A stretch of DNA of 64,000 nt from Catellatospora paridis (GTDB taxonomy: Bacteria; Actinomycetota; Actinomycetes; Mycobacteriales; Micromonosporaceae): positions 211,752 through 275,751 of the forward strand of contig NZ_ML769319.1 in NCBI RefSeq assembly GCF_009720365.1, written 5' to 3'. The notes under the pieces are model-generated. The model worked only from the letters and a program-made list of their open reading frames with translations. It was not told the DNA's origin and ran no database searches. The translations under genes were made by a program, and so were the position numbers. How positions within the stretch are numbered: the first letter of the stretch is position 1; every line of letters starts with the position of its first letter. Positions 1 through 64,000 of the stretch are shown here, one piece after another.

Positions 1-171
1 TGGCACAAGATCGCCGAACGCGGTCGTGATCTGCGGCTCGATCGCAGGTCATGACCGCGTTTCGCGTTCCCGGCGTGTTTCGCCGCGCGCGTGTCGTCCC
101 GGGTCCCCGCGTAACCTGACGGGAATCGGTACGATCGTCCGAATCCGCGTCTCAGGGCAGGAGGTCCGCAC

Positions 172-690
172 GTGCTGGGCATCGACGGGTACGACCCGGT
201 CTGGCACCACGATGCCGGTGCGCTGGCGGCGGCGCACCGCAACCGCTTCGCCCGCGTCATCGGACAGCCGCTGGTCGGCTCCTGGCTGGTGTGGGACCTG
301 GACGCCGAGGCCTGGTTCACCGGCGGCCCCGTGGTGTTCGGGTTCCCCGACGCCAACATCGAGATCACCCACCGCAAGTTCGACGAGTGCGCGATCAGCT
401 GGGACACCATCGATCTGCAGGCCCAGCTCGACTGGCCCGGCCTGCGTTTGGACTGGTGGGCCGACACCCACCCGGCCATCCTGTCGGCCCGCGGCCGCCC
501 GCTGACCCGGGTCAACCTCATCGAACGGATCAGCCCCACCGCCTGGCGCCCGCACGTGCTGCACGCGCTCGAATTCTTCTTCGGCGACCTGCGCGTCGCC
601 CTGTTCAACGCGATGGACGAGAACGGCCTCACCGGCGAACCCGAGGTCAACCTCCCGGTCGGCTTCTGGCGCCGCATCCCCGTCGCTTAG
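172..690 (+). CDS. Conserved hypothetical protein (172 aa)
   Basis: I do not recognise a named family. The protein is soluble and rich in Trp and acidic residues, with motifs such as WLVWDLDAEAWF near the N-terminus and FFGDLRVALFNAMDENG near the C-terminus. It has no signal peptide or membrane segment. The GTG start is chosen because a strong Shine-Dalgarno sequence (GGAGGT) lies about 6 nt upstream. The gene stands alone and ends against a bidirectional hairpin shared with the LOG-family gene on the other strand. Function is unknown. High-GC third positions and the good ribosome site make it very likely a real gene. Confidence 0.75.
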   Translation: MLGIDGYDPVWHHDAGALAAAHRNRFARVIGQPLVGSWLVWDLDAEAWFTGGPVVFGFPDANIEITHRKFDECAISWDTIDLQAQLDWPGLRLDWWADTHPAILSARGRPLTRVNLIERISPTAWRPHVLHALEFFFGDLRVALFNAMDENGLTGEPEVNLPVGFWRRIPVA

Positions 691-728
691 CAGCGAGCGT
701 TCGCCCTGCTCGCGTCTGGTGCAACGTC

Positions 729-777
729 AGGAAGGGCACCTTCCCTCCACGCATGGCGATGTGAAGGTGCCCTTCCT
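729..777. terminator. Bidirectional hairpin, AAGGGCACCTTC repeat family, copy 1
   Basis: Two perfect 15-nt arms (729-743 and 763-777) surround a 19-nt loop. The hairpin lies between two convergent genes, and its right arm touches the stop codon of the LOG-family gene. The same arm sequence recurs at 8952-8997 and 28531-28575, so this is a repeat family doing terminator duty. Confidence 0.8.
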
Positions 778-1881
778 TCAGTTGCAGAGGATGGCGAGGG
801 CTTCGTCGACGTCGTCGGTGACGTGGACGAGGTCGGCCAGGGCAGCTCCGTTGAGCAGGGTGCGCAGGAGTTCGGTCACCGGGAGTTCTTCGGTCCAGAA
901 GCGGCGGCCGAGGAAGACGAAGGGGCCGCTCTCGCCGTCGGTGGCGTAGTAGGTCTTGGTGGCGGCCTGGAAGACCTCCTGCACGGTGCCCGCGCGGCCG
1001 GGGGCGAACACGATGCCGCCGCGGGCCGCCTTCAGGATCACGTCCTCGCGGATCGCGTTCGAGAAGTACTTCGCGATCTGGCCCGCGAAGACGTTCGCCG
1101 GTTCGTGGCCGTAGAGCCAGGTCGGCACGGACAGGCCGCCCGCCCACGGGTCCGCCGCCGGGAACTCGGCCAGTACGTGCAGCGCGACCTTCGTGTACGG
1201 GTCGTGCGCGTGGAAGTCCGGCTCCGCGGCCAGCCGGCCGATCGCCTCGGCCAGCACCGCCGCCGGGTACGCGGCCAGGTAGGACCCAAGGTTCGCGGCC
1301 TCCATGACACCGGGGCCGCCGCCGGTCAGCACCAGGCGGCCGTGCCCGCCCAGCGCGTGGCCGATCGCCGCGGCCATCCGGTACGCGTCGCTGCCGCGTA
1401 CTTCGGCGTGGCCGCCCATGATGCCGATGCGCCGCCGCGGCTCGATCGCGGCCAGGGCGTCGTGCAGCGCGTTGTCGATGCCGTGGTCGTGCAGCCGCTG
1501 CGCCAGCGCCTCCCGGACCGCCGCGTTCGGGCCGCCCGCGGCCACGAAGTGCCGGTACACCACGCTGTCGTACATGCCTGCGAAGCCGCTCTCGGCGAAC
1601 CCCGCGGTCAGGTCGGCGGCCGTGTAGAGGCGCGCCGGATGTGTCGGGTACGGCACCCAGTCGGCCACCGGCACGACGTGCGCGCCCCGGCGCACCAGCG
1701 CCGCCTCCGCGGCCAGGCTCGGGAACGTGCAGCCGATGAAGACCGCGTCGTTCACCTTGATCCGGGACAGGTCGGCGGTGATGGTCAGCCCCTGCACCGT
1801 CAGCCCGGCCAGGCTCTTCTCGGCCAGCCGTTCGGCCAGCTCCTCCAGGGATTCGATCTCCAACGGGGTAGCAGCAGACAT
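778..1881 (-). CDS. LOG-family (TIGR00730-like) Rossmann nucleotide-binding protein
   Basis: This 367-aa protein carries the glycine-rich LOG/'lysine decarboxylase-like' core: GGGPGVMEAANLG in the middle and APGRAGTVQEVFQ towards the C-terminus, the latter matching PGGxGTxxE with Arg for the second Gly. LOG proteins are phosphoribohydrolases that release cytokinin bases from nucleoside monophosphates, or related nucleotide-binding proteins of unknown substrate. The length is well above a minimal LOG enzyme (about 190 aa) because of an N-terminal extension of roughly 150 residues. The GPGVMEA motif is the expected substrate loop. The family call is firm. The substrate is not known. Confidence 0.85.
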   Translation of the reverse strand: MSAATPLEIESLEELAERLAEKSLAGLTVQGLTITADLSRIKVNDAVFIGCTFPSLAAEAALVRRGAHVVPVADWVPYPTHPARLYTAADLTAGFAESGFAGMYDSVVYRHFVAAGGPNAAVREALAQRLHDHGIDNALHDALAAIEPRRRIGIMGGHAEVRGSDAYRMAAAIGHALGGHGRLVLTGGGPGVMEAANLGSYLAAYPAAVLAEAIGRLAAEPDFHAHDPYTKVALHVLAEFPAADPWAGGLSVPTWLYGHEPANVFAGQIAKYFSNAIREDVILKAARGGIVFAPGRAGTVQEVFQAATKTYYATDGESGPFVFLGRRFWTEELPVTELLRTLLNGAALADLVHVTDDVDEALAILCN

Positions 1882-1956
1882 CAGGCGAGTATGCCCGTGA
1901 CGAAACCCTCAGCGCAGCGCGGGGACATCGGCACCCCGGCCGGGTTGAATGGCCGT

Positions 1957-2364
1957 ATGCAGAACCTGATGCCCGAACCTCCTGCCACGCTGCTGCCCGC
2001 CGACGAGGCCGCCGACGCCGCGTTGGCCGCCGCCGAGGACCCGACCTCCGTCGCCGCGGCCTATCCGACGTACAGCGCCGCCTGGGCCGCGCTGGCGCAG
2101 CTCGCGCTGACCGCGGGGCAGCCCGTTCCGGCGTACGCGTTCGCCCGCACCGGATACCACCGCGGCCTGGACCAGCTGCGCCGCGCGGGCTGGAAGGGCC
2201 ACGGCCCGGTCCCCTGGTCGCACGAGCCCAACCAGGGCTTCCTGCGCTGCCTGCACGCCCTGTCCGTGGCCGCCGCCGAGATCGGCGAGGCCGACGAGGC
2301 GGCCCGCTGCGCCCAGTTCCTCCGCGACTGCGACCCGTCCGCCTTCGACGCGCTCAACGACTGA
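1957..2364 (+). CDS. DUF3151 family protein (135 aa)
   Basis: The protein starts MQNLMPEPPATLLP and contains the block WAALAQLALTAGQPVPAYA, followed by ARTGYHRGLDQLRRAGWKGHGPVPW and HEPNQGFLRCLHAL. This is the DUF3151 pattern found across actinobacteria, an alpha-helical tetratricopeptide-like small protein. The length matches the family (about 130-140 aa). No convincing Shine-Dalgarno sequence precedes the ATG, so translation may be leaderless. The reading frame extends far upstream, but that part is the shadow of the opposite LOG gene. Function is not established. Confidence 0.85.
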   Translation: MQNLMPEPPATLLPADEAADAALAAAEDPTSVAAAYPTYSAAWAALAQLALTAGQPVPAYAFARTGYHRGLDQLRRAGWKGHGPVPWSHEPNQGFLRCLHALSVAAAEIGEADEAARCAQFLRDCDPSAFDALND

Positions 2365-2434
2365 GGCACGGGCGGGCGCGTGAAGGCCGCGATCTTCGCG
2401 GCTCGGCGCCCGCCCGGCCCCGGCGGATTCCCGG

Positions 2435-6512
<4,078 letters not shown>

Positions 6513-6513
<1 letters not shown>

Positions 6514-6597
6514 CGCTTCTCTTGGTTGATCATGAACTTATGGCACGGCTCGGCGGCGTGTCGCTGCCATAAGTTCATGATCAACACACAGAAGCGT
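6513..6597. repeat. Large palindrome with perfect 21-bp arms after purA
   Basis: Perfect 21-nt arms lie at 6525-6545 and 6565-6585 around a 19-nt loop. An outer 8-bp pair (6513-6520 with 6590-6597) extends the stem across a short internal loop. A third copy of the arm occurs at 7648-7668, beyond the next gene. It may terminate purA transcription. It is also the left end of the inverted-repeat unit described in the findings. Confidence 0.8.
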
Positions 6598-6602
6598 TCC
6601 TG

Positions 6603-6623
6603 CTGTCCACAGGGTTATCCACA
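6603..6623 (+). promoter_or_regulatory. Two adjacent DnaA-box-like 9-mers
   Basis: CTGTCCACA (6603-6611) and TTATCCACA (6615-6623) are separated by three bases. The second is a perfect match to the classical DnaA box, and the first is one base from the actinobacterial TTGTCCACA form. They lie between the purA palindrome and the next start codon. Binding is an inference. There is no AT-rich unwinding region or dnaA/dnaN gene here. Confidence 0.4.
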
Positions 6624-6663
6624 GGGGTTGTGAGCTGGGGTTGGGCGGCTCAGGCTGGCGGAT

Positions 6664-7632
6664 GTGCTTGCTGTGCAACGACTTGCCGAGCGCCAGGACG
6701 GCCTGATCACGGCGGCCCAGTGCCGCGACCTGGAGTTATCCACCGCCTCTGTCAAGAGGTTCCTCCGGCAGGGGGTCTGGCGGACGCTGAGCCGTGGCGT
6801 CTACCTGGTCGACGCCGACATGCGTGGCGTGCTCGACTCGCCGCGGGCGCTCGTCCGGGCGGCCGTGCTGGGCGCCGGACCGAACGCCGTCGCGGTGCTG
6901 GAGAGCGCCGCGGCCGTGCACGGGCTGCACGGGTTACGGCCGCAAACCCGGTTGCACGTCAGCCTGCCGGGCAAGCTGGCGGTGCCACGACGGCTGTCCG
7001 ATGCGACCGTGGTGCCGCACCAGCTGACCCTGGCCGCCGGGGACGTGACAGTGGTGGACGGCATCGCGGTGACCACGGTGCGGCGTACCGTCGCCGATCT
7101 GCTCCTGAAGCTCGACCGCCTGGCGGCGGTATCGGTCCTCGACTCGGCGCTCCACCTGGGTCTGCTCGCCGAGGACGACCTCGCGGAGCTGCCGCTGCTC
7201 ATGTTCGGCCGCCGGGGAGCCACGAAGGCGCGTGCCTGGATCGAGCAGGCGGACGGGCGTGCGGAGTCGCCGCTGGAAACTCGGGCTCGGCTGCGCTGCG
7301 TCGACGCAGGCGTGCCGCCCGATGAACTGCAAGCGGTGATCGCCGACGCATCCGGCCACGCGCTCGCACGGGTCGACATGCTCTGGCGCGCGGCGCGGCT
7401 GATCGGCGAGGCCGACGGCGGCGAGGTGCACGACCGTCCCGAGGCGGTGTACCGGGACCGGCAGCGCCAGAACGACCTTGTCCACGCCGGCTACCGGATC
7501 GTCCGCTTCACCTGGTCCGACACTCTCGACCCGGCGAGCATCCCCCGCATCGTTCGCCGAGCACTCGCCCGGGCTCCGCAGACCCGGGTCCCGATGGGGT
7601 CGTCGCAGTCGATCAGGAAGCTGTGGACATGA
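6664..7632 (+). CDS. AbiEi-antitoxin-like winged-helix protein with C-terminal DUF559/Vsr-like domain
   Basis: The N-terminus (about residues 1-55: RLAERQDGLITAAQ, VKRFLRQGVWRTLSRGVYLV) matches the type IV antitoxin AbiEi winged helix. The C-terminal part (GEADGGEVHDRPEAVYRDR, then GYRIVRFTWSD) resembles the DUF559 endonuclease-like fold related to Vsr. The GTG start has only a weak ribosome site. The gene interrupts the usual purA-purD neighbourhood and is enclosed by 34-bp inverted repeats at 6525-6558 and 7635-7668. No AbiEii toxin gene is adjacent. Such proteins are common in actinobacteria in many copies. Function is unproven. Confidence 0.8.
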   Translation: MLAVQRLAERQDGLITAAQCRDLELSTASVKRFLRQGVWRTLSRGVYLVDADMRGVLDSPRALVRAAVLGAGPNAVAVLESAAAVHGLHGLRPQTRLHVSLPGKLAVPRRLSDATVVPHQLTLAAGDVTVVDGIAVTTVRRTVADLLLKLDRLAAVSVLDSALHLGLLAEDDLAELPLLMFGRRGATKARAWIEQADGRAESPLETRARLRCVDAGVPPDELQAVIADASGHALARVDMLWRAARLIGEADGGEVHDRPEAVYRDRQRQNDLVHAGYRIVRFTWSDTLDPASIPRIVRRALARAPQTRVPMGSSQSIRKLWT

Positions 7633-7634
7633 AT

Positions 7635-7668
7635 CGCCGTCGACCCGTGCCATAAGTTCATGATCAAC
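7635..7668. repeat. Right inverted repeat of the DUF559-gene unit
   Basis: The reverse complement of 7635-7668 matches 6525-6558 at 32 of 34 positions, with mismatches at two inner positions. It begins 2 nt after the stop codon of the DUF559-like gene and ends just before the purD ribosome site. A DnaA-box-like 8/9 match, TGTGGACAT, lies at 7622-7630 inside the end of the gene. Confidence 0.8.
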
Positions 7669-7685
7669 TCGGAGGGTAGGGTGGG

Positions 7686-8936
7686 GTGGTGCGGGTACTG
7701 GTGGTTGGTGGTGGGGGGCGGGAGCACGCCCTGGTGTTGGGGCTGGTGCGGGATCCGGGGGTTACGGCGGTCATCGCGGCTCCGGGGAGTCCGGGGATCG
7801 CGGAGGTGGCTTCGGAGCAGCGGGATGTGGACATCCTGTCGCCGGAGGCTGTCGCGGGGCTTGCCGTGGAGGTCGAGGCTGACCTGGTGGTGGTGGGGCC
7901 GGAGGCGCCGCTGGTGGCGGGGGTCGCCGACGCGGTGCGGGCGAAGGGCATCGCCTGTTTCGGCCCGTCGGGCAGCGCCGCCCGGCTCGAAGGCTCCAAG
8001 GATTTCGCCAAGCAGGTCATGACCGCCGCCAAGGTGCCGACCGCGCGTGCCTTCACGTGCAGCACGGCCGAGGAGGCGGCGCGGGCGCTGGACGCGTTCG
8101 GCGCGCCGTACGTGGTGAAGAACGACGGCCTGGCCGCGGGCAAGGGTGTCGTCGTCACCGACGACCGGGACGCCGCGCTGGCGCACGCCGCCGAGTGCGG
8201 GCGAGTGGTCATCGAGGAGTACCTCGACGGGCCCGAGGTGTCGCTGTTCGTGGTGACCGACGGCGTGACCGCGGTGCCGCTGCTGCCCGCGCAGGACTTC
8301 AAGCGCATCGGCGACGGCGACGCGGGGCCGAACACCGGCGGCATGGGGGCGTACGCGCCGGTGCCGTGGGCGCCGCCCAACCTGGTTGACCATGTCATGA
8401 CCACCGTGGCCCACCCGACGCTGCAGCAGATGCGCGACGCGGGCACCCCGTTCTCCGGCCTGCTCTACATCGGCCTGGCGATCACCGAGGGCGGCCCGAA
8501 GGTGATCGAGTTCAACGCGCGCTTCGGCGACCCCGAGACGCAGTCGGTGCTGGCGCTGCTCGACACCCCGCTGGGCGGCCTGCTGTACGCGGCAGCCACC
8601 GGCGAGCTGGCGGGACACTCCGACCTGCAGTGGAAGGACGCCTTCTCGGTGACCGTGGTGCTGGCCAGCGCCGGGTATCCGGCGAGCGCGCGGACCGGGG
8701 ACGAGATCACCGGCGCGGCGGGGCTGATCCACGCGGGCACCAAGCGCGACGCCGACGGTGTGCTGCGCTCGGCCGGGGGCCGGGTGCTGTGCGCGACGGC
8801 GACGGGGCACGACCTGCACGCGGCACGGGCGGCGGCGTACGAGCTGGTGTCGCACGTGGAGCTGGCGGGCGGGCAGTACCGCACCGACATCGCCCTGGCG
8901 GCCGAGGAGGGCCGCGTCGTCTCCCCCTGGCGCTGA
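7686..8936 (+). CDS. purD: Phosphoribosylamine-glycine ligase (GAR synthetase)
   Basis: PurD ligates glycine to phosphoribosylamine using ATP, step two of purine synthesis. The 416-aa product has the standard order: N-terminal VLVVGGGGREHALV, ATP-grasp core with YVVKNDGLAAGKGV, the tail of the GARS signature (LPAQDFKRIGDGDAGPNTGGMGAY), and FNARFGDPE. GTG 7686 follows GGAGGG at 7671-7676 with a 9-nt gap. GTG 7689, giving MRVLVVGGGG, is an equally plausible start. The promoter region contains the right-hand inverted repeat, so that element may influence purD expression. Confidence 0.97.
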   Translation: MVRVLVVGGGGREHALVLGLVRDPGVTAVIAAPGSPGIAEVASEQRDVDILSPEAVAGLAVEVEADLVVVGPEAPLVAGVADAVRAKGIACFGPSGSAARLEGSKDFAKQVMTAAKVPTARAFTCSTAEEAARALDAFGAPYVVKNDGLAAGKGVVVTDDRDAALAHAAECGRVVIEEYLDGPEVSLFVVTDGVTAVPLLPAQDFKRIGDGDAGPNTGGMGAYAPVPWAPPNLVDHVMTTVAHPTLQQMRDAGTPFSGLLYIGLAITEGGPKVIEFNARFGDPETQSVLALLDTPLGGLLYAAATGELAGHSDLQWKDAFSVTVVLASAGYPASARTGDEITGAAGLIHAGTKRDADGVLRSAGGRVLCATATGHDLHAARAAAYELVSHVELAGGQYRTDIALAAEEGRVVSPWR

Positions 8937-8951
8937 CGCCGCGGTGGCGCT

Positions 8952-8997
8952 GGAAGGGCACCTTCTATAACGCGGAGCGTCAAGAAGGTGCCCTTCC
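8952..8997. terminator. Bidirectional hairpin, AAGGGCACCTTC repeat family, copy 2
   Basis: Two 15-nt perfect arms (8952-8966 and 8983-8997) surround a 16-nt loop and are followed by a short T run. The hairpin lies between the convergent purD and acyl-CoA ligase genes. The arm sequence is the same as at 729-777. Confidence 0.85.
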
Positions 8998-9002
8998 TTT
9001 GC

Positions 9003-10568
9003 TCACAGGGTGCGGAGGAGGCGGGGGATGACTTTGCCGGTGGCGGTGCGCGGGAGCTCGGGGACGAAGTGGACGTCGCGGGGGACGCTGAAGCGGGCCA
9101 GGTAGTGGCGTACGTATTCGCGGACCTCGTCGGTGTCCAGGTGCTGGCCGGGGTGCAGGACCAGGTAGGCGGCCAGGCGCTGGCCGTACTCCGGGTCGGG
9201 GACGCCGATCACGGCCGCCTCGCGGACCTGGGGTAGCTGGGTGAGCAGTTCCTCGACGGGGCGGGGGAAGACGTTCTCGCCGCCGGAGACGACCATGTCG
9301 TCGGCGCGGCCGTCCACGTAGAGCAGGCCGTCGGCGTCGAGGTGGCCCAGGTCGCCGGTGCCGAGCATGCCGTCGGGCCGGTCGCCGGGCGGCGGCGGGA
9401 CACCGGGGCCGCGGGTGTATCCCTCGAACAGCATCTCGTTGCCGACGTGGATCTCGCCGACGCGGCCGCGGGGCACGGGCAGGCCGGTCGGGTCGAGGAT
9501 CGCGATCCGGGTGCCGTGCGGGGGCCGGCCCGCGGTGCCGGGGTCGCGGCGCAGGTCGGCGGGGGTGGCGATGGACGCCCAGGACGCCTCGGTGGAGCCG
9601 TACAGGTTGTAGAGGCAGTCGCCCCAGGTGTCCATGAACCGGGTGGCCAGGCCGCCGGGCAGGGCGGATCCGCTGACCGCGACGACGCGCGGCGGCTTCG
9701 CGGGCACCGCTCCCGCCTCGACCAGCCGCTGCAGCATCACCGGCACGGCGAACAGTGCGGTGCACCCGTGCACGTCGACGGCGTGCGCGGTGGCCACGGG
9801 GTCGAACCGGCGCTGGAGCACCACGGTGGCCCGCATGGCCAGGGAGAGTTGCAGCGCGGCGTACCCCCAGGTGTGGAACAGGGGTGCCGAGATCAGGATG
9901 CGCTCGCCGACCTTCAGCGGGATGCGGTCGATGATGGAGACGAGCGGGCCGAAGCCGGGCGGGGTGGGCCGGCGGGCGCCCTTGGGCGCGCCGGTGGTGC
10001 CCGAGGTGAGCACGATGGTGCGGCCGGCGCGGCTCACCTCGGTCCAGCGGCCCTGCGGCGGGGTCTCGGCGAGCAGCGCGTCGACCCGGGACTCGTCGAG
10101 CCGCTCGCACGGCGCGGCCGCGGCGACCGGCGCGAACTCGCGGTCGTGGATGAGCAGGCGCAGTTGCTGCTGCTCGGCCACCGCGGTGAGCTGTGGCGCG
10201 GACAGTGCGGTGTTGACCAGGACGGCGTCCGCGCCGAGCAGCGAGCAGGCGACCATGGCCTCGATCAGGCCGACGTGGTTGCGGCACATCAGGCCGACGC
10301 GTACGCCGGGCGCCACGCCCCGGGTGCCGCCGAGCGCGACGGCCAGGCGCTGGGCGCGGTGCAGCAGCTGGCGGTAGGTGATCACCCCGCGGTGCTCGTC
10401 GATGATCGCGGGGCGGTGCGGGTCGCGGGCCTCGGCGGCGCGCAGCTCGCCGGCGAGCGTGAAGCCCCACCGGCGCAGCGTGTTGAGCTGGTCGGCGACG
10501 CGGGTCGGGCTGCCGGGGCTGAGCAGCCCGCGGCGGGCCAGGGTACGGACAATGAAGAGCAGGTCCAC
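9003..10568 (-). CDS. Acyl-CoA synthetase / AMP-dependent fatty-acid ligase
   Basis: The 521-aa protein is a FadD-type ANL enzyme that activates a carboxylic acid to its CoA thioester through an acyl-AMP. Motifs are the P-loop TSGTTGAPKGARR, the A5-type YGSTEA, the A7/A8 block GTGDLGHLDADGLLYVDGR with DDMVVSGGENVFP, and the C-terminal lysine region PRTATGKVIPRL. The start is GTG. The promoter carries a TTAC-N6-GTAA site (10611-10624), shared with the neighbouring SCP2/TetR and distant fabG4/fadA2 promoters. The substrate is not readable from sequence; the context suggests fatty acids or steroid side chains. Confidence 0.92.
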   Translation of the reverse strand: MDLLFIVRTLARRGLLSPGSPTRVADQLNTLRRWGFTLAGELRAAEARDPHRPAIIDEHRGVITYRQLLHRAQRLAVALGGTRGVAPGVRVGLMCRNHVGLIEAMVACSLLGADAVLVNTALSAPQLTAVAEQQQLRLLIHDREFAPVAAAAPCERLDESRVDALLAETPPQGRWTEVSRAGRTIVLTSGTTGAPKGARRPTPPGFGPLVSIIDRIPLKVGERILISAPLFHTWGYAALQLSLAMRATVVLQRRFDPVATAHAVDVHGCTALFAVPVMLQRLVEAGAVPAKPPRVVAVSGSALPGGLATRFMDTWGDCLYNLYGSTEASWASIATPADLRRDPGTAGRPPHGTRIAILDPTGLPVPRGRVGEIHVGNEMLFEGYTRGPGVPPPPGDRPDGMLGTGDLGHLDADGLLYVDGRADDMVVSGGENVFPRPVEELLTQLPQVREAAVIGVPDPEYGQRLAAYLVLHPGQHLDTDEVREYVRHYLARFSVPRDVHFVPELPRTATGKVIPRLLRTL

Positions 10569-10610
10569 GACGGTGAGGCCTCTCGTTCGATCGCCAGGGT
10601 TACCCGGATA

Positions 10611-10624
10611 TTACTGAGCGGTAA
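10611..10624. promoter_or_regulatory. TTAC-N6-GTAA operator upstream of acyl-CoA ligase
   Basis: TTACTGAGCGGTAA lies 43 nt upstream of the ligase GTG. It shares the half-sites TTAC/GTAA and the 6-bp spacer with sites at 12457-12470 and 39735-39748. The likely binder is the TetR protein encoded at 12500. Confidence 0.55.
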
Positions 10625-10682
10625 CTAAAAAGTGAAGACGGCGGCCTGCAAAAGCAGACCGCCGTCTATGGCTGAAGCGTTG

Positions 10683-11903
10683 TCAGCGCAGCGAGGCGCC
10701 GGTGATGGCGCGGGCGATGACCAGGCGCTGGATCTCGCTCGTGCCCTCGAAGATCGTGTAGATCTTGGCGTCGCGGTACCAGCGCTCCACCGGGTGCTCG
10801 CGCAGGTAGCCCGCGCCGCCGAGGATCTGCAGGGCCTTCTCGGTCACCGAGACCGCGACCTCGCCCGCCTTGAGCTTGGACATCGAGCCCTCGCCCGCAG
10901 TGAACGGCCGGTTGTTGCGGCCCATCCAGGCCGCCCGGTACACCAGCAGCCGCGCGGCGTCGATCTCCAGGCGCATGTCGGCCAGCGCGAACGCGATCGC
11001 CTGGTTCTCCACGATGGGCTTGCCGAACTGCACCCGCGTCTTGGCGTATTCGAGGGCGTACTCATACGCCGCCCGCGCGATGCCCAGCGCCTGCGCGCCG
11101 ACCGCGGGCCGGGACAGCTCGAAGGTGCGCATCGAGGCCTGCCCCGAGGAGCGCTGCCCGGACCGCGCCCGCGCGAGCCGCTCGTCGAGCTTCTCCCTGC
11201 CGCCGAGCACGCAGTTGCCGGGCACGCGCACCTCGTCGAGGAACACGTCGGCCGTGTGCGAGGCGCGGATGCCGAGCTTGCGCAGCTTGCGGGCGGTGTG
11301 CAGGCCCTTGCTGCCGGGCGGCACGATGAAGGCGGCCTGCCCGCGCGAGCCCAGTTCCGGGTCGACGACGGCGGTCACCACGTGCACGTTGGCGATGCCG
11401 CCGTTGGTGGCGTACGCCTTCTGTCCGGTGAGCACCCACTCGTCGGTGGCCTGGTCGTACACCGCGCGGGTGCGCATCGCGCCCACGTCGGAGCCGGCTT
11501 CGGGCTCGGTCGAGCAGAACGCGGCGACCTTCGGGTCCTCCTTCGTGCCGAAGCACTGCGGCACCCATTCGGCCATCTGCTCGGGGGTGCCGGAGCCGAA
11601 GATCCCGGCGACGGCGAGCGAGGTGCCCATGATGGCCAGCCCGATGCCGGCGTCACCCCAGAACAGCTCCTCGCTGGCGATGCACATGGACAGACCGCTC
11701 GGGTCGGCCCAGAGGTTGGCCAGGAACTCGAAGTCGTACAGGCCGATCTTGGCGGCTTCGGCGATGACGGGCCAGGGAGTCTCCTCGCGCTCGTCCCACT
11801 CCGCGGCGGCCGGGCGCACGACCTGTTCGGCGAAGCCGTGCACCCAGTCCCGCAGATCCCGCTGCTCCTCGTTCAGATCGAGCGAGAACTCCATGCCGGT
11901 CAT
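10683..11903 (-). CDS. Acyl-CoA dehydrogenase
   Basis: The 406-aa FAD enzyme introduces the alpha,beta double bond in acyl-CoA. Signatures include CSTEPEAGSDVGAMRTRAV (the ACAD-1 pattern), GQKAYATNGGIANVHVV, FGKPIVENQAIAFALADM, and the ACAD-2 end IYTIFEGTSEIQRLVIARAI. The catalytic glutamate is expected at YTIFEGTSE. The start used is ATG 11903; ATG 11894 (MEFSLDLNEEQ) is also possible. The leader contains an inverted repeat (11901-11908 with 11928-11935) that overlaps the first start codon. Gene order and strand suggest co-transcription from the SCP2 promoter. Confidence 0.95.
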   Translation of the reverse strand: MTGMEFSLDLNEEQRDLRDWVHGFAEQVVRPAAAEWDEREETPWPVIAEAAKIGLYDFEFLANLWADPSGLSMCIASEELFWGDAGIGLAIMGTSLAVAGIFGSGTPEQMAEWVPQCFGTKEDPKVAAFCSTEPEAGSDVGAMRTRAVYDQATDEWVLTGQKAYATNGGIANVHVVTAVVDPELGSRGQAAFIVPPGSKGLHTARKLRKLGIRASHTADVFLDEVRVPGNCVLGGREKLDERLARARSGQRSSGQASMRTFELSRPAVGAQALGIARAAYEYALEYAKTRVQFGKPIVENQAIAFALADMRLEIDAARLLVYRAAWMGRNNRPFTAGEGSMSKLKAGEVAVSVTEKALQILGGAGYLREHPVERWYRDAKIYTIFEGTSEIQRLVIARAITGASLR

Positions 11904-11938
11904 GCTCGTCGCCCGCTTCGCGAACGTCGAGCATGACC

Positions 11939-11979
11939 TTCCCGGGGCCTCATGTTGAGCTCGCTACGCTTGCTCAAGC
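11939..11979 (-). repeat. Intergenic TGAGCAAGCGTAGCGAGC-type spacer
   Basis: Read on the minus strand, the gap between the SCP2 gene and the acyl-CoA dehydrogenase contains TGAGCAAGCGTAGCGAGC followed by a short run ending in CATGAGG. It resembles the left part of the larger spacer repeats at 21178-21242 and 35819-35895. It shows no coding function. Confidence 0.45.
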
Positions 11980-12432
11980 TCAGGCCTTGGGGATGTTGAA
12001 GAGGTTGGCGATGTTGGCGGCCAGCGCGAGGTCGCCCTTGGCCTTCAGCTTGCCGGTCATGAACATCATGACGGGGTTGCCGTTGCCGGAGACCACCTTG
12101 AGGAAGTCGGCCGGGCCCACCGTGACGGCGAGCTTGGGCTCGTTGACCGGGGTCTCGGACAGAGAGCAGGTGCCCTTCGAGATGACCAGCTCGTAGGTGT
12201 CCGAGCCGCCGTCGGCCGCGCCCGTGATGATCCAGTGGATGACCGCCTCGGTGTTGCCCGCACGGTCGGGGCGGAAGAGGCCGGGCATCCGGCGGAAGAT
12301 CTCGTCCAGGACCTTGGTGCGTAGGTCGCCGCCGAGCACCTCGTTCAGCTGCGCGTCGGAAGCGTTCTTGACCAGGCTTGCGAACTGCGCCGGGTCGAGG
12401 GAGCTGAAGTCGGACAGGTTCAAGTCGGCCAT
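11980..12432 (-). CDS. SCP2 sterol-binding domain protein
   Basis: The 150-aa protein is a single sterol-carrier-protein-2 fold: amphipathic N-terminal helices (DFSSLDPAQFASLVKNASDAQL), a beta sheet with VIHWIITGAADGGSDTYELVI, and a C-terminal helix after PVMMFMTGKLKAKGDLALAANI. SCP2 domains bind lipids and acyl-CoA. It heads a minus-strand unit with the acyl-CoA dehydrogenase and, after a further promoter, the acyl-CoA ligase. The ATG at 12432 is chosen because GGAGG lies 5 nt upstream. It is divergent from the TetR gene, with two operator-like sites in the 67-bp gap. Confidence 0.92.
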   Translation of the reverse strand: MADLNLSDFSSLDPAQFASLVKNASDAQLNEVLGGDLRTKVLDEIFRRMPGLFRPDRAGNTEAVIHWIITGAADGGSDTYELVISKGTCSLSETPVNEPKLAVTVGPADFLKVVSGNGNPVMMFMTGKLKAKGDLALAANIANLFNIPKA

Positions 12433-12456
12433 GATGTCCTCCATAACCATTGGAAC

Positions 12457-12486
12457 TTACTCGTGCGTAACCTTACGACGGAGTAG
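12457..12486. promoter_or_regulatory. Two tandem TTAC-N6-GTA operator sites between SCP2 and tetR genes
   Basis: TTACTCGTGCGTAA (12457-12470) and TTACGACGGAGTAG (12473-12486) are spaced 16 bp apart in the divergent promoter. Paired sites between a TetR gene and its divergent neighbour are typical of autoregulation. Confidence 0.6.
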
Positions 12487-12499
12487 GTAGGCTGGCAAG

Positions 12500-13183
12500 G
12501 TGCAGAGCAACCCACTTCCTCCAGGTGACGACGCGCCGGCTGGTCCGCGCGCCGGGGACACCCCGCGCGGCCGGGTGCCGCGAGCGGAGCGCGAGCAGCA
12601 GATGCTCGACGCCGCGGTGCTGGTGTTCTCCCGCCGGGGATTCCACCACGCCAACATGGACGAGATCGCCGAGCTGTCCGGCGTGTCCAAGCCCATGGTG
12701 TATGCGTACCTCGGCACCAAGGAGGAACTGTTCATCGCCTGCCTGCGCCGCGAATCGGCGCGCCTGGTCAGCGGCCTGGCCGCCGCGGCCGATCCCACCC
12801 TCCCCCCGGACCTGCAACTGTGGCAGGGGTTCAAAGGTTTCTTCGAGTTCGTCGGCGCGCACCGCGACGGCTGGTCGGTGCTCTACCGGCAGGCCCGCAC
12901 CCAGCAGCCGTTCTCGGTGGAGGTCGCCGCGATGCGCGAGACCGTCGTCGAGGTGATCACCGATCGGCTCGACGGGGCGCTGCGGCTGGAGGGCAGGCAG
13001 GTCAAACCCGACGACCTCACGGCGATGGCGCTGACGCTGGTCGGCGCGAGCGAGTCGCTCGCCGACTGGCTGGCCGACCACCCCGACGAAGACCCCGGGC
13101 GTACGGCGACGCGTCTGATGAACGCCGTCTGGCTCGGCGCCGACCAGCTCATGCGCGGAGTGGCCTGGCGTCCACCGGCCTGA
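12500..13183 (+). CDS. TetR-family transcriptional regulator
   Basis: The 227-aa protein has an N-terminal TetR helix-turn-helix at about residues 32-78 (EQQMLDAAVLVFSRRGFHHA, MDEIAELSGVSKPMVYAYLG, TKEELFIACL). The C-terminal ligand domain is unassigned. It starts at GTG with a short leader and is divergent from the SCP2/acyl-CoA dehydrogenase unit. By family behaviour it should repress itself and its neighbours and release on a lipid or acyl-CoA ligand. The repeated TTAC-N6-GTAA motif in nearby lipid-gene promoters is the best candidate for its binding site. Confidence 0.9.
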   Translation: MQSNPLPPGDDAPAGPRAGDTPRGRVPRAEREQQMLDAAVLVFSRRGFHHANMDEIAELSGVSKPMVYAYLGTKEELFIACLRRESARLVSGLAAAADPTLPPDLQLWQGFKGFFEFVGAHRDGWSVLYRQARTQQPFSVEVAAMRETVVEVITDRLDGALRLEGRQVKPDDLTAMALTLVGASESLADWLADHPDEDPGRTATRLMNAVWLGADQLMRGVAWRPPA

Positions 13184-13315
13184 CCCGCACGAGAAGGGGG
13201 CGCACCGCCGGTGGCGCCCGGCGGGGGAGGGGGGCCGGGCCCGCCGGGCGGGACGGGGGGACAGCACCGCCCGGACCGGCTCCGGTCCACCAGCCCGGCC
13301 GGCTGCGAGATGCGG

Positions 13316-13912
13316 TCAGCTCGCCGCCGGGCTCGGCGCGGTGGTGGGGCGAAGCACGGCACAGGCCTGCATCGCCGCCGCCACCTTCGGATCGGCGGTC
13401 GCGAGCTGCTGCCCGGGTGTGAACTCCACACCGCGTTCAGCGAGGCAGTTGCGGTACGCCGCGTTGGCCCCGTTGTCGCCCCGGTTGCCACCGAAGCCTC
13501 CACCGGGTCCGCCGCTGGGGCGCACCGCTGCGCAAGCCTGCTGTGCCTGCTGCCACTTCTCGGCGTCCACGCCGTCCGGTGCCCGCATACCCCCGCCGGG
13601 GCCGCCGAAACCACCCGGCTGCCCGCTGGGGCGCACGGTCGGCCGAGCGGTAGGTCGGGCGGTCGGCTGGTTCGTGGGCCGCGCCGTCGGCGCGCCGGAC
13701 GGTCTGCCCTGCCCCTGACCGAAGCCCTCCGGCAGCGTGATCCCCTGTTCCTTCAGGCACGCGGCGTACGCGGCGAACCCGCTCGTCTCGCCGCCGGAGG
13801 CGGTCTGACCGGTGGTGTCGTCGCCGGAACCGCAGGCTGCGGCGAGGCCGAGCACGGCGATCGCGACGGCGGCGGTGAGGGCGGCGCGGGAGTGTCTCTT
13901 CGGCGTCTTCAC
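13316..13912 (-). CDS. Lipoprotein with two cysteine-centred repeats and TARPT linker
   Basis: The 198-aa protein has a lipoprotein signal ending VLGLAAACGSG (lipobox Cys at about residue 27). It then has a first unit around YAACLKEQGITLPEGF, a disordered linker of PTARPT-type repeats and Gly/Pro-rich segments, and a second unit around YRNCLAERGVEFTPGQQL. A similar C-x5-GV unit pair occurs in the lipoprotein at 25036-25560, also next to an ABC exporter. It is encoded divergently from the adaptor gene at 14046. I know no characterised function; an extracytoplasmic accessory to the exporter is an inference. Confidence 0.8.
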   Translation of the reverse strand: MKTPKRHSRAALTAAVAIAVLGLAAACGSGDDTTGQTASGGETSGFAAYAACLKEQGITLPEGFGQGQGRPSGAPTARPTNQPTARPTARPTVRPSGQPGGFGGPGGGMRAPDGVDAEKWQQAQQACAAVRPSGGPGGGFGGNRGDNGANAAYRNCLAERGVEFTPGQQLATADPKVAAAMQACAVLRPTTAPSPAAS

Positions 13913-13981
13913 CTGCGCGAGCCTGCGCGCCGCGGCTCAGGGCTCGCTCGACCGTGCCTCAGGATGCGCTGGGAGTGGCGG

Positions 13982-14003
13982 GCTTTGAGGTGGCTCCGAG
14001 GTG
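13982..14003 (+). promoter_or_regulatory. Tandem 11-bp direct repeat upstream of adaptor gene
   Basis: GCTTTGAGGTG (13982-13992) is followed directly by GCTCCGAGGTG (13993-14003). Head-to-tail repeats with helical-turn spacing are typical of OmpR/PhoB-family regulators. TCCGAGG recurs upstream of the response regulator (15377, 15399) and of the second adaptor (19232). Confidence 0.4.
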
Positions 14004-14045
14004 GGCTGAAGCGATCACCGAGCGGCGGCCGCGAGACTCCCGGCC

Positions 14046-15350
14046 ATGACGTTCGTGGTGCGCGGAAAGCGACGCCGGTGGGTGGCCGCGGGCGCGGCGG
14101 TGCTCATCGCCGCCGCGGTGGTGACGGTGCTCGTGGTGCAGGGCGGTGACCCGGCCCCGGCGGCCGCGGCGACGGTCGCGGTACAGCGGGGCGAGGTCAC
14201 CTCGTCGGTCGCGGCATCGGGCAAGGTGTCCCCGGTCGCCACCCGCGAGCTGGCCTTCTCCGTGGCGGGCACGCTCACCGCGGTGCTGGTGAAGCCGGGC
14301 GACGAGGTGGTCGTGGGGCAGGACCTGGCGACGATCGACGACGCCGACGCCCGGGAGGCCCGCGACGACGCGGCCAACGCGCTGTCCGAGGCCGAGCAGG
14401 CCCTCGCCGACGCCCAGGACGCCGCCGACAGCGCCGACACCACCACCGGCTGCACCACCGCACGCGCCGCGGCGTACGACTCGGTCCCTGCCGTGACGGC
14501 GGTGCTGCTCACCCAGCCGGCGTCGACCACCACGCCGGACCCGGCCGACGCTTCACCGTCGAGCAGCCCGTCACCGTCCGCCTCGCCGCAGCCCTCAGCC
14601 TCGGTCAAGCCGTCGGCGTCGGCCCAGCCCTCGGCCGCGCCGTCGCGCACGTCCGCGCCCAGCACCGGACCCGGCGGCTGCTCGTCCGGCGGTTCCTCGT
14701 CCGGCGGCTCGACCAACGGCGGCGGCGCGACCGGCGGGCGCGGCGGGGACGCGATCTACTCCGCCCAGGTCGCGGTGAACAAGGCCGAGGCCGACCTGGC
14801 CAAGGCCGAGCGCAACCTGGCCGGCACGACGATCACGGCGCCGGTCGCGGCGAAGGTGCTCAGCGTCGGCGGCCGGGCCGGGGACACGGCGAGCACCGCG
14901 ACCTTCATCACCCTCGGCGTCGTCGCCACGATGATGGTCGAGGCCGAGTTCGCCGAGGCCGACACGGTGAGCCTGGCCGTCGGCCAGCCCGCCACGGTCA
15001 CCCTGGCCAATCGCCCCGACGAGGTTCTGCCCGCCACCATCGCCCAGGTCGCCGCCACCGGCACCGCCACCGGCACCCTGGTCCGCTACCACGTGCTGCT
15101 CGCTTTCGACGGAGCGCCGGAGGGCCTGCTCATCGGCCAGAGCGCCACCGCAGGCGTCGTCCTGGCCCGAGCCGAAGGTCTCCTGCTGCCCCAATCCGCC
15201 GTACGCGTGACCGGCGACGACACCGGCGAGGTGAAACTCCCCGACGGCACGACCCGCGCCATCGGCATCGGCCTGCGCGGCGACGGCGACGTCGAAATCC
15301 TCTCCGGCCTCACCGAGAACACCCAGGTCCGCCTCAACGCCCGGGCCTGA
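14046..15350 (+). CDS. MacA/HlyD-like periplasmic adaptor with disordered hairpin tip
   Basis: The 434-aa protein is membrane-anchored by an N-terminal segment (about residues 11-30). A half-lipoyl domain follows (VAVQRGEVTSSVAASGKV, then GTLTAVLVKPGDEVVVGQDL), then a short coiled-coil arm rich in Ala/Asp/Glu. A Ser/Pro/Gly-rich insertion of about 90 residues stands in for the hairpin tip and includes two Cys. The second coil (VAVNKAEADLAKAERNL), second half-lipoyl segment and beta-barrel domains complete the fold. Adaptors of this type couple an ABC exporter to envelope partners. No ABC genes follow directly; the next genes are a two-component pair, and the exporter may be the one at 20443-22444. 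Confidence 0.88.
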   Translation: MTFVVRGKRRRWVAAGAAVLIAAAVVTVLVVQGGDPAPAAAATVAVQRGEVTSSVAASGKVSPVATRELAFSVAGTLTAVLVKPGDEVVVGQDLATIDDADAREARDDAANALSEAEQALADAQDAADSADTTTGCTTARAAAYDSVPAVTAVLLTQPASTTTPDPADASPSSSPSPSASPQPSASVKPSASAQPSAAPSRTSAPSTGPGGCSSGGSSSGGSTNGGGATGGRGGDAIYSAQVAVNKAEADLAKAERNLAGTTITAPVAAKVLSVGGRAGDTASTATFITLGVVATMMVEAEFAEADTVSLAVGQPATVTLANRPDEVLPATIAQVAATGTATGTLVRYHVLLAFDGAPEGLLIGQSATAGVVLARAEGLLLPQSAVRVTGDDTGEVKLPDGTTRAIGIGLRGDGDVEILSGLTENTQVRLNARA

Positions 15351-15372
15351 CCCGGCCCGGACGGTGTTCACG

Positions 15373-15405
15373 GGGTTCCGAGGGTGCTCCCAGGGTTCTC
15401 CGAGG
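15373..15405 (+). promoter_or_regulatory. Direct repeats upstream of response-regulator gene
   Basis: Two related blocks, GGGTTCCGAGG (15373-15383) and GGGTTCTCCGAGG (15393-15405), lie 54-86 nt before the regulator start codon. They share TCCGAGG with repeats upstream of both adaptor genes, consistent with autoregulation. This is inferred from pattern only. Confidence 0.4.
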
Positions 15406-15458
15406 TATGACGGATACAACGGGCTCACAGGCAGGACCGAGGTAGCAGGGAGCCGGCA

Positions 15459-16196
15459 GTGACGCAGCAGCAGGAGCGGGCGCGGACCAGGGTGCTGGTC
15501 GTCGACGACGAGGCCAACATCTGCGCGCTGCTGTCGGCGACGCTGCGGCTGGTCGAGTTCGACGTGCGGGTCGCGCACACCGGCCGGGACGCGCTCATCA
15601 CGGCCGAGGAGTTCCAGCCCGACCTGGTCGTGCTCGACGTCATGCTGCCCGACCTGGACGGCTTCGAGGTCGCCCGGCAACTGCGGGCCGACGGCCGCGG
15701 GCCGGACAACGCCCTGGTGCCCGTGCTGTTCCTGACCGCCCGGCACTCCGTGGAGGACCGCATCTCCGGGCTGACCGTCGGCGCGGACGACTATGTCACC
15801 AAGCCGTTCAGCCTGGAGGAGGTCGTGCTGCGCATCCGCGCCATCCTGCGGCGCAGCCGGCCCAGCGGCGATCAGATCGACAGCGGCGTGCTCCGCTACG
15901 CGGACCTCGAACTGCACGAGGACGCGCACGAGGTGCGCCGGGGCGGCAAGTTGGTCGACCTCTCCCCGACCGAGTTCAACCTGCTGCGCTACCTGCTCGT
16001 CAACGCGGGCCGGGTGGTCTCCAAGGCGCAGATCCTGGACCGGGTGTGGAGCTACGACTTCGGCGGCGACGGTCGCATCGTCGAGTCGTACGTCTACTAC
16101 CTGCGCAAGAAGGTCGACAAGTGGGACCCGCCGCTGATCCACACCGTGCGCGGCGTCGGGTACGCGCTGCGCCTGCCCCGAGGTGGCCAGGAATGA
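15459..16196 (+). CDS. OmpR-family response regulator
   Basis: The 245-aa protein has a receiver domain (VLVVDDEANICALL; phosphoacceptor Asp60 in VVLDVMLPDLDGFEV; TARHSVEDRISGLTVGADDYVTKPF with the conserved Lys). A C-terminal winged helix follows (LSPTEFNLLRYLLVNAGRVV, SYVYYLRKKVDKW, HTVRGVGYALR). It overlaps the histidine kinase start by 4 nt (ATGA), so the two are translationally coupled. It probably controls the adaptor and exporter genes on either side, since similar TCCGAGG repeats lie in front of them. Confidence 0.96.
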   Translation: MTQQQERARTRVLVVDDEANICALLSATLRLVEFDVRVAHTGRDALITAEEFQPDLVVLDVMLPDLDGFEVARQLRADGRGPDNALVPVLFLTARHSVEDRISGLTVGADDYVTKPFSLEEVVLRIRAILRRSRPSGDQIDSGVLRYADLELHEDAHEVRRGGKLVDLSPTEFNLLRYLLVNAGRVVSKAQILDRVWSYDFGGDGRIVESYVYYLRKKVDKWDPPLIHTVRGVGYALRLPRGGQE

Positions 16197-17905
16197 TCCG
16201 CCCACCGTGGCGGCGGTGGACCCTGCGTACCCGGATGGTGGTCGCGGTGGTAGCCCTGGCCGGGGTGGCCCTGCTCATCACCGACTTCGTCGCCGCCACG
16301 ACGCTGCGCCACTACCTGGCGCAGCAGCTCGACGAGGACGTGCGCGAGCTGAACCGCTTCGGCAGCGGGCCCTGGCCCGGCGGCTTCGGTAACCGGCCGC
16401 CGGCGGGGCCGGACGCCATCCGGACCCCCTCGGGCCCGGGCACCGGGCAGCCAGGCCCGACGGCGACGGCGTCACCGCTGCCCGCCGCCACCGCGCAGCC
16501 GGCCCCGTCCCCGACCGTGCCGGTCGGCGCGTCGACCACGGCCAACGACGTCATCTGCGAAGGGCGGTTCGGCGCGGCCGGCGGCGGTGCGCTGCCACCT
16601 GGCCAGGGCGACACCATCGTGAGCTTCTACGACGCGGAGGGGCGGTTCGTCTGCCGCGTGAGCAACGGCATCAAGGCCGCGGAGGGGCCGCAGCTGACCT
16701 TTGCGCAGCTCCAGGAGAACGCGCACGTCGGCACCGGACGTGACGCGGGCAAGGTGTTCACCGCGGCCGGCCCCTCCGGGCAGGACTTCCGGGTGACCGT
16801 GAGCAGGACCCAGGACGGCAGGACCCAGGACGGCAGGTACCGCGTCTCGGCCATCGCGCTCGACCGGGTCCAGAACACCGCGAACCTGGTGCTGCTGGTC
16901 GTGCTGGCCGTGGGCGGGCTGGTGCTGCTGGGTCTGGGCTTCGCGGCGTACAGCGTGGTCCGGATCGGGCTGCGGCCGCTGACCAACATGGAGCACGCCG
17001 CGGCGCAGATCGCCGGTGGCGACCTGACCGCCCGCGTGCCCGATCCCGACCCGCACACCGAACCCGGCAGGCTCGGCCTCGCGCTCAACACCATGCTGGG
17101 CCGGATCGAGGCGGCGGTCACCGCGCGGGCCGCCTCCGAGCAGCGGCTGCGGCAGTTCCTCGCGGACGCCTCGCACGAGCTGCGCACCCCGCTCACCTCG
17201 ATCCGCGGCTTCGCCGAGCTGTACCGCCGCGGCGGTGCGCCGCCCGGCCCGGAGCTGGACGAGGCCATGTCCCGTATCGAGCAGGAGGCCGGCCGGATGG
17301 GCCTGCTGGTCGAGGACCTGCTGCTGCTGGCCGCGCTGGACGAGGAGCGCCCGCTGCAGCAGTCCCGGGTGGACCTGCTCGCGGTGGCGGCCGACACGGT
17401 CCGCGACGCGCACGTGCGCACCCCGGGCCGGACCGTGGAGCTGGCCGGGTTCGAGCCGGTCGGCGTACTGGGCGATGAGCACCGCCTGCGCCAGGTGGCG
17501 ACGAACCTGGTGGCGAACGCGCTCCAGCACACCCCGGCGGACGCCCGGGTCACGTTGAGGGTGAGCCACCGCGGCGGCGAAGCCGCCGACGAACCGTTCG
17601 AACTGCCGGTGGCCCGCGACAGCGGCCCGGTGGTCGCGGCCGTCGGCGCGGATCTCGACCCGGACCTGCCGGTGGCAGTGCTGGAGGTCGAGGACACCGG
17701 GCCAGGGGTGCCGCCGGAGCACGCCGCCCGCATCTTCGAGCGGCTGTACCGTGCCGACCCGCACCGCGCCCGCAGCCACGGTGGAGCGGGCCTGGGCCTG
17801 GCCATCGCCTCGGCGATCGTGAAGGCCCACGGCGGCCGCATCGAGCTGTCCACGTCCCCCGGGGTGGGCTCCACGTTCCGAGTACTCCTGCCGCTTGCTA
17901 CTTAA
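16193..17905 (+). CDS. Sensor histidine kinase
   Basis: The 570-aa kinase has an N-terminal membrane segment (about residues 15-37) and a large extracytoplasmic region of about 200 residues. That region begins with a Pro/Thr/Gly-rich disordered stretch and includes a short duplicated TQDGR motif. A second membrane segment near residues 225-250, a HAMP domain, the phosphoacceptor His328 in ASHELRTPLTSIRGF, and the catalytic domain (N box LRQVATNLVANALQHT, G1 VEDTGPGVPP, G2 HGGAGLGLAIA) follow. It pairs with the upstream response regulator. Its signal is unknown; the exporter context suggests envelope stress or a toxic peptide. Confidence 0.95.
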   Translation: MIRPPWRRWTLRTRMVVAVVALAGVALLITDFVAATTLRHYLAQQLDEDVRELNRFGSGPWPGGFGNRPPAGPDAIRTPSGPGTGQPGPTATASPLPAATAQPAPSPTVPVGASTTANDVICEGRFGAAGGGALPPGQGDTIVSFYDAEGRFVCRVSNGIKAAEGPQLTFAQLQENAHVGTGRDAGKVFTAAGPSGQDFRVTVSRTQDGRTQDGRYRVSAIALDRVQNTANLVLLVVLAVGGLVLLGLGFAAYSVVRIGLRPLTNMEHAAAQIAGGDLTARVPDPDPHTEPGRLGLALNTMLGRIEAAVTARAASEQRLRQFLADASHELRTPLTSIRGFAELYRRGGAPPGPELDEAMSRIEQEAGRMGLLVEDLLLLAALDEERPLQQSRVDLLAVAADTVRDAHVRTPGRTVELAGFEPVGVLGDEHRLRQVATNLVANALQHTPADARVTLRVSHRGGEAADEPFELPVARDSGPVVAAVGADLDPDLPVAVLEVEDTGPGVPPEHAARIFERLYRADPHRARSHGGAGLGLAIASAIVKAHGGRIELSTSPGVGSTFRVLLPLAT

Positions 17906-17923
17906 CGCGCATCTCGGCGATTG

Positions 17924-17996
17924 TTTGATACCTTCAGGGCCTCTAGGTATCAAGACGAGGCTCCTTTGATACCTAACCCTCTGTTGAGTATCAAAG
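17924..17996. promoter_or_regulatory. Four spaced TTTGATAC half-sites (operator array) before fic gene
   Basis: Half-sites lie at 17924-17932 (forward), 17946-17953 (reverse), 17965-17973 (forward) and 17988-17996 (reverse). Their centres are 19-23 bp apart, roughly two helical turns. The second pair extends to a perfect 13-bp inverted repeat. The last half-site overlaps the ribosome-binding site of the fic gene, so binding there would block both promoter escape and translation. Confidence 0.65.
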
Positions 17997-18005
17997 GAGC
18001 GAGGG

Positions 18006-19217
18006 ATGTTGCGGGACCAGTTTCTCCCCGCCCAGTGGCCGTACGTGGTCCGTGCGGAACGAAACTACCTGGCCTTTCTGCCCCCGCCCCTGCCTCCACA
18101 CATGGACCTCAGCGGCACTCTGCTGAGCCGGTTGTCGGCGGCCGACCGCGCCGTCGGCGAGTTGGCAGGTGTCGCCCGCACGCTGCCGGGCCCGGAGTTG
18201 CTGGCGGCGTCCCTGATCAGGCATGAGGCGGTCTTGTCGAGCCAGATCGAGGGCACCCGGGCCACCATGTTCGACCTGGCCCTGTTCGAGGCGGAGCCAT
18301 CGGCTGCCGAGGCGGCGGACACCAACGAGGTGTTCAACTACGTGCTCGCCACCGAGCAGCTGTTGGACCCGGATCGGCGCCTGCCGCTGAGCCTGCCGTT
18401 GCTTCTGGAAGCGCACCGTACGCTGCTGGCCGGTGTGCGTGGCGGTCATGCCACGCCGGGCGAGTTCCGCCGCAGCCAGAATTGGATCGGTCCGCCGGGA
18501 TGCACGCTCAATGACGCTACATATGTCCCGCCACCGCCGGAGCGACTTTGGGAGTGCCTCGATCCGCTGGAGCGGTACCTGCATGCCGATCGTGAGCTGC
18601 CGCCGCTGCTCGCGATCGGGTGCCTGCACTACCAGTTCGAGGCGATCCACCCTTTCCTCGACGGCAACGGCCGTGTGGGGCGCTTGTTGATCATGTTGTT
18701 GCTGGTGGAGTGGGGTCTGCTGCCGGGTGCGGTGCTCGACCTGTCCGCCTTCATCGAACCCCGCCGGGACGAGTACTACGCCCGGCTGCTTGCCGTCTCC
18801 ACGCAGGGCGACTGGGGAGGATGGCTGCAGTTCTTCCTGGAGGGCGTGACCGTCCAGGCGCAGGATGCCGTGAGCAGGGCGCGCGCACTGTCCGCACTGC
18901 GAGCCGACTATCGGTCGCGAGTGACCACCGCGCGTGCCTCTGCGCTGTTGCCGCGACTTGTCGACGCTCTCTTCGAGCGCCAGTCGCTGACCATCGCGCG
19001 GGCACAGGAGTTGCTGGCGGTCAGCTCACGCTCGGCCGCGCTGGCCGTGGAACGGCTGGTTGACGTCGGGATCCTTCATGAGCTGCGCCGCGGGCGTCGC
19101 CGCTACTTCCTCGCTAACGAGATTATCGATGTAGCCAGCGGTCGCGGAGCCGATCGGTGGCGCGTGTCGCGTGAACCGGAGCGCGGCCAGCGGACGCTGC
19201 CCGGGCTCGAAGGCTGA
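18006..19217 (+). CDS. Fic-domain protein (class II, with C-terminal winged helix)
   Basis: Fic proteins transfer AMP or other nucleotides to target side chains. The 403-aa product has the inhibitory motif SSQIEGT (Glu82) near the N-terminus, as in class II Fic proteins. The catalytic motif is HPFLDGNGRVGR (His215). A C-terminal DNA-binding winged helix (about residues 310-380: RAQELLAVSSRSAALAVERL, VDVGILHELRRGRRRYFLA) follows. This Fic-HTH layout is common in stand-alone Fic proteins thought to be self-regulated. An array of four TTTGATAC sites precedes it. The gene interrupts the two-component and exporter cluster. The target is unknown. Confidence 0.95.
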   Translation: MLRDQFLPAQWPYVVRAERNYLAFLPPPLPPHMDLSGTLLSRLSAADRAVGELAGVARTLPGPELLAASLIRHEAVLSSQIEGTRATMFDLALFEAEPSAAEAADTNEVFNYVLATEQLLDPDRRLPLSLPLLLEAHRTLLAGVRGGHATPGEFRRSQNWIGPPGCTLNDATYVPPPPERLWECLDPLERYLHADRELPPLLAIGCLHYQFEAIHPFLDGNGRVGRLLIMLLLVEWGLLPGAVLDLSAFIEPRRDEYYARLLAVSTQGDWGGWLQFFLEGVTVQAQDAVSRARALSALRADYRSRVTTARASALLPRLVDALFERQSLTIARAQELLAVSSRSAALAVERLVDVGILHELRRGRRRYFLANEIIDVASGRGADRWRVSREPERGQRTLPGLEG

Positions 19218-19273
19218 GGCTCCAAGCTCATTCCGAGGTTGGTGGGAGGTCGCGTCGAGGGCGGGTCGCGACG

Positions 19274-20442
19274 ATGCGTGCCATGCGATTGCGGCGAGGC
19301 ATCCCGCTCGGGCGGACCACACTGATCAACAGCGCTCTCGGGCTGCTGCTGGTCGGCGGCGGCACCTGGGCGTACTTCATGATCAGCGGAGACGCGACGC
19401 CGGCCCAGGCCAACACGTCGCGCACCGTGGCGGTGGCCCAGGGCACGGTGACCGCGACGGTCACCGCCGACGGTTCGATCGAGTCGGCGAACACCATGTC
19501 GGCCGATTTCGCCACCGGCGGCACCGTCACCGCGATCAAGGTGAAGGTCGGTGACAAGGTCGCCAAGAGCGCGGTGCTGGCCACCGTGGACGCGACCGAG
19601 GTGAAGGAGAGCCTGGCCACCGCGAAGCGCAACCTCGACGCGGCTCGGGACGCGCTGGACCGCGCCGAGGACGGCGGTGACGACAGCAGCATCGCCAACG
19701 CAGAGAACCAGGTGGACCAGGCCGAGTCCGCGGTCGCCGCGGCGCAGCGCTCGGTCGACGGCACGGTGCTCAAGGCCCCCATGGCCGGCACCGTCGTGGC
19801 GATCAGCGGCGCGGTCGGCGGTTCCTCGGGCGGCTCGTCCGGTGGCGGGGGCGGCAACAGCTCCTCGTCCTCGTCGTCGAGCGGCTCCGGGTTCGTGCAG
19901 CTGGCCGACCTGACGAAGCTCCAGGTGACGGCGGGTGTCGCCGAGGCCGACGCGACCCGGTTGAAGGTCGGGCAGTCGGCGACGGTCACCTGGAACGCGC
20001 TGACCGGGGCCACCGCGACCGGCAAGGTGTCGGCGATCTCGCCGACGGCGTCCAGCGGCAACACGGTGACGTACCCGATCGAGGTGCTGCTGGACAGCAT
20101 TCCGGAGGGCGCGCGGCTCGGGCAGACGGTCAGCCTGTCGGTGACCGTGGACGAGGTCGCCGACGCGGTCTACGTGCCCGCCGCGGCGGTGCGCACGGCC
20201 GGCGGCCGGACCACGGTGACCGTGGTGAAGGACGGCGTGCAGGAGACCCGGGCCGTCGAGATCGGGCTCAAGGGCGACGCGTACACGGTGATCGTCTCCG
20301 GGGTGACCGTGGGCGAGCAGGTCGTGCTGGCCACCGTGACCAGCGGGACCGGCAACCAGCAGCAGTTCCCGGGCGGCGGGCCGGGCGGCGGCTTCACCGG
20401 CGGCGGCTTCGGCGGCAACACCGGCAACCGGCCGGGCAACCG

Positions 20443-20446
<4 letters not shown>
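19274..20446 (+). CDS. MacA-like membrane-fusion adaptor
   Basis: The 390-aa protein has an N-terminal membrane anchor (about residues 14-36), a lipoyl half (VAVAQGTVTATVTADGSI), a short coiled coil (AKRNLDAARDALDRAEDGG, ENQVDQAESAVAAAQRSV) and the second lipoyl half (LKAPMAGTVVAISGAV). A Gly/Ser-only linker of about 25 residues separates this from the beta-barrel and membrane-proximal domains. The C-terminus is a Gly/Phe/Asn-rich tail. The stop codon overlaps the ABC ATPase GTG by 4 nt, so adaptor, ATPase and permease form an operon. The hairpin is far shorter than in TolC-dependent MacA, in keeping with a cell that lacks an outer membrane of that type. Confidence 0.92.
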
Positions 20447-21177
<731 letters not shown>

Positions 21178-21180
<3 letters not shown>

Positions 21181-21242
21181 GCGAGCGAATCATGTCGACG
21201 CCGACTCATGCCGACGACGAACGTAGCGAGGAGGAGGCATGA
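21178..21242 (+). repeat. Spacer repeat carrying a ribosome-binding site, copy A
   Basis: The gap begins TGAGCGAGCG and ends with a 37-nt block (21206-21242) that matches 35859-35895 at 33 positions. The block contains AGCGAGGAGGAGG and runs into the start codon of the permease, so the repeat itself provides ribosome site and ATG. Confidence 0.7.
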
Positions 21243-22444
21243 GCTTCTTCGAGATCTTCGGGTTCGCGTTGCGCGGCGTCGCGGCGAACAAGCTGCGGTC
21301 CGGACTGACCGTGCTGGGCATTCTGATCGGCGTCGCGGCGGTGATCCTGCTGGTCGCGGTCGGCACCGGCTCGGCCAAGCAGGTCGAGGACAGCCTGGCC
21401 GCGCTCGGCACCAACACGCTCACCGTGCAGGGCGGCCGCGGCGGCGACACCGGCTACCGCACCGACCTGACCCTCGACATCGTCAAGGCGCTGCAGGACA
21501 AGGAGTCCGCGCCGGACGTCAAGAGCGTGTCGCCGGTCGTCAACAGCGCGCAGACGCTGACCTTCGGCGACGCCTCCTACGACGTCAACTCGGTGATCGG
21601 CACGTACCCGTCGTACTTCGCCGCCTCCAACAGCGTGGTCGCGAGCGGGTCGGGCTTCACCGAGGAGGACGTCGACCAGGCCGCGCGGGTGGTGGTGCTC
21701 GGGCCGACGACCGCTGAGGAGCTGTTCGGCACGACGGTGGACCCGGTCGGGCAGCGCATCGGCATCGCCGGGCAGATCTACTCGGTGATCGGGGTGCTGG
21801 CGAAGAAGGGCTCGACCGGCTTCAACGACCCCGACGACGTGGCGATCGCGCCGCTGCCCGCGGTGCAGCGCTCGCTCACCGGATACGGGCCCGTCTCGTC
21901 GATCACCATCGAGGCGGCGAGTGCGGACGCCGTGGCCGCGGCGAAGGCCGAGATCACCGCGATCCTCAACGCGAAGATGCACGTCGCGGACGGCGCGAGC
22001 AGCACGCCGTACCAGATCAGGGATGCCTCTCAGCTGCTGGAGACGCGGACCGCGACCGCCGAGACCTTCACCGTGCTGCTCGGCGCGGTCGCCGGGATCT
22101 CGCTGGTGGTGGGCGGCATCGGCATCACCAACATCATGATGGTCTCGGTGACCGAGCGGACCCGCGAGATCGGCATCCGCAAGGCGCTGGGCGCGCCGCG
22201 CCGCGTCATCCTGACCCAGTTCCTGATCGAGGCGACGCTGCTCAGCCTCGCCGGCGGCGGGTTGGGGGTCGCCGCGGCGCTGATCGGCGCGAACTTCGAG
22301 ATCGTCGGCATCAAACCGGTGGTCATGCCCGACTCGGTCGCGCTGGCGCTGGGCGTCTGCGTGGCGATCGGCCTGTTCTTCGGCAGCTACCCGGCCAGCC
22401 GGGCAGCCGGCCTGCGCCCCATCGACGCCCTGCGGTACGAGTAA
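21239..22444 (+). CDS. ABC transporter permease (MacB/FtsX type)
   Basis: The 401-aa permease has an N-terminal membrane segment ([22 protein letters not shown]), a large extracytoplasmic MacB-like domain (about residues 50-270) and three C-terminal membrane segments, with the FtsX coupling region [16 protein letters not shown] between the first and second. It teams with the upstream ATPase and adaptor. The likely role is export or membrane extraction of a peptide, lipid or drug; the substrate cannot be read from sequence. Confidence 0.95.
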
Positions 22445-22459
22445 GGAGCCTTGACCTCA

Positions 22460-23023
22460 ATGAAGCATGCGATCCGTACCCGGGACTCGGACACCACCGG
22501 TGTCAGCTCGACCGGTGCCGTCTCGGACGTACCGATGGACGACCTGGTGGCGGGCCTGGCCAAGGCCAAACGCGGCCCGTGGCTGACCCGCAGCACGGGT
22601 GCCCTGCTCGCGCTGGTGCTGACCTGCGGCGGGTTCCTCGCCGGCGTCCAGGTCCAGCAGCGTTTCGGCACGTCCGGCACTGCGGCCGCGACGGGCGCGG
22701 GCGGCACCGGCAACCGGCCGGGCGGTGTCCGCGGCGGATTCGGCCAGGCCGGCACCGGCGGGTTCCAGGGCGGTCAACAGACGGGCCAGCAGCCCGCCGC
22801 CGCCCCGATCACCGGAAAGATCAAGCTGGTCGACGGCACCACGGTCTACCTGGAGACCGCCGACGGGCGGCTGCTCACCATCAAGACCGGCGACACCACC
22901 ACCGTCCAGGCCACCGACAAGATCGCCCTCAAGGATCTCGCCGCCGGCACCGAGATCACCGTCCAGGGCACCACCTCCGACACCACCGTCACCGCCACGA
23001 CGATCACCGCCGCGGGTTCGTGA
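22460..23023 (+). CDS. Single-pass membrane protein with DUF5666-like extracytoplasmic domain
   Basis: The 187-aa product has a cytoplasmic N-terminus, one membrane segment (STGALLALVLTCGGFLAGV, about residues 52-70) and a Gly/Gln/Arg-rich linker. The small beta domain has LVDGTTVYLETADGRLLTIK and LKDLAAGTEITVQGTTSDTT, resembling DUF5666/OB-like accessory domains. I chose ATG 22460, 11 nt after AAGGAG; TTG 22451 is too close to it. It is the last gene of the adaptor-ATPase-permease unit and is probably an accessory of the exporter. The DUF5666 assignment is tentative. Confidence 0.75.
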   Translation: MKHAIRTRDSDTTGVSSTGAVSDVPMDDLVAGLAKAKRGPWLTRSTGALLALVLTCGGFLAGVQVQQRFGTSGTAAATGAGGTGNRPGGVRGGFGQAGTGGFQGGQQTGQQPAAAPITGKIKLVDGTTVYLETADGRLLTIKTGDTTTVQATDKIALKDLAAGTEITVQGTTSDTTVTATTITAAGS

Positions 23024-23106
23024 TCGCCCGAGTTGCCTGGCACGTGTGGGTATCCGGCTTCAAGATCCGCCCACCTGCCAGGCAACTCCGACGATCGAGG
23101 GCCGCC
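23022..23106. repeat. GTTGCCTGGCA hairpin family, copy 1
   Basis: The 13-nt perfect arms GAGTTGCCTGGCA (23030-23042) and their complement (23086-23098) sit inside outer GATCG/CGATC pairs. The hairpin is located between two convergent genes. Related copies are at 31371-31449 and 61851-61930. Confidence 0.75.
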
Positions 23107-23142
23107 CGGTCGGCGTGACTCCGACGATCAAGAACCGCCCGG

Positions 23143-24270
23143 TCAGAGGGTGGTGGTGAGGGTCAGGCCGCCGCCGGGGCGGGGGGTGGCGGTGACGGCG
23201 CCGTGGTGGGCCTGGGCGATGGCGCGGACGATGGACAGGCCGAGGCCGAGGCCGCGGGACGGGCCGCCGACGCGTTCGCGGCCGAGGCGGCGGAAGGGCT
23301 GGAAGATCGCCTCCATCTCGTACGCCGGCACGACCGGCCCGCTGTTCACCACCACCAGCCGGGCCCGCCCGTCCGCGGTCGCGGTCTCCACCCGCAGCCA
23401 CCCGTCGGGCACGTTGTGCCGGACCGCGTTCTCGACCAGGTTCTGCACCAGCCGCTCCAGCAGCACCGGGTCGCCGGTGACCGGGGCCGGGTCGAGCCGG
23501 CTGGTCACCGCGGGGCCGCCCGCCGGCAGCGCCTCCAGCACGTACTCGGCGACGTCGGCCAGGTCGACCGGGGTCTGCTCGGCCACCTCGTGCTCGCTGT
23601 CGGCGAGCATGAGCAGCCCGTCGATGAGCCGCTCGTGGCGCTCGTTGACCTTCAGCAGCGCCTCGCCGAGCTGTTGCGCATCGGCGCTCGCCTCGGGGCG
23701 GGTGATGGCCAGCTCCACCAGCGCCCGGTTCAGCGCCAGCGGCGTACGCAGCTCGTGCGACGCGTTGGCCACGAAGCGCCGCTGCCCGTCGAAGGAGTGG
23801 TCGAGCCGGCTCAGCATCGCGTCGAACGTGTCGGCGAGCTGCTTGACCTCGTCCTTCGGCCCGTTCAGGGCGATCCGCTCGTGCAGGCCGCGGCCCCCGG
23901 CGCTCGCCGCGATGCGGCCCGCGGTCGCGGTGATGCGGTGCAGCGGCTGCAGCGCCCGTCCGGCCAGCACCCAGGCGACGCCGGTCGCGGCCGTCAGCAC
24001 CAGGGCGAGCGCGATGCCGCCCTGGGTGATGATCGTGGTGAGGGTCGCCTGGTTGGACTCCTCGGTCTTGGCCTGCAGCAGCTCGCGCAGCGCCTTGAAG
24101 TCGCCGCCGGTCTTCAGCAGGTCGGTGACGATCATCTTGCTGTCGAACGGGTCGGCGTCCATCTGCCAGCGCACCAGGAAGTACGTGATGGCCAGCAGGG
24201 CCAGCCCGGCGACGGTGAACAGCACGACGTAGAGCAGGGTCAGCCGGGCGCGGATGGTCAGCCTGTTCAC
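23143..24270 (-). CDS. Sensor histidine kinase
   Basis: The 375-aa kinase has two membrane segments (about residues 10-32 and 80-102) flanking a short extracytoplasmic loop. A HAMP domain, the His box NASHELRTPLALNRALVEL, the N box LVQNLVENAVRHN and a G2-like GPSRGLGLGLSIV follow. The GTG at 24270 is chosen because it overlaps the stop codon of the partner response regulator by 4 nt. The upstream open frame is a shadow of that gene. With its partner it probably senses the substrate of the exporter encoded divergently at 25036-28524. Confidence 0.94.
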   Translation of the reverse strand: MNRLTIRARLTLLYVVLFTVAGLALLAITYFLVRWQMDADPFDSKMIVTDLLKTGGDFKALRELLQAKTEESNQATLTTIITQGGIALALVLTAATGVAWVLAGRALQPLHRITATAGRIAASAGGRGLHERIALNGPKDEVKQLADTFDAMLSRLDHSFDGQRRFVANASHELRTPLALNRALVELAITRPEASADAQQLGEALLKVNERHERLIDGLLMLADSEHEVAEQTPVDLADVAEYVLEALPAGGPAVTSRLDPAPVTGDPVLLERLVQNLVENAVRHNVPDGWLRVETATADGRARLVVVNSGPVVPAYEMEAIFQPFRRLGRERVGGPSRGLGLGLSIVRAIAQAHHGAVTATPRPGGGLTLTTTL

Positions 24271-24923
24271 GGTATGCGGTACCCCACTCCGGCGACGGTC
24301 TCGATCGGCTGCGGCTCGCCGAGCTTGCGGCGCAGCTTCATCACGGTCACCCGTACCACGTTGGTGAACGGGTCGATGTGCTCGTCCCAGGCCCGTTCGA
24401 GCAGCTGCTCGGCGGAGACCACGGCCCCGTCGGCGCGCAGCAGCTCGGCCAGCACGGCGAACTCCTTGCGGGCCAGGCCGAGGTCGCGGCCGTCGCGCTC
24501 GGCGGTGCGCCGGGCCGGGTCGAGCACGATGCCGGACCGCTGCAGCACGGCCGGGTTGCGCACGACCGCCCGGCGGGCCAGTGCGTGCACCCGCGCCGCC
24601 AGCTCGACCATCGCGAACGGCTTGACCAGGTAGTCGTCGGCGCCCAGGGCCAGCCCGGCGACCCGCTCCCGCACGGCCGCGGCCGCGGTCAGCATCAGCA
24701 CCCGCGTCTGCGGCAGCCGGTCGGAGATCTCCCGGCACAGTTCGTCCCCCGGCCGCCCCGGCAGATCACGATCGAGGACCACCACGTCGTACGGATGCAC
24801 GGCGAGCCGTTCGTGCGCGGCGTCCCCGTCGTACGCCACGTCCACGGCGAACGCCTCCCGCCGCAGCCACTCGGCCACGGCGTCCGCCAACACGTCCTCG
24901 TCCTCCACCACCAGCACCCGCAC
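24267..24923 (-). CDS. OmpR-family response regulator
   Basis: The 218-aa protein has a receiver domain (VRVLVVEDEDVLADAV; phosphoacceptor Asp51 in VVVLDRDLPGRPGDEL; ALGADDYLVKPF) and a winged-helix effector (LARKEFAVLAELLRADGAVV, VVRVTVMKLRRKLG, ETVAGVGYRIP). It starts at GTG 24923, divergent from the lipoprotein gene at 25036. The 112-nt gap contains TAACC/GGTTA repeats at 24948, 24959, 24990 and 24996 that could be its binding sites. Confidence 0.95.
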   Translation of the reverse strand: MRVLVVEDEDVLADAVAEWLRREAFAVDVAYDGDAAHERLAVHPYDVVVLDRDLPGRPGDELCREISDRLPQTRVLMLTAAAAVRERVAGLALGADDYLVKPFAMVELAARVHALARRAVVRNPAVLQRSGIVLDPARRTAERDGRDLGLARKEFAVLAELLRADGAVVSAEQLLERAWDEHIDPFTNVVRVTVMKLRRKLGEPQPIETVAGVGYRIP

Positions 24924-24947
24924 GCGGCAATGATGCCCGCCCACCGG

Positions 24948-25000
24948 TAACCGGCGCATAACCAAGATCGAGGGAGCCCGGCGGCGAGCGGTTGCGGTTA
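24948..25000. promoter_or_regulatory. TAACC / GGTTR repeats in divergent promoter
   Basis: TAACC occurs at 24948-24952 and 24959-24963 (11-bp step). GGTTG and GGTTA occur at 24990-24994 and 24996-25000 on the opposite orientation. The position between the response regulator and the exporter operon suggests operator sites. This is pattern-based only. Confidence 0.35.
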
Positions 25001-25035
25001 CGCGGGGGATACGCGGCGGCGGGTCTGATGGCGGC

Positions 25036-25560
25036 ATGAGGACGAGACTGATGGCCGTGGCCGCCGTGCTGGCGTGTGTGCCGGTGCTGGCGGCGTGCGG
25101 TGGGAGCAAGGACGAGGGTGTGGCGACCGCGGGCGGGGCCCGGCCGGGGGCCTCGGCTTCGGCGGCCGCGCTGGACAAGCAGGAGCAGGGGCGCAGGTTC
25201 GCCGCGTGCATGCGCGAGCACGGCGTGGACATGCCCGACCCCGAGCCGGGCGACCAGATGCGGGCCGACCTGGCGAAGGTCGACAAGGACAAGCTGGCAC
25301 CCGCGATGGAGGCGTGCAAGACGCTGCTGCCCAACGGCGGTGAAGCGGTGCAGCTCGACCCGCAGCAGGTGGAGAACCTGCGGACCTTCGCCAAGTGCAT
25401 GCGCGAGAACGGGGTGGAGGAGTTCCCTGAGCCCGACGACACTGGCAAGCTGCGGCTGGAGGGCGCGCTCGGGGAGTGGCGCACCAACCCGGAGTTCGCG
25501 AAGGCGCTCGAGAAGTGCCGTGCCATCGTCCCCGACTTCAAAGGCGGCGGTGGCAAGTGA
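25036..25560 (+). CDS. Lipoprotein with paired CMREHGV/CMRENGV motifs
   Basis: The 174-aa protein has a lipoprotein signal with lipobox VLAACGG. The mature part has two similar units, FAACMREHGVDMPDPEPGD and FAKCMRENGVEEFPEPDD, each followed by a later Cys (MEACKTLLP, LEKCRAIVP). That gives four Cys, probably two disulphides. It starts the operon lipoprotein-adaptor-ATPase-permease and overlaps the next gene by 4 nt. The lipoprotein at 13316-13912 shares the C-x5-GV unit. Such lipoproteins are common next to actinobacterial MacB-like exporters but have no assigned function that I know. Confidence 0.85.
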   Translation: MRTRLMAVAAVLACVPVLAACGGSKDEGVATAGGARPGASASAAALDKQEQGRRFAACMREHGVDMPDPEPGDQMRADLAKVDKDKLAPAMEACKTLLPNGGEAVQLDPQQVENLRTFAKCMRENGVEEFPEPDDTGKLRLEGALGEWRTNPEFAKALEKCRAIVPDFKGGGGK

Positions 25561-26606
25561 GGGCTCGCTACCTGGTCGGCGGTGTCGCCGTGCTCGCGGT
25601 CGCCGCGGCGGCGGGGCTGGCCGTGGGCCTGCCGAAACTGTCCGGCGGTGAGGAGGCGGCCGCCGCCGGGCCGGTTGAGACGGCGACGGTGACCCGGCAG
25701 ACGCTGTCGGACACCGAGACCGAGAGCGGCACCCTGGGCTACGGCGCGGAGCACACCGTCGGGGCGCGCAGTTCGGGCACGGTCACCTGGCTGGCCGCGG
25801 AGCACGCGGTGATCAGCCGGGGCAAGCCGCTGTTCCGCATCGACGACCAGCCGGTGCTGCTGCTGTACGGGGCCCTGCCCGCGTACCGGCAGCTGCGCGG
25901 CGGGGTCGAGGGCACGGACGTGAAGCAGCTGGAGCAGAACCTCCAGGCGCTCGGGTACGACGGTTTCACCGTGGACCGCGAGTTCACCTCGTCGACCGCG
26001 AGCGCGGTGCGGGAATGGCAGGAGGACCTGGGCCTGCCCGAGACGGGTGTGGTCGAGCCGGGCCGGATCGTCTTCGCGAGCGGCCCGGTGCGCGTCGACG
26101 CGCTCAGCGCGTCCGTCGGCGACCTGGTGCAGCCTGGCACGCCGATCCTGACCCGCAGCGGGGTGGACCGGGCGGTGGTGGTGGAGCTGGAGGTCGCCGA
26201 CGAGCGGCTGGCCGCGGTCGGCGCGGCGGTCGAGGTGGAGCTGCCCGACGGCAAGCGGGTGCCCGGCAAGGTCAGCGCGGTGCAGACGGTGATCGCCCCG
26301 GGCGTCAACGGCGCCGACCCGACGACGAACCTGGAGGTCACCGTGTCGCTGACGGCGAAGGAGGCGATGCAGGGCTTCCACCAGGCTGCCGTTGACGTCG
26401 ACTTCACCGCGGAGACGCGCGAGGGCGTGCTGACCGTGCCTGTGGCGGCGCTGCTCGCGCTGGCCGAGGGCGGCTACGGCGTCGAGGTCGTCGAGGGCGG
26501 CGTGAGCCGGATCGTCGCGGTGGAGACCGGGCTGTTCGCGGCCGGAAGGGTCGAGGTCAGCGGGGACGGCCTGGCCGAGGGCGCGATCGTCGGGATGCCC
26601 TCGTGA
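25557..26606 (+). CDS. Peptidoglycan-binding-domain adaptor of ABC exporter
   Basis: The 349-aa protein has an N-terminal signal anchor ([20 protein letters not shown]), a lipoyl-like beta segment, and an inserted peptidoglycan-binding (PG_binding_1) module at about residues 115-165 ([35 protein letters not shown]). Beta-barrel domains similar to HlyD adaptors follow. In place of a coiled-coil hairpin it thus carries a wall-binding domain, which would tether the exporter to peptidoglycan. GTG 25557 overlaps the lipoprotein stop codon, and the 3' end overlaps the ATPase GTG. Confidence 0.88.
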
Positions 26607-27325
26607 CCGGCGTGCCCGCTGCGGGCCCCGCCGGCCTGGCGGACGGTGGCGACGGGCCGATGATCGCCCTCACCGACGTCGCCAAGGTCTATCCGGGCGG
26701 GGTGACCGCACTGGCCGGGGTGAGCCTGCGGATCGAGCGCGGTGAGTCGGCCGCGATCGTCGGGCCGTCCGGCTCGGGGAAGTCGACGATGCTGCACATG
26801 GTCGGGGCGCTGGACCGGCCCACCGCCGGCCGCGTCGAGATCGACGGGTACGACCTGGCGGACCTGTCGGACCGGCAGCTGTCGGCGCTGCGCGGCAGCC
26901 GGATCGGGTTCGTGTTCCAGCAGTTCCATCTCGCCCCGGGCATGTCCTGCGTGGACAACGTCGCCGACGGCCTGCTCTATGCGGGAGTGCCGCTACGGGA
27001 GCGCCGGGAACGGGCGACCGCCGCGCTGGCCCGTGTCGGGCTGGCCCACCGGCTGGGGCACCGGCCGCACGAGCTGTCCGGCGGTGAGCGGCAGCGGGTC
27101 GCCATCGCCCGCGCCGTGGTCGGCGACCCGCCGCTGCTGCTGGCCGACGAGCCCACCGGCAACCTGGACTCGCACTCCGGCGAGGTCGTCCTGGACCTGC
27201 TGCGCGAACTGAACGCGGCCGGCACCACCCTGGTCGTGATCACCCACGACCGGGAGATCGCCGCGGCCTTCCCCCGCATGATCGCCCTGCGCGACGGCGC
27301 CCTCGTCGCGGAGGTCCCCGCATGA
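26603..27325 (+). CDS. ABC transporter ATP-binding protein (MacB/LolD type)
   Basis: The 240-aa ATPase has Walker [17 protein letters not shown]-loop [22 protein letters not shown], signature [15 protein letters not shown], Walker [17 protein letters not shown] and H-loop VITHDREIA. It overlaps its neighbours by 4 nt on each side (GTGA, ATGA), so adaptor, ATPase and permease are translationally coupled. It is a paralogue of the ATPase at 20443. Confidence 0.96.
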
Positions 27326-28524
27326 CCGCGGCGGGGCTGGCCGCGCCGCGGTTGCGGTGGGCGGATCTGCTGCGGGTGGGGGCGGTCGGGCTGCGTACCC
27401 GGCCGACCCGGGCGCTGCTGTCGGCCCTCGGCATCGCCATCGGGATCGCGGCGATGGTCGCCGTGGTCGGCATCTCCGCCTCGTCGCGGGCGGAGCTGGA
27501 CCAGACGCTGGACCGGCTCGGCACCAACCTGCTCACCGTCAGCCCCGGCAGCAACCTGTTCGGGCAGGACGCGAAGCTGCCGCTGGAGGCCGCCACGATG
27601 ATCGAGCGGATCGGCCCGGTCACCGACGTGTCCGCGGTGGGCCGGATCGACACCAAGGTCTACCGCACCGACCGGATCCCCCCGGCGGAGAGCGGCAGCC
27701 TCGGCGTACGCGCCGCCGACCTGGACCTGCCCGCCACGGTCGGGGCGGAACTGGCCGACGGCACCTGGCTGAACGCGGCGACGGCCCGCTACCCGGCGAC
27801 GGTGCTGGGGGCGACCGCGGCGAGCCGGCTCGGGGTCACCGAGGCCGGGCCGGACCGGCAGGTGTGGCTGGGCGGCCGCTGGTTCACCGTGGTGGGCATC
27901 CTGCGGCCGGTGCCGCTGGCCGCCGAGCTGGACAGCGCCGCCCTGGTCGGCCGGCCTGCGGCCGAGTCCTACCTGGACTTCGACGGGCACGCCACGACGG
28001 TGTACACCCGATCGCCGGAGTCCCAGGTGGAGGCGGTGAGCGAGGTGCTGGCGGCGACCGCGAACCCGGAGGCGCCCAACGAGGTCAAGGTGTCCCGGCC
28101 GTCGGACGCGCTCGCCGCGCAGCTGGCCACCGACAAGGCGTTCACCGGGCTGCTGCTGGGCCTGGGCGCGGTGGCGTTGCTGGTCGGCGGGGTCGGGGTG
28201 GCCAATACGATGGTCATCTCGGTGCTGGAGCGGCGGGCCGAGATCGGGTTGCGGCGCTCCCTCGGGGCGACCCGTGGCCAGGTGCGGGGCCAGTTCCTGA
28301 CCGAGTCGCTGCTGCTGGCGGCCCTGGGCGGGGTCGGCGGGGTGCTGCTGGGCGGGCTGGTGACCACGGCGTACGCCCTCATCCAGGGCTGGCCCGGGGT
28401 CGTGCCCGCCTGGGCGACCCTCGGCGGCCTGGCCGCCACCCTGGTGATCGGCGGTGTCGCCGGCCTCTATCCGGCCGTCCGCGCCTCCCGGCTGTCCCCG
28501 ACCGAGGCGCTCGCCACCCCCTGA
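27322..28524 (+). CDS. ABC transporter permease (MacB/FtsX type)
   Basis: The 400-aa permease has an N-terminal membrane segment ([20 protein letters not shown]), an extracytoplasmic domain of about 220 residues, and three C-terminal membrane segments with the coupling sequence [21 protein letters not shown]. It is the last gene of the lipoprotein-adaptor-ATPase-permease operon, which ends in a strong hairpin. It probably exports an antimicrobial or envelope-derived compound; the substrate is unknown. Confidence 0.95.
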
Positions 28525-28530
28525 AAGGAT

Positions 28531-28575
28531 GGAAGGGCACCTTCACAACGCTTGCGTTGTAGAAGGTGCCCTTCC
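28531..28575. terminator. Bidirectional hairpin, AAGGGCACCTTC repeat family, copy 3
   Basis: Arms at 28531-28544 and 28562-28575 are perfect. An inner ACAACG/CGTTGT pair extends the stem to about 20 bp with a 4-nt loop and one bulged base. The hairpin lies between the exporter operon and the convergent DUF885 gene. Confidence 0.9.
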
Positions 28576-28581
28576 CGCCCG

Positions 28582-30252
28582 TCAGAGGCGGGCGAGCGCC
28601 TTGCGCAGCGGGTCCAGGCCGAGCGAGCCCAGGTCGAGCGCGTCGGAGTGGAACTGCCGCAGGTCGAACGCGGCGCCCTTGCGGGCCTTGGCGTCGTCGC
28701 GGGCCTGCAGCCAGATCCGCTCGCCGACCTTGTACGACGGGGCCTGACCCGGCCAGCCGAGGTAGCGGTTGAGCTCGAAGCGCAGGTTCTCGTCCGGCAC
28801 CCGGCAGTGCGCCCGCAGGAACTCCCAGCCCAGCTCGGGGGTCCACCGCTCGCCGGGGTGGAAGCCGAACGGGTTGTCCCGCGGGATCTCCAGCTCCAGG
28901 TGCATGCCGATGTCGACGATGACGCGGGCGGCGCGGAACGCCTGCCCGTCGAGCATGCCGAGCTTGTCGGCCGGGTCGGCCAGGTAGCCGAGGTCGTCCA
29001 TGAGCCGCTCGCTGTACAGCGCCCAGCCCTCGCCGTGGCCGGAGGACCAGCTCAGCAGCCGCTGCCAGCGGTTGAGCTTGTCCGCCTGGTACGCCGCCTG
29101 GGCGACCTGCAGGTGGTGGCCCGGAGCGCCCTCGTGGTAGACCGTGGTCACCTCGCGCCAGGTGGAGAAGTCGGTGACGCCCTGCGGCACGGCCCACCAC
29201 ATCCGGCCGGGACGGCTGAAGTCCTCGCTCGGCCCGGTGTAGTAGATGCCGCCGTCGCTGGTCGGGGCGAGGCAGCACTCGATGCGCCGGATCGCCTCGG
29301 GGATGTCGAAGTGGGTGCCGTTCAGGTCGCTGATGGCCTTCTCGGCCAGCTGCTGCATCCAGTCCCGGAACTGCTCCTTGCCGTGGATCTTGTACTTCGG
29401 GTCGCCGTCGAGCTTGGCCACCGCCTCGTCGATGGAGGAGCCGGGACCGGCGATGACCGCGGACACGGCCCGCATCTCGGTCTCCAGCCGGTGCAGCTCC
29501 TCGAAGCCCCAGGCGTACGTCTCGTCCAGGTCGACGCGCGCGCCGAGGAAGTACTGCGAGGCCAGCTCGTAACGCTCGCGCCCGGCGGCCTCCTTCTCCC
29601 GCCCGAGCGGAGCCAGCTCGGCGCGCAGGAACGCCCCGAACTCGCGGGTCGCCTCGTTGGCGGCGGTCGCGCCGCGGTCCAGCTCGGCGCGCAGCGCGCC
29701 GGCGGCCTCGATGCGCCGGGCCAGACCGAAGTAGAAGTCGTCACCGTCGGCGCTGGTCCAGATGTCGCACTGCTTGGCGACCTCCTCGATCTGGCGGCGC
29801 GCGCTGACCTTGCCGGAGCGGGCGGCGTCCAGCAGGGTCTGCCGGTACTGCGTGAGCGCGGTGGGGAAGGCGTTGAGCCGGGCGGCGATGTTGGCGACCG
29901 ACTCGTCGGTGTCGGTCGACATCAGGTCGAACGTGGCCCGCAGGTTGTGCAGCGCGCTGGAGATGACGTTGAGCTCGCTGGTCACCTCGCCCGCGTCGAA
30001 CCGGGCGACGCCGAGCTCCATCCGCTCGATCATGGCCTCCCGGGCGACGAACTCGCGCTCGTTCTCGGGCTCGATCGCCCGCAGCTCCGCCAGCGTGCGG
30101 CGGTCCAGGTCCGCGCCGGCGGCGAAGCCGTCCGCGGTGAGGTCATCCAGTTTGTCGTCATAGCCGCTGATACCGACATAGGTGGCGCCGGTGGGGCTCA
30201 GCGGCGCCCACTCGTCGACATAGCGATCGGCCAGGTCATCAACTCGTCCCAT
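28582..30252 (-). CDS. DUF885 family metallopeptidase-like protein
   Basis: The 556-aa protein carries the DUF885 signature VYHEGAPGHHLQ, a zincin-like H-E-x4-H variant, followed by WSSGHGEGWALYSERLMDDLGYL with a further Glu that could complete a metal site. No signal peptide is seen, so it is probably cytoplasmic. DUF885 proteins are predicted peptidases of unknown specificity. The ATG at 30252 (MGRVDDLADRYVDEWAPLSPT) is chosen as the start; the open frame continues upstream but lacks a better start. It converges on the exporter operon. Confidence 0.92.
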   Translation of the reverse strand: MGRVDDLADRYVDEWAPLSPTGATYVGISGYDDKLDDLTADGFAAGADLDRRTLAELRAIEPENEREFVAREAMIERMELGVARFDAGEVTSELNVISSALHNLRATFDLMSTDTDESVANIAARLNAFPTALTQYRQTLLDAARSGKVSARRQIEEVAKQCDIWTSADGDDFYFGLARRIEAAGALRAELDRGATAANEATREFGAFLRAELAPLGREKEAAGRERYELASQYFLGARVDLDETYAWGFEELHRLETEMRAVSAVIAGPGSSIDEAVAKLDGDPKYKIHGKEQFRDWMQQLAEKAISDLNGTHFDIPEAIRRIECCLAPTSDGGIYYTGPSEDFSRPGRMWWAVPQGVTDFSTWREVTTVYHEGAPGHHLQVAQAAYQADKLNRWQRLLSWSSGHGEGWALYSERLMDDLGYLADPADKLGMLDGQAFRAARVIVDIGMHLELEIPRDNPFGFHPGERWTPELGWEFLRAHCRVPDENLRFELNRYLGWPGQAPSYKVGERIWLQARDDAKARKGAAFDLRQFHSDALDLGSLGLDPLRKALARL

Positions 30253-30364
30253 GCGTGGAAACCTAGCCGACCGGGCCGACTCGGCGCAGGCGAGATAGTC
30301 GTGGCGGGAATCGGCCGTGAGATGTCCGGAACCCGCTGGCTCCTGACCTGGCGACTCTGGCAGT

Positions 30365-31324
30365 GTGTCAGGGGTGACCACCACGATTGCTCCTGACACC
30401 AGCGCGTCCGCCGCCAGGTCCGCCTGGTTGCCCGCGTTCGCGGCCAACGCGGTCATCTGGGGCTCGAGCTTCATTTTCATCAAGATCGGCGTACGCGAGC
30501 TGCACCCGACCTGGGTCGCCGCCGGGCGGATCGTCATCGGCGCGTTGACGCTGCTGGCGCTGCTGCTGATCGCCGGGCAGCGGCTGCCGGGCGACCGCCG
30601 GCTGTGGGGTCACATGCTCCTGCCGGGCGTGGTGGGCGTGGCGCTGCCGTTCACCCTTTTCGCGTACGGCGAGGAGCGGGTCGACAGCCTCGTCGCCGGC
30701 ATCTGGAACGCCACCACGGCACTGTGGGTGCTGCCGTTCGCGGTGCTGGTGTTCCGCACCGAGCGGTTCACCGCCCGTTCCGCCGGCGGTCTGCTGATCG
30801 GGTTCGCCGGGGTGCTCATCGTGCTGGGCTTCTGGCACGACGCCGGAGCGTCCTCGCTGAGCGGGCAGCTCATGTGCGGGGCCGCCGCCGCCTGTTACGG
30901 CGTGTCGATCCCGTACCTCAAGCGCTTCGTCACCGGTCGCGACTTCGGCGGGGTACGCCCGTCCGGGGTGTCGCTGGCGTTCGCCCAGACCACCGTCGCG
31001 GCGCTCGCCTCGGTGCTGGCCGCGCTGCTGGTGTCCGGCATGCCGCCCGCGGTGACCGGGCTGTCCTGGCCGGTCATCGGCTCGGTCCTGGCGCTGGGCG
31101 TGTTCGGCAGCGGCATCGCGTTCGCCCTGAACATGCGCGTGATCGCCGCAGCGGGCGCGTCGATGGCCGCGTTCGTCACCTACCTGGTCCCCGTGGTGGC
31201 CACCCTGCTCGGCATCCTCGTGCTGGACGAGTCCCTGCACTGGAACCAGCCCGTCGGCGCGCTGGTCGTCCTGCTCGGCGTGGCGGTCGCCCAGGGCGCC
31301 CTCTCCCGCCGCCGCCCCACCTGA
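30365..31324 (+). CDS. EamA/DMT-superfamily transporter
   Basis: The 319-aa protein has about ten membrane helices in two EamA halves, beginning SAWLPAFAANAVIWGSSFIFIK and including GLLIGFAGVLIVLGF, with a second half ending in ALVVLLGVAVAQGAL. Members export or import amino acids and other small metabolites. It stands alone and is divergent from the DUF885 gene. The GTG start at 30365 lacks a strong ribosome site. The substrate is unknown. Confidence 0.92.
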   Translation: MSGVTTTIAPDTSASAARSAWLPAFAANAVIWGSSFIFIKIGVRELHPTWVAAGRIVIGALTLLALLLIAGQRLPGDRRLWGHMLLPGVVGVALPFTLFAYGEERVDSLVAGIWNATTALWVLPFAVLVFRTERFTARSAGGLLIGFAGVLIVLGFWHDAGASSLSGQLMCGAAAACYGVSIPYLKRFVTGRDFGGVRPSGVSLAFAQTTVAALASVLAALLVSGMPPAVTGLSWPVIGSVLALGVFGSGIAFALNMRVIAAAGASMAAFVTYLVPVVATLLGILVLDESLHWNQPVGALVVLLGVAVAQGALSRRRPT

Positions 31325-31370
31325 CCCGCCGCACGTGCCGCCGGACCGGCGCGGGGTGGCGCGGCGCGCC

Positions 31371-31449
31371 TTGATCGCTCGACTTGCCCGGCAGTCGTGC
31401 GTATCTTGACCTCGCTTACGCCCATCTGCCTGGCAAGTCGAGCGATCAA
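31371..31449. repeat. GTTGCCTGGCA hairpin family, copy 2
   Basis: The 24-nt arms (31371-31394 and 31426-31449) pair with one mismatch. The loop side holds GTGCGTATCTTGA (31397-31409), found in reverse complement at 61893-61905. It sits between two convergent genes and probably ends both transcripts. Confidence 0.85.
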
Positions 31450-31468
31450 GGCGACGGGGCGGGCGCGG

Positions 31469-32269
31469 TCAGGGCGCGTGGGTGTGGGTCCAGGCCAGCA
31501 GCTCGTCGGCTGGCAGGGTATTCACGATCCGGTCGGGGAGGATGCCGGCGGCCTCGGCGCGGGAGCAGCCGTTGGGCAGCCAGCCGAGCTGCGCGACCGC
31601 GTGGGCGTCGGAGTTGATCGCGAACCGGAGGCCGGCCACCTTCGCCGCCTTGCGCAGCAGGTTCGAGGGCGGGTCGAGGCGGTCCGGCCGGGAGTTGATC
31701 TCGATGGCCTTGCCGTGGCGGGCCGCCGCGGCGAACACCGCGTCCACGTCGAAGCTGCTCGGCGCGCGTCGACGGGGTGCGCCGCCGCGGGAGGCGTGCC
31801 GGGCGTCGGTGGCGACGGGCAGCTTGCGGCCGGTGCAGTGGCCCAGGATGTCCAGGTGCGGGTCGGCCAGCGCGGTGAGCAGCCGCCGGGTCATCTTCAC
31901 CTTGTCCATCCGCAGCTCGCTGTGCACCGAGCCGACCACGACGTCGAGCCGTGCCAGCAGTTCGGGCTCCTGATCGAGGCTCCCGTCGGGCGCGATGTCG
32001 ACCTCGATGCCGGTCAGCACCCGGAAACCGGTGCCCGCCAGCGCCTCGTTCACCGCCGCCACGGCGTCGAGCTGGCGGCGCAGGCGTTGCGGGGACAGCC
32101 CGTTCGCGATGGTGAGCCGGGGGGAGTGGTCGGTCAGCACCACGTAGTCATGGCCCTGCGCGGCCGCCGCGGCGACCATCGCCTCCAGGGTGTCGCCGCC
32201 GTCGGACCAGTCGGTGTGCACGTGGCAGTCCCCGCGCAGCAGGGCCCGCAGCCCACCTGATCCGCTCAT
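31469..32269 (-). CDS. PHP-domain metal-dependent phosphoesterase
   Basis: The 266-aa protein has PHP motif I HVHTDWSDGG and motif II VVLTDHSPRL. Further metal ligands are expected at TGIEVDI, VVGSVHSELRMDK and LGHCTGR, and in the late motif AINSDAHAVAQL. It resembles the stand-alone PHP phosphoesterase or histidinol-phosphatase-like group and the PHP tail of PolX. A Arg/Gly-rich insertion (GGAPRRRAPS) follows the third motif. The substrate is unknown. Confidence 0.92.
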   Translation of the reverse strand: MSGSGGLRALLRGDCHVHTDWSDGGDTLEAMVAAAAAQGHDYVVLTDHSPRLTIANGLSPQRLRRQLDAVAAVNEALAGTGFRVLTGIEVDIAPDGSLDQEPELLARLDVVVGSVHSELRMDKVKMTRRLLTALADPHLDILGHCTGRKLPVATDARHASRGGAPRRRAPSSFDVDAVFAAAARHGKAIEINSRPDRLDPPSNLLRKAAKVAGLRFAINSDAHAVAQLGWLPNGCSRAEAAGILPDRIVNTLPADELLAWTHTHAP

Positions 32270-32492
32270 CCCGCCAGGCTAGCCCCCGACCGGCGAACCC
32301 CAGGCGGGGAAGGGGATTGTCGTCGTCGGAGGGCCGCGATAAGGTCCGGCAGCCGCGGCGCGCGATGCGTGCCGCGAGCTCCACGATGGACGCAGCCTTG
32401 CGCGCAAGCAGTCGTGGACCGGCGATGAGCCGGACAGGAAAAGCCGTGAGGTGCTGCACGGGTGTGCGCACCGTACGCCGGGGAGTGACCGC

Positions 32493-33518
32493 ATGCCGGT
32501 GGAGCCGATGCCGACGGGAGAGTATCGCGTGATCCAGCAACGCCAGCCCGACCCGCACCACACCGCGACCGAGGCGGCGAGGCCGTCCGGCGGCCTCATC
32601 GGGGCGTTCGACTACGGCGAGCCCGCCCGGCCCGCCGCGCCCGGGGACGTCGTCGCCGCCGCGCACGAGGCGCAGGCGCGCGAGGCGCGGGGCTGGTCGA
32701 TCGGCGACTTCCGCCTGCTCACCATGCTGGTCGGGGCGCTGATCGGGGTGGGCATCACCTGGACCGGTGACGAGCACCCCATGACGTTCGTCGTGGTCGC
32801 CGCACTGCTGGGCGCCGCGGCCGGCGAGTCGTTCGGGTTCGGCCTGTCCCGGTGGGCCGAGGTGCGCCGGCTGCACGCCATCGTGCGGTGGCGAGTGTGG
32901 GTGTCCATGCTCACCGTGCTCGCGGTCGCCGGCGGTCTGGTCTGGGCGACGCCGTACGTGCTGGGCAGCGAGAACAACGTGGACAACCTGACCGACCGCG
33001 GGATCGCGCTGTCGGCCCTGGCCATCGTCGGCGGGATGACCAGCGCGGCGACGCTCGGGGCGGTGAAGCAGGTGGTCGCCGACCCGCTGCCGGGCACTCC
33101 CGGGCAGCAGCTGGACGCGCTGCTGCGGCTGCGCCGGATGTGCTCGCGCATGCTGAGCCAGCTCGGCATCCTCGTGCTGCTGGTGATGGCGGTCAACGCG
33201 ACCGCGATCGGCTTCGGTGAGGAGCTGGACAAGGGCGTGGTGCTCTATTCCGGGGTGGTCGCGTCGTTCGTGGTGGGCACAATGTTCGCCCCGACCGCCG
33301 CGACGCTGCGCCGACGCGGGCAGCTCTACCTGGAGCGGCACTTCTCGCTGGACCAGGTGCCGACCGGTGAGCTGATCGAGGCGGCGGAGAACAAGGGGAA
33401 GCTGGAGAAGCTGCTCGGGCTCGACCAGACCACGTTCGGCGAGCTGAAGGCCGGTCTCGTCGTGCTCTCCCCGGTGGTCGCGGGCCTGATCGCGGTGATG
33501 ATCCAGAACATCAAGTGA
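32493..33518 (+). CDS. Multi-pass membrane protein of unknown function
   Basis: The 341-aa protein has a hydrophilic N-terminus of about 70 residues, then about six or seven membrane helices (for example LLTMLVGALIGVGITW, FVVVAALLGAAAGESFGFGL, WVSMLTVLAVAGGLVW, LGILVLLVMAVNATAIGF, GVVLYSGVVASFVVGTMF). A soluble stretch with LERHFSLDQVPTGELIEAAENKG and a final helix close it. I do not recognise the family. ATG 32493 has GGGGAG 7 nt upstream; GTG 32529 also has a good ribosome site. A strong terminator follows. Confidence 0.75.
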   Translation: MPVEPMPTGEYRVIQQRQPDPHHTATEAARPSGGLIGAFDYGEPARPAAPGDVVAAAHEAQAREARGWSIGDFRLLTMLVGALIGVGITWTGDEHPMTFVVVAALLGAAAGESFGFGLSRWAEVRRLHAIVRWRVWVSMLTVLAVAGGLVWATPYVLGSENNVDNLTDRGIALSALAIVGGMTSAATLGAVKQVVADPLPGTPGQQLDALLRLRRMCSRMLSQLGILVLLVMAVNATAIGFGEELDKGVVLYSGVVASFVVGTMFAPTAATLRRRGQLYLERHFSLDQVPTGELIEAAENKGKLEKLLGLDQTTFGELKAGLVVLSPVVAGLIAVMIQNIK

Positions 33519-33524
33519 CCGTGA

Positions 33525-33563
33525 CGCGAAGGGGCTCCCGCCGGCGGCGGGAGCCCCTTCGCG
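33525..33563. terminator. Strong 18-bp hairpin terminator
   Basis: The 18-nt perfect arms (33525-33542 and 33546-33563) with a 3-nt loop contain GAAGGGGCTCCCGCC. The hairpin serves the membrane-protein gene on the plus strand and the beta-propeller gene on the minus strand. Confidence 0.92.
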
Positions 33564-33575
33564 ATCAAGGCCGGA

Positions 33576-34760
33576 TCACCAGCCGCTGTCCAGGAAACCC
33601 GGACGGCTGACCAGGTTGAACAGCGCGAAGCGGCGCTGCGGGCTGCCGTTGATCGCGGTGTACGCCCCCGCAGCGACGAGCTGCCCCAGGTCCCGGCTGG
33701 CGCTGAGGGTGTTCACGCCGACCGAGCCGTTGCCGTTGGCGGTCCACGGCAGCAGTTCGCCGGACGTGGTCACCGCGGCCAGCTTGACCCGGCGGTCCGA
33801 GCCGTCGAGGCAGACGCCCTTGTTGCCGACGTTGGCGCTGCGGCACACGTTGTCGAAGTGCCCGCCGAGGTAGACCGTGCCGTCGAGCACCGCGACCGCC
33901 TGCACGTCGCCGTCGGTGGTGATGGTCCACCGCGCGTTGCCCGCCAGGTCCATCGCGGTGGCGCGGCCGCCGCCGCCGTCGATCCCGGCGTACAGCGTGC
34001 CGCCGTCCAGGGCCAGGTCGTGCACCATCGCCGTGACGTGGGACCAGAAGCCCAGGTCGACCTCGCCCCGGGCCGGGTCGACCGCGGCCACCTTGCCGGT
34101 GCCTCTGAGCCAGTTCACCGCGTTGAACCGCCCGCCGAGGTAGACCCGGTCGGACGAGACCAGCAGGGCGCGCACGAGGTCGTTGATCTGCGGCCGCCAG
34201 TTCGGGTCCAGCGCGCCGGTGTTCGCGTCGAACGCGGCGGCCCGGGTGCGTTCCTGCCCGTTCACGCTGGTGATGGAGCCGCCGAGGTAGACCCGGCCGT
34301 GCCCGACCGCGATGGCGTACGGCGTCCCGGAGATCGAGTGCTTGAAGGTGCTCTGCACCGCGCCCGAAGTGCTGATCTTGGCCAGGTTGTCGCGGTTGAC
34401 CCCGTTCACCTTGTGGAACGAGCCGGCGGCGTAGACACCTCCCCCGTCCGCGGTCAGCGCGGTCACCCGTGCGTCCGCGCCGGGGTTCCAGGGCAGCAGC
34501 GCGCCGGTCCGCGCGTCCACGGCCGCCAGCCGTGACCGCCCGACGGACTTGCCGTTGCTGGTGGCCGAAGTGAAGTCGCCGCCGACGTAGATGGTGCTGC
34601 CCCAGTACGCGGTGGCGAGCACCTCCCCGTTGAAGGTCACCGAAGGAGCGGGGGCAGGATTCACCGGCGCGGCCAGGACGGCGGTGAAGGCCAGTGGTGA
34701 GATCAGCACGCCCAGTGCCGCGGTCACCGTCATATTGCGCAATGTTGAACATTTCAGCAC
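33576..34760 (-). CDS. Secreted beta-propeller (delta-60/PQQ-like repeat) protein
   Basis: The 394-aa protein has a Sec signal (KCSTLRN then a hydrophobic run ending FTAVLAAP, cleavage near residue 31). At least six repeats follow of the form hydrophobic-x-x-GTVYLGGxFxxVNG-R-x-LAAxDxxTGxLxPW. Examples are TIYVGGDFTS, GVYAAGSFHKVNG, RVYLGGSITSVNG, RVYLGGRFNAVNW, TLYAGIDGGGG and TVYLGGHFDNV. This is a beta-propeller, probably extracellular. Two Cys near residues 310-325 could form a disulphide. The GTG at 34760 gives a signal peptide with basic residues; ATG 34733 would lose them. The ligand is unknown. Confidence 0.87.
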   Translation of the reverse strand: MLKCSTLRNMTVTAALGVLISPLAFTAVLAAPVNPAPAPSVTFNGEVLATAYWGSTIYVGGDFTSATSNGKSVGRSRLAAVDARTGALLPWNPGADARVTALTADGGGVYAAGSFHKVNGVNRDNLAKISTSGAVQSTFKHSISGTPYAIAVGHGRVYLGGSITSVNGQERTRAAAFDANTGALDPNWRPQINDLVRALLVSSDRVYLGGRFNAVNWLRGTGKVAAVDPARGEVDLGFWSHVTAMVHDLALDGGTLYAGIDGGGGRATAMDLAGNARWTITTDGDVQAVAVLDGTVYLGGHFDNVCRSANVGNKGVCLDGSDRRVKLAAVTTSGELLPWTANGNGSVGVNTLSASRDLGQLVAAGAYTAINGSPQRRFALFNLVSRPGFLDSGW

Positions 34761-34825
34761 GTCATGCCCAACGAGGCACCCACCGGGCCGACGCTCCCGC
34801 GCTCCCGGTGTGGCAGGCTGCGCGT

Positions 34826-35818
34826 GTGAACATCGCGGTGATCGGACTCGGACTCATCGGCGGATCACTCATGCGCGCCCTGTCCGCCGCCGGGCACCGC
34901 GTGCTCGGGTTCGACGCGGACCCGGAGACCCGGGCCACCGCCCGCAGCGCGGCGGCCCGAGTGCCCGCGGCGCAGCGCTGGCAGCTGACCGCGACCATCC
35001 GCGACGCCGCGGCCGACGCCGAGCTGGTGGTGCTGGCGGTGCCGCTGCCGGCGCTGGACGACGTGCTCGACGCGCTGACGGCCTGCGGCTACCACGGCCT
35101 GATCACGGACGTGACCTCGGTGAAGGGGCCGGTGCGCGAGGCGGTCGCGGCCCGGCTGCGCCGGGCGGCCAACCCGCTCGCGGGCTTCGTCGGCGGGCAC
35201 CCCATGGCGGGCAAGTCCGTGTCCGGCTTCGCCTCCGCCGATCCTGCCCTGTTCACGGGCTGCGCCTGGGTGCTGTGCCTGGACGAGCCGACCGGCCTGG
35301 ACGACTGGCTCACCGTGGCGGGCCTGGTCACCTCGCTCGGCGCGCGGGTGGTGCCGTCGACCAGCGCCGAGCACGACCGCGCGGTGGCGGTCATCAGCCA
35401 CGTGCCGCACCTGCTGGCGCTGGCCCTGGCGGCGACGGCCGCGAGCGATCCGCTGGCGCTGACCCTGGCCGCGGGCTCGTTCCGGGACGGCACCCGGGTC
35501 GCCGGCAGCCGGCCGGAGCTGGTGGCCGCGATGTGCGGCGGCAACGCCCCGGCAGTGCTGACCGCGCTCGGTGACGTGCAGGATCGGCTGGACGAGGCGG
35601 CCAAGGCCCTGGAGGGACGTGACCCGCTGCGCGCGATCCGCGACTGGGCGAAGGACGGGCACGTCGCCCGGCAGGCCTGGCCGCCCGCGCCCGGCCGCCC
35701 CGAGCAGGTCCCGGTGCGGGTGGAGACGCTGCTGCGGCTGGGCCGCGCCGGCGGCTGGATCACCGAGGTCGCGGCGGACCGCCGTACCGTGACGGCGTTC
35801 CTGCCGGTTGAAGGGTAG
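34826..35818 (+). CDS. tyrA: Prephenate dehydrogenase
   Basis: The enzyme oxidatively decarboxylates prephenate to 4-hydroxyphenylpyruvate in tyrosine synthesis. The 330-aa product begins with the NAD-binding loop VIGLGLIGGSLMRALS and has LVVLAVPLPAL, DVTSVKGPV, GGHPMAGKSVSGF and SAEHDRAVAVISHVPHLLALAL, all diagnostic. GTG 34826 is the natural start next to the Rossmann fold. No ACT domain is visible. It stands alone, divergent from the beta-propeller gene, and is followed by a spacer repeat and a small membrane protein. Confidence 0.94.
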   Translation: MNIAVIGLGLIGGSLMRALSAAGHRVLGFDADPETRATARSAAARVPAAQRWQLTATIRDAAADAELVVLAVPLPALDDVLDALTACGYHGLITDVTSVKGPVREAVAARLRRAANPLAGFVGGHPMAGKSVSGFASADPALFTGCAWVLCLDEPTGLDDWLTVAGLVTSLGARVVPSTSAEHDRAVAVISHVPHLLALALAATAASDPLALTLAAGSFRDGTRVAGSRPELVAAMCGGNAPAVLTALGDVQDRLDEAAKALEGRDPLRAIRDWAKDGHVARQAWPPAPGRPEQVPVRVETLLRLGRAGGWITEVAADRRTVTAFLPVEG

Positions 35819-35895
35819 TGAGCGAGCGTAGCGCGCGAACCGGGTGGCTCAGTCCCGGTCATGCCGTCGACGAGCGCAGCGAGGAGCAGGCATGA
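35819..35895 (+). repeat. Spacer repeat carrying a ribosome-binding site, copy B
   Basis: This copy starts TGAGCGAGCG directly after the tyrA stop codon. It ends in a 37-nt block (35859-35895) that matches copy A at 33 positions. The block contains AGCGAGGAG and ends in the start codon of the next gene. Confidence 0.7.
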
Positions 35896-36200
35896 CCCAG
35901 CTTCGGACGCGCCCCACCCTGCGTGAACCCCACCCGGTGCGGCCGTGGGCGGTGGTCGCCGGCGCGCTGGCGGCGGGGGTGTGGCTGCTGTCGTTCGGCA
36001 TGTTCGGGGTGACCCTGGGCGGCTACGTCGGCTGGACCGTGGTGGCGGGCCTGCTCGCCTGGGCAGCCGCGCTGGCTCTCGTCCGGTACGGCGACCGCGG
36101 GGTCGCGGCGGGGGTCGCCGCGGCGACCGGTGTCGCCTGGACCGCGGCGGCACTCTCCGTAATCGCCGAGTGGATCCGCCGAGGAGCCTGGCCACTGTGA
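35892..36200 (+). CDS. Small three-helix membrane protein
   Basis: The 102-aa protein has a basic N-terminus and three hydrophobic segments (VVAGALAAGVWLLSFGMFGV, GWTVVAGLLAWAAALALV, GVAAATGVAWTAAALSVI). The ribosome site and start codon are supplied by the repeated spacer that precedes it. No family is recognised. It is probably co-transcribed with tyrA. Confidence 0.75.
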   Translation: MTQLRTRPTLREPHPVRPWAVVAGALAAGVWLLSFGMFGVTLGGYVGWTVVAGLLAWAAALALVRYGDRGVAAGVAAATGVAWTAAALSVIAEWIRRGAWPL

Positions 36201-36653
36201 GTGACCTTGTGTTAAACCCCCGAGACAAGCTCGCCGGCGGTACGACGCTGAGGAGCAGCGGTCACAAGGCGTCACCGAACAACCGCGTTCCCGGACTTGA
36301 CGCGGGTCACACTCGCGCGGCACTCTCGGCTGTATGTGGACGCCGCAGCAGCCAGATCCGGACCGTTGTCGCCGGCGCCTGCAGCTGCTCGCCGAGCTGT
36401 CCGGCGGCACCGGCCGCGAGCGGCTGCTGCCGGTCGTGGGCGGCACCTCCAGCATTGCGCGTGCCGTCCGGGGGGCCGGCAAGGGCGTGGCGGCCGACAA
36501 ACTCCGCGAGCTGATCGCGACGCGTCGGCGACTGGCGGGCTGACTGGTCGTTGTCAGATCAGGGTCATCACTCGGCGGACCGCCGGCTGGTGCCCGTCTC
36601 GCGGGCGATCCGGGGATCGCTCGTAGCCCATATCGACACCATTTGGGGGGACC
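36201..36653. other. 453-bp region with one doubtful small ORF
   Basis: The region upstream of the tRNA-deaminase partner gene has no recognisable RNA or repeat. It contains one small plus-strand ORF (36334-36543). TTGACG near 36297 could be a -35 element. Confidence 0.3.
36334..36543 (+). CDS. Possible small hypothetical protein (69 aa)
   Basis: The ORF begins MWTPQQPDPDRCRRRLQLLAE and ends RELIATRRRLAG. It is Arg-rich with helix-forming composition. There is no clear ribosome site. Codon positions look GC-biased like real genes, but the ORF is short. It could be a real small protein or chance. Confidence 0.35.
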   Translation: MWTPQQPDPDRCRRRLQLLAELSGGTGRERLLPVVGGTSSIARAVRGAGKGVAADKLRELIATRRRLAG

Positions 36654-37163
36654 GTGTCGTACTTCGCCGCCGCAGTGGTCCGAGGCCGGTCCGGCTGGGC
36701 CGCCAGCGAACTGAACCTGCATGACGCGGCAGACGTGGACGAGGTGGCCGACCTGCTGCGCGAGGCCGACCCGGGTGCCGACGTCTCCTTGATGTTCGTC
36801 GAGTCCGACGACGCCTACCTGGTCGTCCTGCGCCTCGACGAGGGTGAGGACCTGCGGATCTTCGGCTCCGACTCGGCCTTCGCCGATGAGTCCCGGCTCG
36901 GCAAGCTGCTGCTCGTCGACGTCGAGGCCCCGGTCGTGGAGATCGACGAGGTCGAGGCGGCCGACGACGACGAGGACCGCCCCGCCGCCGACCCCGCCGC
37001 CGACCCGGTGGGCGACGCCGACCTGCTGGCCGACCTCGGCGTCTCCGCGCACAAGCTGCTGGCCCTCTGCGCCACCGACGGCCTGCTGCCCGCCGACGTC
37101 ACGGCCGAGGTGTGCCAGGCGATCGGCTGCGGCGACGAGGTCGAGGAGCTGCGGGAGTCTTGA
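36654..37163 (+). CDS. tRNA adenosine deaminase-associated protein
   Basis: The 169-aa acidic protein (SYFAAAVVRGRSGWAASELN, then VDEVADLLREADPG and a C-terminal DLGVSAHKLLALCATDGLLPAD) matches the actinobacterial family always found next to tadA. It overlaps the tadA start by 4 nt (TTGA). A very acidic, Ala/Asp-rich linker lies at about residues 100-125. It is presumed to be a partner of TadA in tRNA-Arg wobble editing. Biochemical evidence is not known to me. Confidence 0.9.
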   Translation: MSYFAAAVVRGRSGWAASELNLHDAADVDEVADLLREADPGADVSLMFVESDDAYLVVLRLDEGEDLRIFGSDSAFADESRLGKLLLVDVEAPVVEIDEVEAADDDEDRPAADPAADPVGDADLLADLGVSAHKLLALCATDGLLPADVTAEVCQAIGCGDEVEELRES

Positions 37164-37633
37164 GACCCCGGGCGCGGCACGAACAGTGGATGCGCCGCGC
37201 CCTCGACGTCGCCGCCGGCTGTGACGACAGCGCGGACGTGCCGGTCGGCGCGGTGGTGTACGCCCCCGACGGCACGGAACTGGCCGTCGGCCGCAACGAG
37301 CGGGAGGCCGCCCACGACCCGACCGCGCATGCCGAGATCCTCGCGCTGCGCGCCGCCGCCGCCCGGCTCGGCGAGTGGCGGCTGGAGGGCTGCACGCTGG
37401 TGGTGACCCTCGAACCGTGCACCATGTGCGCGGGCGCGATCGTGCTGGCCCGCATCGGCACCGTGGTCTTCGGCGCCTGGGAGCCCAAGACCGGCGCGGC
37501 CGGCTCGCTCTGGGACGTGCTGCGCGACCGCCGCCTCAACCACCGCCCCGAGGTCTACGCCGGGGTGCTGGCCGACGAGTCCGCGACGATGCTCCGCGCC
37601 TTCTTCGACCGCGGCGGCCCGCTCACGCCGTGA
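37160..37633 (+). CDS. tadA: tRNA-specific adenosine deaminase
   Basis: TadA converts A34 of tRNA-Arg(ACG) to inosine. The 157-aa product has the zinc motif TAHAEILALR (His and catalytic Glu) and PCTMCAGAIVLARI (two Cys ligands). The TTG at 37160 overlaps the preceding stop codon and gives a normal-length protein; ATG 37190 would truncate the first helix. The 3' end overlaps the convergent MaoC-like gene by 11 bp. Confidence 0.94.
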   Translation: MRPRARHEQWMRRALDVAAGCDDSADVPVGAVVYAPDGTELAVGRNEREAAHDPTAHAEILALRAAAARLGEWRLEGCTLVVTLEPCTMCAGAIVLARIGTVVFGAWEPKTGAAGSLWDVLRDRRLNHRPEVYAGVLADESATMLRAFFDRGGPLTP

Positions 37634-38423
37634 TCGTGCCGGCCAGGTGGGGCTTGCCGGTGCGGGCGTCGCGGAGGGAGAAGTCGCGGCCGGTGAAGGT
37701 GAAGCCGACCGTCGCCGGCAGCAGGATCGGCAGCTTGAAGGACACCTCCACGGCGTACGCCGCAGGTAGTCGCCCGTCGAGCGCGGCCAGGCAGCGGGCC
37801 TTGCTCCACATGCCGTGCGCGATGGGTTTCGGGAAGCCGAACAGGCGCGCGCCCACCCACGAGGTGTGGATCGGGTTGTGGTCGCCGGACGCCTCGGCGT
37901 ACGCGGTGCCGGTCGAGGTCGGCACGCGCCACGTCGCGTGCGGGGGCGCCGCCGGGGCGGCCTCGCGGGCCGGGCGCTCGCCCTTCGGCTCGTCCGACGG
38001 GCCCTTGCGCAGGTAGGTCGACACGTCCCGCCACACCACCGCGCCGCCCACCGACGCCGTGGTGATCACGTCGTACTGGCGCCCGCGCGGGTGGTCGCGC
38101 AGGTCCCGCGCGTGCACCGCGAGGTCGAGCACGTCGTCGGCGGTGAGCTGCCGGTGCTGCTCGATCCGGTTGGCCACGTGCACCCCGCCGACGACCGGGA
38201 ACGGGAAGTCGCGCCGGGTCATCAGGTCCAGTTGCAGCCCGAAGCCGAGGATGTGGGGGTAGGTCACCGGCAGCCGGTCGTCGAGCCGGAACCCGCACAC
38301 CCGCTGGTAGCGGGCCAGGTGCTCGGGGTCGACGGTGACCGTGGCGGTCAGCGTGTCCTCGGGCAGCGTGCTCGGCCGGGGGAAGGGCACCACCGAGAGC
38401 GCGGCGCGCAGCATGCTGGGCAT
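37623..38423 (-). CDS. MaoC-like (R)-hydratase / HtdX-type dehydratase
   Basis: The 266-aa protein has a double hot-dog layout. The C-terminal domain carries the hydratase motif YAEASGDHNPIHTSWVGARL followed by GFPKPIAHGMW. It resembles mycobacterial HtdX, which sits in the same order with FabG4 and FadA2. It would hydrate enoyl-CoA or dehydrate 3-hydroxyacyl thioesters. ATG 38423 overlaps the stop codon of the upstream fabG-like gene by one base. Its 3' end overlaps tadA by 11 bp. Confidence 0.9.
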   Translation of the reverse strand: MPSMLRAALSVVPFPRPSTLPEDTLTATVTVDPEHLARYQRVCGFRLDDRLPVTYPHILGFGLQLDLMTRRDFPFPVVGGVHVANRIEQHRQLTADDVLDLAVHARDLRDHPRGRQYDVITTASVGGAVVWRDVSTYLRKGPSDEPKGERPAREAAPAAPPHATWRVPTSTGTAYAEASGDHNPIHTSWVGARLFGFPKPIAHGMWSKARCLAALDGRLPAAYAVEVSFKLPILLPATVGFTFTGRDFSLRDARTGKPHLAGTITA

Positions 38424-39724
38424 CAGGCCCCCAGCAGCGACTGGCCGCAGACCCGGACCACGTTGCCCGTCACCGCGGCCGAGCCGGGCGCGGCGAACCA
38501 GGCCACCGTCTCGGCGACGTCGACCGGCAGGCCGCCCTGGGACAGGCTGTTCATCCGCCGCCCCACCTCGCGGATGAGCACCGGCATCTTCGCGGTCATC
38601 GCGGTCTCGATGAAGCCGGGCGCGACCGCGTTGACGGTGACGCCCTGCGCGGCGAGCACCGGCGCGAGCGCGCGTACCCAGCCGATCACGCCGGCCTTGC
38701 TGGCGGCGTAGTTGGTCTGCCCGCGGTTGCCGGCGATGCCCGCGATCGAGGCGACGCCGACGATGCGCCCGCCCGCCGGGATCAGGCCCGCGTCGAGCAG
38801 TGCCTCGGTGACGTGCGCCGGGGCGATCAGGTTGACCTTGAGCACGCCGTCCCAGCGGGTCTGATCCATGTTCGCGAGCGTCTTGTCGCGGGTGATGCCG
38901 GCGTTGTGCACCAGCACGTCGAGCCGGCCGTGCCGGTCCCGGACGTGGCCGACCAGCCGCTGCGCCGCGTCGGCGCCGGTCAGATCCAGCTGGTACGCCT
39001 CGCCGCGCACCTCGTTGGCGACCTTGGCCAGGTCGTCCCCGGCGGCCGGCACGTCCAGGCAGATCACGTGCGCCCCGTCGCGGGCCAGCACCCGGGCCAT
39101 GGCCGCGCCGATGCCCCGCGCCGCCCCGGTCACCAGCGCGACCTTGCCTGTCAGGTCCTTCGCCTCCGGCGCGGGTGTCGCGTCCACCGTGATCGTCTGA
39201 CCGCTGACGTACGCCGACTTCGTCGAGAGAAGGAACTCCAGCGTCGAGCGCAGCGCGGCGACGTCGGCCTCCGGGTGCACCCGCACCAGCTGGGCCGTGG
39301 TGCCCCGGCCGAACTCCTTGCCGACGCTGCGCACGAAGCCGTCCAGCGCCTGCTGTGCGGCGGCCTGGCCGGGGTCGGCGGCGCTGCTCAGCGGCAGGCC
39401 CAGCACGATCACGCGCCCGGCCGGGGTGAGCGAGCGCGCCACCGGGTGGAAGAAGTCGTAGAGCGCCCGCAGCCCGCCGGGCGTGGTGATGCCGGTGGCG
39501 TCGAAGACCAGCGCGTGGTGCTTCTCGCCCTGCTCGTTCGACCCGAGCAGCTTGGCCAGCTCCTCGTAGCGCGGCCCGTCGGACGGCCCGACCAGCACCG
39601 GCCCGGGGATGAGCGCGTCGCCCGAGCGGTAGCGCGGCAGCCGCGGCGGATCGGGCAGCCCGAGCCGCTTGACTATCGCCCGCCCCGGCCCGGACCTTGC
39701 GAAACTTGTGTAACGGTCGCTCAT
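38423..39724 (-). CDS. FabG4-type 3-oxoacyl reductase (high-molecular-weight SDR)
   Basis: The 433-aa protein has an N-terminal flavodoxin-like Rossmann domain (about residues 1-190) and a catalytic SDR domain. The SDR domain has VTGAARGIGAAMARVLARDG, LVHNAGITRDKTLANM, a catalytic Ser-Tyr-Lys set in VASIAGIAG and NYAASKAGVIGW, and APGFIETAMT. This matches mycobacterial FabG4, an NADH-dependent beta-ketoacyl-CoA reductase. ATG 39724 starts inside the shared promoter, 7 nt from the palindromic operator. It is followed by the MaoC gene in an operon and is divergent from fadA2. Confidence 0.93.
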   Translation of the reverse strand: MSDRYTSFARSGPGRAIVKRLGLPDPPRLPRYRSGDALIPGPVLVGPSDGPRYEELAKLLGSNEQGEKHHALVFDATGITTPGGLRALYDFFHPVARSLTPAGRVIVLGLPLSSAADPGQAAAQQALDGFVRSVGKEFGRGTTAQLVRVHPEADVAALRSTLEFLLSTKSAYVSGQTITVDATPAPEAKDLTGKVALVTGAARGIGAAMARVLARDGAHVICLDVPAAGDDLAKVANEVRGEAYQLDLTGADAAQRLVGHVRDRHGRLDVLVHNAGITRDKTLANMDQTRWDGVLKVNLIAPAHVTEALLDAGLIPAGGRIVGVASIAGIAGNRGQTNYAASKAGVIGWVRALAPVLAAQGVTVNAVAPGFIETAMTAKMPVLIREVGRRMNSLSQGGLPVDVAETVAWFAAPGSAAVTGNVVRVCGQSLLGA

Positions 39725-39729
39725 GCGGT

Positions 39730-39753
39730 AGACCTTACTCGCGAGTAAGGTCT
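39730..39753. promoter_or_regulatory. Perfect 24-bp palindromic operator between fabG4- and fadA2-like genes
   Basis: The 24-bp sequence is fully self-complementary and centres on TTACTCGCGAGTAA (39735-39748), the TTAC-N6-GTAA motif shared with 10611, 12457 and 12473. It lies between divergent start codons 47 bp apart, so one bound dimer would control both directions. Confidence 0.75.
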
Positions 39754-39770
39754 GACACCAGGAGGCTGTT

Positions 39771-41033
39771 GTGACTGCCGAAGTGCGCAAGGTCGCCGTC
39801 ATCGGCGGCAACCGCATCCCGTTCGCCCGCTCCAACAGCCGCTACGCGCGCGCCTCCAACCAGGACATGCTCACCGCCGCGCTGGACGGCCTCATCGCCC
39901 GGCACGGCCTGGCCGGGCAGCGCCTCGGCGAGGTGGCCGCGGGCGCGGTGCTCAAGCACTCCCGCGACTTCAACCTCACCCGTGAAGCCGTGCTCGGCAC
40001 CGGCCTCGACCCGGCCACCCCCGCCGTCGACCTGCAGCAGGCCTGCGGCACCGGCCTGCAGGCGATCACCTACCTGGCCAACAAGATCGCGCTCGGGCAG
40101 CTGGAGTCCGGCATCGGCGGCGGCGTCGACACCACCTCCGACGCCCCCCTCGCCCTGAACGAGCAGTTCCGCCGCATCCTGCTGCGCCTCAACAACGCGA
40201 AGACCACCGGCGAGCGCATCAAGGCGGCGATGGCGCTGCGCCCGCTGCAGCCGTTCAAGCCCGAGCTGCCCCGCAACGCCGAGCCGCGCACCGGCCTGTC
40301 CATGGGCGAGCACGCCGCGATCACCGCCGAGCGCTGGGGCGTCACCCGCGCCGACCAGGACGAACTCGCGCTGGACTCGCACCGCAAGCTCGCCGCCGCG
40401 TACGACGCGGGCTTCTTCGACGACCTGCTCACGCCGTACCTCGGCCTCACCCGCGACCAGAACCTGCGCCCGGACACCTCGCTGGACAAGCTCGGCGCGC
40501 TCAAGCCCGTCTACGGCCTGCGCGGCAAGAACCCCACCATGACTGCGGGCAACTCCACCCCGCTGACCGACGGGGCCGCGGTCGTGCTGCTGGGCACCGA
40601 CGAGTGGGCCGCCGAGCGCAAGCTGCCGGTGCTGGCCCGCTTCGTCACCGCGCAGACCGCCGCCGTCGACTTCGTGCACGGCGACCCGGAGCCCGAGGGC
40701 CTGCTCATGGCCCCCGTGTACGCGGTGCCCCAGCTGCTGTCCCGCCTCGACCTGAAGCTGCAGGACTTCGACTTCTACGAGATCCACGAGGCGTTCGCCT
40801 CGCAGGTGCTCGCGACCCTGGCCGCGTGGGAGTCCAACGGACTGGGCACCATCGACCGCTCGCGCCTCAACGTCAACGGCTCCTCGCTGGCCGCCGGCCA
40901 CCCCTTCGCCGCCACCGGTGGCCGCATCATCGCCACCGCCGCGAAACTCCTCGCCCAGAAGGGCCGCGGCCGCGCCCTCATCTCCATCTGCGCCGCCGGC
41001 GGCCAGGGCGTCGTAGCCGTCCTCGAACGCTGA
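39771..41033 (+). CDS. Acetyl-CoA acyltransferase (FadA2-type thiolase)
   Basis: The 420-aa thiolase has the active-site Cys in QQACGTGLQAITYLANK, the His motif NVNGSSLAAGHPFAATGGR and the second Cys in ISICAAGGQGVVAVLE. In mycobacteria, fadA2 is divergent from fabG4-htdX, exactly as here. It would cleave or condense 3-ketoacyl-CoA. The GTG start follows GGAGG. It ends before two reciprocal hairpins. Confidence 0.95.
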   Translation: MTAEVRKVAVIGGNRIPFARSNSRYARASNQDMLTAALDGLIARHGLAGQRLGEVAAGAVLKHSRDFNLTREAVLGTGLDPATPAVDLQQACGTGLQAITYLANKIALGQLESGIGGGVDTTSDAPLALNEQFRRILLRLNNAKTTGERIKAAMALRPLQPFKPELPRNAEPRTGLSMGEHAAITAERWGVTRADQDELALDSHRKLAAAYDAGFFDDLLTPYLGLTRDQNLRPDTSLDKLGALKPVYGLRGKNPTMTAGNSTPLTDGAAVVLLGTDEWAAERKLPVLARFVTAQTAAVDFVHGDPEPEGLLMAPVYAVPQLLSRLDLKLQDFDFYEIHEAFASQVLATLAAWESNGLGTIDRSRLNVNGSSLAAGHPFAATGGRIIATAAKLLAQKGRGRALISICAAGGQGVVAVLER

Positions 41034-41064
41034 CCCGCTCCGCCTCACCCGCCCGCAGTTTCCC

Positions 41065-41124
41065 GCAGTTTCGGGGAAACTGCGGGTTTCTCGTCGTGCG
41101 AAGGCGCAGTTTCCCCGAAACTGC
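41065..41124. repeat. Two reciprocal 19-bp hairpins after thiolase
   Basis: The 19-mer at 41065-41083 (GCAGTTTCGGGGAAACTGC) is itself a hairpin. Its exact reverse complement occurs at 41106-41124, so the pair can also form one long stem. A further GCAGTTTCCC lies just upstream. It probably acts as a terminator and protects against read-through into the sigma-factor gene. Confidence 0.75.
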
Positions 41125-41178
41125 CGGACGTGCAACCTCGCGACGTGTGGGGCCGGTCGGGCGGGTGGAGGTGAGGGG

Positions 41179-41676
41179 ATGACGAAGTCCGAAGAGGAAC
41201 AGTTCCGGGTGTTCGTCGCGGAGCGGATGGACCGCTGGCGGCGCACCGCGTATCTGCTCAGCCGGGACTGGCACACCGCGGACGACCTGGTATCGGTCAC
41301 CGTCGGCAGGCTCTACCGGCACTGGCGCAAGGTCCGGGCCGCGGACAATCCCGAGGCGTACGCCCAGCGGGTCCTGACCCGGGTCTGGCTCGACGAGACC
41401 GTCCGCCCGTGGCGGCGCGAGCGTGTCACCGCAGAGCTGCCGGAGCGGGCGGTGCACGAGTCCCACGGCTTCCTCGACCGCGACGGCCTGAACACCCTGC
41501 TGGGCGAGCTCGGGCCGCGGCAGCGCGCGGTGGTCGTGCTGCGCTACTACCTCGACTACTCGGTCGAGGAGACCGCCGAGGTGCTGGGCATCTCGGTCGG
41601 CACCGTGAAGAGCCAATCCGCACGAGGCCTGGAGACGCTGCGTCGGCGGGCCGTCCCGATGGGGGGTATGTCATGA
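41179..41676 (+). CDS. SigE-family RNA polymerase sigma factor
   Basis: The 165-aa protein has a region 2 resembling SigE-type ECF sigma factors (AYLLSRDWHTADDLVSVTVGRLYRHW) and a region 4 helix-turn-helix (YYLDYSVEETAEVLGISVGTVKSQSARGLETLRR). ATG 41179 is preceded by GGAGGTGAGGGG. The stop codon overlaps the next gene by 4 nt. Promoter targets are unknown. Confidence 0.93.
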   Translation: MTKSEEEQFRVFVAERMDRWRRTAYLLSRDWHTADDLVSVTVGRLYRHWRKVRAADNPEAYAQRVLTRVWLDETVRPWRRERVTAELPERAVHESHGFLDRDGLNTLLGELGPRQRAVVVLRYYLDYSVEETAEVLGISVGTVKSQSARGLETLRRRAVPMGGMS

Positions 41677-42446
41677 CGCAGCAGTTGTTCGACGACGTCA
41701 TCGGCGAGGTTCCGGCACCGGCCGTGGACGTCGACCGGATCATCCGCCGGGAGCGGCGCGGCGCGGCGGCCCGCCGGTTCGGGATCGCCTCCACGGGCGG
41801 CCTGGCCCTGCTCGCGGCCGGTGCGCTGGTGCTGGGCACGGGCGTCTGGCCGGGCGGTCCGTCGCAGCCGTTGGCGGTGCCGGTCGTCAGCGAACCGGCA
41901 CAGACCGGCGCTCCAGGGCCGGCTGACGGGTTCCGGCTGGTGTTCGGCACCGAGGAGGAGGCGGCCACGACGGCGCGGCGGCTCGGCGAGGTGCTGAATT
42001 CGGCGGTGGTGGAGGTCGCTCCGGATCGTCAGTGGCTGTTCTTCCCGTCGAAGCCCGGCGAGCCGGATCAGCCCGACGGGCTGCCTTTCGCGGTGCACTT
42101 CGACGGCAAGATCGACGGGCAGGGCAACGAGCACACGCTCTTCCTGGGCCGCAGCGGCATTCTGACGGACGGCCGGCGGGGGATGCTGGAACTGACGGTG
42201 GTGCCCGCCGTCGGCGGCGATCCGGGGCCGCCGGCGGAGACGCTGCGCGACGAGGCGGAATCGGGAGAGGTGTTCGTCTACCACAAGGTCACCGTGAAGC
42301 TGGCCGACGGCCGTTACCTTCTGCTGGCCAGTCACAACCGGGGACCGCGCGGCGACGTGGCGACCGCGTTCCAGGAGCAGCCGCCGCTGTCGGTGGCGCA
42401 GTTGCAGTCGATCGCGAGCGAGGTCGCGGAGCAGGTGCTCGCCTAG
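41673..42446 (+). CDS. Single-pass membrane partner of sigma factor
   Basis: The 257-aa protein has an N-terminal cytoplasmic segment with VDVDRIIRRERRGAAARR, one membrane segment (FGIASTGGLALLAAGALVLG) and an extracytoplasmic domain. The topology and ATGA coupling match a regulator of the upstream sigma factor, though no ZAS zinc motif is present. Direct anti-sigma activity is an inference. It ends against the convergent vapC gene with a 4-bp overlap. Confidence 0.75.
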   Translation: MTQQLFDDVIGEVPAPAVDVDRIIRRERRGAAARRFGIASTGGLALLAAGALVLGTGVWPGGPSQPLAVPVVSEPAQTGAPGPADGFRLVFGTEEEAATTARRLGEVLNSAVVEVAPDRQWLFFPSKPGEPDQPDGLPFAVHFDGKIDGQGNEHTLFLGRSGILTDGRRGMLELTVVPAVGGDPGPPAETLRDEAESGEVFVYHKVTVKLADGRYLLLASHNRGPRGDVATAFQEQPPLSVAQLQSIASEVAEQVLA

Positions 42447-42865
42447 CGGATGGTGCCGGGCGGAGCGAGCCACTGGGCGGGTTGCCCGGTGGCTCGCTTG
42501 ATCACGTCGAAGTCCCCGTCGTAGTGCAGCACGGTCAGCCCGCTCAGCTCCGCGGCCGCCGCCACCAGCAGATCGATCGGCCCGGCACTGCGGTGCTGAC
42601 CCTTCTGCGTCAGTAGGTCCTGCACTTGCGTTGCCCGGCGGTAGACGTCATCAGGCATCGGCACCCCGGGGTAGGCATCGCTCAGGAGTGCAACGATCTT
42701 CTTCCGGTCGACCAGCGACCTTGCGGCAAAGAGAAGTTCAAGTTCCGTGATCGGGCAGACGCCGACCAGTCCTTGTTCGATCTGCTGATCCCAACCGAGG
42801 GTCGCCGAACCGGGTCGAAGCAGCCGCACCAGGGCACTGGTATCGATCAGGTAGTCGACAGTCAT
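42443..42865 (-). CDS. vapC: PIN-domain ribonuclease toxin (VapC)
   Basis: The 140-aa toxin has the PIN acidic residues in [35 protein letters not shown] and [10 protein letters not shown]. VapC toxins cleave RNA, often tRNA or rRNA. Its ATG overlaps the stop codon of the VapB gene by 4 nt. The stop codon overlaps the end of the convergent membrane-protein gene. Confidence 0.93.
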
Positions 42866-43077
42866 GGCTTCGGACGATAGTTGTTCTTGTCCAATAGCTC
42901 GTCGAAGTATCCGGCCTCGCCCAGTTGCCGTAACTCGTCCAGGGCGCGGGCGCGGCGTAGCCTGGCGGCCGACTCCCGCAGGGCCGTGTTGACGGTGTCC
43001 TTCTTGGTCTTGGTGCCGAGGACCTTGGCTGCTTCGGCGAGCAGTTCCTCTTCGATGTCGATCAGCATCTTCACCAT
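42862..43077 (-). CDS. vapB: VapB-type antitoxin
   Basis: The 71-aa protein begins [20 protein letters not shown], a ribbon-helix-helix DNA-binding start, followed by [14 protein letters not shown] and a C-terminal tail that would wrap VapC. ATG 43077 has GGGGGAGC just upstream, so the longer open frame is not used. It should bind VapC and repress its own promoter, which contains the ATATAC/GTATAT inverted repeat. Confidence 0.9.
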
Positions 43078-43097
43078 CGGCGCTCCCCCTCGCGTTA

Positions 43098-43127
43098 CAT
43101 ATATACGACTTGGCTCCCGAGTATATG
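43098..43127. promoter_or_regulatory. vapBC operator/promoter, AT-rich inverted repeat
   Basis: ATATAC (43101-43106) and GTATAT (43121-43126) form an inverted repeat with centres 20 bp apart in an otherwise GC-rich region. It is positioned 21-50 nt upstream of the vapB ATG, as expected for autoregulation by a ribbon-helix-helix antitoxin. Confidence 0.65.
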
Positions 43128-43182
43128 CGCGCCCGCATGGCCTCGCCAGGGTCGTCGATCGGTGCGTGCGAGAATGAGGCAC

Positions 43183-44616
43183 GTGACAAAGCGCCCGCAC
43201 GTTCCGAATGTCCTGGCCACCCGGTATGCCTCCACCGAGTTGGTGACGCTGTGGTCACCCGAGGAGAAGGTCCGCGCCGAGCGGCGGCTCTGGCTCGCCG
43301 TCCTTCGCGCGCAGCGCGACCTGGGCATCGCGCTCCCGGACGGCGTCATCGAGGCGTACGAGCGGGTGCTGGACACCGTCGACCTGGACTCGATCGCGCA
43401 GCGCGAGCGGGTGACGCGGCACGACGTGAAGGCGCGCATCGAGGAGTTCAGCGCGCTGGCCGGGCACGAGCAGATCCACAAGGGCATGACGTCGCGCGAC
43501 CTCACCGAGAACGTCGAGCAGCTGCAGATCCGCGACTCGCTGCTGCTGATCCGGGACCGGATCGTCGCCGCGCTGACCCGGATGGCCGCCCGCGCCGCCG
43601 AGTACGAAAACCTGATCATGGCCGGACGCTCGCACAACGTCCCGGCGCAGGCCACGACCATGGGCAAGCGGTTCGCGAGCGCGGCGCAGGAGATGCTCAT
43701 CGCGTACGAGCGCCTCGACGAGCTGATCGCCCGCTACCCCCTGCGCGGCATCAAGGGCCCGGTCGGCACGTCGGCCGACCAGCTCGACCTGTTCGACGGC
43801 GACGCCGCGAAGGTCGCCGAGCTGGAGCGCCGGGTCGCCGGCCACCTCGGCTTCCAGCGGGTGCTCGACAGCGTGGGCCAGGTGTACCCGCGTTCGCTCG
43901 ACTTCGACGTGCTCACCGCGCTGGCCCAGGCCGCGTCCGCGCCGTCGAGCCTGGCCACCACGATCCGGCTGATGGTGGGCCAGGAGCTGGCCACCGAGGG
44001 TTTCAAGCCCGGCCAGGTCGGCTCGTCGGCGATGCCGCACAAGATGAACACGCGTTCCAGCGAGCGGGTCAACGGCCTGGCCGTGATCGTGCGCGGCTAC
44101 GCGAGCATGGCCGGGGAGCTGGCCGGTGACCAGTGGAACGAGGGCGACGTGTCCTGCTCGGTGGTGCGCCGGGTGGCCCTGCCGGACGCCTTCTTCGCCC
44201 TGGACGGCCTGTTCCAGACCTTCCTGACCGTGCTCGACGAGTTCGGCGCGTACCCGGCGGTCATCAACCGCGAGCTGGACCGCTACCTGCCCTTCCTGGC
44301 CACCACGAAGGTGCTGGTCGGCGCAGTGAAGAAGGGCGTCGGCCGGGAGACCGCGCACGAGGCGATCAAGGAGCACGCGGTCGCCGTGGCGCTGGCCATG
44401 CGCGAGCGGGGCCAGGCCGACAACGACCTGTTCGACCGCCTCGCCGCCGACACCCGCCTCGGCCTGTCCCGCGCCGAGATCGATGCCCTGGTCGCCGACC
44501 GCTCCGCCTTCGTCGGCGCCGCCTCCGCCCAGGTCGCCGCGATCGTCGCCCAGGTCGAGAAGATCGCCGCGCACCACCCCACCGCCGCCGCCTACACGCC
44601 CGCCGCCATCCTCTGA
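43183..44616 (+). CDS. purB: Adenylosuccinate lyase
   Basis: PurB cleaves SAICAR and adenylosuccinate, acting in both IMP synthesis and AMP formation. The 477-aa product has [29 protein letters not shown] and the signature [20 protein letters not shown] 43183 ([17 protein letters not shown]) fits the family start; ATG 43174 is an alternative. It lies beside vapBC, whose divergent promoter shares the gap. The 3' end is followed by AAGGAAGGGCACC, a half copy of the hairpin family. Confidence 0.96.
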
Positions 44617-44624
44617 CCCGAGCA

Positions 44625-44656
44625 AAGGAAGGGCACCGCCGCGGTGCGCCTGTCGG
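44625..44656. repeat. Half copy of AAGGGCACC repeat with GCACCGC/GCGGTGC stem
   Basis: AAGGAAGGGCACC follows the purB stop codon as in the three full hairpins, but the partner arm is missing. It is replaced by a short GCACCGC/GCGGTGC hairpin. It is likely a diverged terminator. Confidence 0.45.
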
Positions 44657-44692
44657 CCCCGTGGGTGTGCGTTGAGCTGGGAGGATCGGCAC

Positions 44693-45295
44693 GTGGAGTT
44701 CCTCACCGCGCTGTTGGTCGCCTATGTCGCGATCGTTCCGGTCGAACTGCCGGACAAGACGTTCGTGGCGACGCTCGTGCTGAGCACCCGTTACCGTCCG
44801 TTGCCCACCTGGCTCGGTGCGGTCGCGGCGTTCGGGGTGCAGTGCGTGATCGCGGTGGGGTTCGGCGTGCTGCTGACCAAGCTGCCGACCCGGCCGGTGC
44901 AGCTGGTGGCCGCGCTGCTGTTCGCGGTAGGGGCGTTCGTCCTGGCCCGGGGCGCGAAGCAGGCCGACGCGGAGGAGAAGGAGCAGGAGGCCGAGTTCGA
45001 GGCCAAGGCCGTCGAGCCGAAGCGGGGCTGGCGGGCGGCGGCCGCCAGTTTCGTGGTGCTGTTCACCGCCGAATGGGGCGATCTGTCGCAACTGCTGCTG
45101 GCGGGTCTGGTCGCCAGCGGACGCCCGATGTTGCCGACGTTTCTGGGCGGCTGGCTCGGTCTGGCGACGGTTTCCGGACTCGCCGTGCTTCTCGGTCGAT
45201 GGCTGTTGAAACGGGTGAGACTGGCAGTCATCCGTTACGTCGGAGCCGGGGTGTGTACGGTCCTCGCGGTCGTGACCTTGCTCTCAGCTCTGTGA
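44693..45295 (+). CDS. GDT1/TMEM165 family cation transporter
   Basis: The 200-aa membrane protein has the two family motifs E-x-P-D-K-[TS] (VELPDKTFVATLVL) and E-W-G-D-[LR]-[ST] (FTAEWGDLSQLLLAGLVA) in its two halves, with six hydrophobic segments. A charged loop (EEKEQEAEFEAKAVEPKR) lies between them. Bacterial members export Mn2+ (MneA) or Ca2+. GTG 44693 follows GGGAGG. It separates purB from purSQL but is not obviously linked to purine synthesis. Confidence 0.92.
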   Translation: MEFLTALLVAYVAIVPVELPDKTFVATLVLSTRYRPLPTWLGAVAAFGVQCVIAVGFGVLLTKLPTRPVQLVAALLFAVGAFVLARGAKQADAEEKEQEAEFEAKAVEPKRGWRAAAASFVVLFTAEWGDLSQLLLAGLVASGRPMLPTFLGGWLGLATVSGLAVLLGRWLLKRVRLAVIRYVGAGVCTVLAVVTLLSAL

Positions 45296-45414
45296 AAGCA
45301 GTCAACTCGTGGGACTTTTGCCGATCCCCAGAATAAGGGGCGACTTGGCCGACCGGTAATCTGGTGGTGCCCGTGGCGGACAGGCAGACATAGAAAAAAG
45401 TCAGGAGTTTCCCC

Positions 45415-45657
45415 GTGGCTCGCGTCGTGGTTGACGTCATGCTTAAGCCCGAGATCCTCGACCCGCAGGGGCAGGCCGTTGCGAACGCGCTGCCCCGCCT
45501 GGGCGTCAATGACGTCGCCTCAGTGCGTATCGGTCGTCGTGTGGAGATCGATTTCGCCGGAGATGCCGACCTGGAGAGGGCCCGCGAGATCGCGGACAAG
45601 CTCCTCGCCAATCCGGTCATCGAGGACTACGAGATCCGGGTAGTCGAAGCAGCATGA
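45415..45657 (+). CDS. purS: Phosphoribosylformylglycinamidine synthase subunit PurS
   Basis: The 80-aa PurS bridges PurL and PurQ in the small-type FGAM synthase. Signatures are [36 protein letters not shown] and the helix [22 protein letters not shown]. It starts at GTG and overlaps purQ by 4 nt. No purine riboswitch-like structure was recognised in the 120-nt leader. Confidence 0.96.
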
Positions 45658-46336
45658 GCAAGATCGGTGTGGTGACCTTCCCCGGTTCGCTGGACGACGG
45701 GGACGCGGCCCGTGCCGCACGTATCTCCGGAGCCGAGGTCGTACGGCTCTGGCACGCCGACCCGGACCTGCACGGCGTCGACGCCGTGGTGCTCCCGGGC
45801 GGCTTCTCCTACGGTGACTACCTGCGCTGCGGCGCGATCGCCCGGTTCGCGCCGGTGATGGAGACGATCGCCGACGCCGCCCGCGGTGGCATGCCGGTCC
45901 TGGGCATCTGCAACGGCTTCCAGATCCTCTGCGAGGCCCACCTGCTGCCCGGCGCGCTGACCCGCAACCAGCACCTGCACTTCCGCAACCGCGACCAGTG
46001 GCTGCGGATGGAGAACTCCTCGACGGCCTGGACGAACCACTTCGCCGAGGGCCAGGAGATCCTGATCCCGGTGAAGAACGGCGAGGGCTGCTACGTCGCC
46101 GACGAGCGCACCCTGGACGAGCTCGAGGCCAACGGCCAGATCGTCGCGCGCTACGTCCGCGGCAACCCGAACGGATCGACCCGCGACATCGCGGCGATCC
46201 GCAACGAGGCCGGCAACGTGCTGGGCATCATGCCCCACCCGGAGCACGCGGTCGAGGCGCTGACCGGCCCGTCGCTGGACGGCCTCGGATTCTTCTCGTC
46301 GGTGCTGAAGCACCTGGCCGACGCTAAGGCGGCAGC

Positions 46337-46340
<4 letters not shown>
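45654..46340 (+). CDS. purQ: Phosphoribosylformylglycinamidine synthase glutaminase subunit PurQ
   Basis: The 228-aa class I amidotransferase supplies ammonia from glutamine. The nucleophile Cys lies in [14 protein letters not shown], and the His/Glu pair in [27 protein letters not shown] is also diagnostic. It overlaps purS and purL by 4 nt each. Confidence 0.97.
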
Positions 46341-48820
<2,480 letters not shown>

Positions 48821-48843
48821 CCCGCCACGTCGCCAACGGTTGC

Positions 48844-48890
48844 CTTCGGGTGCCGTCCCACCGCGCGAGCGGCCGGGATGGCACCCGAAG
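48844..48890 (+). terminator. purL terminator hairpin
   Basis: CTTCGGGTGCC (48844-48854) pairs with 48880-48890. An inner GTCCC/GGGAT pair with one G-U extends the stem to 16 bp. Confidence 0.8.
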
Positions 48891-49002
48891 CCGTTTCCGG
48901 CGCCGTTTCTCCCAGAAGATCTTCGCAACCTCCCGGCGCGGTGGAGCGTGATGTCGCGACGGGCCACCGGGTCCGTTCCGGACAGGGGAGAGACGGGGAG
49001 AC

Positions 49003-49533
49003 ATGACCCCTGACAGAGACGACGGACCGGCTCCGCCCGCCGACTTCGAGGAGTGCTACGCCGCGCATTTCCACAGCCTGACCCTGCAGCTCAACGCATA
49101 CCTGGGCGACCTTGCCGAGGCGCAGGACATGGTGCAGGAGGCGTTCTGCCGCGTGCTGGCCCGGTGGGAGGGCATCGCCCGGTACGCAGATCCGGCGGCG
49201 TGGGTGCGGCGGGTCGCCTGGAACCTGGCGACCAGCGGCTGGCGCCGGCGGCGTACCGCGCTGAACTTTCTGCGCCGCCAGCGCGAGGAGCACGTGGCCG
49301 CACCCGGCCCGGACCGGGTCGCGCTGACCCGTGCCCTGGCTGGGCTGCCTGCCACGCAGCGTCGCGCCTGCGTCCTGTTCTACCTCGGCCAGCTCACCAT
49401 CGCGGAGATCGCCGAGCAGGAGGAGGTCGCCGAGGGCACCGTGAAGTCCTGGCTCCACCGAGGTCGTGCCGCACTCGCCGCCCAGCTCACCGAGGCCCGG
49501 AAGGAGCCCCACCATGTCCGACCTCGACCGTGA
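49003..49533 (+). CDS. SigE-family (ECF) RNA polymerase sigma factor
   Basis: The 176-aa protein has region 2 (LNAYLGDLAEAQDMVQEAFCRVLARW) and region 4 (QLTIAEIAEQEEVAEGTVKSWLHRGRAALAAQL). It overlaps the following membrane-protein gene by 20 nt, including that gene's ribosome site. It is a paralogue of the sigma factor at 41179 with the same two-gene layout. Confidence 0.92.
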   Translation: MTPDRDDGPAPPADFEECYAAHFHSLTLQLNAYLGDLAEAQDMVQEAFCRVLARWEGIARYADPAAWVRRVAWNLATSGWRRRRTALNFLRRQREEHVAAPGPDRVALTRALAGLPATQRRACVLFYLGQLTIAEIAEQEEVAEGTVKSWLHRGRAALAAQLTEARKEPHHVRPRP

Positions 49534-50695
49534 GGACGTCCTGGTCTCCGCGTTCGACTCGTATCGCGCCGAGACCGACCCGCTGATCCGTCCCGAGGGC
49601 GCCGCGGCCGCGTTCTCCACCGTGCGACACCGCCGACGGGTCCGCACCGCCGGGGTGGCGGCCTGCGCGGTGCTCGCCGTGCTGGTCGGGGGCGGCACGT
49701 ACGCCACCCTCGCCGGCCCGCCGCAGGGCGATCCGAACCCGGGAGTCACCCTGACCACGGCCCCGCAACGGTCGGCGGCGGCGAGCCCGAGCCCGCGGCC
49801 CGTGTCGCCGTCCCCGGCCGTCACGGGTGGCGACCTGCTCGGCCTGGCGGATGCGGCGCTGGACCTGCACGCCTTCGCTGTCTTCCCTGGGGAATGTCCG
49901 GGCGGCTGGACCAAGTTCGACGACGGCAAGGCGGGCAACAGATACATCGACAGTGTGGTGAGCACGGATCTTGACGACGACGGCACACCTGAACTGGTCG
50001 CGCTGATCTTCTGCCGGCCCGGGGAGATCCCGCTCGGCCAGGTGGTGGCCTTCCGGCGCGACGACGACAAATTCGTGACGATCGGCGTGGTGGCGCAGAT
50101 CGAACCGCACACGGTCGGGTCCGAGCGCACGCCCAATGCGGTCGAGCGGATCAGAAAGATCACTGGCGCGGGGCCCGGCCAGGTGCGCGTCGAGGTCGGC
50201 AACATCGAGGCGACGTACTCCGACCTGTCCGACGGCCCGGTCGGCATCTGGCAGTGGCGCGTGTTCCGCTGGAACGGCGACGGGTTCACACAGGTGGCCG
50301 GTTCGCCTGCGTTCGCGTTCGAGCAGTCGGGCGGCTGGTTCAGCGTGACAGTCGACCGGCTGGCCTTCGGCCCGGCGGTCGGCGGTCGCCGCCCGGCGAC
50401 GCTCACGGTGACCGTGGACGTGCTCGCTGAGCTCGATCCGGGCAGGCCGCTGTCGGTGCTGGTGTCACTTCCGGCCGCGAGCGGGTACAAGGTCGAGCGG
50501 AACGGCTGCGCCGACGGGGCGCAGAACTGGGTGCTGTGCCGGTTCGCCGAGCTGTCGCCGGGTCTGCGCACACTGACGTTCGAGTTCGACTTCCCCGCGG
50601 ATCCGGTCGAGCAGATCATGCGGGAGCTGAGATTCAGCCACCTGCACCTCCGCGTCGGCGACCAGGAGTTCATGCGGTCCAAGCTGGGGACCTGA
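49514..50695 (+). CDS. Membrane-anchored partner of sigma factor, large extracytoplasmic domain
   Basis: The 393-aa protein has a short cytoplasmic start (DREDVLVSAFDSYRAET, VRHRRRVRTAG), one membrane segment (VAACAVLAVLVGGGTYATLA), a Ser/Pro linker and an extracytoplasmic part. That part has an FG-GAP-like stretch VVSTDLDDDGTPELVALIFCR and a beta-rich domain with one Cys pair (NGCADGAQNWVLCRF). ATG 49514 follows AAGGAG. It is probably a sensor or anti-sigma-like regulator; no zinc motif is present. Confidence 0.75.
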   Translation: MSDLDREDVLVSAFDSYRAETDPLIRPEGAAAAFSTVRHRRRVRTAGVAACAVLAVLVGGGTYATLAGPPQGDPNPGVTLTTAPQRSAAASPSPRPVSPSPAVTGGDLLGLADAALDLHAFAVFPGECPGGWTKFDDGKAGNRYIDSVVSTDLDDDGTPELVALIFCRPGEIPLGQVVAFRRDDDKFVTIGVVAQIEPHTVGSERTPNAVERIRKITGAGPGQVRVEVGNIEATYSDLSDGPVGIWQWRVFRWNGDGFTQVAGSPAFAFEQSGGWFSVTVDRLAFGPAVGGRRPATLTVTVDVLAELDPGRPLSVLVSLPAASGYKVERNGCADGAQNWVLCRFAELSPGLRTLTFEFDFPADPVEQIMRELRFSHLHLRVGDQEFMRSKLGT

Positions 50696-50717
50696 GCCTC
50701 GCGGCAGGTGAGCTGAC

Positions 50718-50762
50718 GGACGGCCACCACATCGCAGAGCGTCCGCGCGGTGGTGGCCGTCC
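50718..50762. terminator. Bidirectional hairpin terminator
   Basis: The 13-nt perfect arms GGACGGCCACCAC (50718-50730) and complement (50750-50762) enclose a 19-nt loop between convergent genes. Confidence 0.85.
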
Positions 50763-50767
50763 CGGCG

Positions 50768-51424
50768 TCAGCCGCCGGTAGTGGCGGGGAAGGTCAGCCC
50801 GGCCCGCTCGGTGGCGTACAGCCAGCCGCGCTCGACCATCGTGTCGAGCACCCTGTTCCAGGCGGCCCGCACGTCGCCCGGGACGGGGTCGAGGTGTGCC
50901 GCGAGCAGCGCCGCCTCGGCGACGGTGAGGTCCCGCGGGTGCTTGCCGACATACAGCATCGCGGCCGCCTCAAGCCCGATCGCGCCCTCGCCGTAGTGCG
51001 CGGTGTTGAGGTAGAAGTCGAGCAGCTGGGCCTTCGTGTACCAGCCCTCCAGCTTGTGCGCGCCGACGCGCACGCGCCAGCTGTCCAGGTCGTCCCAGGA
51101 CATTCCCATCGCGACCACCGCGTACCGCTTGGTGATCTCCGAGGACGGCCAGACGAGCTCGCTCGACTGCTGGTAGAAGTCCGGGTCGGCGGCGGCCACG
51201 ATGGCGTTGGCGACACCCGGGCGCAGGTTCTCCGCCCGCACCTGCTGCGTGCCCGACTTGTCCCGCGGGATGGGCACCGTGGTGTAGTAGTACTCGGCCA
51301 GGCCGAAGGCGACGCCCGCGAGGAGCACGAGCGCTACCACGGTCCCCACCAGCCAGCGCAGCACGCGCCGGCGTGGCGGGGGCATGGCTGCCGCCGCGGA
51401 CTTCGGGAGTTCGACAAGGGTCAT
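50768..51424 (-). CDS. Degenerate GT51 transglycosylase-like membrane protein, copy 1
   Basis: The 218-aa protein has one N-terminal membrane segment (WLVGTVVALVLLAGVAFGLA) and then a stretch related to the GT51 transglycosylase domain of class A penicillin-binding proteins. The back half keeps TKAQLLDFYLNTAHYGEGAIGLE and LTVAEAALLAAHLDP. The front catalytic motif ED-x2-F-x2-H-x-G is ADPDFYQQ here, lacking the catalytic Glu and His. The GxSTITQQ motif is SSEITKRY. It is only about 160 residues beyond the anchor and has no transpeptidase domain. Probably non-catalytic. A paralogue lies immediately upstream. Confidence 0.82.
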   Translation of the reverse strand: MTLVELPKSAAAAMPPPRRRVLRWLVGTVVALVLLAGVAFGLAEYYYTTVPIPRDKSGTQQVRAENLRPGVANAIVAAADPDFYQQSSELVWPSSEITKRYAVVAMGMSWDDLDSWRVRVGAHKLEGWYTKAQLLDFYLNTAHYGEGAIGLEAAAMLYVGKHPRDLTVAEAALLAAHLDPVPGDVRAAWNRVLDTMVERGWLYATERAGLTFPATTGG

Positions 51425-51544
51425 TCCGTCACGGTAAACGCATCGACGATCGTTCGCAGCCCGAAGCGTCCTGCCTGCCGCGCGATATGGCCGGGCGACC
51501 AGGCGAAGGCCGGGTTGCTACTTCTGCGCCGGGGCGGCGACGGG

Positions 51545-52198
51545 CTACCGGATGGTGGGATAGGACAGCACGGTCAGGTCCGCCTGGGCCAGCCAGCCGC
51601 GCGCCACCATGGAGCGGAGCACCTGCTCCCAGGCCGCCATCCGGTTGGCGGGGGCGTCCGGGGCGAGCTCGGCTGCGAGCACGGCGGCCTCGGCCACGGT
51701 CAGCCGGGTCGCGGGCTTGCCGAAGTATGCCTGGGCCGCCGGTTCGAGGCCGATCGCGCCGCGGCCGAAGTCGGCGGTGTTGAGATAGAAGCCCAGGATC
51801 TGCTGGTGGGTGTACTGGTCGTCCAGCCTGTCCGCCATGATGCCGATCCGCGTGCTGGAGGCGTCGGCGTCCTGCGCGGCGTACGCGACGTAGCGGCGGG
51901 TGATCAGCGAAGCCGACCAGGGCCGGAACGGGTCCTCGTAGAAGGCGGGGTCGACGGCGGCGACGAACGTGTTGAGCACCGGCAGCGGCAGCTCGGTGAC
52001 GTCCGCGACCGCGTGGTCCACCCGGAACTCGCCCGGCTCGGGGATGCTGTCGTAGTACATGCTCGCGGCTAGCCCGGCCCCGGCCAAGGTCAGGACCAGC
52101 ACACCCGCCACGATGCCGAGCGCGCGCAGCCGGCGGCCCGTGCGGGCGGGCGGCGGGGGTGGCGGTGGCTGCTCGACATCGACATCAGCGAGAGTCAT
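51545..52198 (-). CDS. Degenerate GT51 transglycosylase-like membrane protein, copy 2
   Basis: The 217-aa paralogue has a Pro-rich cytoplasmic start, one membrane segment (ALGIVAGVLVLTLAGAGLAA) and the same truncated GT51 layout. It has VDPAFYEDPF at motif 1 (no catalytic Glu or His), ASLITRRY at motif 2, and the retained THQQILGFYLNTADFGRGAIGLE and YFGKPATRLTVAEAAVLAAEL. Identity to copy 1 is clear in the back half and weak elsewhere, so the duplication is old. The two form a minus-strand pair. A scaffold or regulatory role in wall synthesis is an inference. Confidence 0.82.
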   Translation of the reverse strand: MTLADVDVEQPPPPPPPARTGRRLRALGIVAGVLVLTLAGAGLAASMYYDSIPEPGEFRVDHAVADVTELPLPVLNTFVAAVDPAFYEDPFRPWSASLITRRYVAYAAQDADASSTRIGIMADRLDDQYTHQQILGFYLNTADFGRGAIGLEPAAQAYFGKPATRLTVAEAAVLAAELAPDAPANRMAAWEQVLRSMVARGWLAQADLTVLSYPTIR

Positions 52199-52242
52199 GC
52201 GGCCACTTTAGGCGGATTGCGGCCGCTGCGCCGTCCCGCTGA

Positions 52243-52680
52243 TCAGCCCAGCAGCTTGCGCGGGCCGGAGCCCTGCGCGGCCAGCTCGTCGCCCGGGTTG
52301 TAGAGCCGGCACGACTGCAGGGACAGGCAGCCGCAGCCGATGCACCCGTCGAGGGTGTCGCGCAGGCGCTGCATCAGGGCGATGCGTTCGTCGAGTTCGG
52401 ACCGCCAGCGGGCGGAGAGCCGGGTCCAGTCGGCCTTGGTCGGCGTACGCCCCTCGGGGAGTTCCTTCAGCGCGTCCCTGATCCGCTCCAGGGACACCCC
52501 GACCTGCTGCGCGATCCGGATGAACGAGACGCGGCGCAGCTCGCTGCGCTCATACCGGCGCTGGTTGCCGCTGGTGCGGGTGGAGTGGATCAGCCCGCGT
52601 TCCTCGTAGAAGCGCAGCGCCGACGGCGCGACCCCGCTGCGGGCCGCCAGCTCGCCGATGGTGAGCGTCACCGGTTTCAC
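52243..52680 (-). CDS. soxR: Redox-sensitive transcriptional activator SoxR
   Basis: The 145-aa MerR-family protein has an N-terminal winged helix (LTIGELAARSGVAPSALRFYEERGLI, RRYERSELRRVSFIRIAQQVGVSL) and the [2Fe-2S] ligand cluster CIGCGCLSLQSC near the C-terminus. In actinobacteria SoxR senses redox-active metabolites. It is divergent from a split transketolase, with an ACTTGA-N2-TCAAGT operator in the gap. The GTG start at 52680 has GGGGGA close by; a second GTG at 52671 is possible. Confidence 0.96.
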   Translation of the reverse strand: MKPVTLTIGELAARSGVAPSALRFYEERGLIHSTRTSGNQRRYERSELRRVSFIRIAQQVGVSLERIRDALKELPEGRTPTKADWTRLSARWRSELDERIALMQRLRDTLDGCIGCGCLSLQSCRLYNPGDELAAQGSGPRKLLG

Positions 52681-52691
52681 GCGTCCCCCGT

Positions 52692-52705
52692 ACTTGAGTT
52701 CAAGT
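52692..52705. promoter_or_regulatory. Candidate SoxR operator
   Basis: ACTTGAGTTCAAGT is an inverted repeat (6-bp arms, 2-bp centre) between the divergent soxR and transketolase genes. A further AACTT half-site lies at 52113+600 (that is, 52713-52717). The arms resemble SoxR and related MerR-type CTTGA/TCAAG elements. Confidence 0.6.
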
Positions 52706-52730
52706 GCACTTTAACTTGCAGGCTACTCTC

Positions 52731-53408
52731 ATGACGCTGATGGATGTCGAGCCGCTGCTTCGGCGGCTGACCGGGGACGAGAAGCACGCGCCGAGCGCGT
52801 TCTCGACCCTGGACGTGCTCTGGGTGCTCTACGACCGGGTGCTGCGGGTGGACCCGCGCCGGCTCGACGACCCCGACCGGGACCGCTTCCTGCTCTCCAA
52901 GGGACACGGTCCGGCTGCCTACTACGCGGTGCTGGCGGCGAAGGGTTTCCTCCCGCACGACTGGCTGGACGACCTCGGCGGTGCGGACAGCCCGCTCGGC
53001 CACCACCCGGACCGGCTGCGGGTGCCGGGCGTGGAGATCAGCTCGGGTTCGCTCGGGCACGGGCTGGGCCTGGGCGTGGGCACCGCGCTTGGCCTGCGGG
53101 CCCAGGGGCGGCTGGAGCCGCGGGTGTACGTGCTGCTCGGCGACGCGGAACTGGACGAGGGCAGCAACCACGAGGCCATCGCGTACGCGGGGGCGACGGG
53201 GCTGGACTCGGTCACCGCCGTGGTGATCGACAACCGGAGCGCGTCACACGGCTGGCCGGGCGGGATCGCCTCCCGGTTCGCGGTGCACGGCTGGACCGCG
53301 GTCACCGTCGACGGGCGCGACCACGACGCCGTCGAAGCCGGGCTGAGGAAGGCGACCGAGGGCGCGCCGCACGTGGTCGTGGCGGTCGTCGAGACCAAGG
53401 GGAGCTGA
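52731..53408 (+). CDS. Transketolase, N-terminal (TPP-binding) subunit
   Basis: The 225-aa protein holds the pyrophosphate-binding half of transketolase: LSKGHGPAAYYAVLAAKGF, SSGSLGHGLGLGVGTALG, and the TPP/Mg motif LLGDAELDEGSNHEA followed by VIDNRS. The C-terminal half is encoded by the next gene, 2 nt downstream, so this is a split transketolase. ATG 52731 is chosen; ATG 52740 is also possible. It is divergent from soxR and may be part of its regulon. Split enzymes often act on atypical sugar phosphates in secondary pathways. Confidence 0.92.
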   Translation: MTLMDVEPLLRRLTGDEKHAPSAFSTLDVLWVLYDRVLRVDPRRLDDPDRDRFLLSKGHGPAAYYAVLAAKGFLPHDWLDDLGGADSPLGHHPDRLRVPGVEISSGSLGHGLGLGVGTALGLRAQGRLEPRVYVLLGDAELDEGSNHEAIAYAGATGLDSVTAVVIDNRSASHGWPGGIASRFAVHGWTAVTVDGRDHDAVEAGLRKATEGAPHVVVAVVETKGS

Positions 53409-53410
53409 TC

Positions 53411-54286
53411 ATGAGGCAGGCGTTCATCGACACGGCGACGGCGCTGATCGACGCGGATCCCCGCACGGCGCTGGTGCTGGCCGACATCTCGGCCGCGGCA
53501 TTCGAGCGGGCGGCGCTCAAGCACCCCGACCGGGTGCTCAACGTCGGCATCCGCGAGCAGCTCATGATCGGCGTGGCGGGCGGGCTGGCGCTGACCGGGC
53601 TCCGGCCCATCGCGCACAGCTACGCGACGTTCCTGGTCGACCGGGCATACGAGCAGATCAAGCTGGACCTGGCCCACCAGGGCACGGGTGCGATCCTGGT
53701 CAGCGTGGGCGCGTCCTACGACGGCTCTTCCGAGGGCTACACCCACATGTCACCGATGGATGTGCAGCTCATCGACACCCTGCCCGGCTGGACCATCCAC
53801 GTGCCCGGCCACCCGGGAGAGGTTGCGCCCCTGCTCACCGCGGCCGCCGCCCACGACGACCCGGTCTACCTGCGGCTGTCGACCCAGACCAATGACATCG
53901 CGTACGCCGACGCGTCTTCGCTGCGCCCCGTGCGCCACGGCACGAAGGCTCTGGTCGTGGCAGTCGGCCCGATGCTCGCCCCGGTCCTCGAAGCCACGAA
54001 GGACCTCGACGTCACCGTGGCTTACACCCACACGCCACGCCCGTTCGACACCACCGGCCTGCGCGAACTCGCCACCTCGGGCAACGTGGCCCTGGTCGAG
54101 CCCTACCTTGCCGGCACCTCGGCCCACGTGATCTCCGAGGCCCTCGCCGACCGCCCGCACCGCCTCCTCAGCCTCGGCGTAACCCGCCGTGACCTGCATG
54201 CCTACGGCACCCCCGCCGACCACGCCCGCTGGCACGGCCTCGACCCCGCCACCCTCCGCGCCTCCCTGACCCTCTGGCTCCCCTGA
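53411..54286 (+). CDS. Transketolase, C-terminal subunit
   Basis: The 291-aa protein has the pyrimidine-binding domain (ALVLADISAAAFERA, NVGIREQLMIGVAGGLAL, SYATFLVDRAYEQIKLDLA) and the C-terminal domain. The catalytic Glu is expected in GIREQ. GGGGAGC precedes the ATG. Together with the preceding gene it would form a heteromeric transketolase. A palindromic hairpin follows. Confidence 0.92.
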   Translation: MRQAFIDTATALIDADPRTALVLADISAAAFERAALKHPDRVLNVGIREQLMIGVAGGLALTGLRPIAHSYATFLVDRAYEQIKLDLAHQGTGAILVSVGASYDGSSEGYTHMSPMDVQLIDTLPGWTIHVPGHPGEVAPLLTAAAAHDDPVYLRLSTQTNDIAYADASSLRPVRHGTKALVVAVGPMLAPVLEATKDLDVTVAYTHTPRPFDTTGLRELATSGNVALVEPYLAGTSAHVISEALADRPHRLLSLGVTRRDLHAYGTPADHARWHGLDPATLRASLTLWLP

Positions 54287-54365
54287 CCCTCCCCGGCTCC
54301 CGTACCCCCGGGCTCCCGTAACCCCTGGCTCCTGACCAAGCCCATGCCGAAGCCCCTCACCAAGA

Positions 54366-54454
54366 AAGATCGCGACGATCTTGCGTGAACTGTTAGGGAT
54401 ATGCCCGATTGGGGCGTGTCATCCCCACAGCTTGCGCAAGATCGTCGCGATCTT
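54366..54454. terminator. Bidirectional hairpin with nested palindromes
   Basis: The 20-nt arms AAGATCGCGACGATCTTGCG (54366-54385) and their perfect complement (54435-54454) flank a 49-nt loop. Each arm contains its own near-palindrome GATCGCGACGATC. The hairpin lies between the convergent transketolase and purM genes. Confidence 0.8.
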
Positions 54455-54483
54455 GGGTGTGGCGGTGTGGCGGTGTGGCGGGG

Positions 54484-55626
54484 TTAGCCGCGGGTGTGGG
54501 AGCCGAGCATGTGGACCTGGCCGGTGCCTTCGATGATGTCGCCGACGTGCCAGCACTCGACGCCGCGGCCGGTGAGCAGGGCCATGGCGCGGTCGGCGTC
54601 GGCGGCGGAGACGACGGCGAACATGCCGACGCCCATGTTGAAGGTCGACTCCAGGTCGTGCTGGTCGATGCGGCCCTTGCGCTGGATCAGGTCGAAGATG
54701 GGCTGGGGGGCCCAGGTGGAGCGGTTGACCGTCGCGTCGAGGTGCTTGGGCAGGACGCGGACCAGGTTGCCGGGGATGCCGCCGCCGGTGACGTGGGCGA
54801 ACGCGCGCACGTCGCACTCGGCGATCAGGCTGAGGCAGTCCTTGGCGTAGATCTTGGTGGGGGTCAGCAGCTCCTCGCCGAGGGTGCGCTGGTCGCCCAG
54901 GTCCTCGATGACGGAGTCGAGCTTCAGGCGGGCCTGGCCCAGGAGCACGTGGCGGACCAGCGAGTAGCCGTTGGAGTGCAGGCCGGACGAGCGCATCGCG
55001 ATGACCACGTCACCGGGCTGCACCCGCTCCGCGCCGAGGATCTCGTCCTCCTCGACGACGCCGACGCCGTTGGCCGACAGGTCGTACTCGTCCGGGCGCA
55101 TCAGGCCGGGGTGCTCGGCGGTCTCGCCGCCCAGCAGCGCGCACCCGGCGTAGCGGCAGCCGTCGGCGATGCCCGCGCCGATCTCGGCGACCCGGTCCGG
55201 CACGACCTCGCCGCAGGCGATGTAGTCGAGCAGGAACAGCGGCTCCGCGCCGCACGCGACCAGGTCGTCGACGACCATCGCGACCAGGTCGATGCCGACC
55301 GTGTCGTGGATGTTCATCTGCTGCGCGATGGCCAGCTTGGTGCCCACGCCGTCGGTCGACGAGGCCAGCACCGGGCTCTTGTACTTGGAGGTGTCGAGCT
55401 TGAACAGGCCGGAGAAACCACCGAGCCCGCCCAGCACCTCGGGACGGTGCGTCCGAGCGACCTTGCCCTTCAGCAGTTCCACCGCCTTGTCACCGGCGTG
55501 GATCGACACGCCCGCGTCGGCGTAGGTGACGGTGCGACGGCGGTTGGTGCTGCCACCCGCCGTCCACAGCTGACGGTCTCCGTTCTCCGGTTGCCCGGAG
55601 ACGGGGCGCTCGGTCACGTGCGTCAC
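54484..55626 (-). CDS. purM: Phosphoribosylformylglycinamidine cyclo-ligase
   Basis: PurM closes the imidazole ring to give AIR. The 380-aa product has SSTDGVGTKLAIAQQM, GIDLVAMVVDDLVACGAEPLF in part, CALLGGETAEHPGLM, and FAHVTGGGIPGNLVRVLP. A N-terminal extension of about 35 residues rich in polar residues precedes the core. GTG 55626 has GAGGAG 7 nt upstream. It lies downstream of purF on the same strand with a 65-nt gap, so they form an operon. Confidence 0.96.
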   Translation of the reverse strand: MTHVTERPVSGQPENGDRQLWTAGGSTNRRRTVTYADAGVSIHAGDKAVELLKGKVARTHRPEVLGGLGGFSGLFKLDTSKYKSPVLASSTDGVGTKLAIAQQMNIHDTVGIDLVAMVVDDLVACGAEPLFLLDYIACGEVVPDRVAEIGAGIADGCRYAGCALLGGETAEHPGLMRPDEYDLSANGVGVVEEDEILGAERVQPGDVVIAMRSSGLHSNGYSLVRHVLLGQARLKLDSVIEDLGDQRTLGEELLTPTKIYAKDCLSLIAECDVRAFAHVTGGGIPGNLVRVLPKHLDATVNRSTWAPQPIFDLIQRKGRIDQHDLESTFNMGVGMFAVVSAADADRAMALLTGRGVECWHVGDIIEGTGQVHMLGSHTRG

Positions 55627-55691
55627 GGTATTTCTCCTCTTGGTGCGCGGCACCGCTCTGGGAAGGGTCGGCGGTGCCGTGACGAGTGGTA

Positions 55692-57212
55692 CTAAGACCG
55701 GCTCAGTTCCGTGGACGGAGCTGGGACCTGGTCGCCGCTGAGCTCTTCGGACTCGACCCGGCGGCCGACCCCTTCGAGCACGTGTTTGCCGATCAGGTTG
55801 CTGGCCGGCAGCTTGATCGGGTATTCGCCGTCGAAGCAGGCCCGGCACAGGCGGTTCTTCGGCTGCTCGGAGGCGGCGATGAGCCCCTCCAGCGACACGT
55901 AGCCGAGCGAGTCGGCGCCGATGGAGCGGCGGATGCCCTCCATGTCCATGCCGTTCGCCAGCAGTTCGGCGCCGGTCGCGAAGTCGATGCCGTAGAAACA
56001 CGGCCACTTCACCGGCGGAGAGGAGATGCGCACGTGCACCTCCAGCGCGCCCGCCTCGCGCAGCATGCGCACGATGGCGCGCTGCGTGGTGCCGCGCACG
56101 ATGGAGTCGTCGACCACGACGAGGCGCTTGCCCCGCACGTTGTCGCGCAGCGGGTTCAGCTTGAGGCGGACGCCCAGCGCGCGGATGGTCTGCGACGGCT
56201 GGATGAAGGTGCGCCCGACGTAGGCGTTCTTCATGAGGCCCTGGCCGTAGGGGATGCCGGAAGCCTCCGCGTAGCCGATCGCGGCCGGGGTGCCCGACTC
56301 GGGCACCGGGATGACCAGATCGGCCTCGACCGGATGCTCGGCGGCCAGCCTGCGGCCGATCTCCACCCGGGTCGAGTAGATGTTGCGGCCGGAGATGGTC
56401 GCGTCCGGGCGGGCGAGGTAGACGTACTCGAACAGGCAGCCCTTGGGGTCCGGCGCGGCGAAGCGCGAGGAGCGCAGGCCGTATTCGTCGATGGCGATCA
56501 GCTCGCCGGGCTCGACCTCGCGGACCACGGAGGCGCCGACGATGTCCAGTGCCGCCTGCTCGCTCGCGACGACCCAGCCGCGCTCCAGCCGGCCCAGCAC
56601 CAGGGGGCGCACGCCGTGGTGGTCACGGGCGGCGTAGAGGGTGTTCTCGTCCATGAAGACGAAGCTGAACGCGCCCTCGACGGTCGGCAGCACCTTCATC
56701 GCGGCGGCTTCGACGGACAGGTCGGGGTGCCCGGCCAGCAGCATCGTCACCAGGCTGGTGTCGTTGGTGGAGCCGCGGCTGTCCATGCCGAGCTCGGCGG
56801 CGCGGCGGGCCAGGTCGGCGGTGTTCACCAGGTTGCCGTTGTGGGCCAGCGCGATTGTGGTGCCCGAGGTGGTCGACTGCAGCGTGGGCTGGGAGTTCTC
56901 CCAGGTCGAGTCGCCGGTGGTCGAGTAGCGCGCGTGCCCGATGGCGAGGTGCCCGCGCAGGCTGGCCAGCGTCGGCTCGTCGAAGACCTGGGCGACCAGG
57001 CCGACGTCCTTGTAGACCACCACGCCGGATCCGTCGCTCACCGCGATGCCGGCGGCCTCCTGGCCGCGGTGCTGCAGCGCGTACAGGCCGAAGTAGGTGA
57101 GCTTGGCAACCTCTTCACCAGGAGCCCAGACACCGAAGACGCCGCATGCGTCTTGCGGGCCTGGCCGGTGGGGGTCGAGTTCGTGGCTCAACCGGCCGTC
57201 GCCTCGGGGCAC
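55692..57212 (-). CDS. purF: Amidophosphoribosyltransferase
   Basis: PurF makes phosphoribosylamine from PRPP and glutamine. The 506-aa protein has a 22-residue propeptide before the nucleophile Cys23 in DACGVFGVWAPGEE, then YALQHRGQEAAGIAVSDG, and the PRPP loop VVVDDSIVRGTT. Four Cys in KGCLFEY, WPCFYGIDF and LCRACFDGEYP match the [4Fe-4S] ligands of Bacillus-type PurF, so an oxygen-sensitive cluster is likely. The start is GTG. First gene of the purF-purM unit. Confidence 0.97.
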   Translation of the reverse strand: MPRGDGRLSHELDPHRPGPQDACGVFGVWAPGEEVAKLTYFGLYALQHRGQEAAGIAVSDGSGVVVYKDVGLVAQVFDEPTLASLRGHLAIGHARYSTTGDSTWENSQPTLQSTTSGTTIALAHNGNLVNTADLARRAAELGMDSRGSTNDTSLVTMLLAGHPDLSVEAAAMKVLPTVEGAFSFVFMDENTLYAARDHHGVRPLVLGRLERGWVVASEQAALDIVGASVVREVEPGELIAIDEYGLRSSRFAAPDPKGCLFEYVYLARPDATISGRNIYSTRVEIGRRLAAEHPVEADLVIPVPESGTPAAIGYAEASGIPYGQGLMKNAYVGRTFIQPSQTIRALGVRLKLNPLRDNVRGKRLVVVDDSIVRGTTQRAIVRMLREAGALEVHVRISSPPVKWPCFYGIDFATGAELLANGMDMEGIRRSIGADSLGYVSLEGLIAASEQPKNRLCRACFDGEYPIKLPASNLIGKHVLEGVGRRVESEELSGDQVPAPSTELSRS

Positions 57213-57404
57213 CCTGTTGCTCCTTGCGCTTGTCGCTTCAGTAGCTGCCTAGATGCCCTGCTCAGTGAGCCGGCATCGGTGGTGTGTGTCGGCGTCCGGC
57301 GGCGATCGCCGCCGCAGCTCAGTGTACGTGACCCGGCAGGGTGGGCACCCCGGTGGCCGGGCTGTGTGCTACGTGACTGAATCCGGAACCCGCGGGTGGG
57401 CGGC

Positions 57405-57761
57405 CTAGACAATAGGGAAAAGGCTGCTGATATCGGAACGAATGCCGCTCGCGCGAATCCGCCCATCCGCCACCGCGGCCGCCCAATCCACCCGGCCCGC
57501 GGCGAGCTGAAGGAAGGTGACCGGATCGGTCTCGACGAGATTCGGTGGCGTGCCTCTCGTGTGCCTTGGCCCCTCGACGCACTGAATCGCGCCGTAAGGA
57601 GGAACACGCACCTCCACCGAACGGCCAGGTGCCGTGGCCGCAAGACGTGCCAACAATGCCCTAACCGCATCGCGGAGCGTCAAACGTTCCGGAGTCTGCC
57701 CGCTGGCCAGGCAGTCCAAAGCCGATGTCACGGCGGGGGAGATATCCGGCGAGGAGGACAT
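57405..57761 (-). CDS. Sterol-carrier-like small protein
   Basis: The 118-aa protein begins MSSSPDISPAVTSALDCLASG. It ends with an SCP/MDMPI-like segment: RSVEVRVPPYGAIQCVEG then ETDPVTFLQLAAGRVDWAAAVADGRI. This block resembles the short sterol-carrier family protein found beside purF in other actinobacteria. ATG 57761 is preferred; no strong ribosome site is seen. Function is unknown. Confidence 0.75.
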   Translation of the reverse strand: MSSSPDISPAVTSALDCLASGQTPERLTLRDAVRALLARLAATAPGRSVEVRVPPYGAIQCVEGPRHTRGTPPNLVETDPVTFLQLAAGRVDWAAAVADGRIRASGIRSDISSLFPIV

Positions 57762-57916
57762 AACCGGACGATACAAGATGACTTCCGCTCACTTTGTGGC
57801 GGCCCTGGGTCGCGCAACCCTTGCTTCGCAAGGCATAGTTGCGGTCGGTGTATTCCCGCAGCGCCCCCCACACCCCGATCGCTGTGGGATATCGAGGAGC
57901 TTGGAAGGCGGTGGCC

Positions 57917-59941
57917 GTGACTACCCAGCGACGGTCCTGGTTGGCACGCGTCGGAGTGGTAGCGATGGTGTCACTCGGCACTCTCATCGGCGTCACATCC
58001 CCAGCGCAAGCGGCACCCAGTGTCAGTGAACTTACGATCTCGCCCGGCTCCATCACGATTGATGCCGGCAGCGACGAGGTTGTGCAGGTCAACGCGAAAT
58101 CTGAGGACCCGGCAGGCGGCCCGGTGAGCGTTACCCTGGCAAGCCTTCCCGGCGGGCTCAGCAAGGACGGCGACTGTGTCGTCACCTTCGACGCCGGGGG
58201 CGGACCGGGGAATGCGAAGTCGGGTTCGTGCAACCTGAAGCTGAAGGCGTCGTCCAGTGCGGCCTCGATCGCGGGTGACGCTGTCACGGTGGTGCTGGGC
58301 AACCAGCAGAAGACGCTGACCGTCACGATCAAGGGCGCCACCCAGCAGGCGCCGGAGACCACCGGGAAGATCTCGGGTGTGGTTCGGGATCAGAAGACCG
58401 GTGACCCGATCAGCGGCGCACTCGTGGCGCTGTCCGACGGTGACGGCAAGGACTTCCCGACCAAGACGACGGGCGCGGCCGGCACCTTCCTGTTCGACCC
58501 GGCCAAGACCGGTGCGATCGCGCCGGGCCTGATCGTCGTCACGGTCAGCAAGGACCCGTACACGCTGAAGTCCGCGTCGGTGACCCTGAACGCCGGGCAG
58601 TCGAAGGCCGACGTCAACATCTCGATGGTCAACCCGAGCGCGACCGCGTCGCCGACCGCAGAGGTGACGCCGACCGGCGAGGAGAGCCCGGCCGCCGAGG
58701 AATCCGCCGACACCAGCGGCGAGGCCGTTGCCACCGACCCGGCCTCGAACGAGGAGGACAGCGGTCTCGGCACCATGACCTGGATCATGATCATCCTGGG
58801 TGGCCTGCTCGTCGCGCTGGGCATCGGCGCGATCGTCCTGCTCGTGATGAAGCGCGGCGGCGACGACGACGACGATGACGATGATGACGACGACGATGAC
58901 GACGACGAGCCGGTGCGCGGCCGTCCGGGCGTGCGGCCCGCGGCCCAGCCCGTTCGCGCGGGTGCCGGAGCCGGTACCTACGGCGGTGGCGGTGGCGGTG
59001 GCGCCTATGGCCGCCCCGCCGACCCGACCATGGTGGCCCGTCCGGGTGCCGACGCGACGGTGATGCACCGCCCCGGCGAGTACGGCGGCGTGCCCGCGCA
59101 GCGCGGCCCACAGCAGCCCTACGGCGCCCCGGCCCAGCCGACCCAGCAGTACGGCGGCGGCTACGGCTCGCCCGCGCAGCCGACCCAGTACGGCGGCTAC
59201 GACGGCCAGGCCGCAGGCGGCTACGGCTCCCCCGTCGCGCCGACGAGCGGCTACGGCAGCCCCGCGCCCACCAGCGGCTACGGCAGCCCCGCGCCCACCA
59301 GCGGTTACGGCAGCCCGGCCCCGACCTCGGGCTACGGCAGCCCGGCCCCGACGTCCGGTTACGGCGGCGCCGCGCCGACGTCCGGTTACGGCGGCTCCCC
59401 GGCCGACGCCTACGGTTCGACCACCCCGACCTCCGGCTACAGCGGCGGGCAGCCCAGCTACGACCAGGGCTACGGCCAGCAGGCCGGCTACGGCGAGCAG
59501 CAGGGCTACGGCCAGCAGGCGGGCTACGGCCAGCAGCAGGGCTACCAGGGCCAGTACGACGAGCCCACGCACTACGCGGGCCCGACGTCCGGCGGCAGCG
59601 CCTACGGCCAGCAGCCGGGCGGGTACGGCCAGCAGCAGCCGGGCTACGGCCAGGAGCCGTACGGCCAGCAGGCCGGCGGCTACGGCCAGCAGGACCCGTA
59701 CGGCGCTCAGCAGCCCGCCGGGTACGGCCAGCAGCAGCCCGGTTACGGGCAGCAGGACCCGTACGGCGCCCAGGCCGGCTACGGCCAGCAGCAGGACCCG
59801 TACGGCACCCCGCCGGCCGCCGATTACGGCCAGCAGGACCCGTACGGCGCCCAGGGCGGCTACGGCCAGCAGGGCAGCGGTTACCACGACGACCGCCGCA
59901 GCAACCGGGACAACCGCCGTCTCGACTGGCTCGACGACTGA
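57917..59941 (+). CDS. Membrane protein with CnaB-like domain, Asp15 tract and FUS-like low-complexity tail
   Basis: The 674-aa protein has a Sec signal (about residues 1-35, ending SPAQAAPS), an extracytoplasmic beta domain, and a carboxypeptidase-regulatory/CnaB-like domain with [21 protein letters not shown] Pro/Thr/Glu linker and one membrane helix (about residues 286-308, [20 protein letters not shown]) follow. A stop-transfer KR precedes 15 consecutive Asp (316-330). The cytoplasmic tail of about 340 residues is almost only G, Y, Q, P, S, A and D. It contains five tandem SGYGSPAPT-type units and many YGQQ, GYGQQ and DPYGAQ steps, and it ends in a basic/acidic [20 protein letters not shown] 57917 is 8 nt after GGAAGG. 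I know no named function. Confidence 0.88.
59241..59399 (+). repeat. 27-bp tandem repeats encoding SGYGSPAPT units
   Basis: About five to six 27-bp units encode nine-residue periods (SGYGSPAPT, later SGYGGAAPT). Several adjacent units are nearly identical at the DNA level, with drift at third positions. Confidence 0.85.
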
Positions 59942-59960
59942 TCGTCAGCACTCGTGAACA

Positions 59961-59995
59961 GCAGACGCCCTCCGGAGTTCCCGGGGGGCGTCTGC
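59961..59995 (+). terminator. Hairpin terminator after low-complexity gene
   Basis: GCAGACGCCC (59961-59970) pairs with GGGCGTCTGC (59986-59995); an inner CCGG pair extends it. It separates the low-complexity gene from the radical-SAM gene 88 nt downstream. Confidence 0.8.
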
Positions 59996-60082
59996 GTGTG
60001 CGGGGCCCGTTGCGCGGCGTGTCGGGACGCACCGGGCGGGAGTGAGGAGACAGAAGGCGGCGCGGTTTGCTGGAATGGTGGG

Positions 60083-61189
60083 GTGGCCGTCGTCAACGGC
60101 ATGCGCGGGGTCTCCCGCGTGCCGGCATATGTGGTGATGCAGCCCACGACCCTGTGCAACCTGGACTGCGTCTACTGCTACCTGCCCCTGCGTGCGCAGG
60201 ACCGCCGGATGCCGGTGGAGGTGGCGCGGGCGGTGGCGGCCGATGCGAACGTCTGGGCGGCCCGGGACCGCTTCTCGGTGGTGTGGCACGGGGGTGAGCC
60301 CCTTGCGGCCGGCAGGGAGCATCTGGGGGCGCTGATGGCCCCTTTCGGGCCCGCGGTGGAACAGCACGTGCAGACCAACGCGACGCTGCTGGACGACGCC
60401 TGGTGCGAGTTCTTCGCCGCCCGCGGGGTGCGGGTGAGCGTGAGCGTGGACGGGCCCGAGGACCTCAACGGGCAGCGGGTCTCGCGCGCGGGGCGGCCCG
60501 CGTACGCCCGGATCGCAAAGGGGATCGCGGCGCTGCGCCGGCACGGCCAGCCGTTCGCCGCGCTGTGCGTGGTGGGTGATCCGCGACCGGGCGTGGCGGC
60601 CCGGCTCTACGAGTACTTCCTGACGCTGGGCTGCGACACGCTCGGCGTCAACATCGAGGAGCGGGAGGGCGTCAACGAGCGCCCCAACTCCCATGATCCG
60701 GAAGCGGTGCGGGCCTTCTGGGCCGAGCTGGTCGCGGCGTGGCGCGCCGACCCGCGGATCCACGTCCGCGAGCTGGAGTGGAGCCTGCGCTATGTCGGCG
60801 CGGTGCTCGACGGCACGTCCGGCGACCTGCTGCCGCGTGAGCTGGACCCGATTCCGACCGTCGGGTATGACGGCGCGGTGGTGCTGCTCTCGCCGGAGCT
60901 GGCGGGCTTCCACGACCCGGTGCACGGCGACTTCAGCAGCGGCAACGTGCTGCAGGCCCCGCTGTCGGAGCTGCTGACCGAGCCGCGGCGCACCAGCTGG
61001 GTGCCGGAGTTCCTCAGCGGGGTCGAGGCATGCCGGGACACCTGCCCGTACTTCGGCTTCTGCGGCGGCGGGCACGCCGCCAACCGGTACTTCGAGCACG
61101 GAAGGTTCGACGGCACGGAGACCGAGCACTGCCGCAACAGCAAGATCCATCTACTGGAGGGAGTGCTCGACCATGTCCGAAGCTCTTGA
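60083..61189 (+). CDS. amcB: Radical-SAM/SPASM cyclophane-forming RiPP maturase (AmcB-like)
   Basis: The 368-aa enzyme has the radical-SAM [4Fe-4S] motif C-x3-C-x2-C (Cys25, 29, 32 in TLCNLDCVYCY), HGGEPL for SAM binding, QTNATLL and VSVDGPEDLNGQR. A C-terminal SPASM-like domain has CRDTCPYFGFCGGGHAANRYF and a later HCRNSK. It overlaps a 61-aa gene whose product ends in repeated aromatic-x-Asn triads. Enzymes of this class (3-residue cyclophane-forming, FxsB/GrrM-related) join the aromatic ring to the beta-carbon of the third residue. GTG 60083 is used; ATG 60101 is also possible. The AmcB label rests on the precursor match and is tentative. Confidence 0.85.
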   Translation: MAVVNGMRGVSRVPAYVVMQPTTLCNLDCVYCYLPLRAQDRRMPVEVARAVAADANVWAARDRFSVVWHGGEPLAAGREHLGALMAPFGPAVEQHVQTNATLLDDAWCEFFAARGVRVSVSVDGPEDLNGQRVSRAGRPAYARIAKGIAALRRHGQPFAALCVVGDPRPGVAARLYEYFLTLGCDTLGVNIEEREGVNERPNSHDPEAVRAFWAELVAAWRADPRIHVRELEWSLRYVGAVLDGTSGDLLPRELDPIPTVGYDGAVVLLSPELAGFHDPVHGDFSSGNVLQAPLSELLTEPRRTSWVPEFLSGVEACRDTCPYFGFCGGGHAANRYFEHGRFDGTETEHCRNSKIHLLEGVLDHVRSS

Positions 61190-61358
61190 GGACCGGATCC
61201 GCGACGCGCGTGGCGAACTGGCTCCCCTGCTGGAGGAGGCCCGGCTCGCACGACTGGCCCGAAGCGAAGTGCCAGGCGCAGACAGCACGGCTGTCTGCGC
61301 CTGGAACCACTTCGAGAACATCCCGACGTTCTTCAACTGGAACAACCGGCCGCGCTGA
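61173..61358 (+). CDS. amcA: Cyclophane RiPP precursor peptide (AmcA-like), 61 aa
   Basis: The peptide starts MSEALEDRIRDARGELAPLL, a charged helical leader. A short linker with PGADSTAV follows, then a core from about Cys42: CAWNHFENIPTFFNWNNRPR. The core has the aromatic-x-Asn triads F47-E-N49, F53-F-N55 and W56-N-N58, plus W44-N-H46. These are typical sites for three-residue cyclophane cross-links. GGAGGGAG lies 8 nt before the ATG, and the gene overlaps its maturase by 17 nt. A 22-bp hairpin lies at the leader-core junction (61265-61314). No protease or transporter is adjacent, so how the product leaves the cell is unknown. Confidence 0.85.
   Translation: MSEALEDRIRDARGELAPLLEEARLARLARSEVPGADSTAVCAWNHFENIPTFFNWNNRPR
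61265..61314. repeat. Long hairpin inside the precursor-peptide gene
   Basis: The 15-nt perfect arms CCAGGCGCAGACAGC (61272-61286) and complement (61290-61304) have a 3-nt loop. A further 7-bp pair (61265-61271 with 61308-61314) lies outside a 3-nt bulge. It is contained in the coding sequence, from residues 31 to 47. Confidence 0.9.
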
Positions 61359-61378
61359 GACGGCGGTCGTTCAGGAAG

Positions 61379-61627
61379 TCAGCGGCGGGGAGTCCAGTCC
61401 TTACCGTCGTCTTCATCGTCGTCGTCGACGGCGTAGTTCCCGTACGGGTCGTACGGATCCGGCTCGTCGTCTTCGCGCTGATCCTCGACAACAGCACTGC
61501 CGCTGCCGCTGCTGAGCTCGCTACCGGCAAGCTCGCGCTGCAAGGCGGCGAGGTCGGTGTTCGGGGAGTGGTACTTCAACTCCCGGGCCACCTTAGTCTG
61601 CTTGGCCTTAGCTCGGCCGCGCCCCAT
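61379..61627 (-). CDS. DUF3073 family protein (82 aa)
   Basis: The protein begins MGRGRAKAKQTKVARELKYHS, the DUF3073 hallmark, and continues with PNTDLAALQRELAG. A very acidic tail (VDDDDEDDGKDW) closes it. DUF3073 is conserved in actinobacteria and usually lies near the branched-chain amino-acid dehydrogenase and purine genes, as here. Function is unknown. It converges on the RiPP precursor gene with a 20-nt gap. Confidence 0.93.
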   Translation of the reverse strand: MGRGRAKAKQTKVARELKYHSPNTDLAALQRELAGSELSSGSGSAVVEDQREDDEPDPYDPYGNYAVDDDDEDDGKDWTPRR

Positions 61628-61946
61628 GGCCGACCCCCTCGCACATGAATGACGGGGCTACCCGAAGGCGGGCCCCGATGACGTCAGACATCTCTCGTGG
61701 GTCATACGGTACATGGGAGGAGGCCACTTCGGCATCTCGGGTTACCGGGTGTCTGGCAGCACATCGGAACCTGTCCGTTTTATTACTGGTAAGGAGTATA
61801 TCCCTCCCCAGTAATGACGGCCCAGCCTCCGGACCAGCGCCGGAATCCGTCCTTGATCGCAGAAGTTGCCTGGCAATCGGGCGAATGACTGCTCAAGATA
61901 CGCACGATTGCCAGGCAACTCGAATGATCTAGATCCGGGCGTGGCG
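61628..61946. other. 319-bp gap with a hairpin repeat
   Basis: The gap upstream of DUF3073 and downstream of the dehydrogenase gene holds the DUF3073 promoter region, a locally AT-richer stretch (61775-61800, TTTTATTACTGG) and the hairpin at 61851-61930. No gene was seen. Confidence 0.5.
61851..61930. repeat. GTTGCCTGGCA hairpin family, copy 3
   Basis: The 16-nt perfect arms AGTTGCCTGGCAATCG (61864-61879) and complement (61905-61920) flank a loop carrying TCAAGATACGCAC. That loop sequence is the exact complement of a 13-mer in the copy at 31371-31449. Confidence 0.85.
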
Positions 61947-63050
<1,104 letters not shown>

Positions 63051-63132
63051 CCTGCTCGGTCTTTCCGAGGGGTCGGGCGACGCCGCGGTAGCGACGCTCC
63101 CGCTGACAGCCTAATCGTGGGAGGATCGCGAG

Positions 63133-63960
63133 GTGCCGTCACAGTTCGCCGCGTACCTGAGGGTCTACGAGCCGCTCACCGCGTTCGCGCCGGAACGTGA
63201 GCGATTCTGGCGCCGCTACGTCGACGAGGGGCGCGCTGTAGGCGTGTCCGACGGGCCCGGCCGCCAGCGGGCGACCGTGCTCGAAGCGCTCGGCGCGGGC
63301 TGGTCGCGGCTGCCGGACCTGCCCGATGAGGCGTACGTCATGCAGGGGCTGACCGGGCAGACCGAGGTGACCCTGGTCTGCCCCTGGAACCTGCGGGTCC
63401 GGGTGGCCGAGGCGGCGCTGCAGGCGCGCGACGGGGTGCCGCAGGTGCTGGCCGACGCGTTCGTGCCGCCGGTGCTGGTGGACCTGGCGCAGACCGTGGT
63501 CGAGCAGACCCGGGCCGAGGACCGCATGCACGAGCAGGTCGCCACCTGGGGCGTGCCGCTGCGCTGGTTCGTGCTGGTCTCCCCGGCGGAGCGCGACCTG
63601 GTGCTCGAACCGACCCGCCGGGTGCTGCGCTACCGCACCGAGATCGGCAAGGCCCGCCAGCGGGCCCACAAGGGGCTGCGCGTGCTGCGCCGGACCCTGG
63701 GCGACGTGCCCATCACCGACTCGCTGCGGGAGACCGCCCGCTGGCTGGAGTCGTTCCACCCCGGCTCGGTGGTGGAGCTGGACTACGGCGGCCTCACCGG
63801 CCTGCTTCCCGAGGAAGCGCTGCGCGACGACGACTCCGTCGAGCTGGTCGCCACGGGTCTGGCCGGGCTGGAGCGCGAGGACGGCGACGCCGCCACGGCG
63901 GCGTACGAGCAGCTCGTGCAGCGGTGGCGGGCGATCCAGCTGATGGAGCGAAGCAACTGA
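63133..63960 (+). CDS. Conserved hypothetical protein (DUF8083-like), bldC neighbour
   Basis: The 275-aa soluble protein begins PSQFAAYLRVYEPLTAFAPE and includes RFWRRYVDEG, VTLVCPWNLRVRVAEAAL and WGVPLRWFVLVSPAERDL. It is conserved in actinobacteria between the branched-chain dehydrogenase and bldC, from memory of Streptomyces synteny. No catalytic motif is visible. GTG 63133 follows GGGAGGATCGCGAGG. Confidence 0.8.
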   Translation: MPSQFAAYLRVYEPLTAFAPERERFWRRYVDEGRAVGVSDGPGRQRATVLEALGAGWSRLPDLPDEAYVMQGLTGQTEVTLVCPWNLRVRVAEAALQARDGVPQVLADAFVPPVLVDLAQTVVEQTRAEDRMHEQVATWGVPLRWFVLVSPAERDLVLEPTRRVLRYRTEIGKARQRAHKGLRVLRRTLGDVPITDSLRETARWLESFHPGSVVELDYGGLTGLLPEEALRDDDSVELVATGLAGLEREDGDAATAAYEQLVQRWRAIQLMERSN

Positions 63961-63971
63961 CAGTGAGTAGT

Positions 63972-63998
63972 TTTCGAGTAACTTTCAGTGATCGAAAG
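63972..63998. promoter_or_regulatory. TTTCGA / TCGAAA inverted repeat at window end
   Basis: TTTCGA (63972-63977) and TCGAAA (63992-63997) form an inverted repeat, overlapping CTTTC/GAAAG. It lies downstream of the last gene, where the bldC promoter would be expected. The window ends here, so its context is not visible. Confidence 0.35.
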
Positions 63999-64000
63999 CT

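Follow-up and report, generated by a model that had tools for sequence, protein, structure and literature searches.

RiPPs have mostly been studied as fast-evolving weapons. Characterised enzymes of the cyclophane-forming kind join a Phe or Trp to the residue two places further on, an Asn, Asp, Arg or Ser, through the beta-carbon of the latter, and one of these enzymes, OscB, makes three-residue cyclophanes, according to the available part of PMC11002830. Network clusters with Aro-Xaa-Asn peptides are mentioned in the available part of PMC9062424, and these clusters might include the AmcA/AmcB family, for which a search of the open-access literature (subscription papers lying outside it) found no paper. 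The kind itself is already named, with models for the enzyme AmcB (NF041718) and for the precursor peptide AmcA of type 1 (NF041721), type 3a (NF041722) and type 3b (NF041723), and what is new here is the comparison across the family.

The window, by which we mean the whole 64,000-nt stretch of Catellatospora paridis DNA that was analysed, holds such a gene pair (Table 1). Its 368-aa enzyme scored 502.7 bits against NF041718 (curated equivalog cut-off 425) and its 61-aa peptide scored 109.0 bits against NF041722 (curated equivalog cut-off 65), and these homology scores identify the two products as AmcB and AmcA type 3a, whose two-gene layout the pair also shares. A sequence-only reading of this locus had described a radical-SAM/SPASM enzyme whose frame overlaps by 17 nt with a 61-aa gene behind a strong ribosome site, and had offered AmcA/AmcB as a lead: both frames do read with that 17-nt overlap, the site is GGAGGGAG, 9 nt before the amcA ATG, and the lead was right, as both proteins exceed their equivalog cut-offs. 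Translation of amcB may begin at the GTG or, in the same frame, at an ATG at 60101, so its start is uncertain. The second-best model for the enzyme was GrrM/OscB (TIGR04261), with a nearly full-length match that stayed under the cut-off (228.8 bits for 310), while FxsB (TIGR04269) gave 87 bits for a cut-off of 370; the Pfam Radical_SAM match reached 60.3 bits. A genome-wide search for a second AmcB returned just two weak radical-SAM matches, both under the cut-off, and comparably weak matches turned up in 12 of the 14 unrelated genomes used as controls. A scan of 59900-61700 for sigma-70 types only found no consensus promoter or terminator. Just behind the gene upstream, a 15-nt inverted repeat lies at 59961-59995; it has no T tail and was not called a terminator.

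Table 1. Features of the amcBA locus and its surroundings (window coordinates)
Feature	Position	Strand	Remarks
amcB, cyclophane-forming radical-SAM/SPASM-type maturase (putative), 368 aa	60083..61189	+	GTG start; NF041718 502.7 bits
CxxxCxxC, Cys25/29/32, expected SAM-binding [4Fe-4S] cluster ligands	60155..60178	+	invariant in 116/116 rows
Auxiliary-cluster (SPASM-like) Cys317, 321, 327, 350, C-terminal	61031..61132	+	invariant in 116/116 rows
amcA ribosome-binding site GGAGGGAG, inside amcB	61156..61163	+	read from sequence; 9 nt 5' of amcA ATG
amcA, precursor peptide type 3a, 61 aa	61173..61358	+	ATG start; NF041722 109.0 bits
amcA leader, residues 1-39, variable	61173..61289	+	median 41% identity to window
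Hairpin, 21 pairs, spanning leader/core boundary of amcA	61266..61313	+	seen in Catellatospora, not family-wide
Invariant block AVCAWNHFENIPTF[FY]NWNNRPR, residues 40-61	61290..61355	+	100/112 AmcB loci
W44-N-H46, possible fourth triad, doubtful	61302..61310	+	invariant in 3a; W-R-P/W-R-A/absent in 3b, 3c
Triad 1, F47-E-N49, predicted ring 1	61311..61319	+	F-E-D, F-S-D, W-T-D in orthologous forms
Triad 2, F53-F-N55, predicted ring 2	61329..61337	+	relatives: F-Y-N, F-Y-Q, F-Y-E, F-W-E, F-T-E
Triad 3, W56-N-N58, predicted ring 3	61338..61346	+	F-T-N, F-S-N in orthologous forms
purM-like (AIR synthase) frame	54484-56007	-	Pfam AIRS/AIRS_C; start unsettled, gene name putative
purF-like frame	55692-57212	-	Pfam GATase_6/GATase_7; start unsettled, gene name putative
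DUF3073 gene, syntenic neighbour	61379..61627	-	PF11273 82.4 bits
Glu/Leu/Phe/Val-type dehydrogenase, syntenic neighbour	61947..63050	-	PF02812 106.3 bits

The cysteines and the HGGEPL motif named from the sequence are all present in AmcB, the latter as H69-G-G-E-P-L74, and Cys25, 29, 32, 108, 317, 321, 327 and 350 are unvarying in all 116 rows of an alignment made of the window and 115 distinct relatives (their neighbouring peptide being type 3a in 96, type 1 in 13 and type 3b in 6), from which rows with stops or shorter than 330 aa were left out. We take Cys317, 321, 327 and 350 to be SPASM cluster ligands. The nearest named AmcB, from C. sichuanensis, is 96% identical, and by sequence ChlB and an anaerobic sulfatase maturase come nearest among solved proteins. 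The predicted fold (AlphaFold; pTM 0.75) is closest to that of ChlB in complex with the leader of its substrate (9gm3, TM 0.65); as the mean pLDDT is 70.4 and the cluster loop, residues 23-38, lies below 50, this model was used for the fold alone.

Triceptide precursors are recognised by aromatic-x-x3 triads, and AmcA holds three aromatic-x-Asn triads at F47-E-N49, F53-F-N55 and W56-N-N58, preceded by W44-N-H46, all of which read as originally claimed. Shuffling the whole peptide reached three such triads in 237 of 100,000 cases, and shuffling just the 22-residue core did so in 4.8%; the count by itself is moderately unusual and no more, so it is the AmcA/AmcB homology scores that decide the case.

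Using the 3a model, we found AmcA type 3a over the cut-off in 143 of 200 Micromonosporaceae genomes, the source genome included. A pattern search run apart from the model search, covering residues 44-58 only and allowing F or Y at residue 54, found the exact stretch WNHFENIPTF[FY]NWNN in 143 of the 200 genomes and in 24 of 44 genera, and the reversed control pattern had zero matches in the 200 genomes. Placed side by side, the two tables list the same 143 genomes, so that no 3a peptide over the cut-off deviates from this stretch. Relative to the type 3a members seen, the window core differs just by F for Y at residue 54, an F that is common to the other Catellatospora and a few more. Leader identity to the window had a median of 41% over 89 distinct 3a peptides, window included. 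The sequence-only reading had proposed comparing the layout across Micromonosporaceae and had named, as the outcome that would count against it, a lack of homologues in which a conserved aromatic-x-Asn core lies by a radical-SAM gene; the outcome was the opposite, since 100 of 112 loci hold a peptide with AVCAWNHFENIPTF[FY]NWNNRPR beside AmcB and the other 12 one with a type-1-like core. These loci were chosen for having two or more [FWYH]-x-Asn motifs near AmcB; L001 and L002 among them are one gene, and some genomes are counted twice. A separate figure of 100/100 for core invariance came from peptides selected by a pattern containing that core; it is circular and was not used, the set of 112 loci and the paired 143-genome tables being fairer tests. 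Across the class, the 3a model matched in 3 of 394 genomes, all three of them Micromonosporaceae.

Other core forms occur at the same place. Type 3b shares the locus, the enzyme family and three corresponding triads with type 3a and differs in its core, such as WRPFEDAFPTFYQFTNRPR, in which the third residues are Asp and Gln/Glu and Cys42 and W-N-H are missing. It was over its cut-off in 11 of the 200 genomes, none among the 143 with 3a, and the further six genomes that reach E 0.001 with the 3a model are type 3b. All eight type 3b neighbourhoods with flanks (L119-L124, L126, L127) retain the same-block neighbours; the right-hand part is inverted in L126 and L127, and no DUF3073 gene was detected in L126. 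A third form, here called 3c (GAPRWTDVFTTQFTEFSNRPR), was seen in three genomes of one genus (L181, L185, L196), and its gene pair lies at the same chromosomal place in the two of these three that have enough flank. Two 3c peptides were scanned: one reached 21.5 bits with the 3b model, short of its cut-off of 65, and the other had no match among the NCBIfam models. The enzymes that go with these two peptides score as AmcB (481.9 and 489.1 bits). Type 1 peptides go with the same enzyme model and carry repeated aromatic-Asp-Asn triads, but their AmcB paralogues are about 40% identical and fall in a separate clade; one of three type-1-like peptides scanned was over the NF041721 cut-off and two were under it. 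In an AmcB tree built from 38 chosen rows, type 3a formed one group (support 94/98) and the type 1 paralogues a separate clade (100/100); type 3b did not form one group, and 3c did but comprises just two distinct sequences.

These orthologous forms bear directly on the number of rings. With the 3c triads aligned to the other forms by hand, triad 1 reads F-E-N, F-E-D, F-S-D or W-T-D, triad 2 reads F-[FY]-N, F-Y-Q, F-Y-E, F-W-E or F-T-E, and triad 3 reads W-N-N, F-T-N or F-S-N, so that across 3a, 3b and 3c the first residue is always aromatic and the third is N, D, Q or E while the middle one drifts. By analogy with the characterised enzymes, this is the pattern expected of links from an aromatic ring to a beta-carbon; Gln and Glu are absent from the partners named in the available part of PMC11002830. 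The place of W44-N-H46 reads W-R-P, W-R-A or a non-aromatic stretch (GPRP, APR) in 3b and 3c, whose linker has one additional aromatic-x-Thr (F-P-T, F-T-T). Since three triads persist through the 3b and 3c replacements whereas W44-x-H46 does not, three predicted rings are supported for the shared product and a fourth is doubtful. The earlier claim of at least three triads is thus backed by natural variants at triads 1-3, while its suggestion of a fourth ring at W44-x-H46 holds up only in that neither W44 nor H46 varies among the 3a cores seen. Four predicted rings in 3a, with W44-N-H46 also linked and two adjacent pairs arranged as [WNH][FEN]-IPT-[FFN][WNN], would fit this invariance and the symmetric spacing, but the orthologous peptides at the same locus lack the motif, and in the characterised cases His is the ring-bearing first residue rather than the third (available part of PMC11002830). 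We consider this fourth ring unlikely; it would add to the three-ring explanation without excluding it. Invariance within 3a also spans residues outside the triads (A40-A43, I50-T52 and R59-R61) and hence singles out no ring positions.

AmcA/AmcB is very probably a cyclophane (triceptide-type) system. Its genes, family membership, motif conservation, distribution and synteny are shown directly, and its chemistry, ring number and processing we infer as follows. AmcB would bind the AmcA leader and generate from SAM a 5'-deoxyadenosyl radical, which would abstract hydrogen at the third residue of a triad, from its beta-carbon; the resulting carbon radical would attack the first residue's aromatic ring, with the auxiliary iron-sulfur cluster taking up the electron. 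Rings would form at least at F47-E-N49, F53-F-N55 and W56-N-N58, with an expected change of -6 Da for three. A protease with its gene at another locus would then cut off the leader, unless the peptide is left uncleaved.

The gene pair adjoins the DUF3073 gene and the amino-acid dehydrogenase gene in 80 of 80 named loci. On the other side, most relatives have the purM- and purF-like frames immediately upstream of amcB and in its orientation: purM is so placed, at about 82-354 nt, in 73 of the 79 loci where it was found, and the remaining six, which are five Catellatospora loci and Catelliglobosispora, have the purM block turned round; because of this inversion, amcBA in these two genera no longer stands behind purM. 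In the window, the purF-purM block is inverted together with a repeat-rich membrane-protein gene (54484-59941) relative to most Micromonosporaceae loci seen. This large gene (57839-59941) has a CarboxypepD_reg domain, and by eye its product probably has a membrane segment; it also contains an Asp-rich run and numerous repeats rich in Tyr and Gly. Neither a 3a, a 3b nor a 3c peptide was found in 43 of the 200 genomes, some of whose assemblies are incomplete. When 20 genomes without 3a or 3b were searched for the dehydrogenase, 19 had it; among 15 of these 19 neighbourhoods, two (L181, L185) hold the 3c pair and 13 have no amcB in the stretch examined, which in one of them (L183) ends at a contig end. 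Since both flanks, purM and DUF3073, are kept with no amcB between them in L179, L180 and L184, amcAB is common but dispensable.

A hairpin in the amcA message was considered as an RNA element. Folding of 61240-61340 gave -49.2 kcal/mol (z -5.3 against dinucleotide shuffles). When a 54-nt stretch was compared with synonymous shuffles, 11 of 11 Catellatospora loci, a set in which two share the same sequence over this stretch, gave z values for the hairpin between -2.1 and -4.6, and the two closest outgroups gave -0.7 and -1.5. Over a longer stretch in 91 distinct relatives the mean z was -0.04, and the Catellatospora locus L036 had just -0.6. Covariation was slight: both partners had changed in two pairs, a count that 23 of 500 shuffles reached, and 4 of 500 shuffles reached the covariation score, but a register slid by -3 did better than the hairpin register on both pair changes and covariation score. 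Rfam models matched nothing in 57000-64000. On these results, the idea of an RNA element at this boundary shared by the whole family was rejected.

Neither an exporter nor a protease was recognised among six window proteins and four frames covering about 54.4-64.0 kb (the window end), or among eight frames around L040, three of which matched no family, in keeping with the earlier remark that none is adjacent. An immunity gene could have escaped these neighbour scans.

Ribosomal cofactors such as PQQ and mycofactocin may offer a comparison for the role of AmcA. The invariant core, the fixed locus, the syntenic inheritance and neighbour scans in which no exporter or protease was recognised make a physiological or signalling role more likely than an antibiotic one. 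At about even odds (roughly 0.5), we propose that type 3 AmcA may be a physiological peptide of the Micromonosporaceae (a hormone-like signal, a metal binder or a cofactor) whose three-ring structure would be fixed by selection, while 3a, 3b and 3c would be redesigns that nature has made of the same product at a single locus; such a fixed-structure peptide seems likelier than a diversifying antibiotic. Darobactin and dynobactin, products of related ring-forming radical-SAM enzymes, are antibacterial (available parts of PMC9055067 and PMC11002830, respectively), which would speak for an antimicrobial or competition peptide like the darobactin-type RiPPs, but the absence of a recognised exporter or protease among the scanned neighbours, the lack of core diversification within 3a and the syntenic inheritance make this improbable. 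AmcA might also be kept unreleased and work through its cyclophane region, either as a small protein that binds metal or has a redox function or as the precursor of a cofactor: no protease was recognised nearby and the invariant block of 3a includes Cys42 and His46, yet both residues are absent from the 3b and 3c cores seen, and we hold this option to be doubtful, if somewhat less so than the antimicrobial one.

With the same 15-residue centre, apart from F or Y at residue 54, recurring in 143 of 200 genomes and 24 genera at one core locus, this predicted ring-bearing peptide lets a physiological role be asked about directly, and the orthologous core forms provide a natural mutant series for finding the residues that AmcB links.
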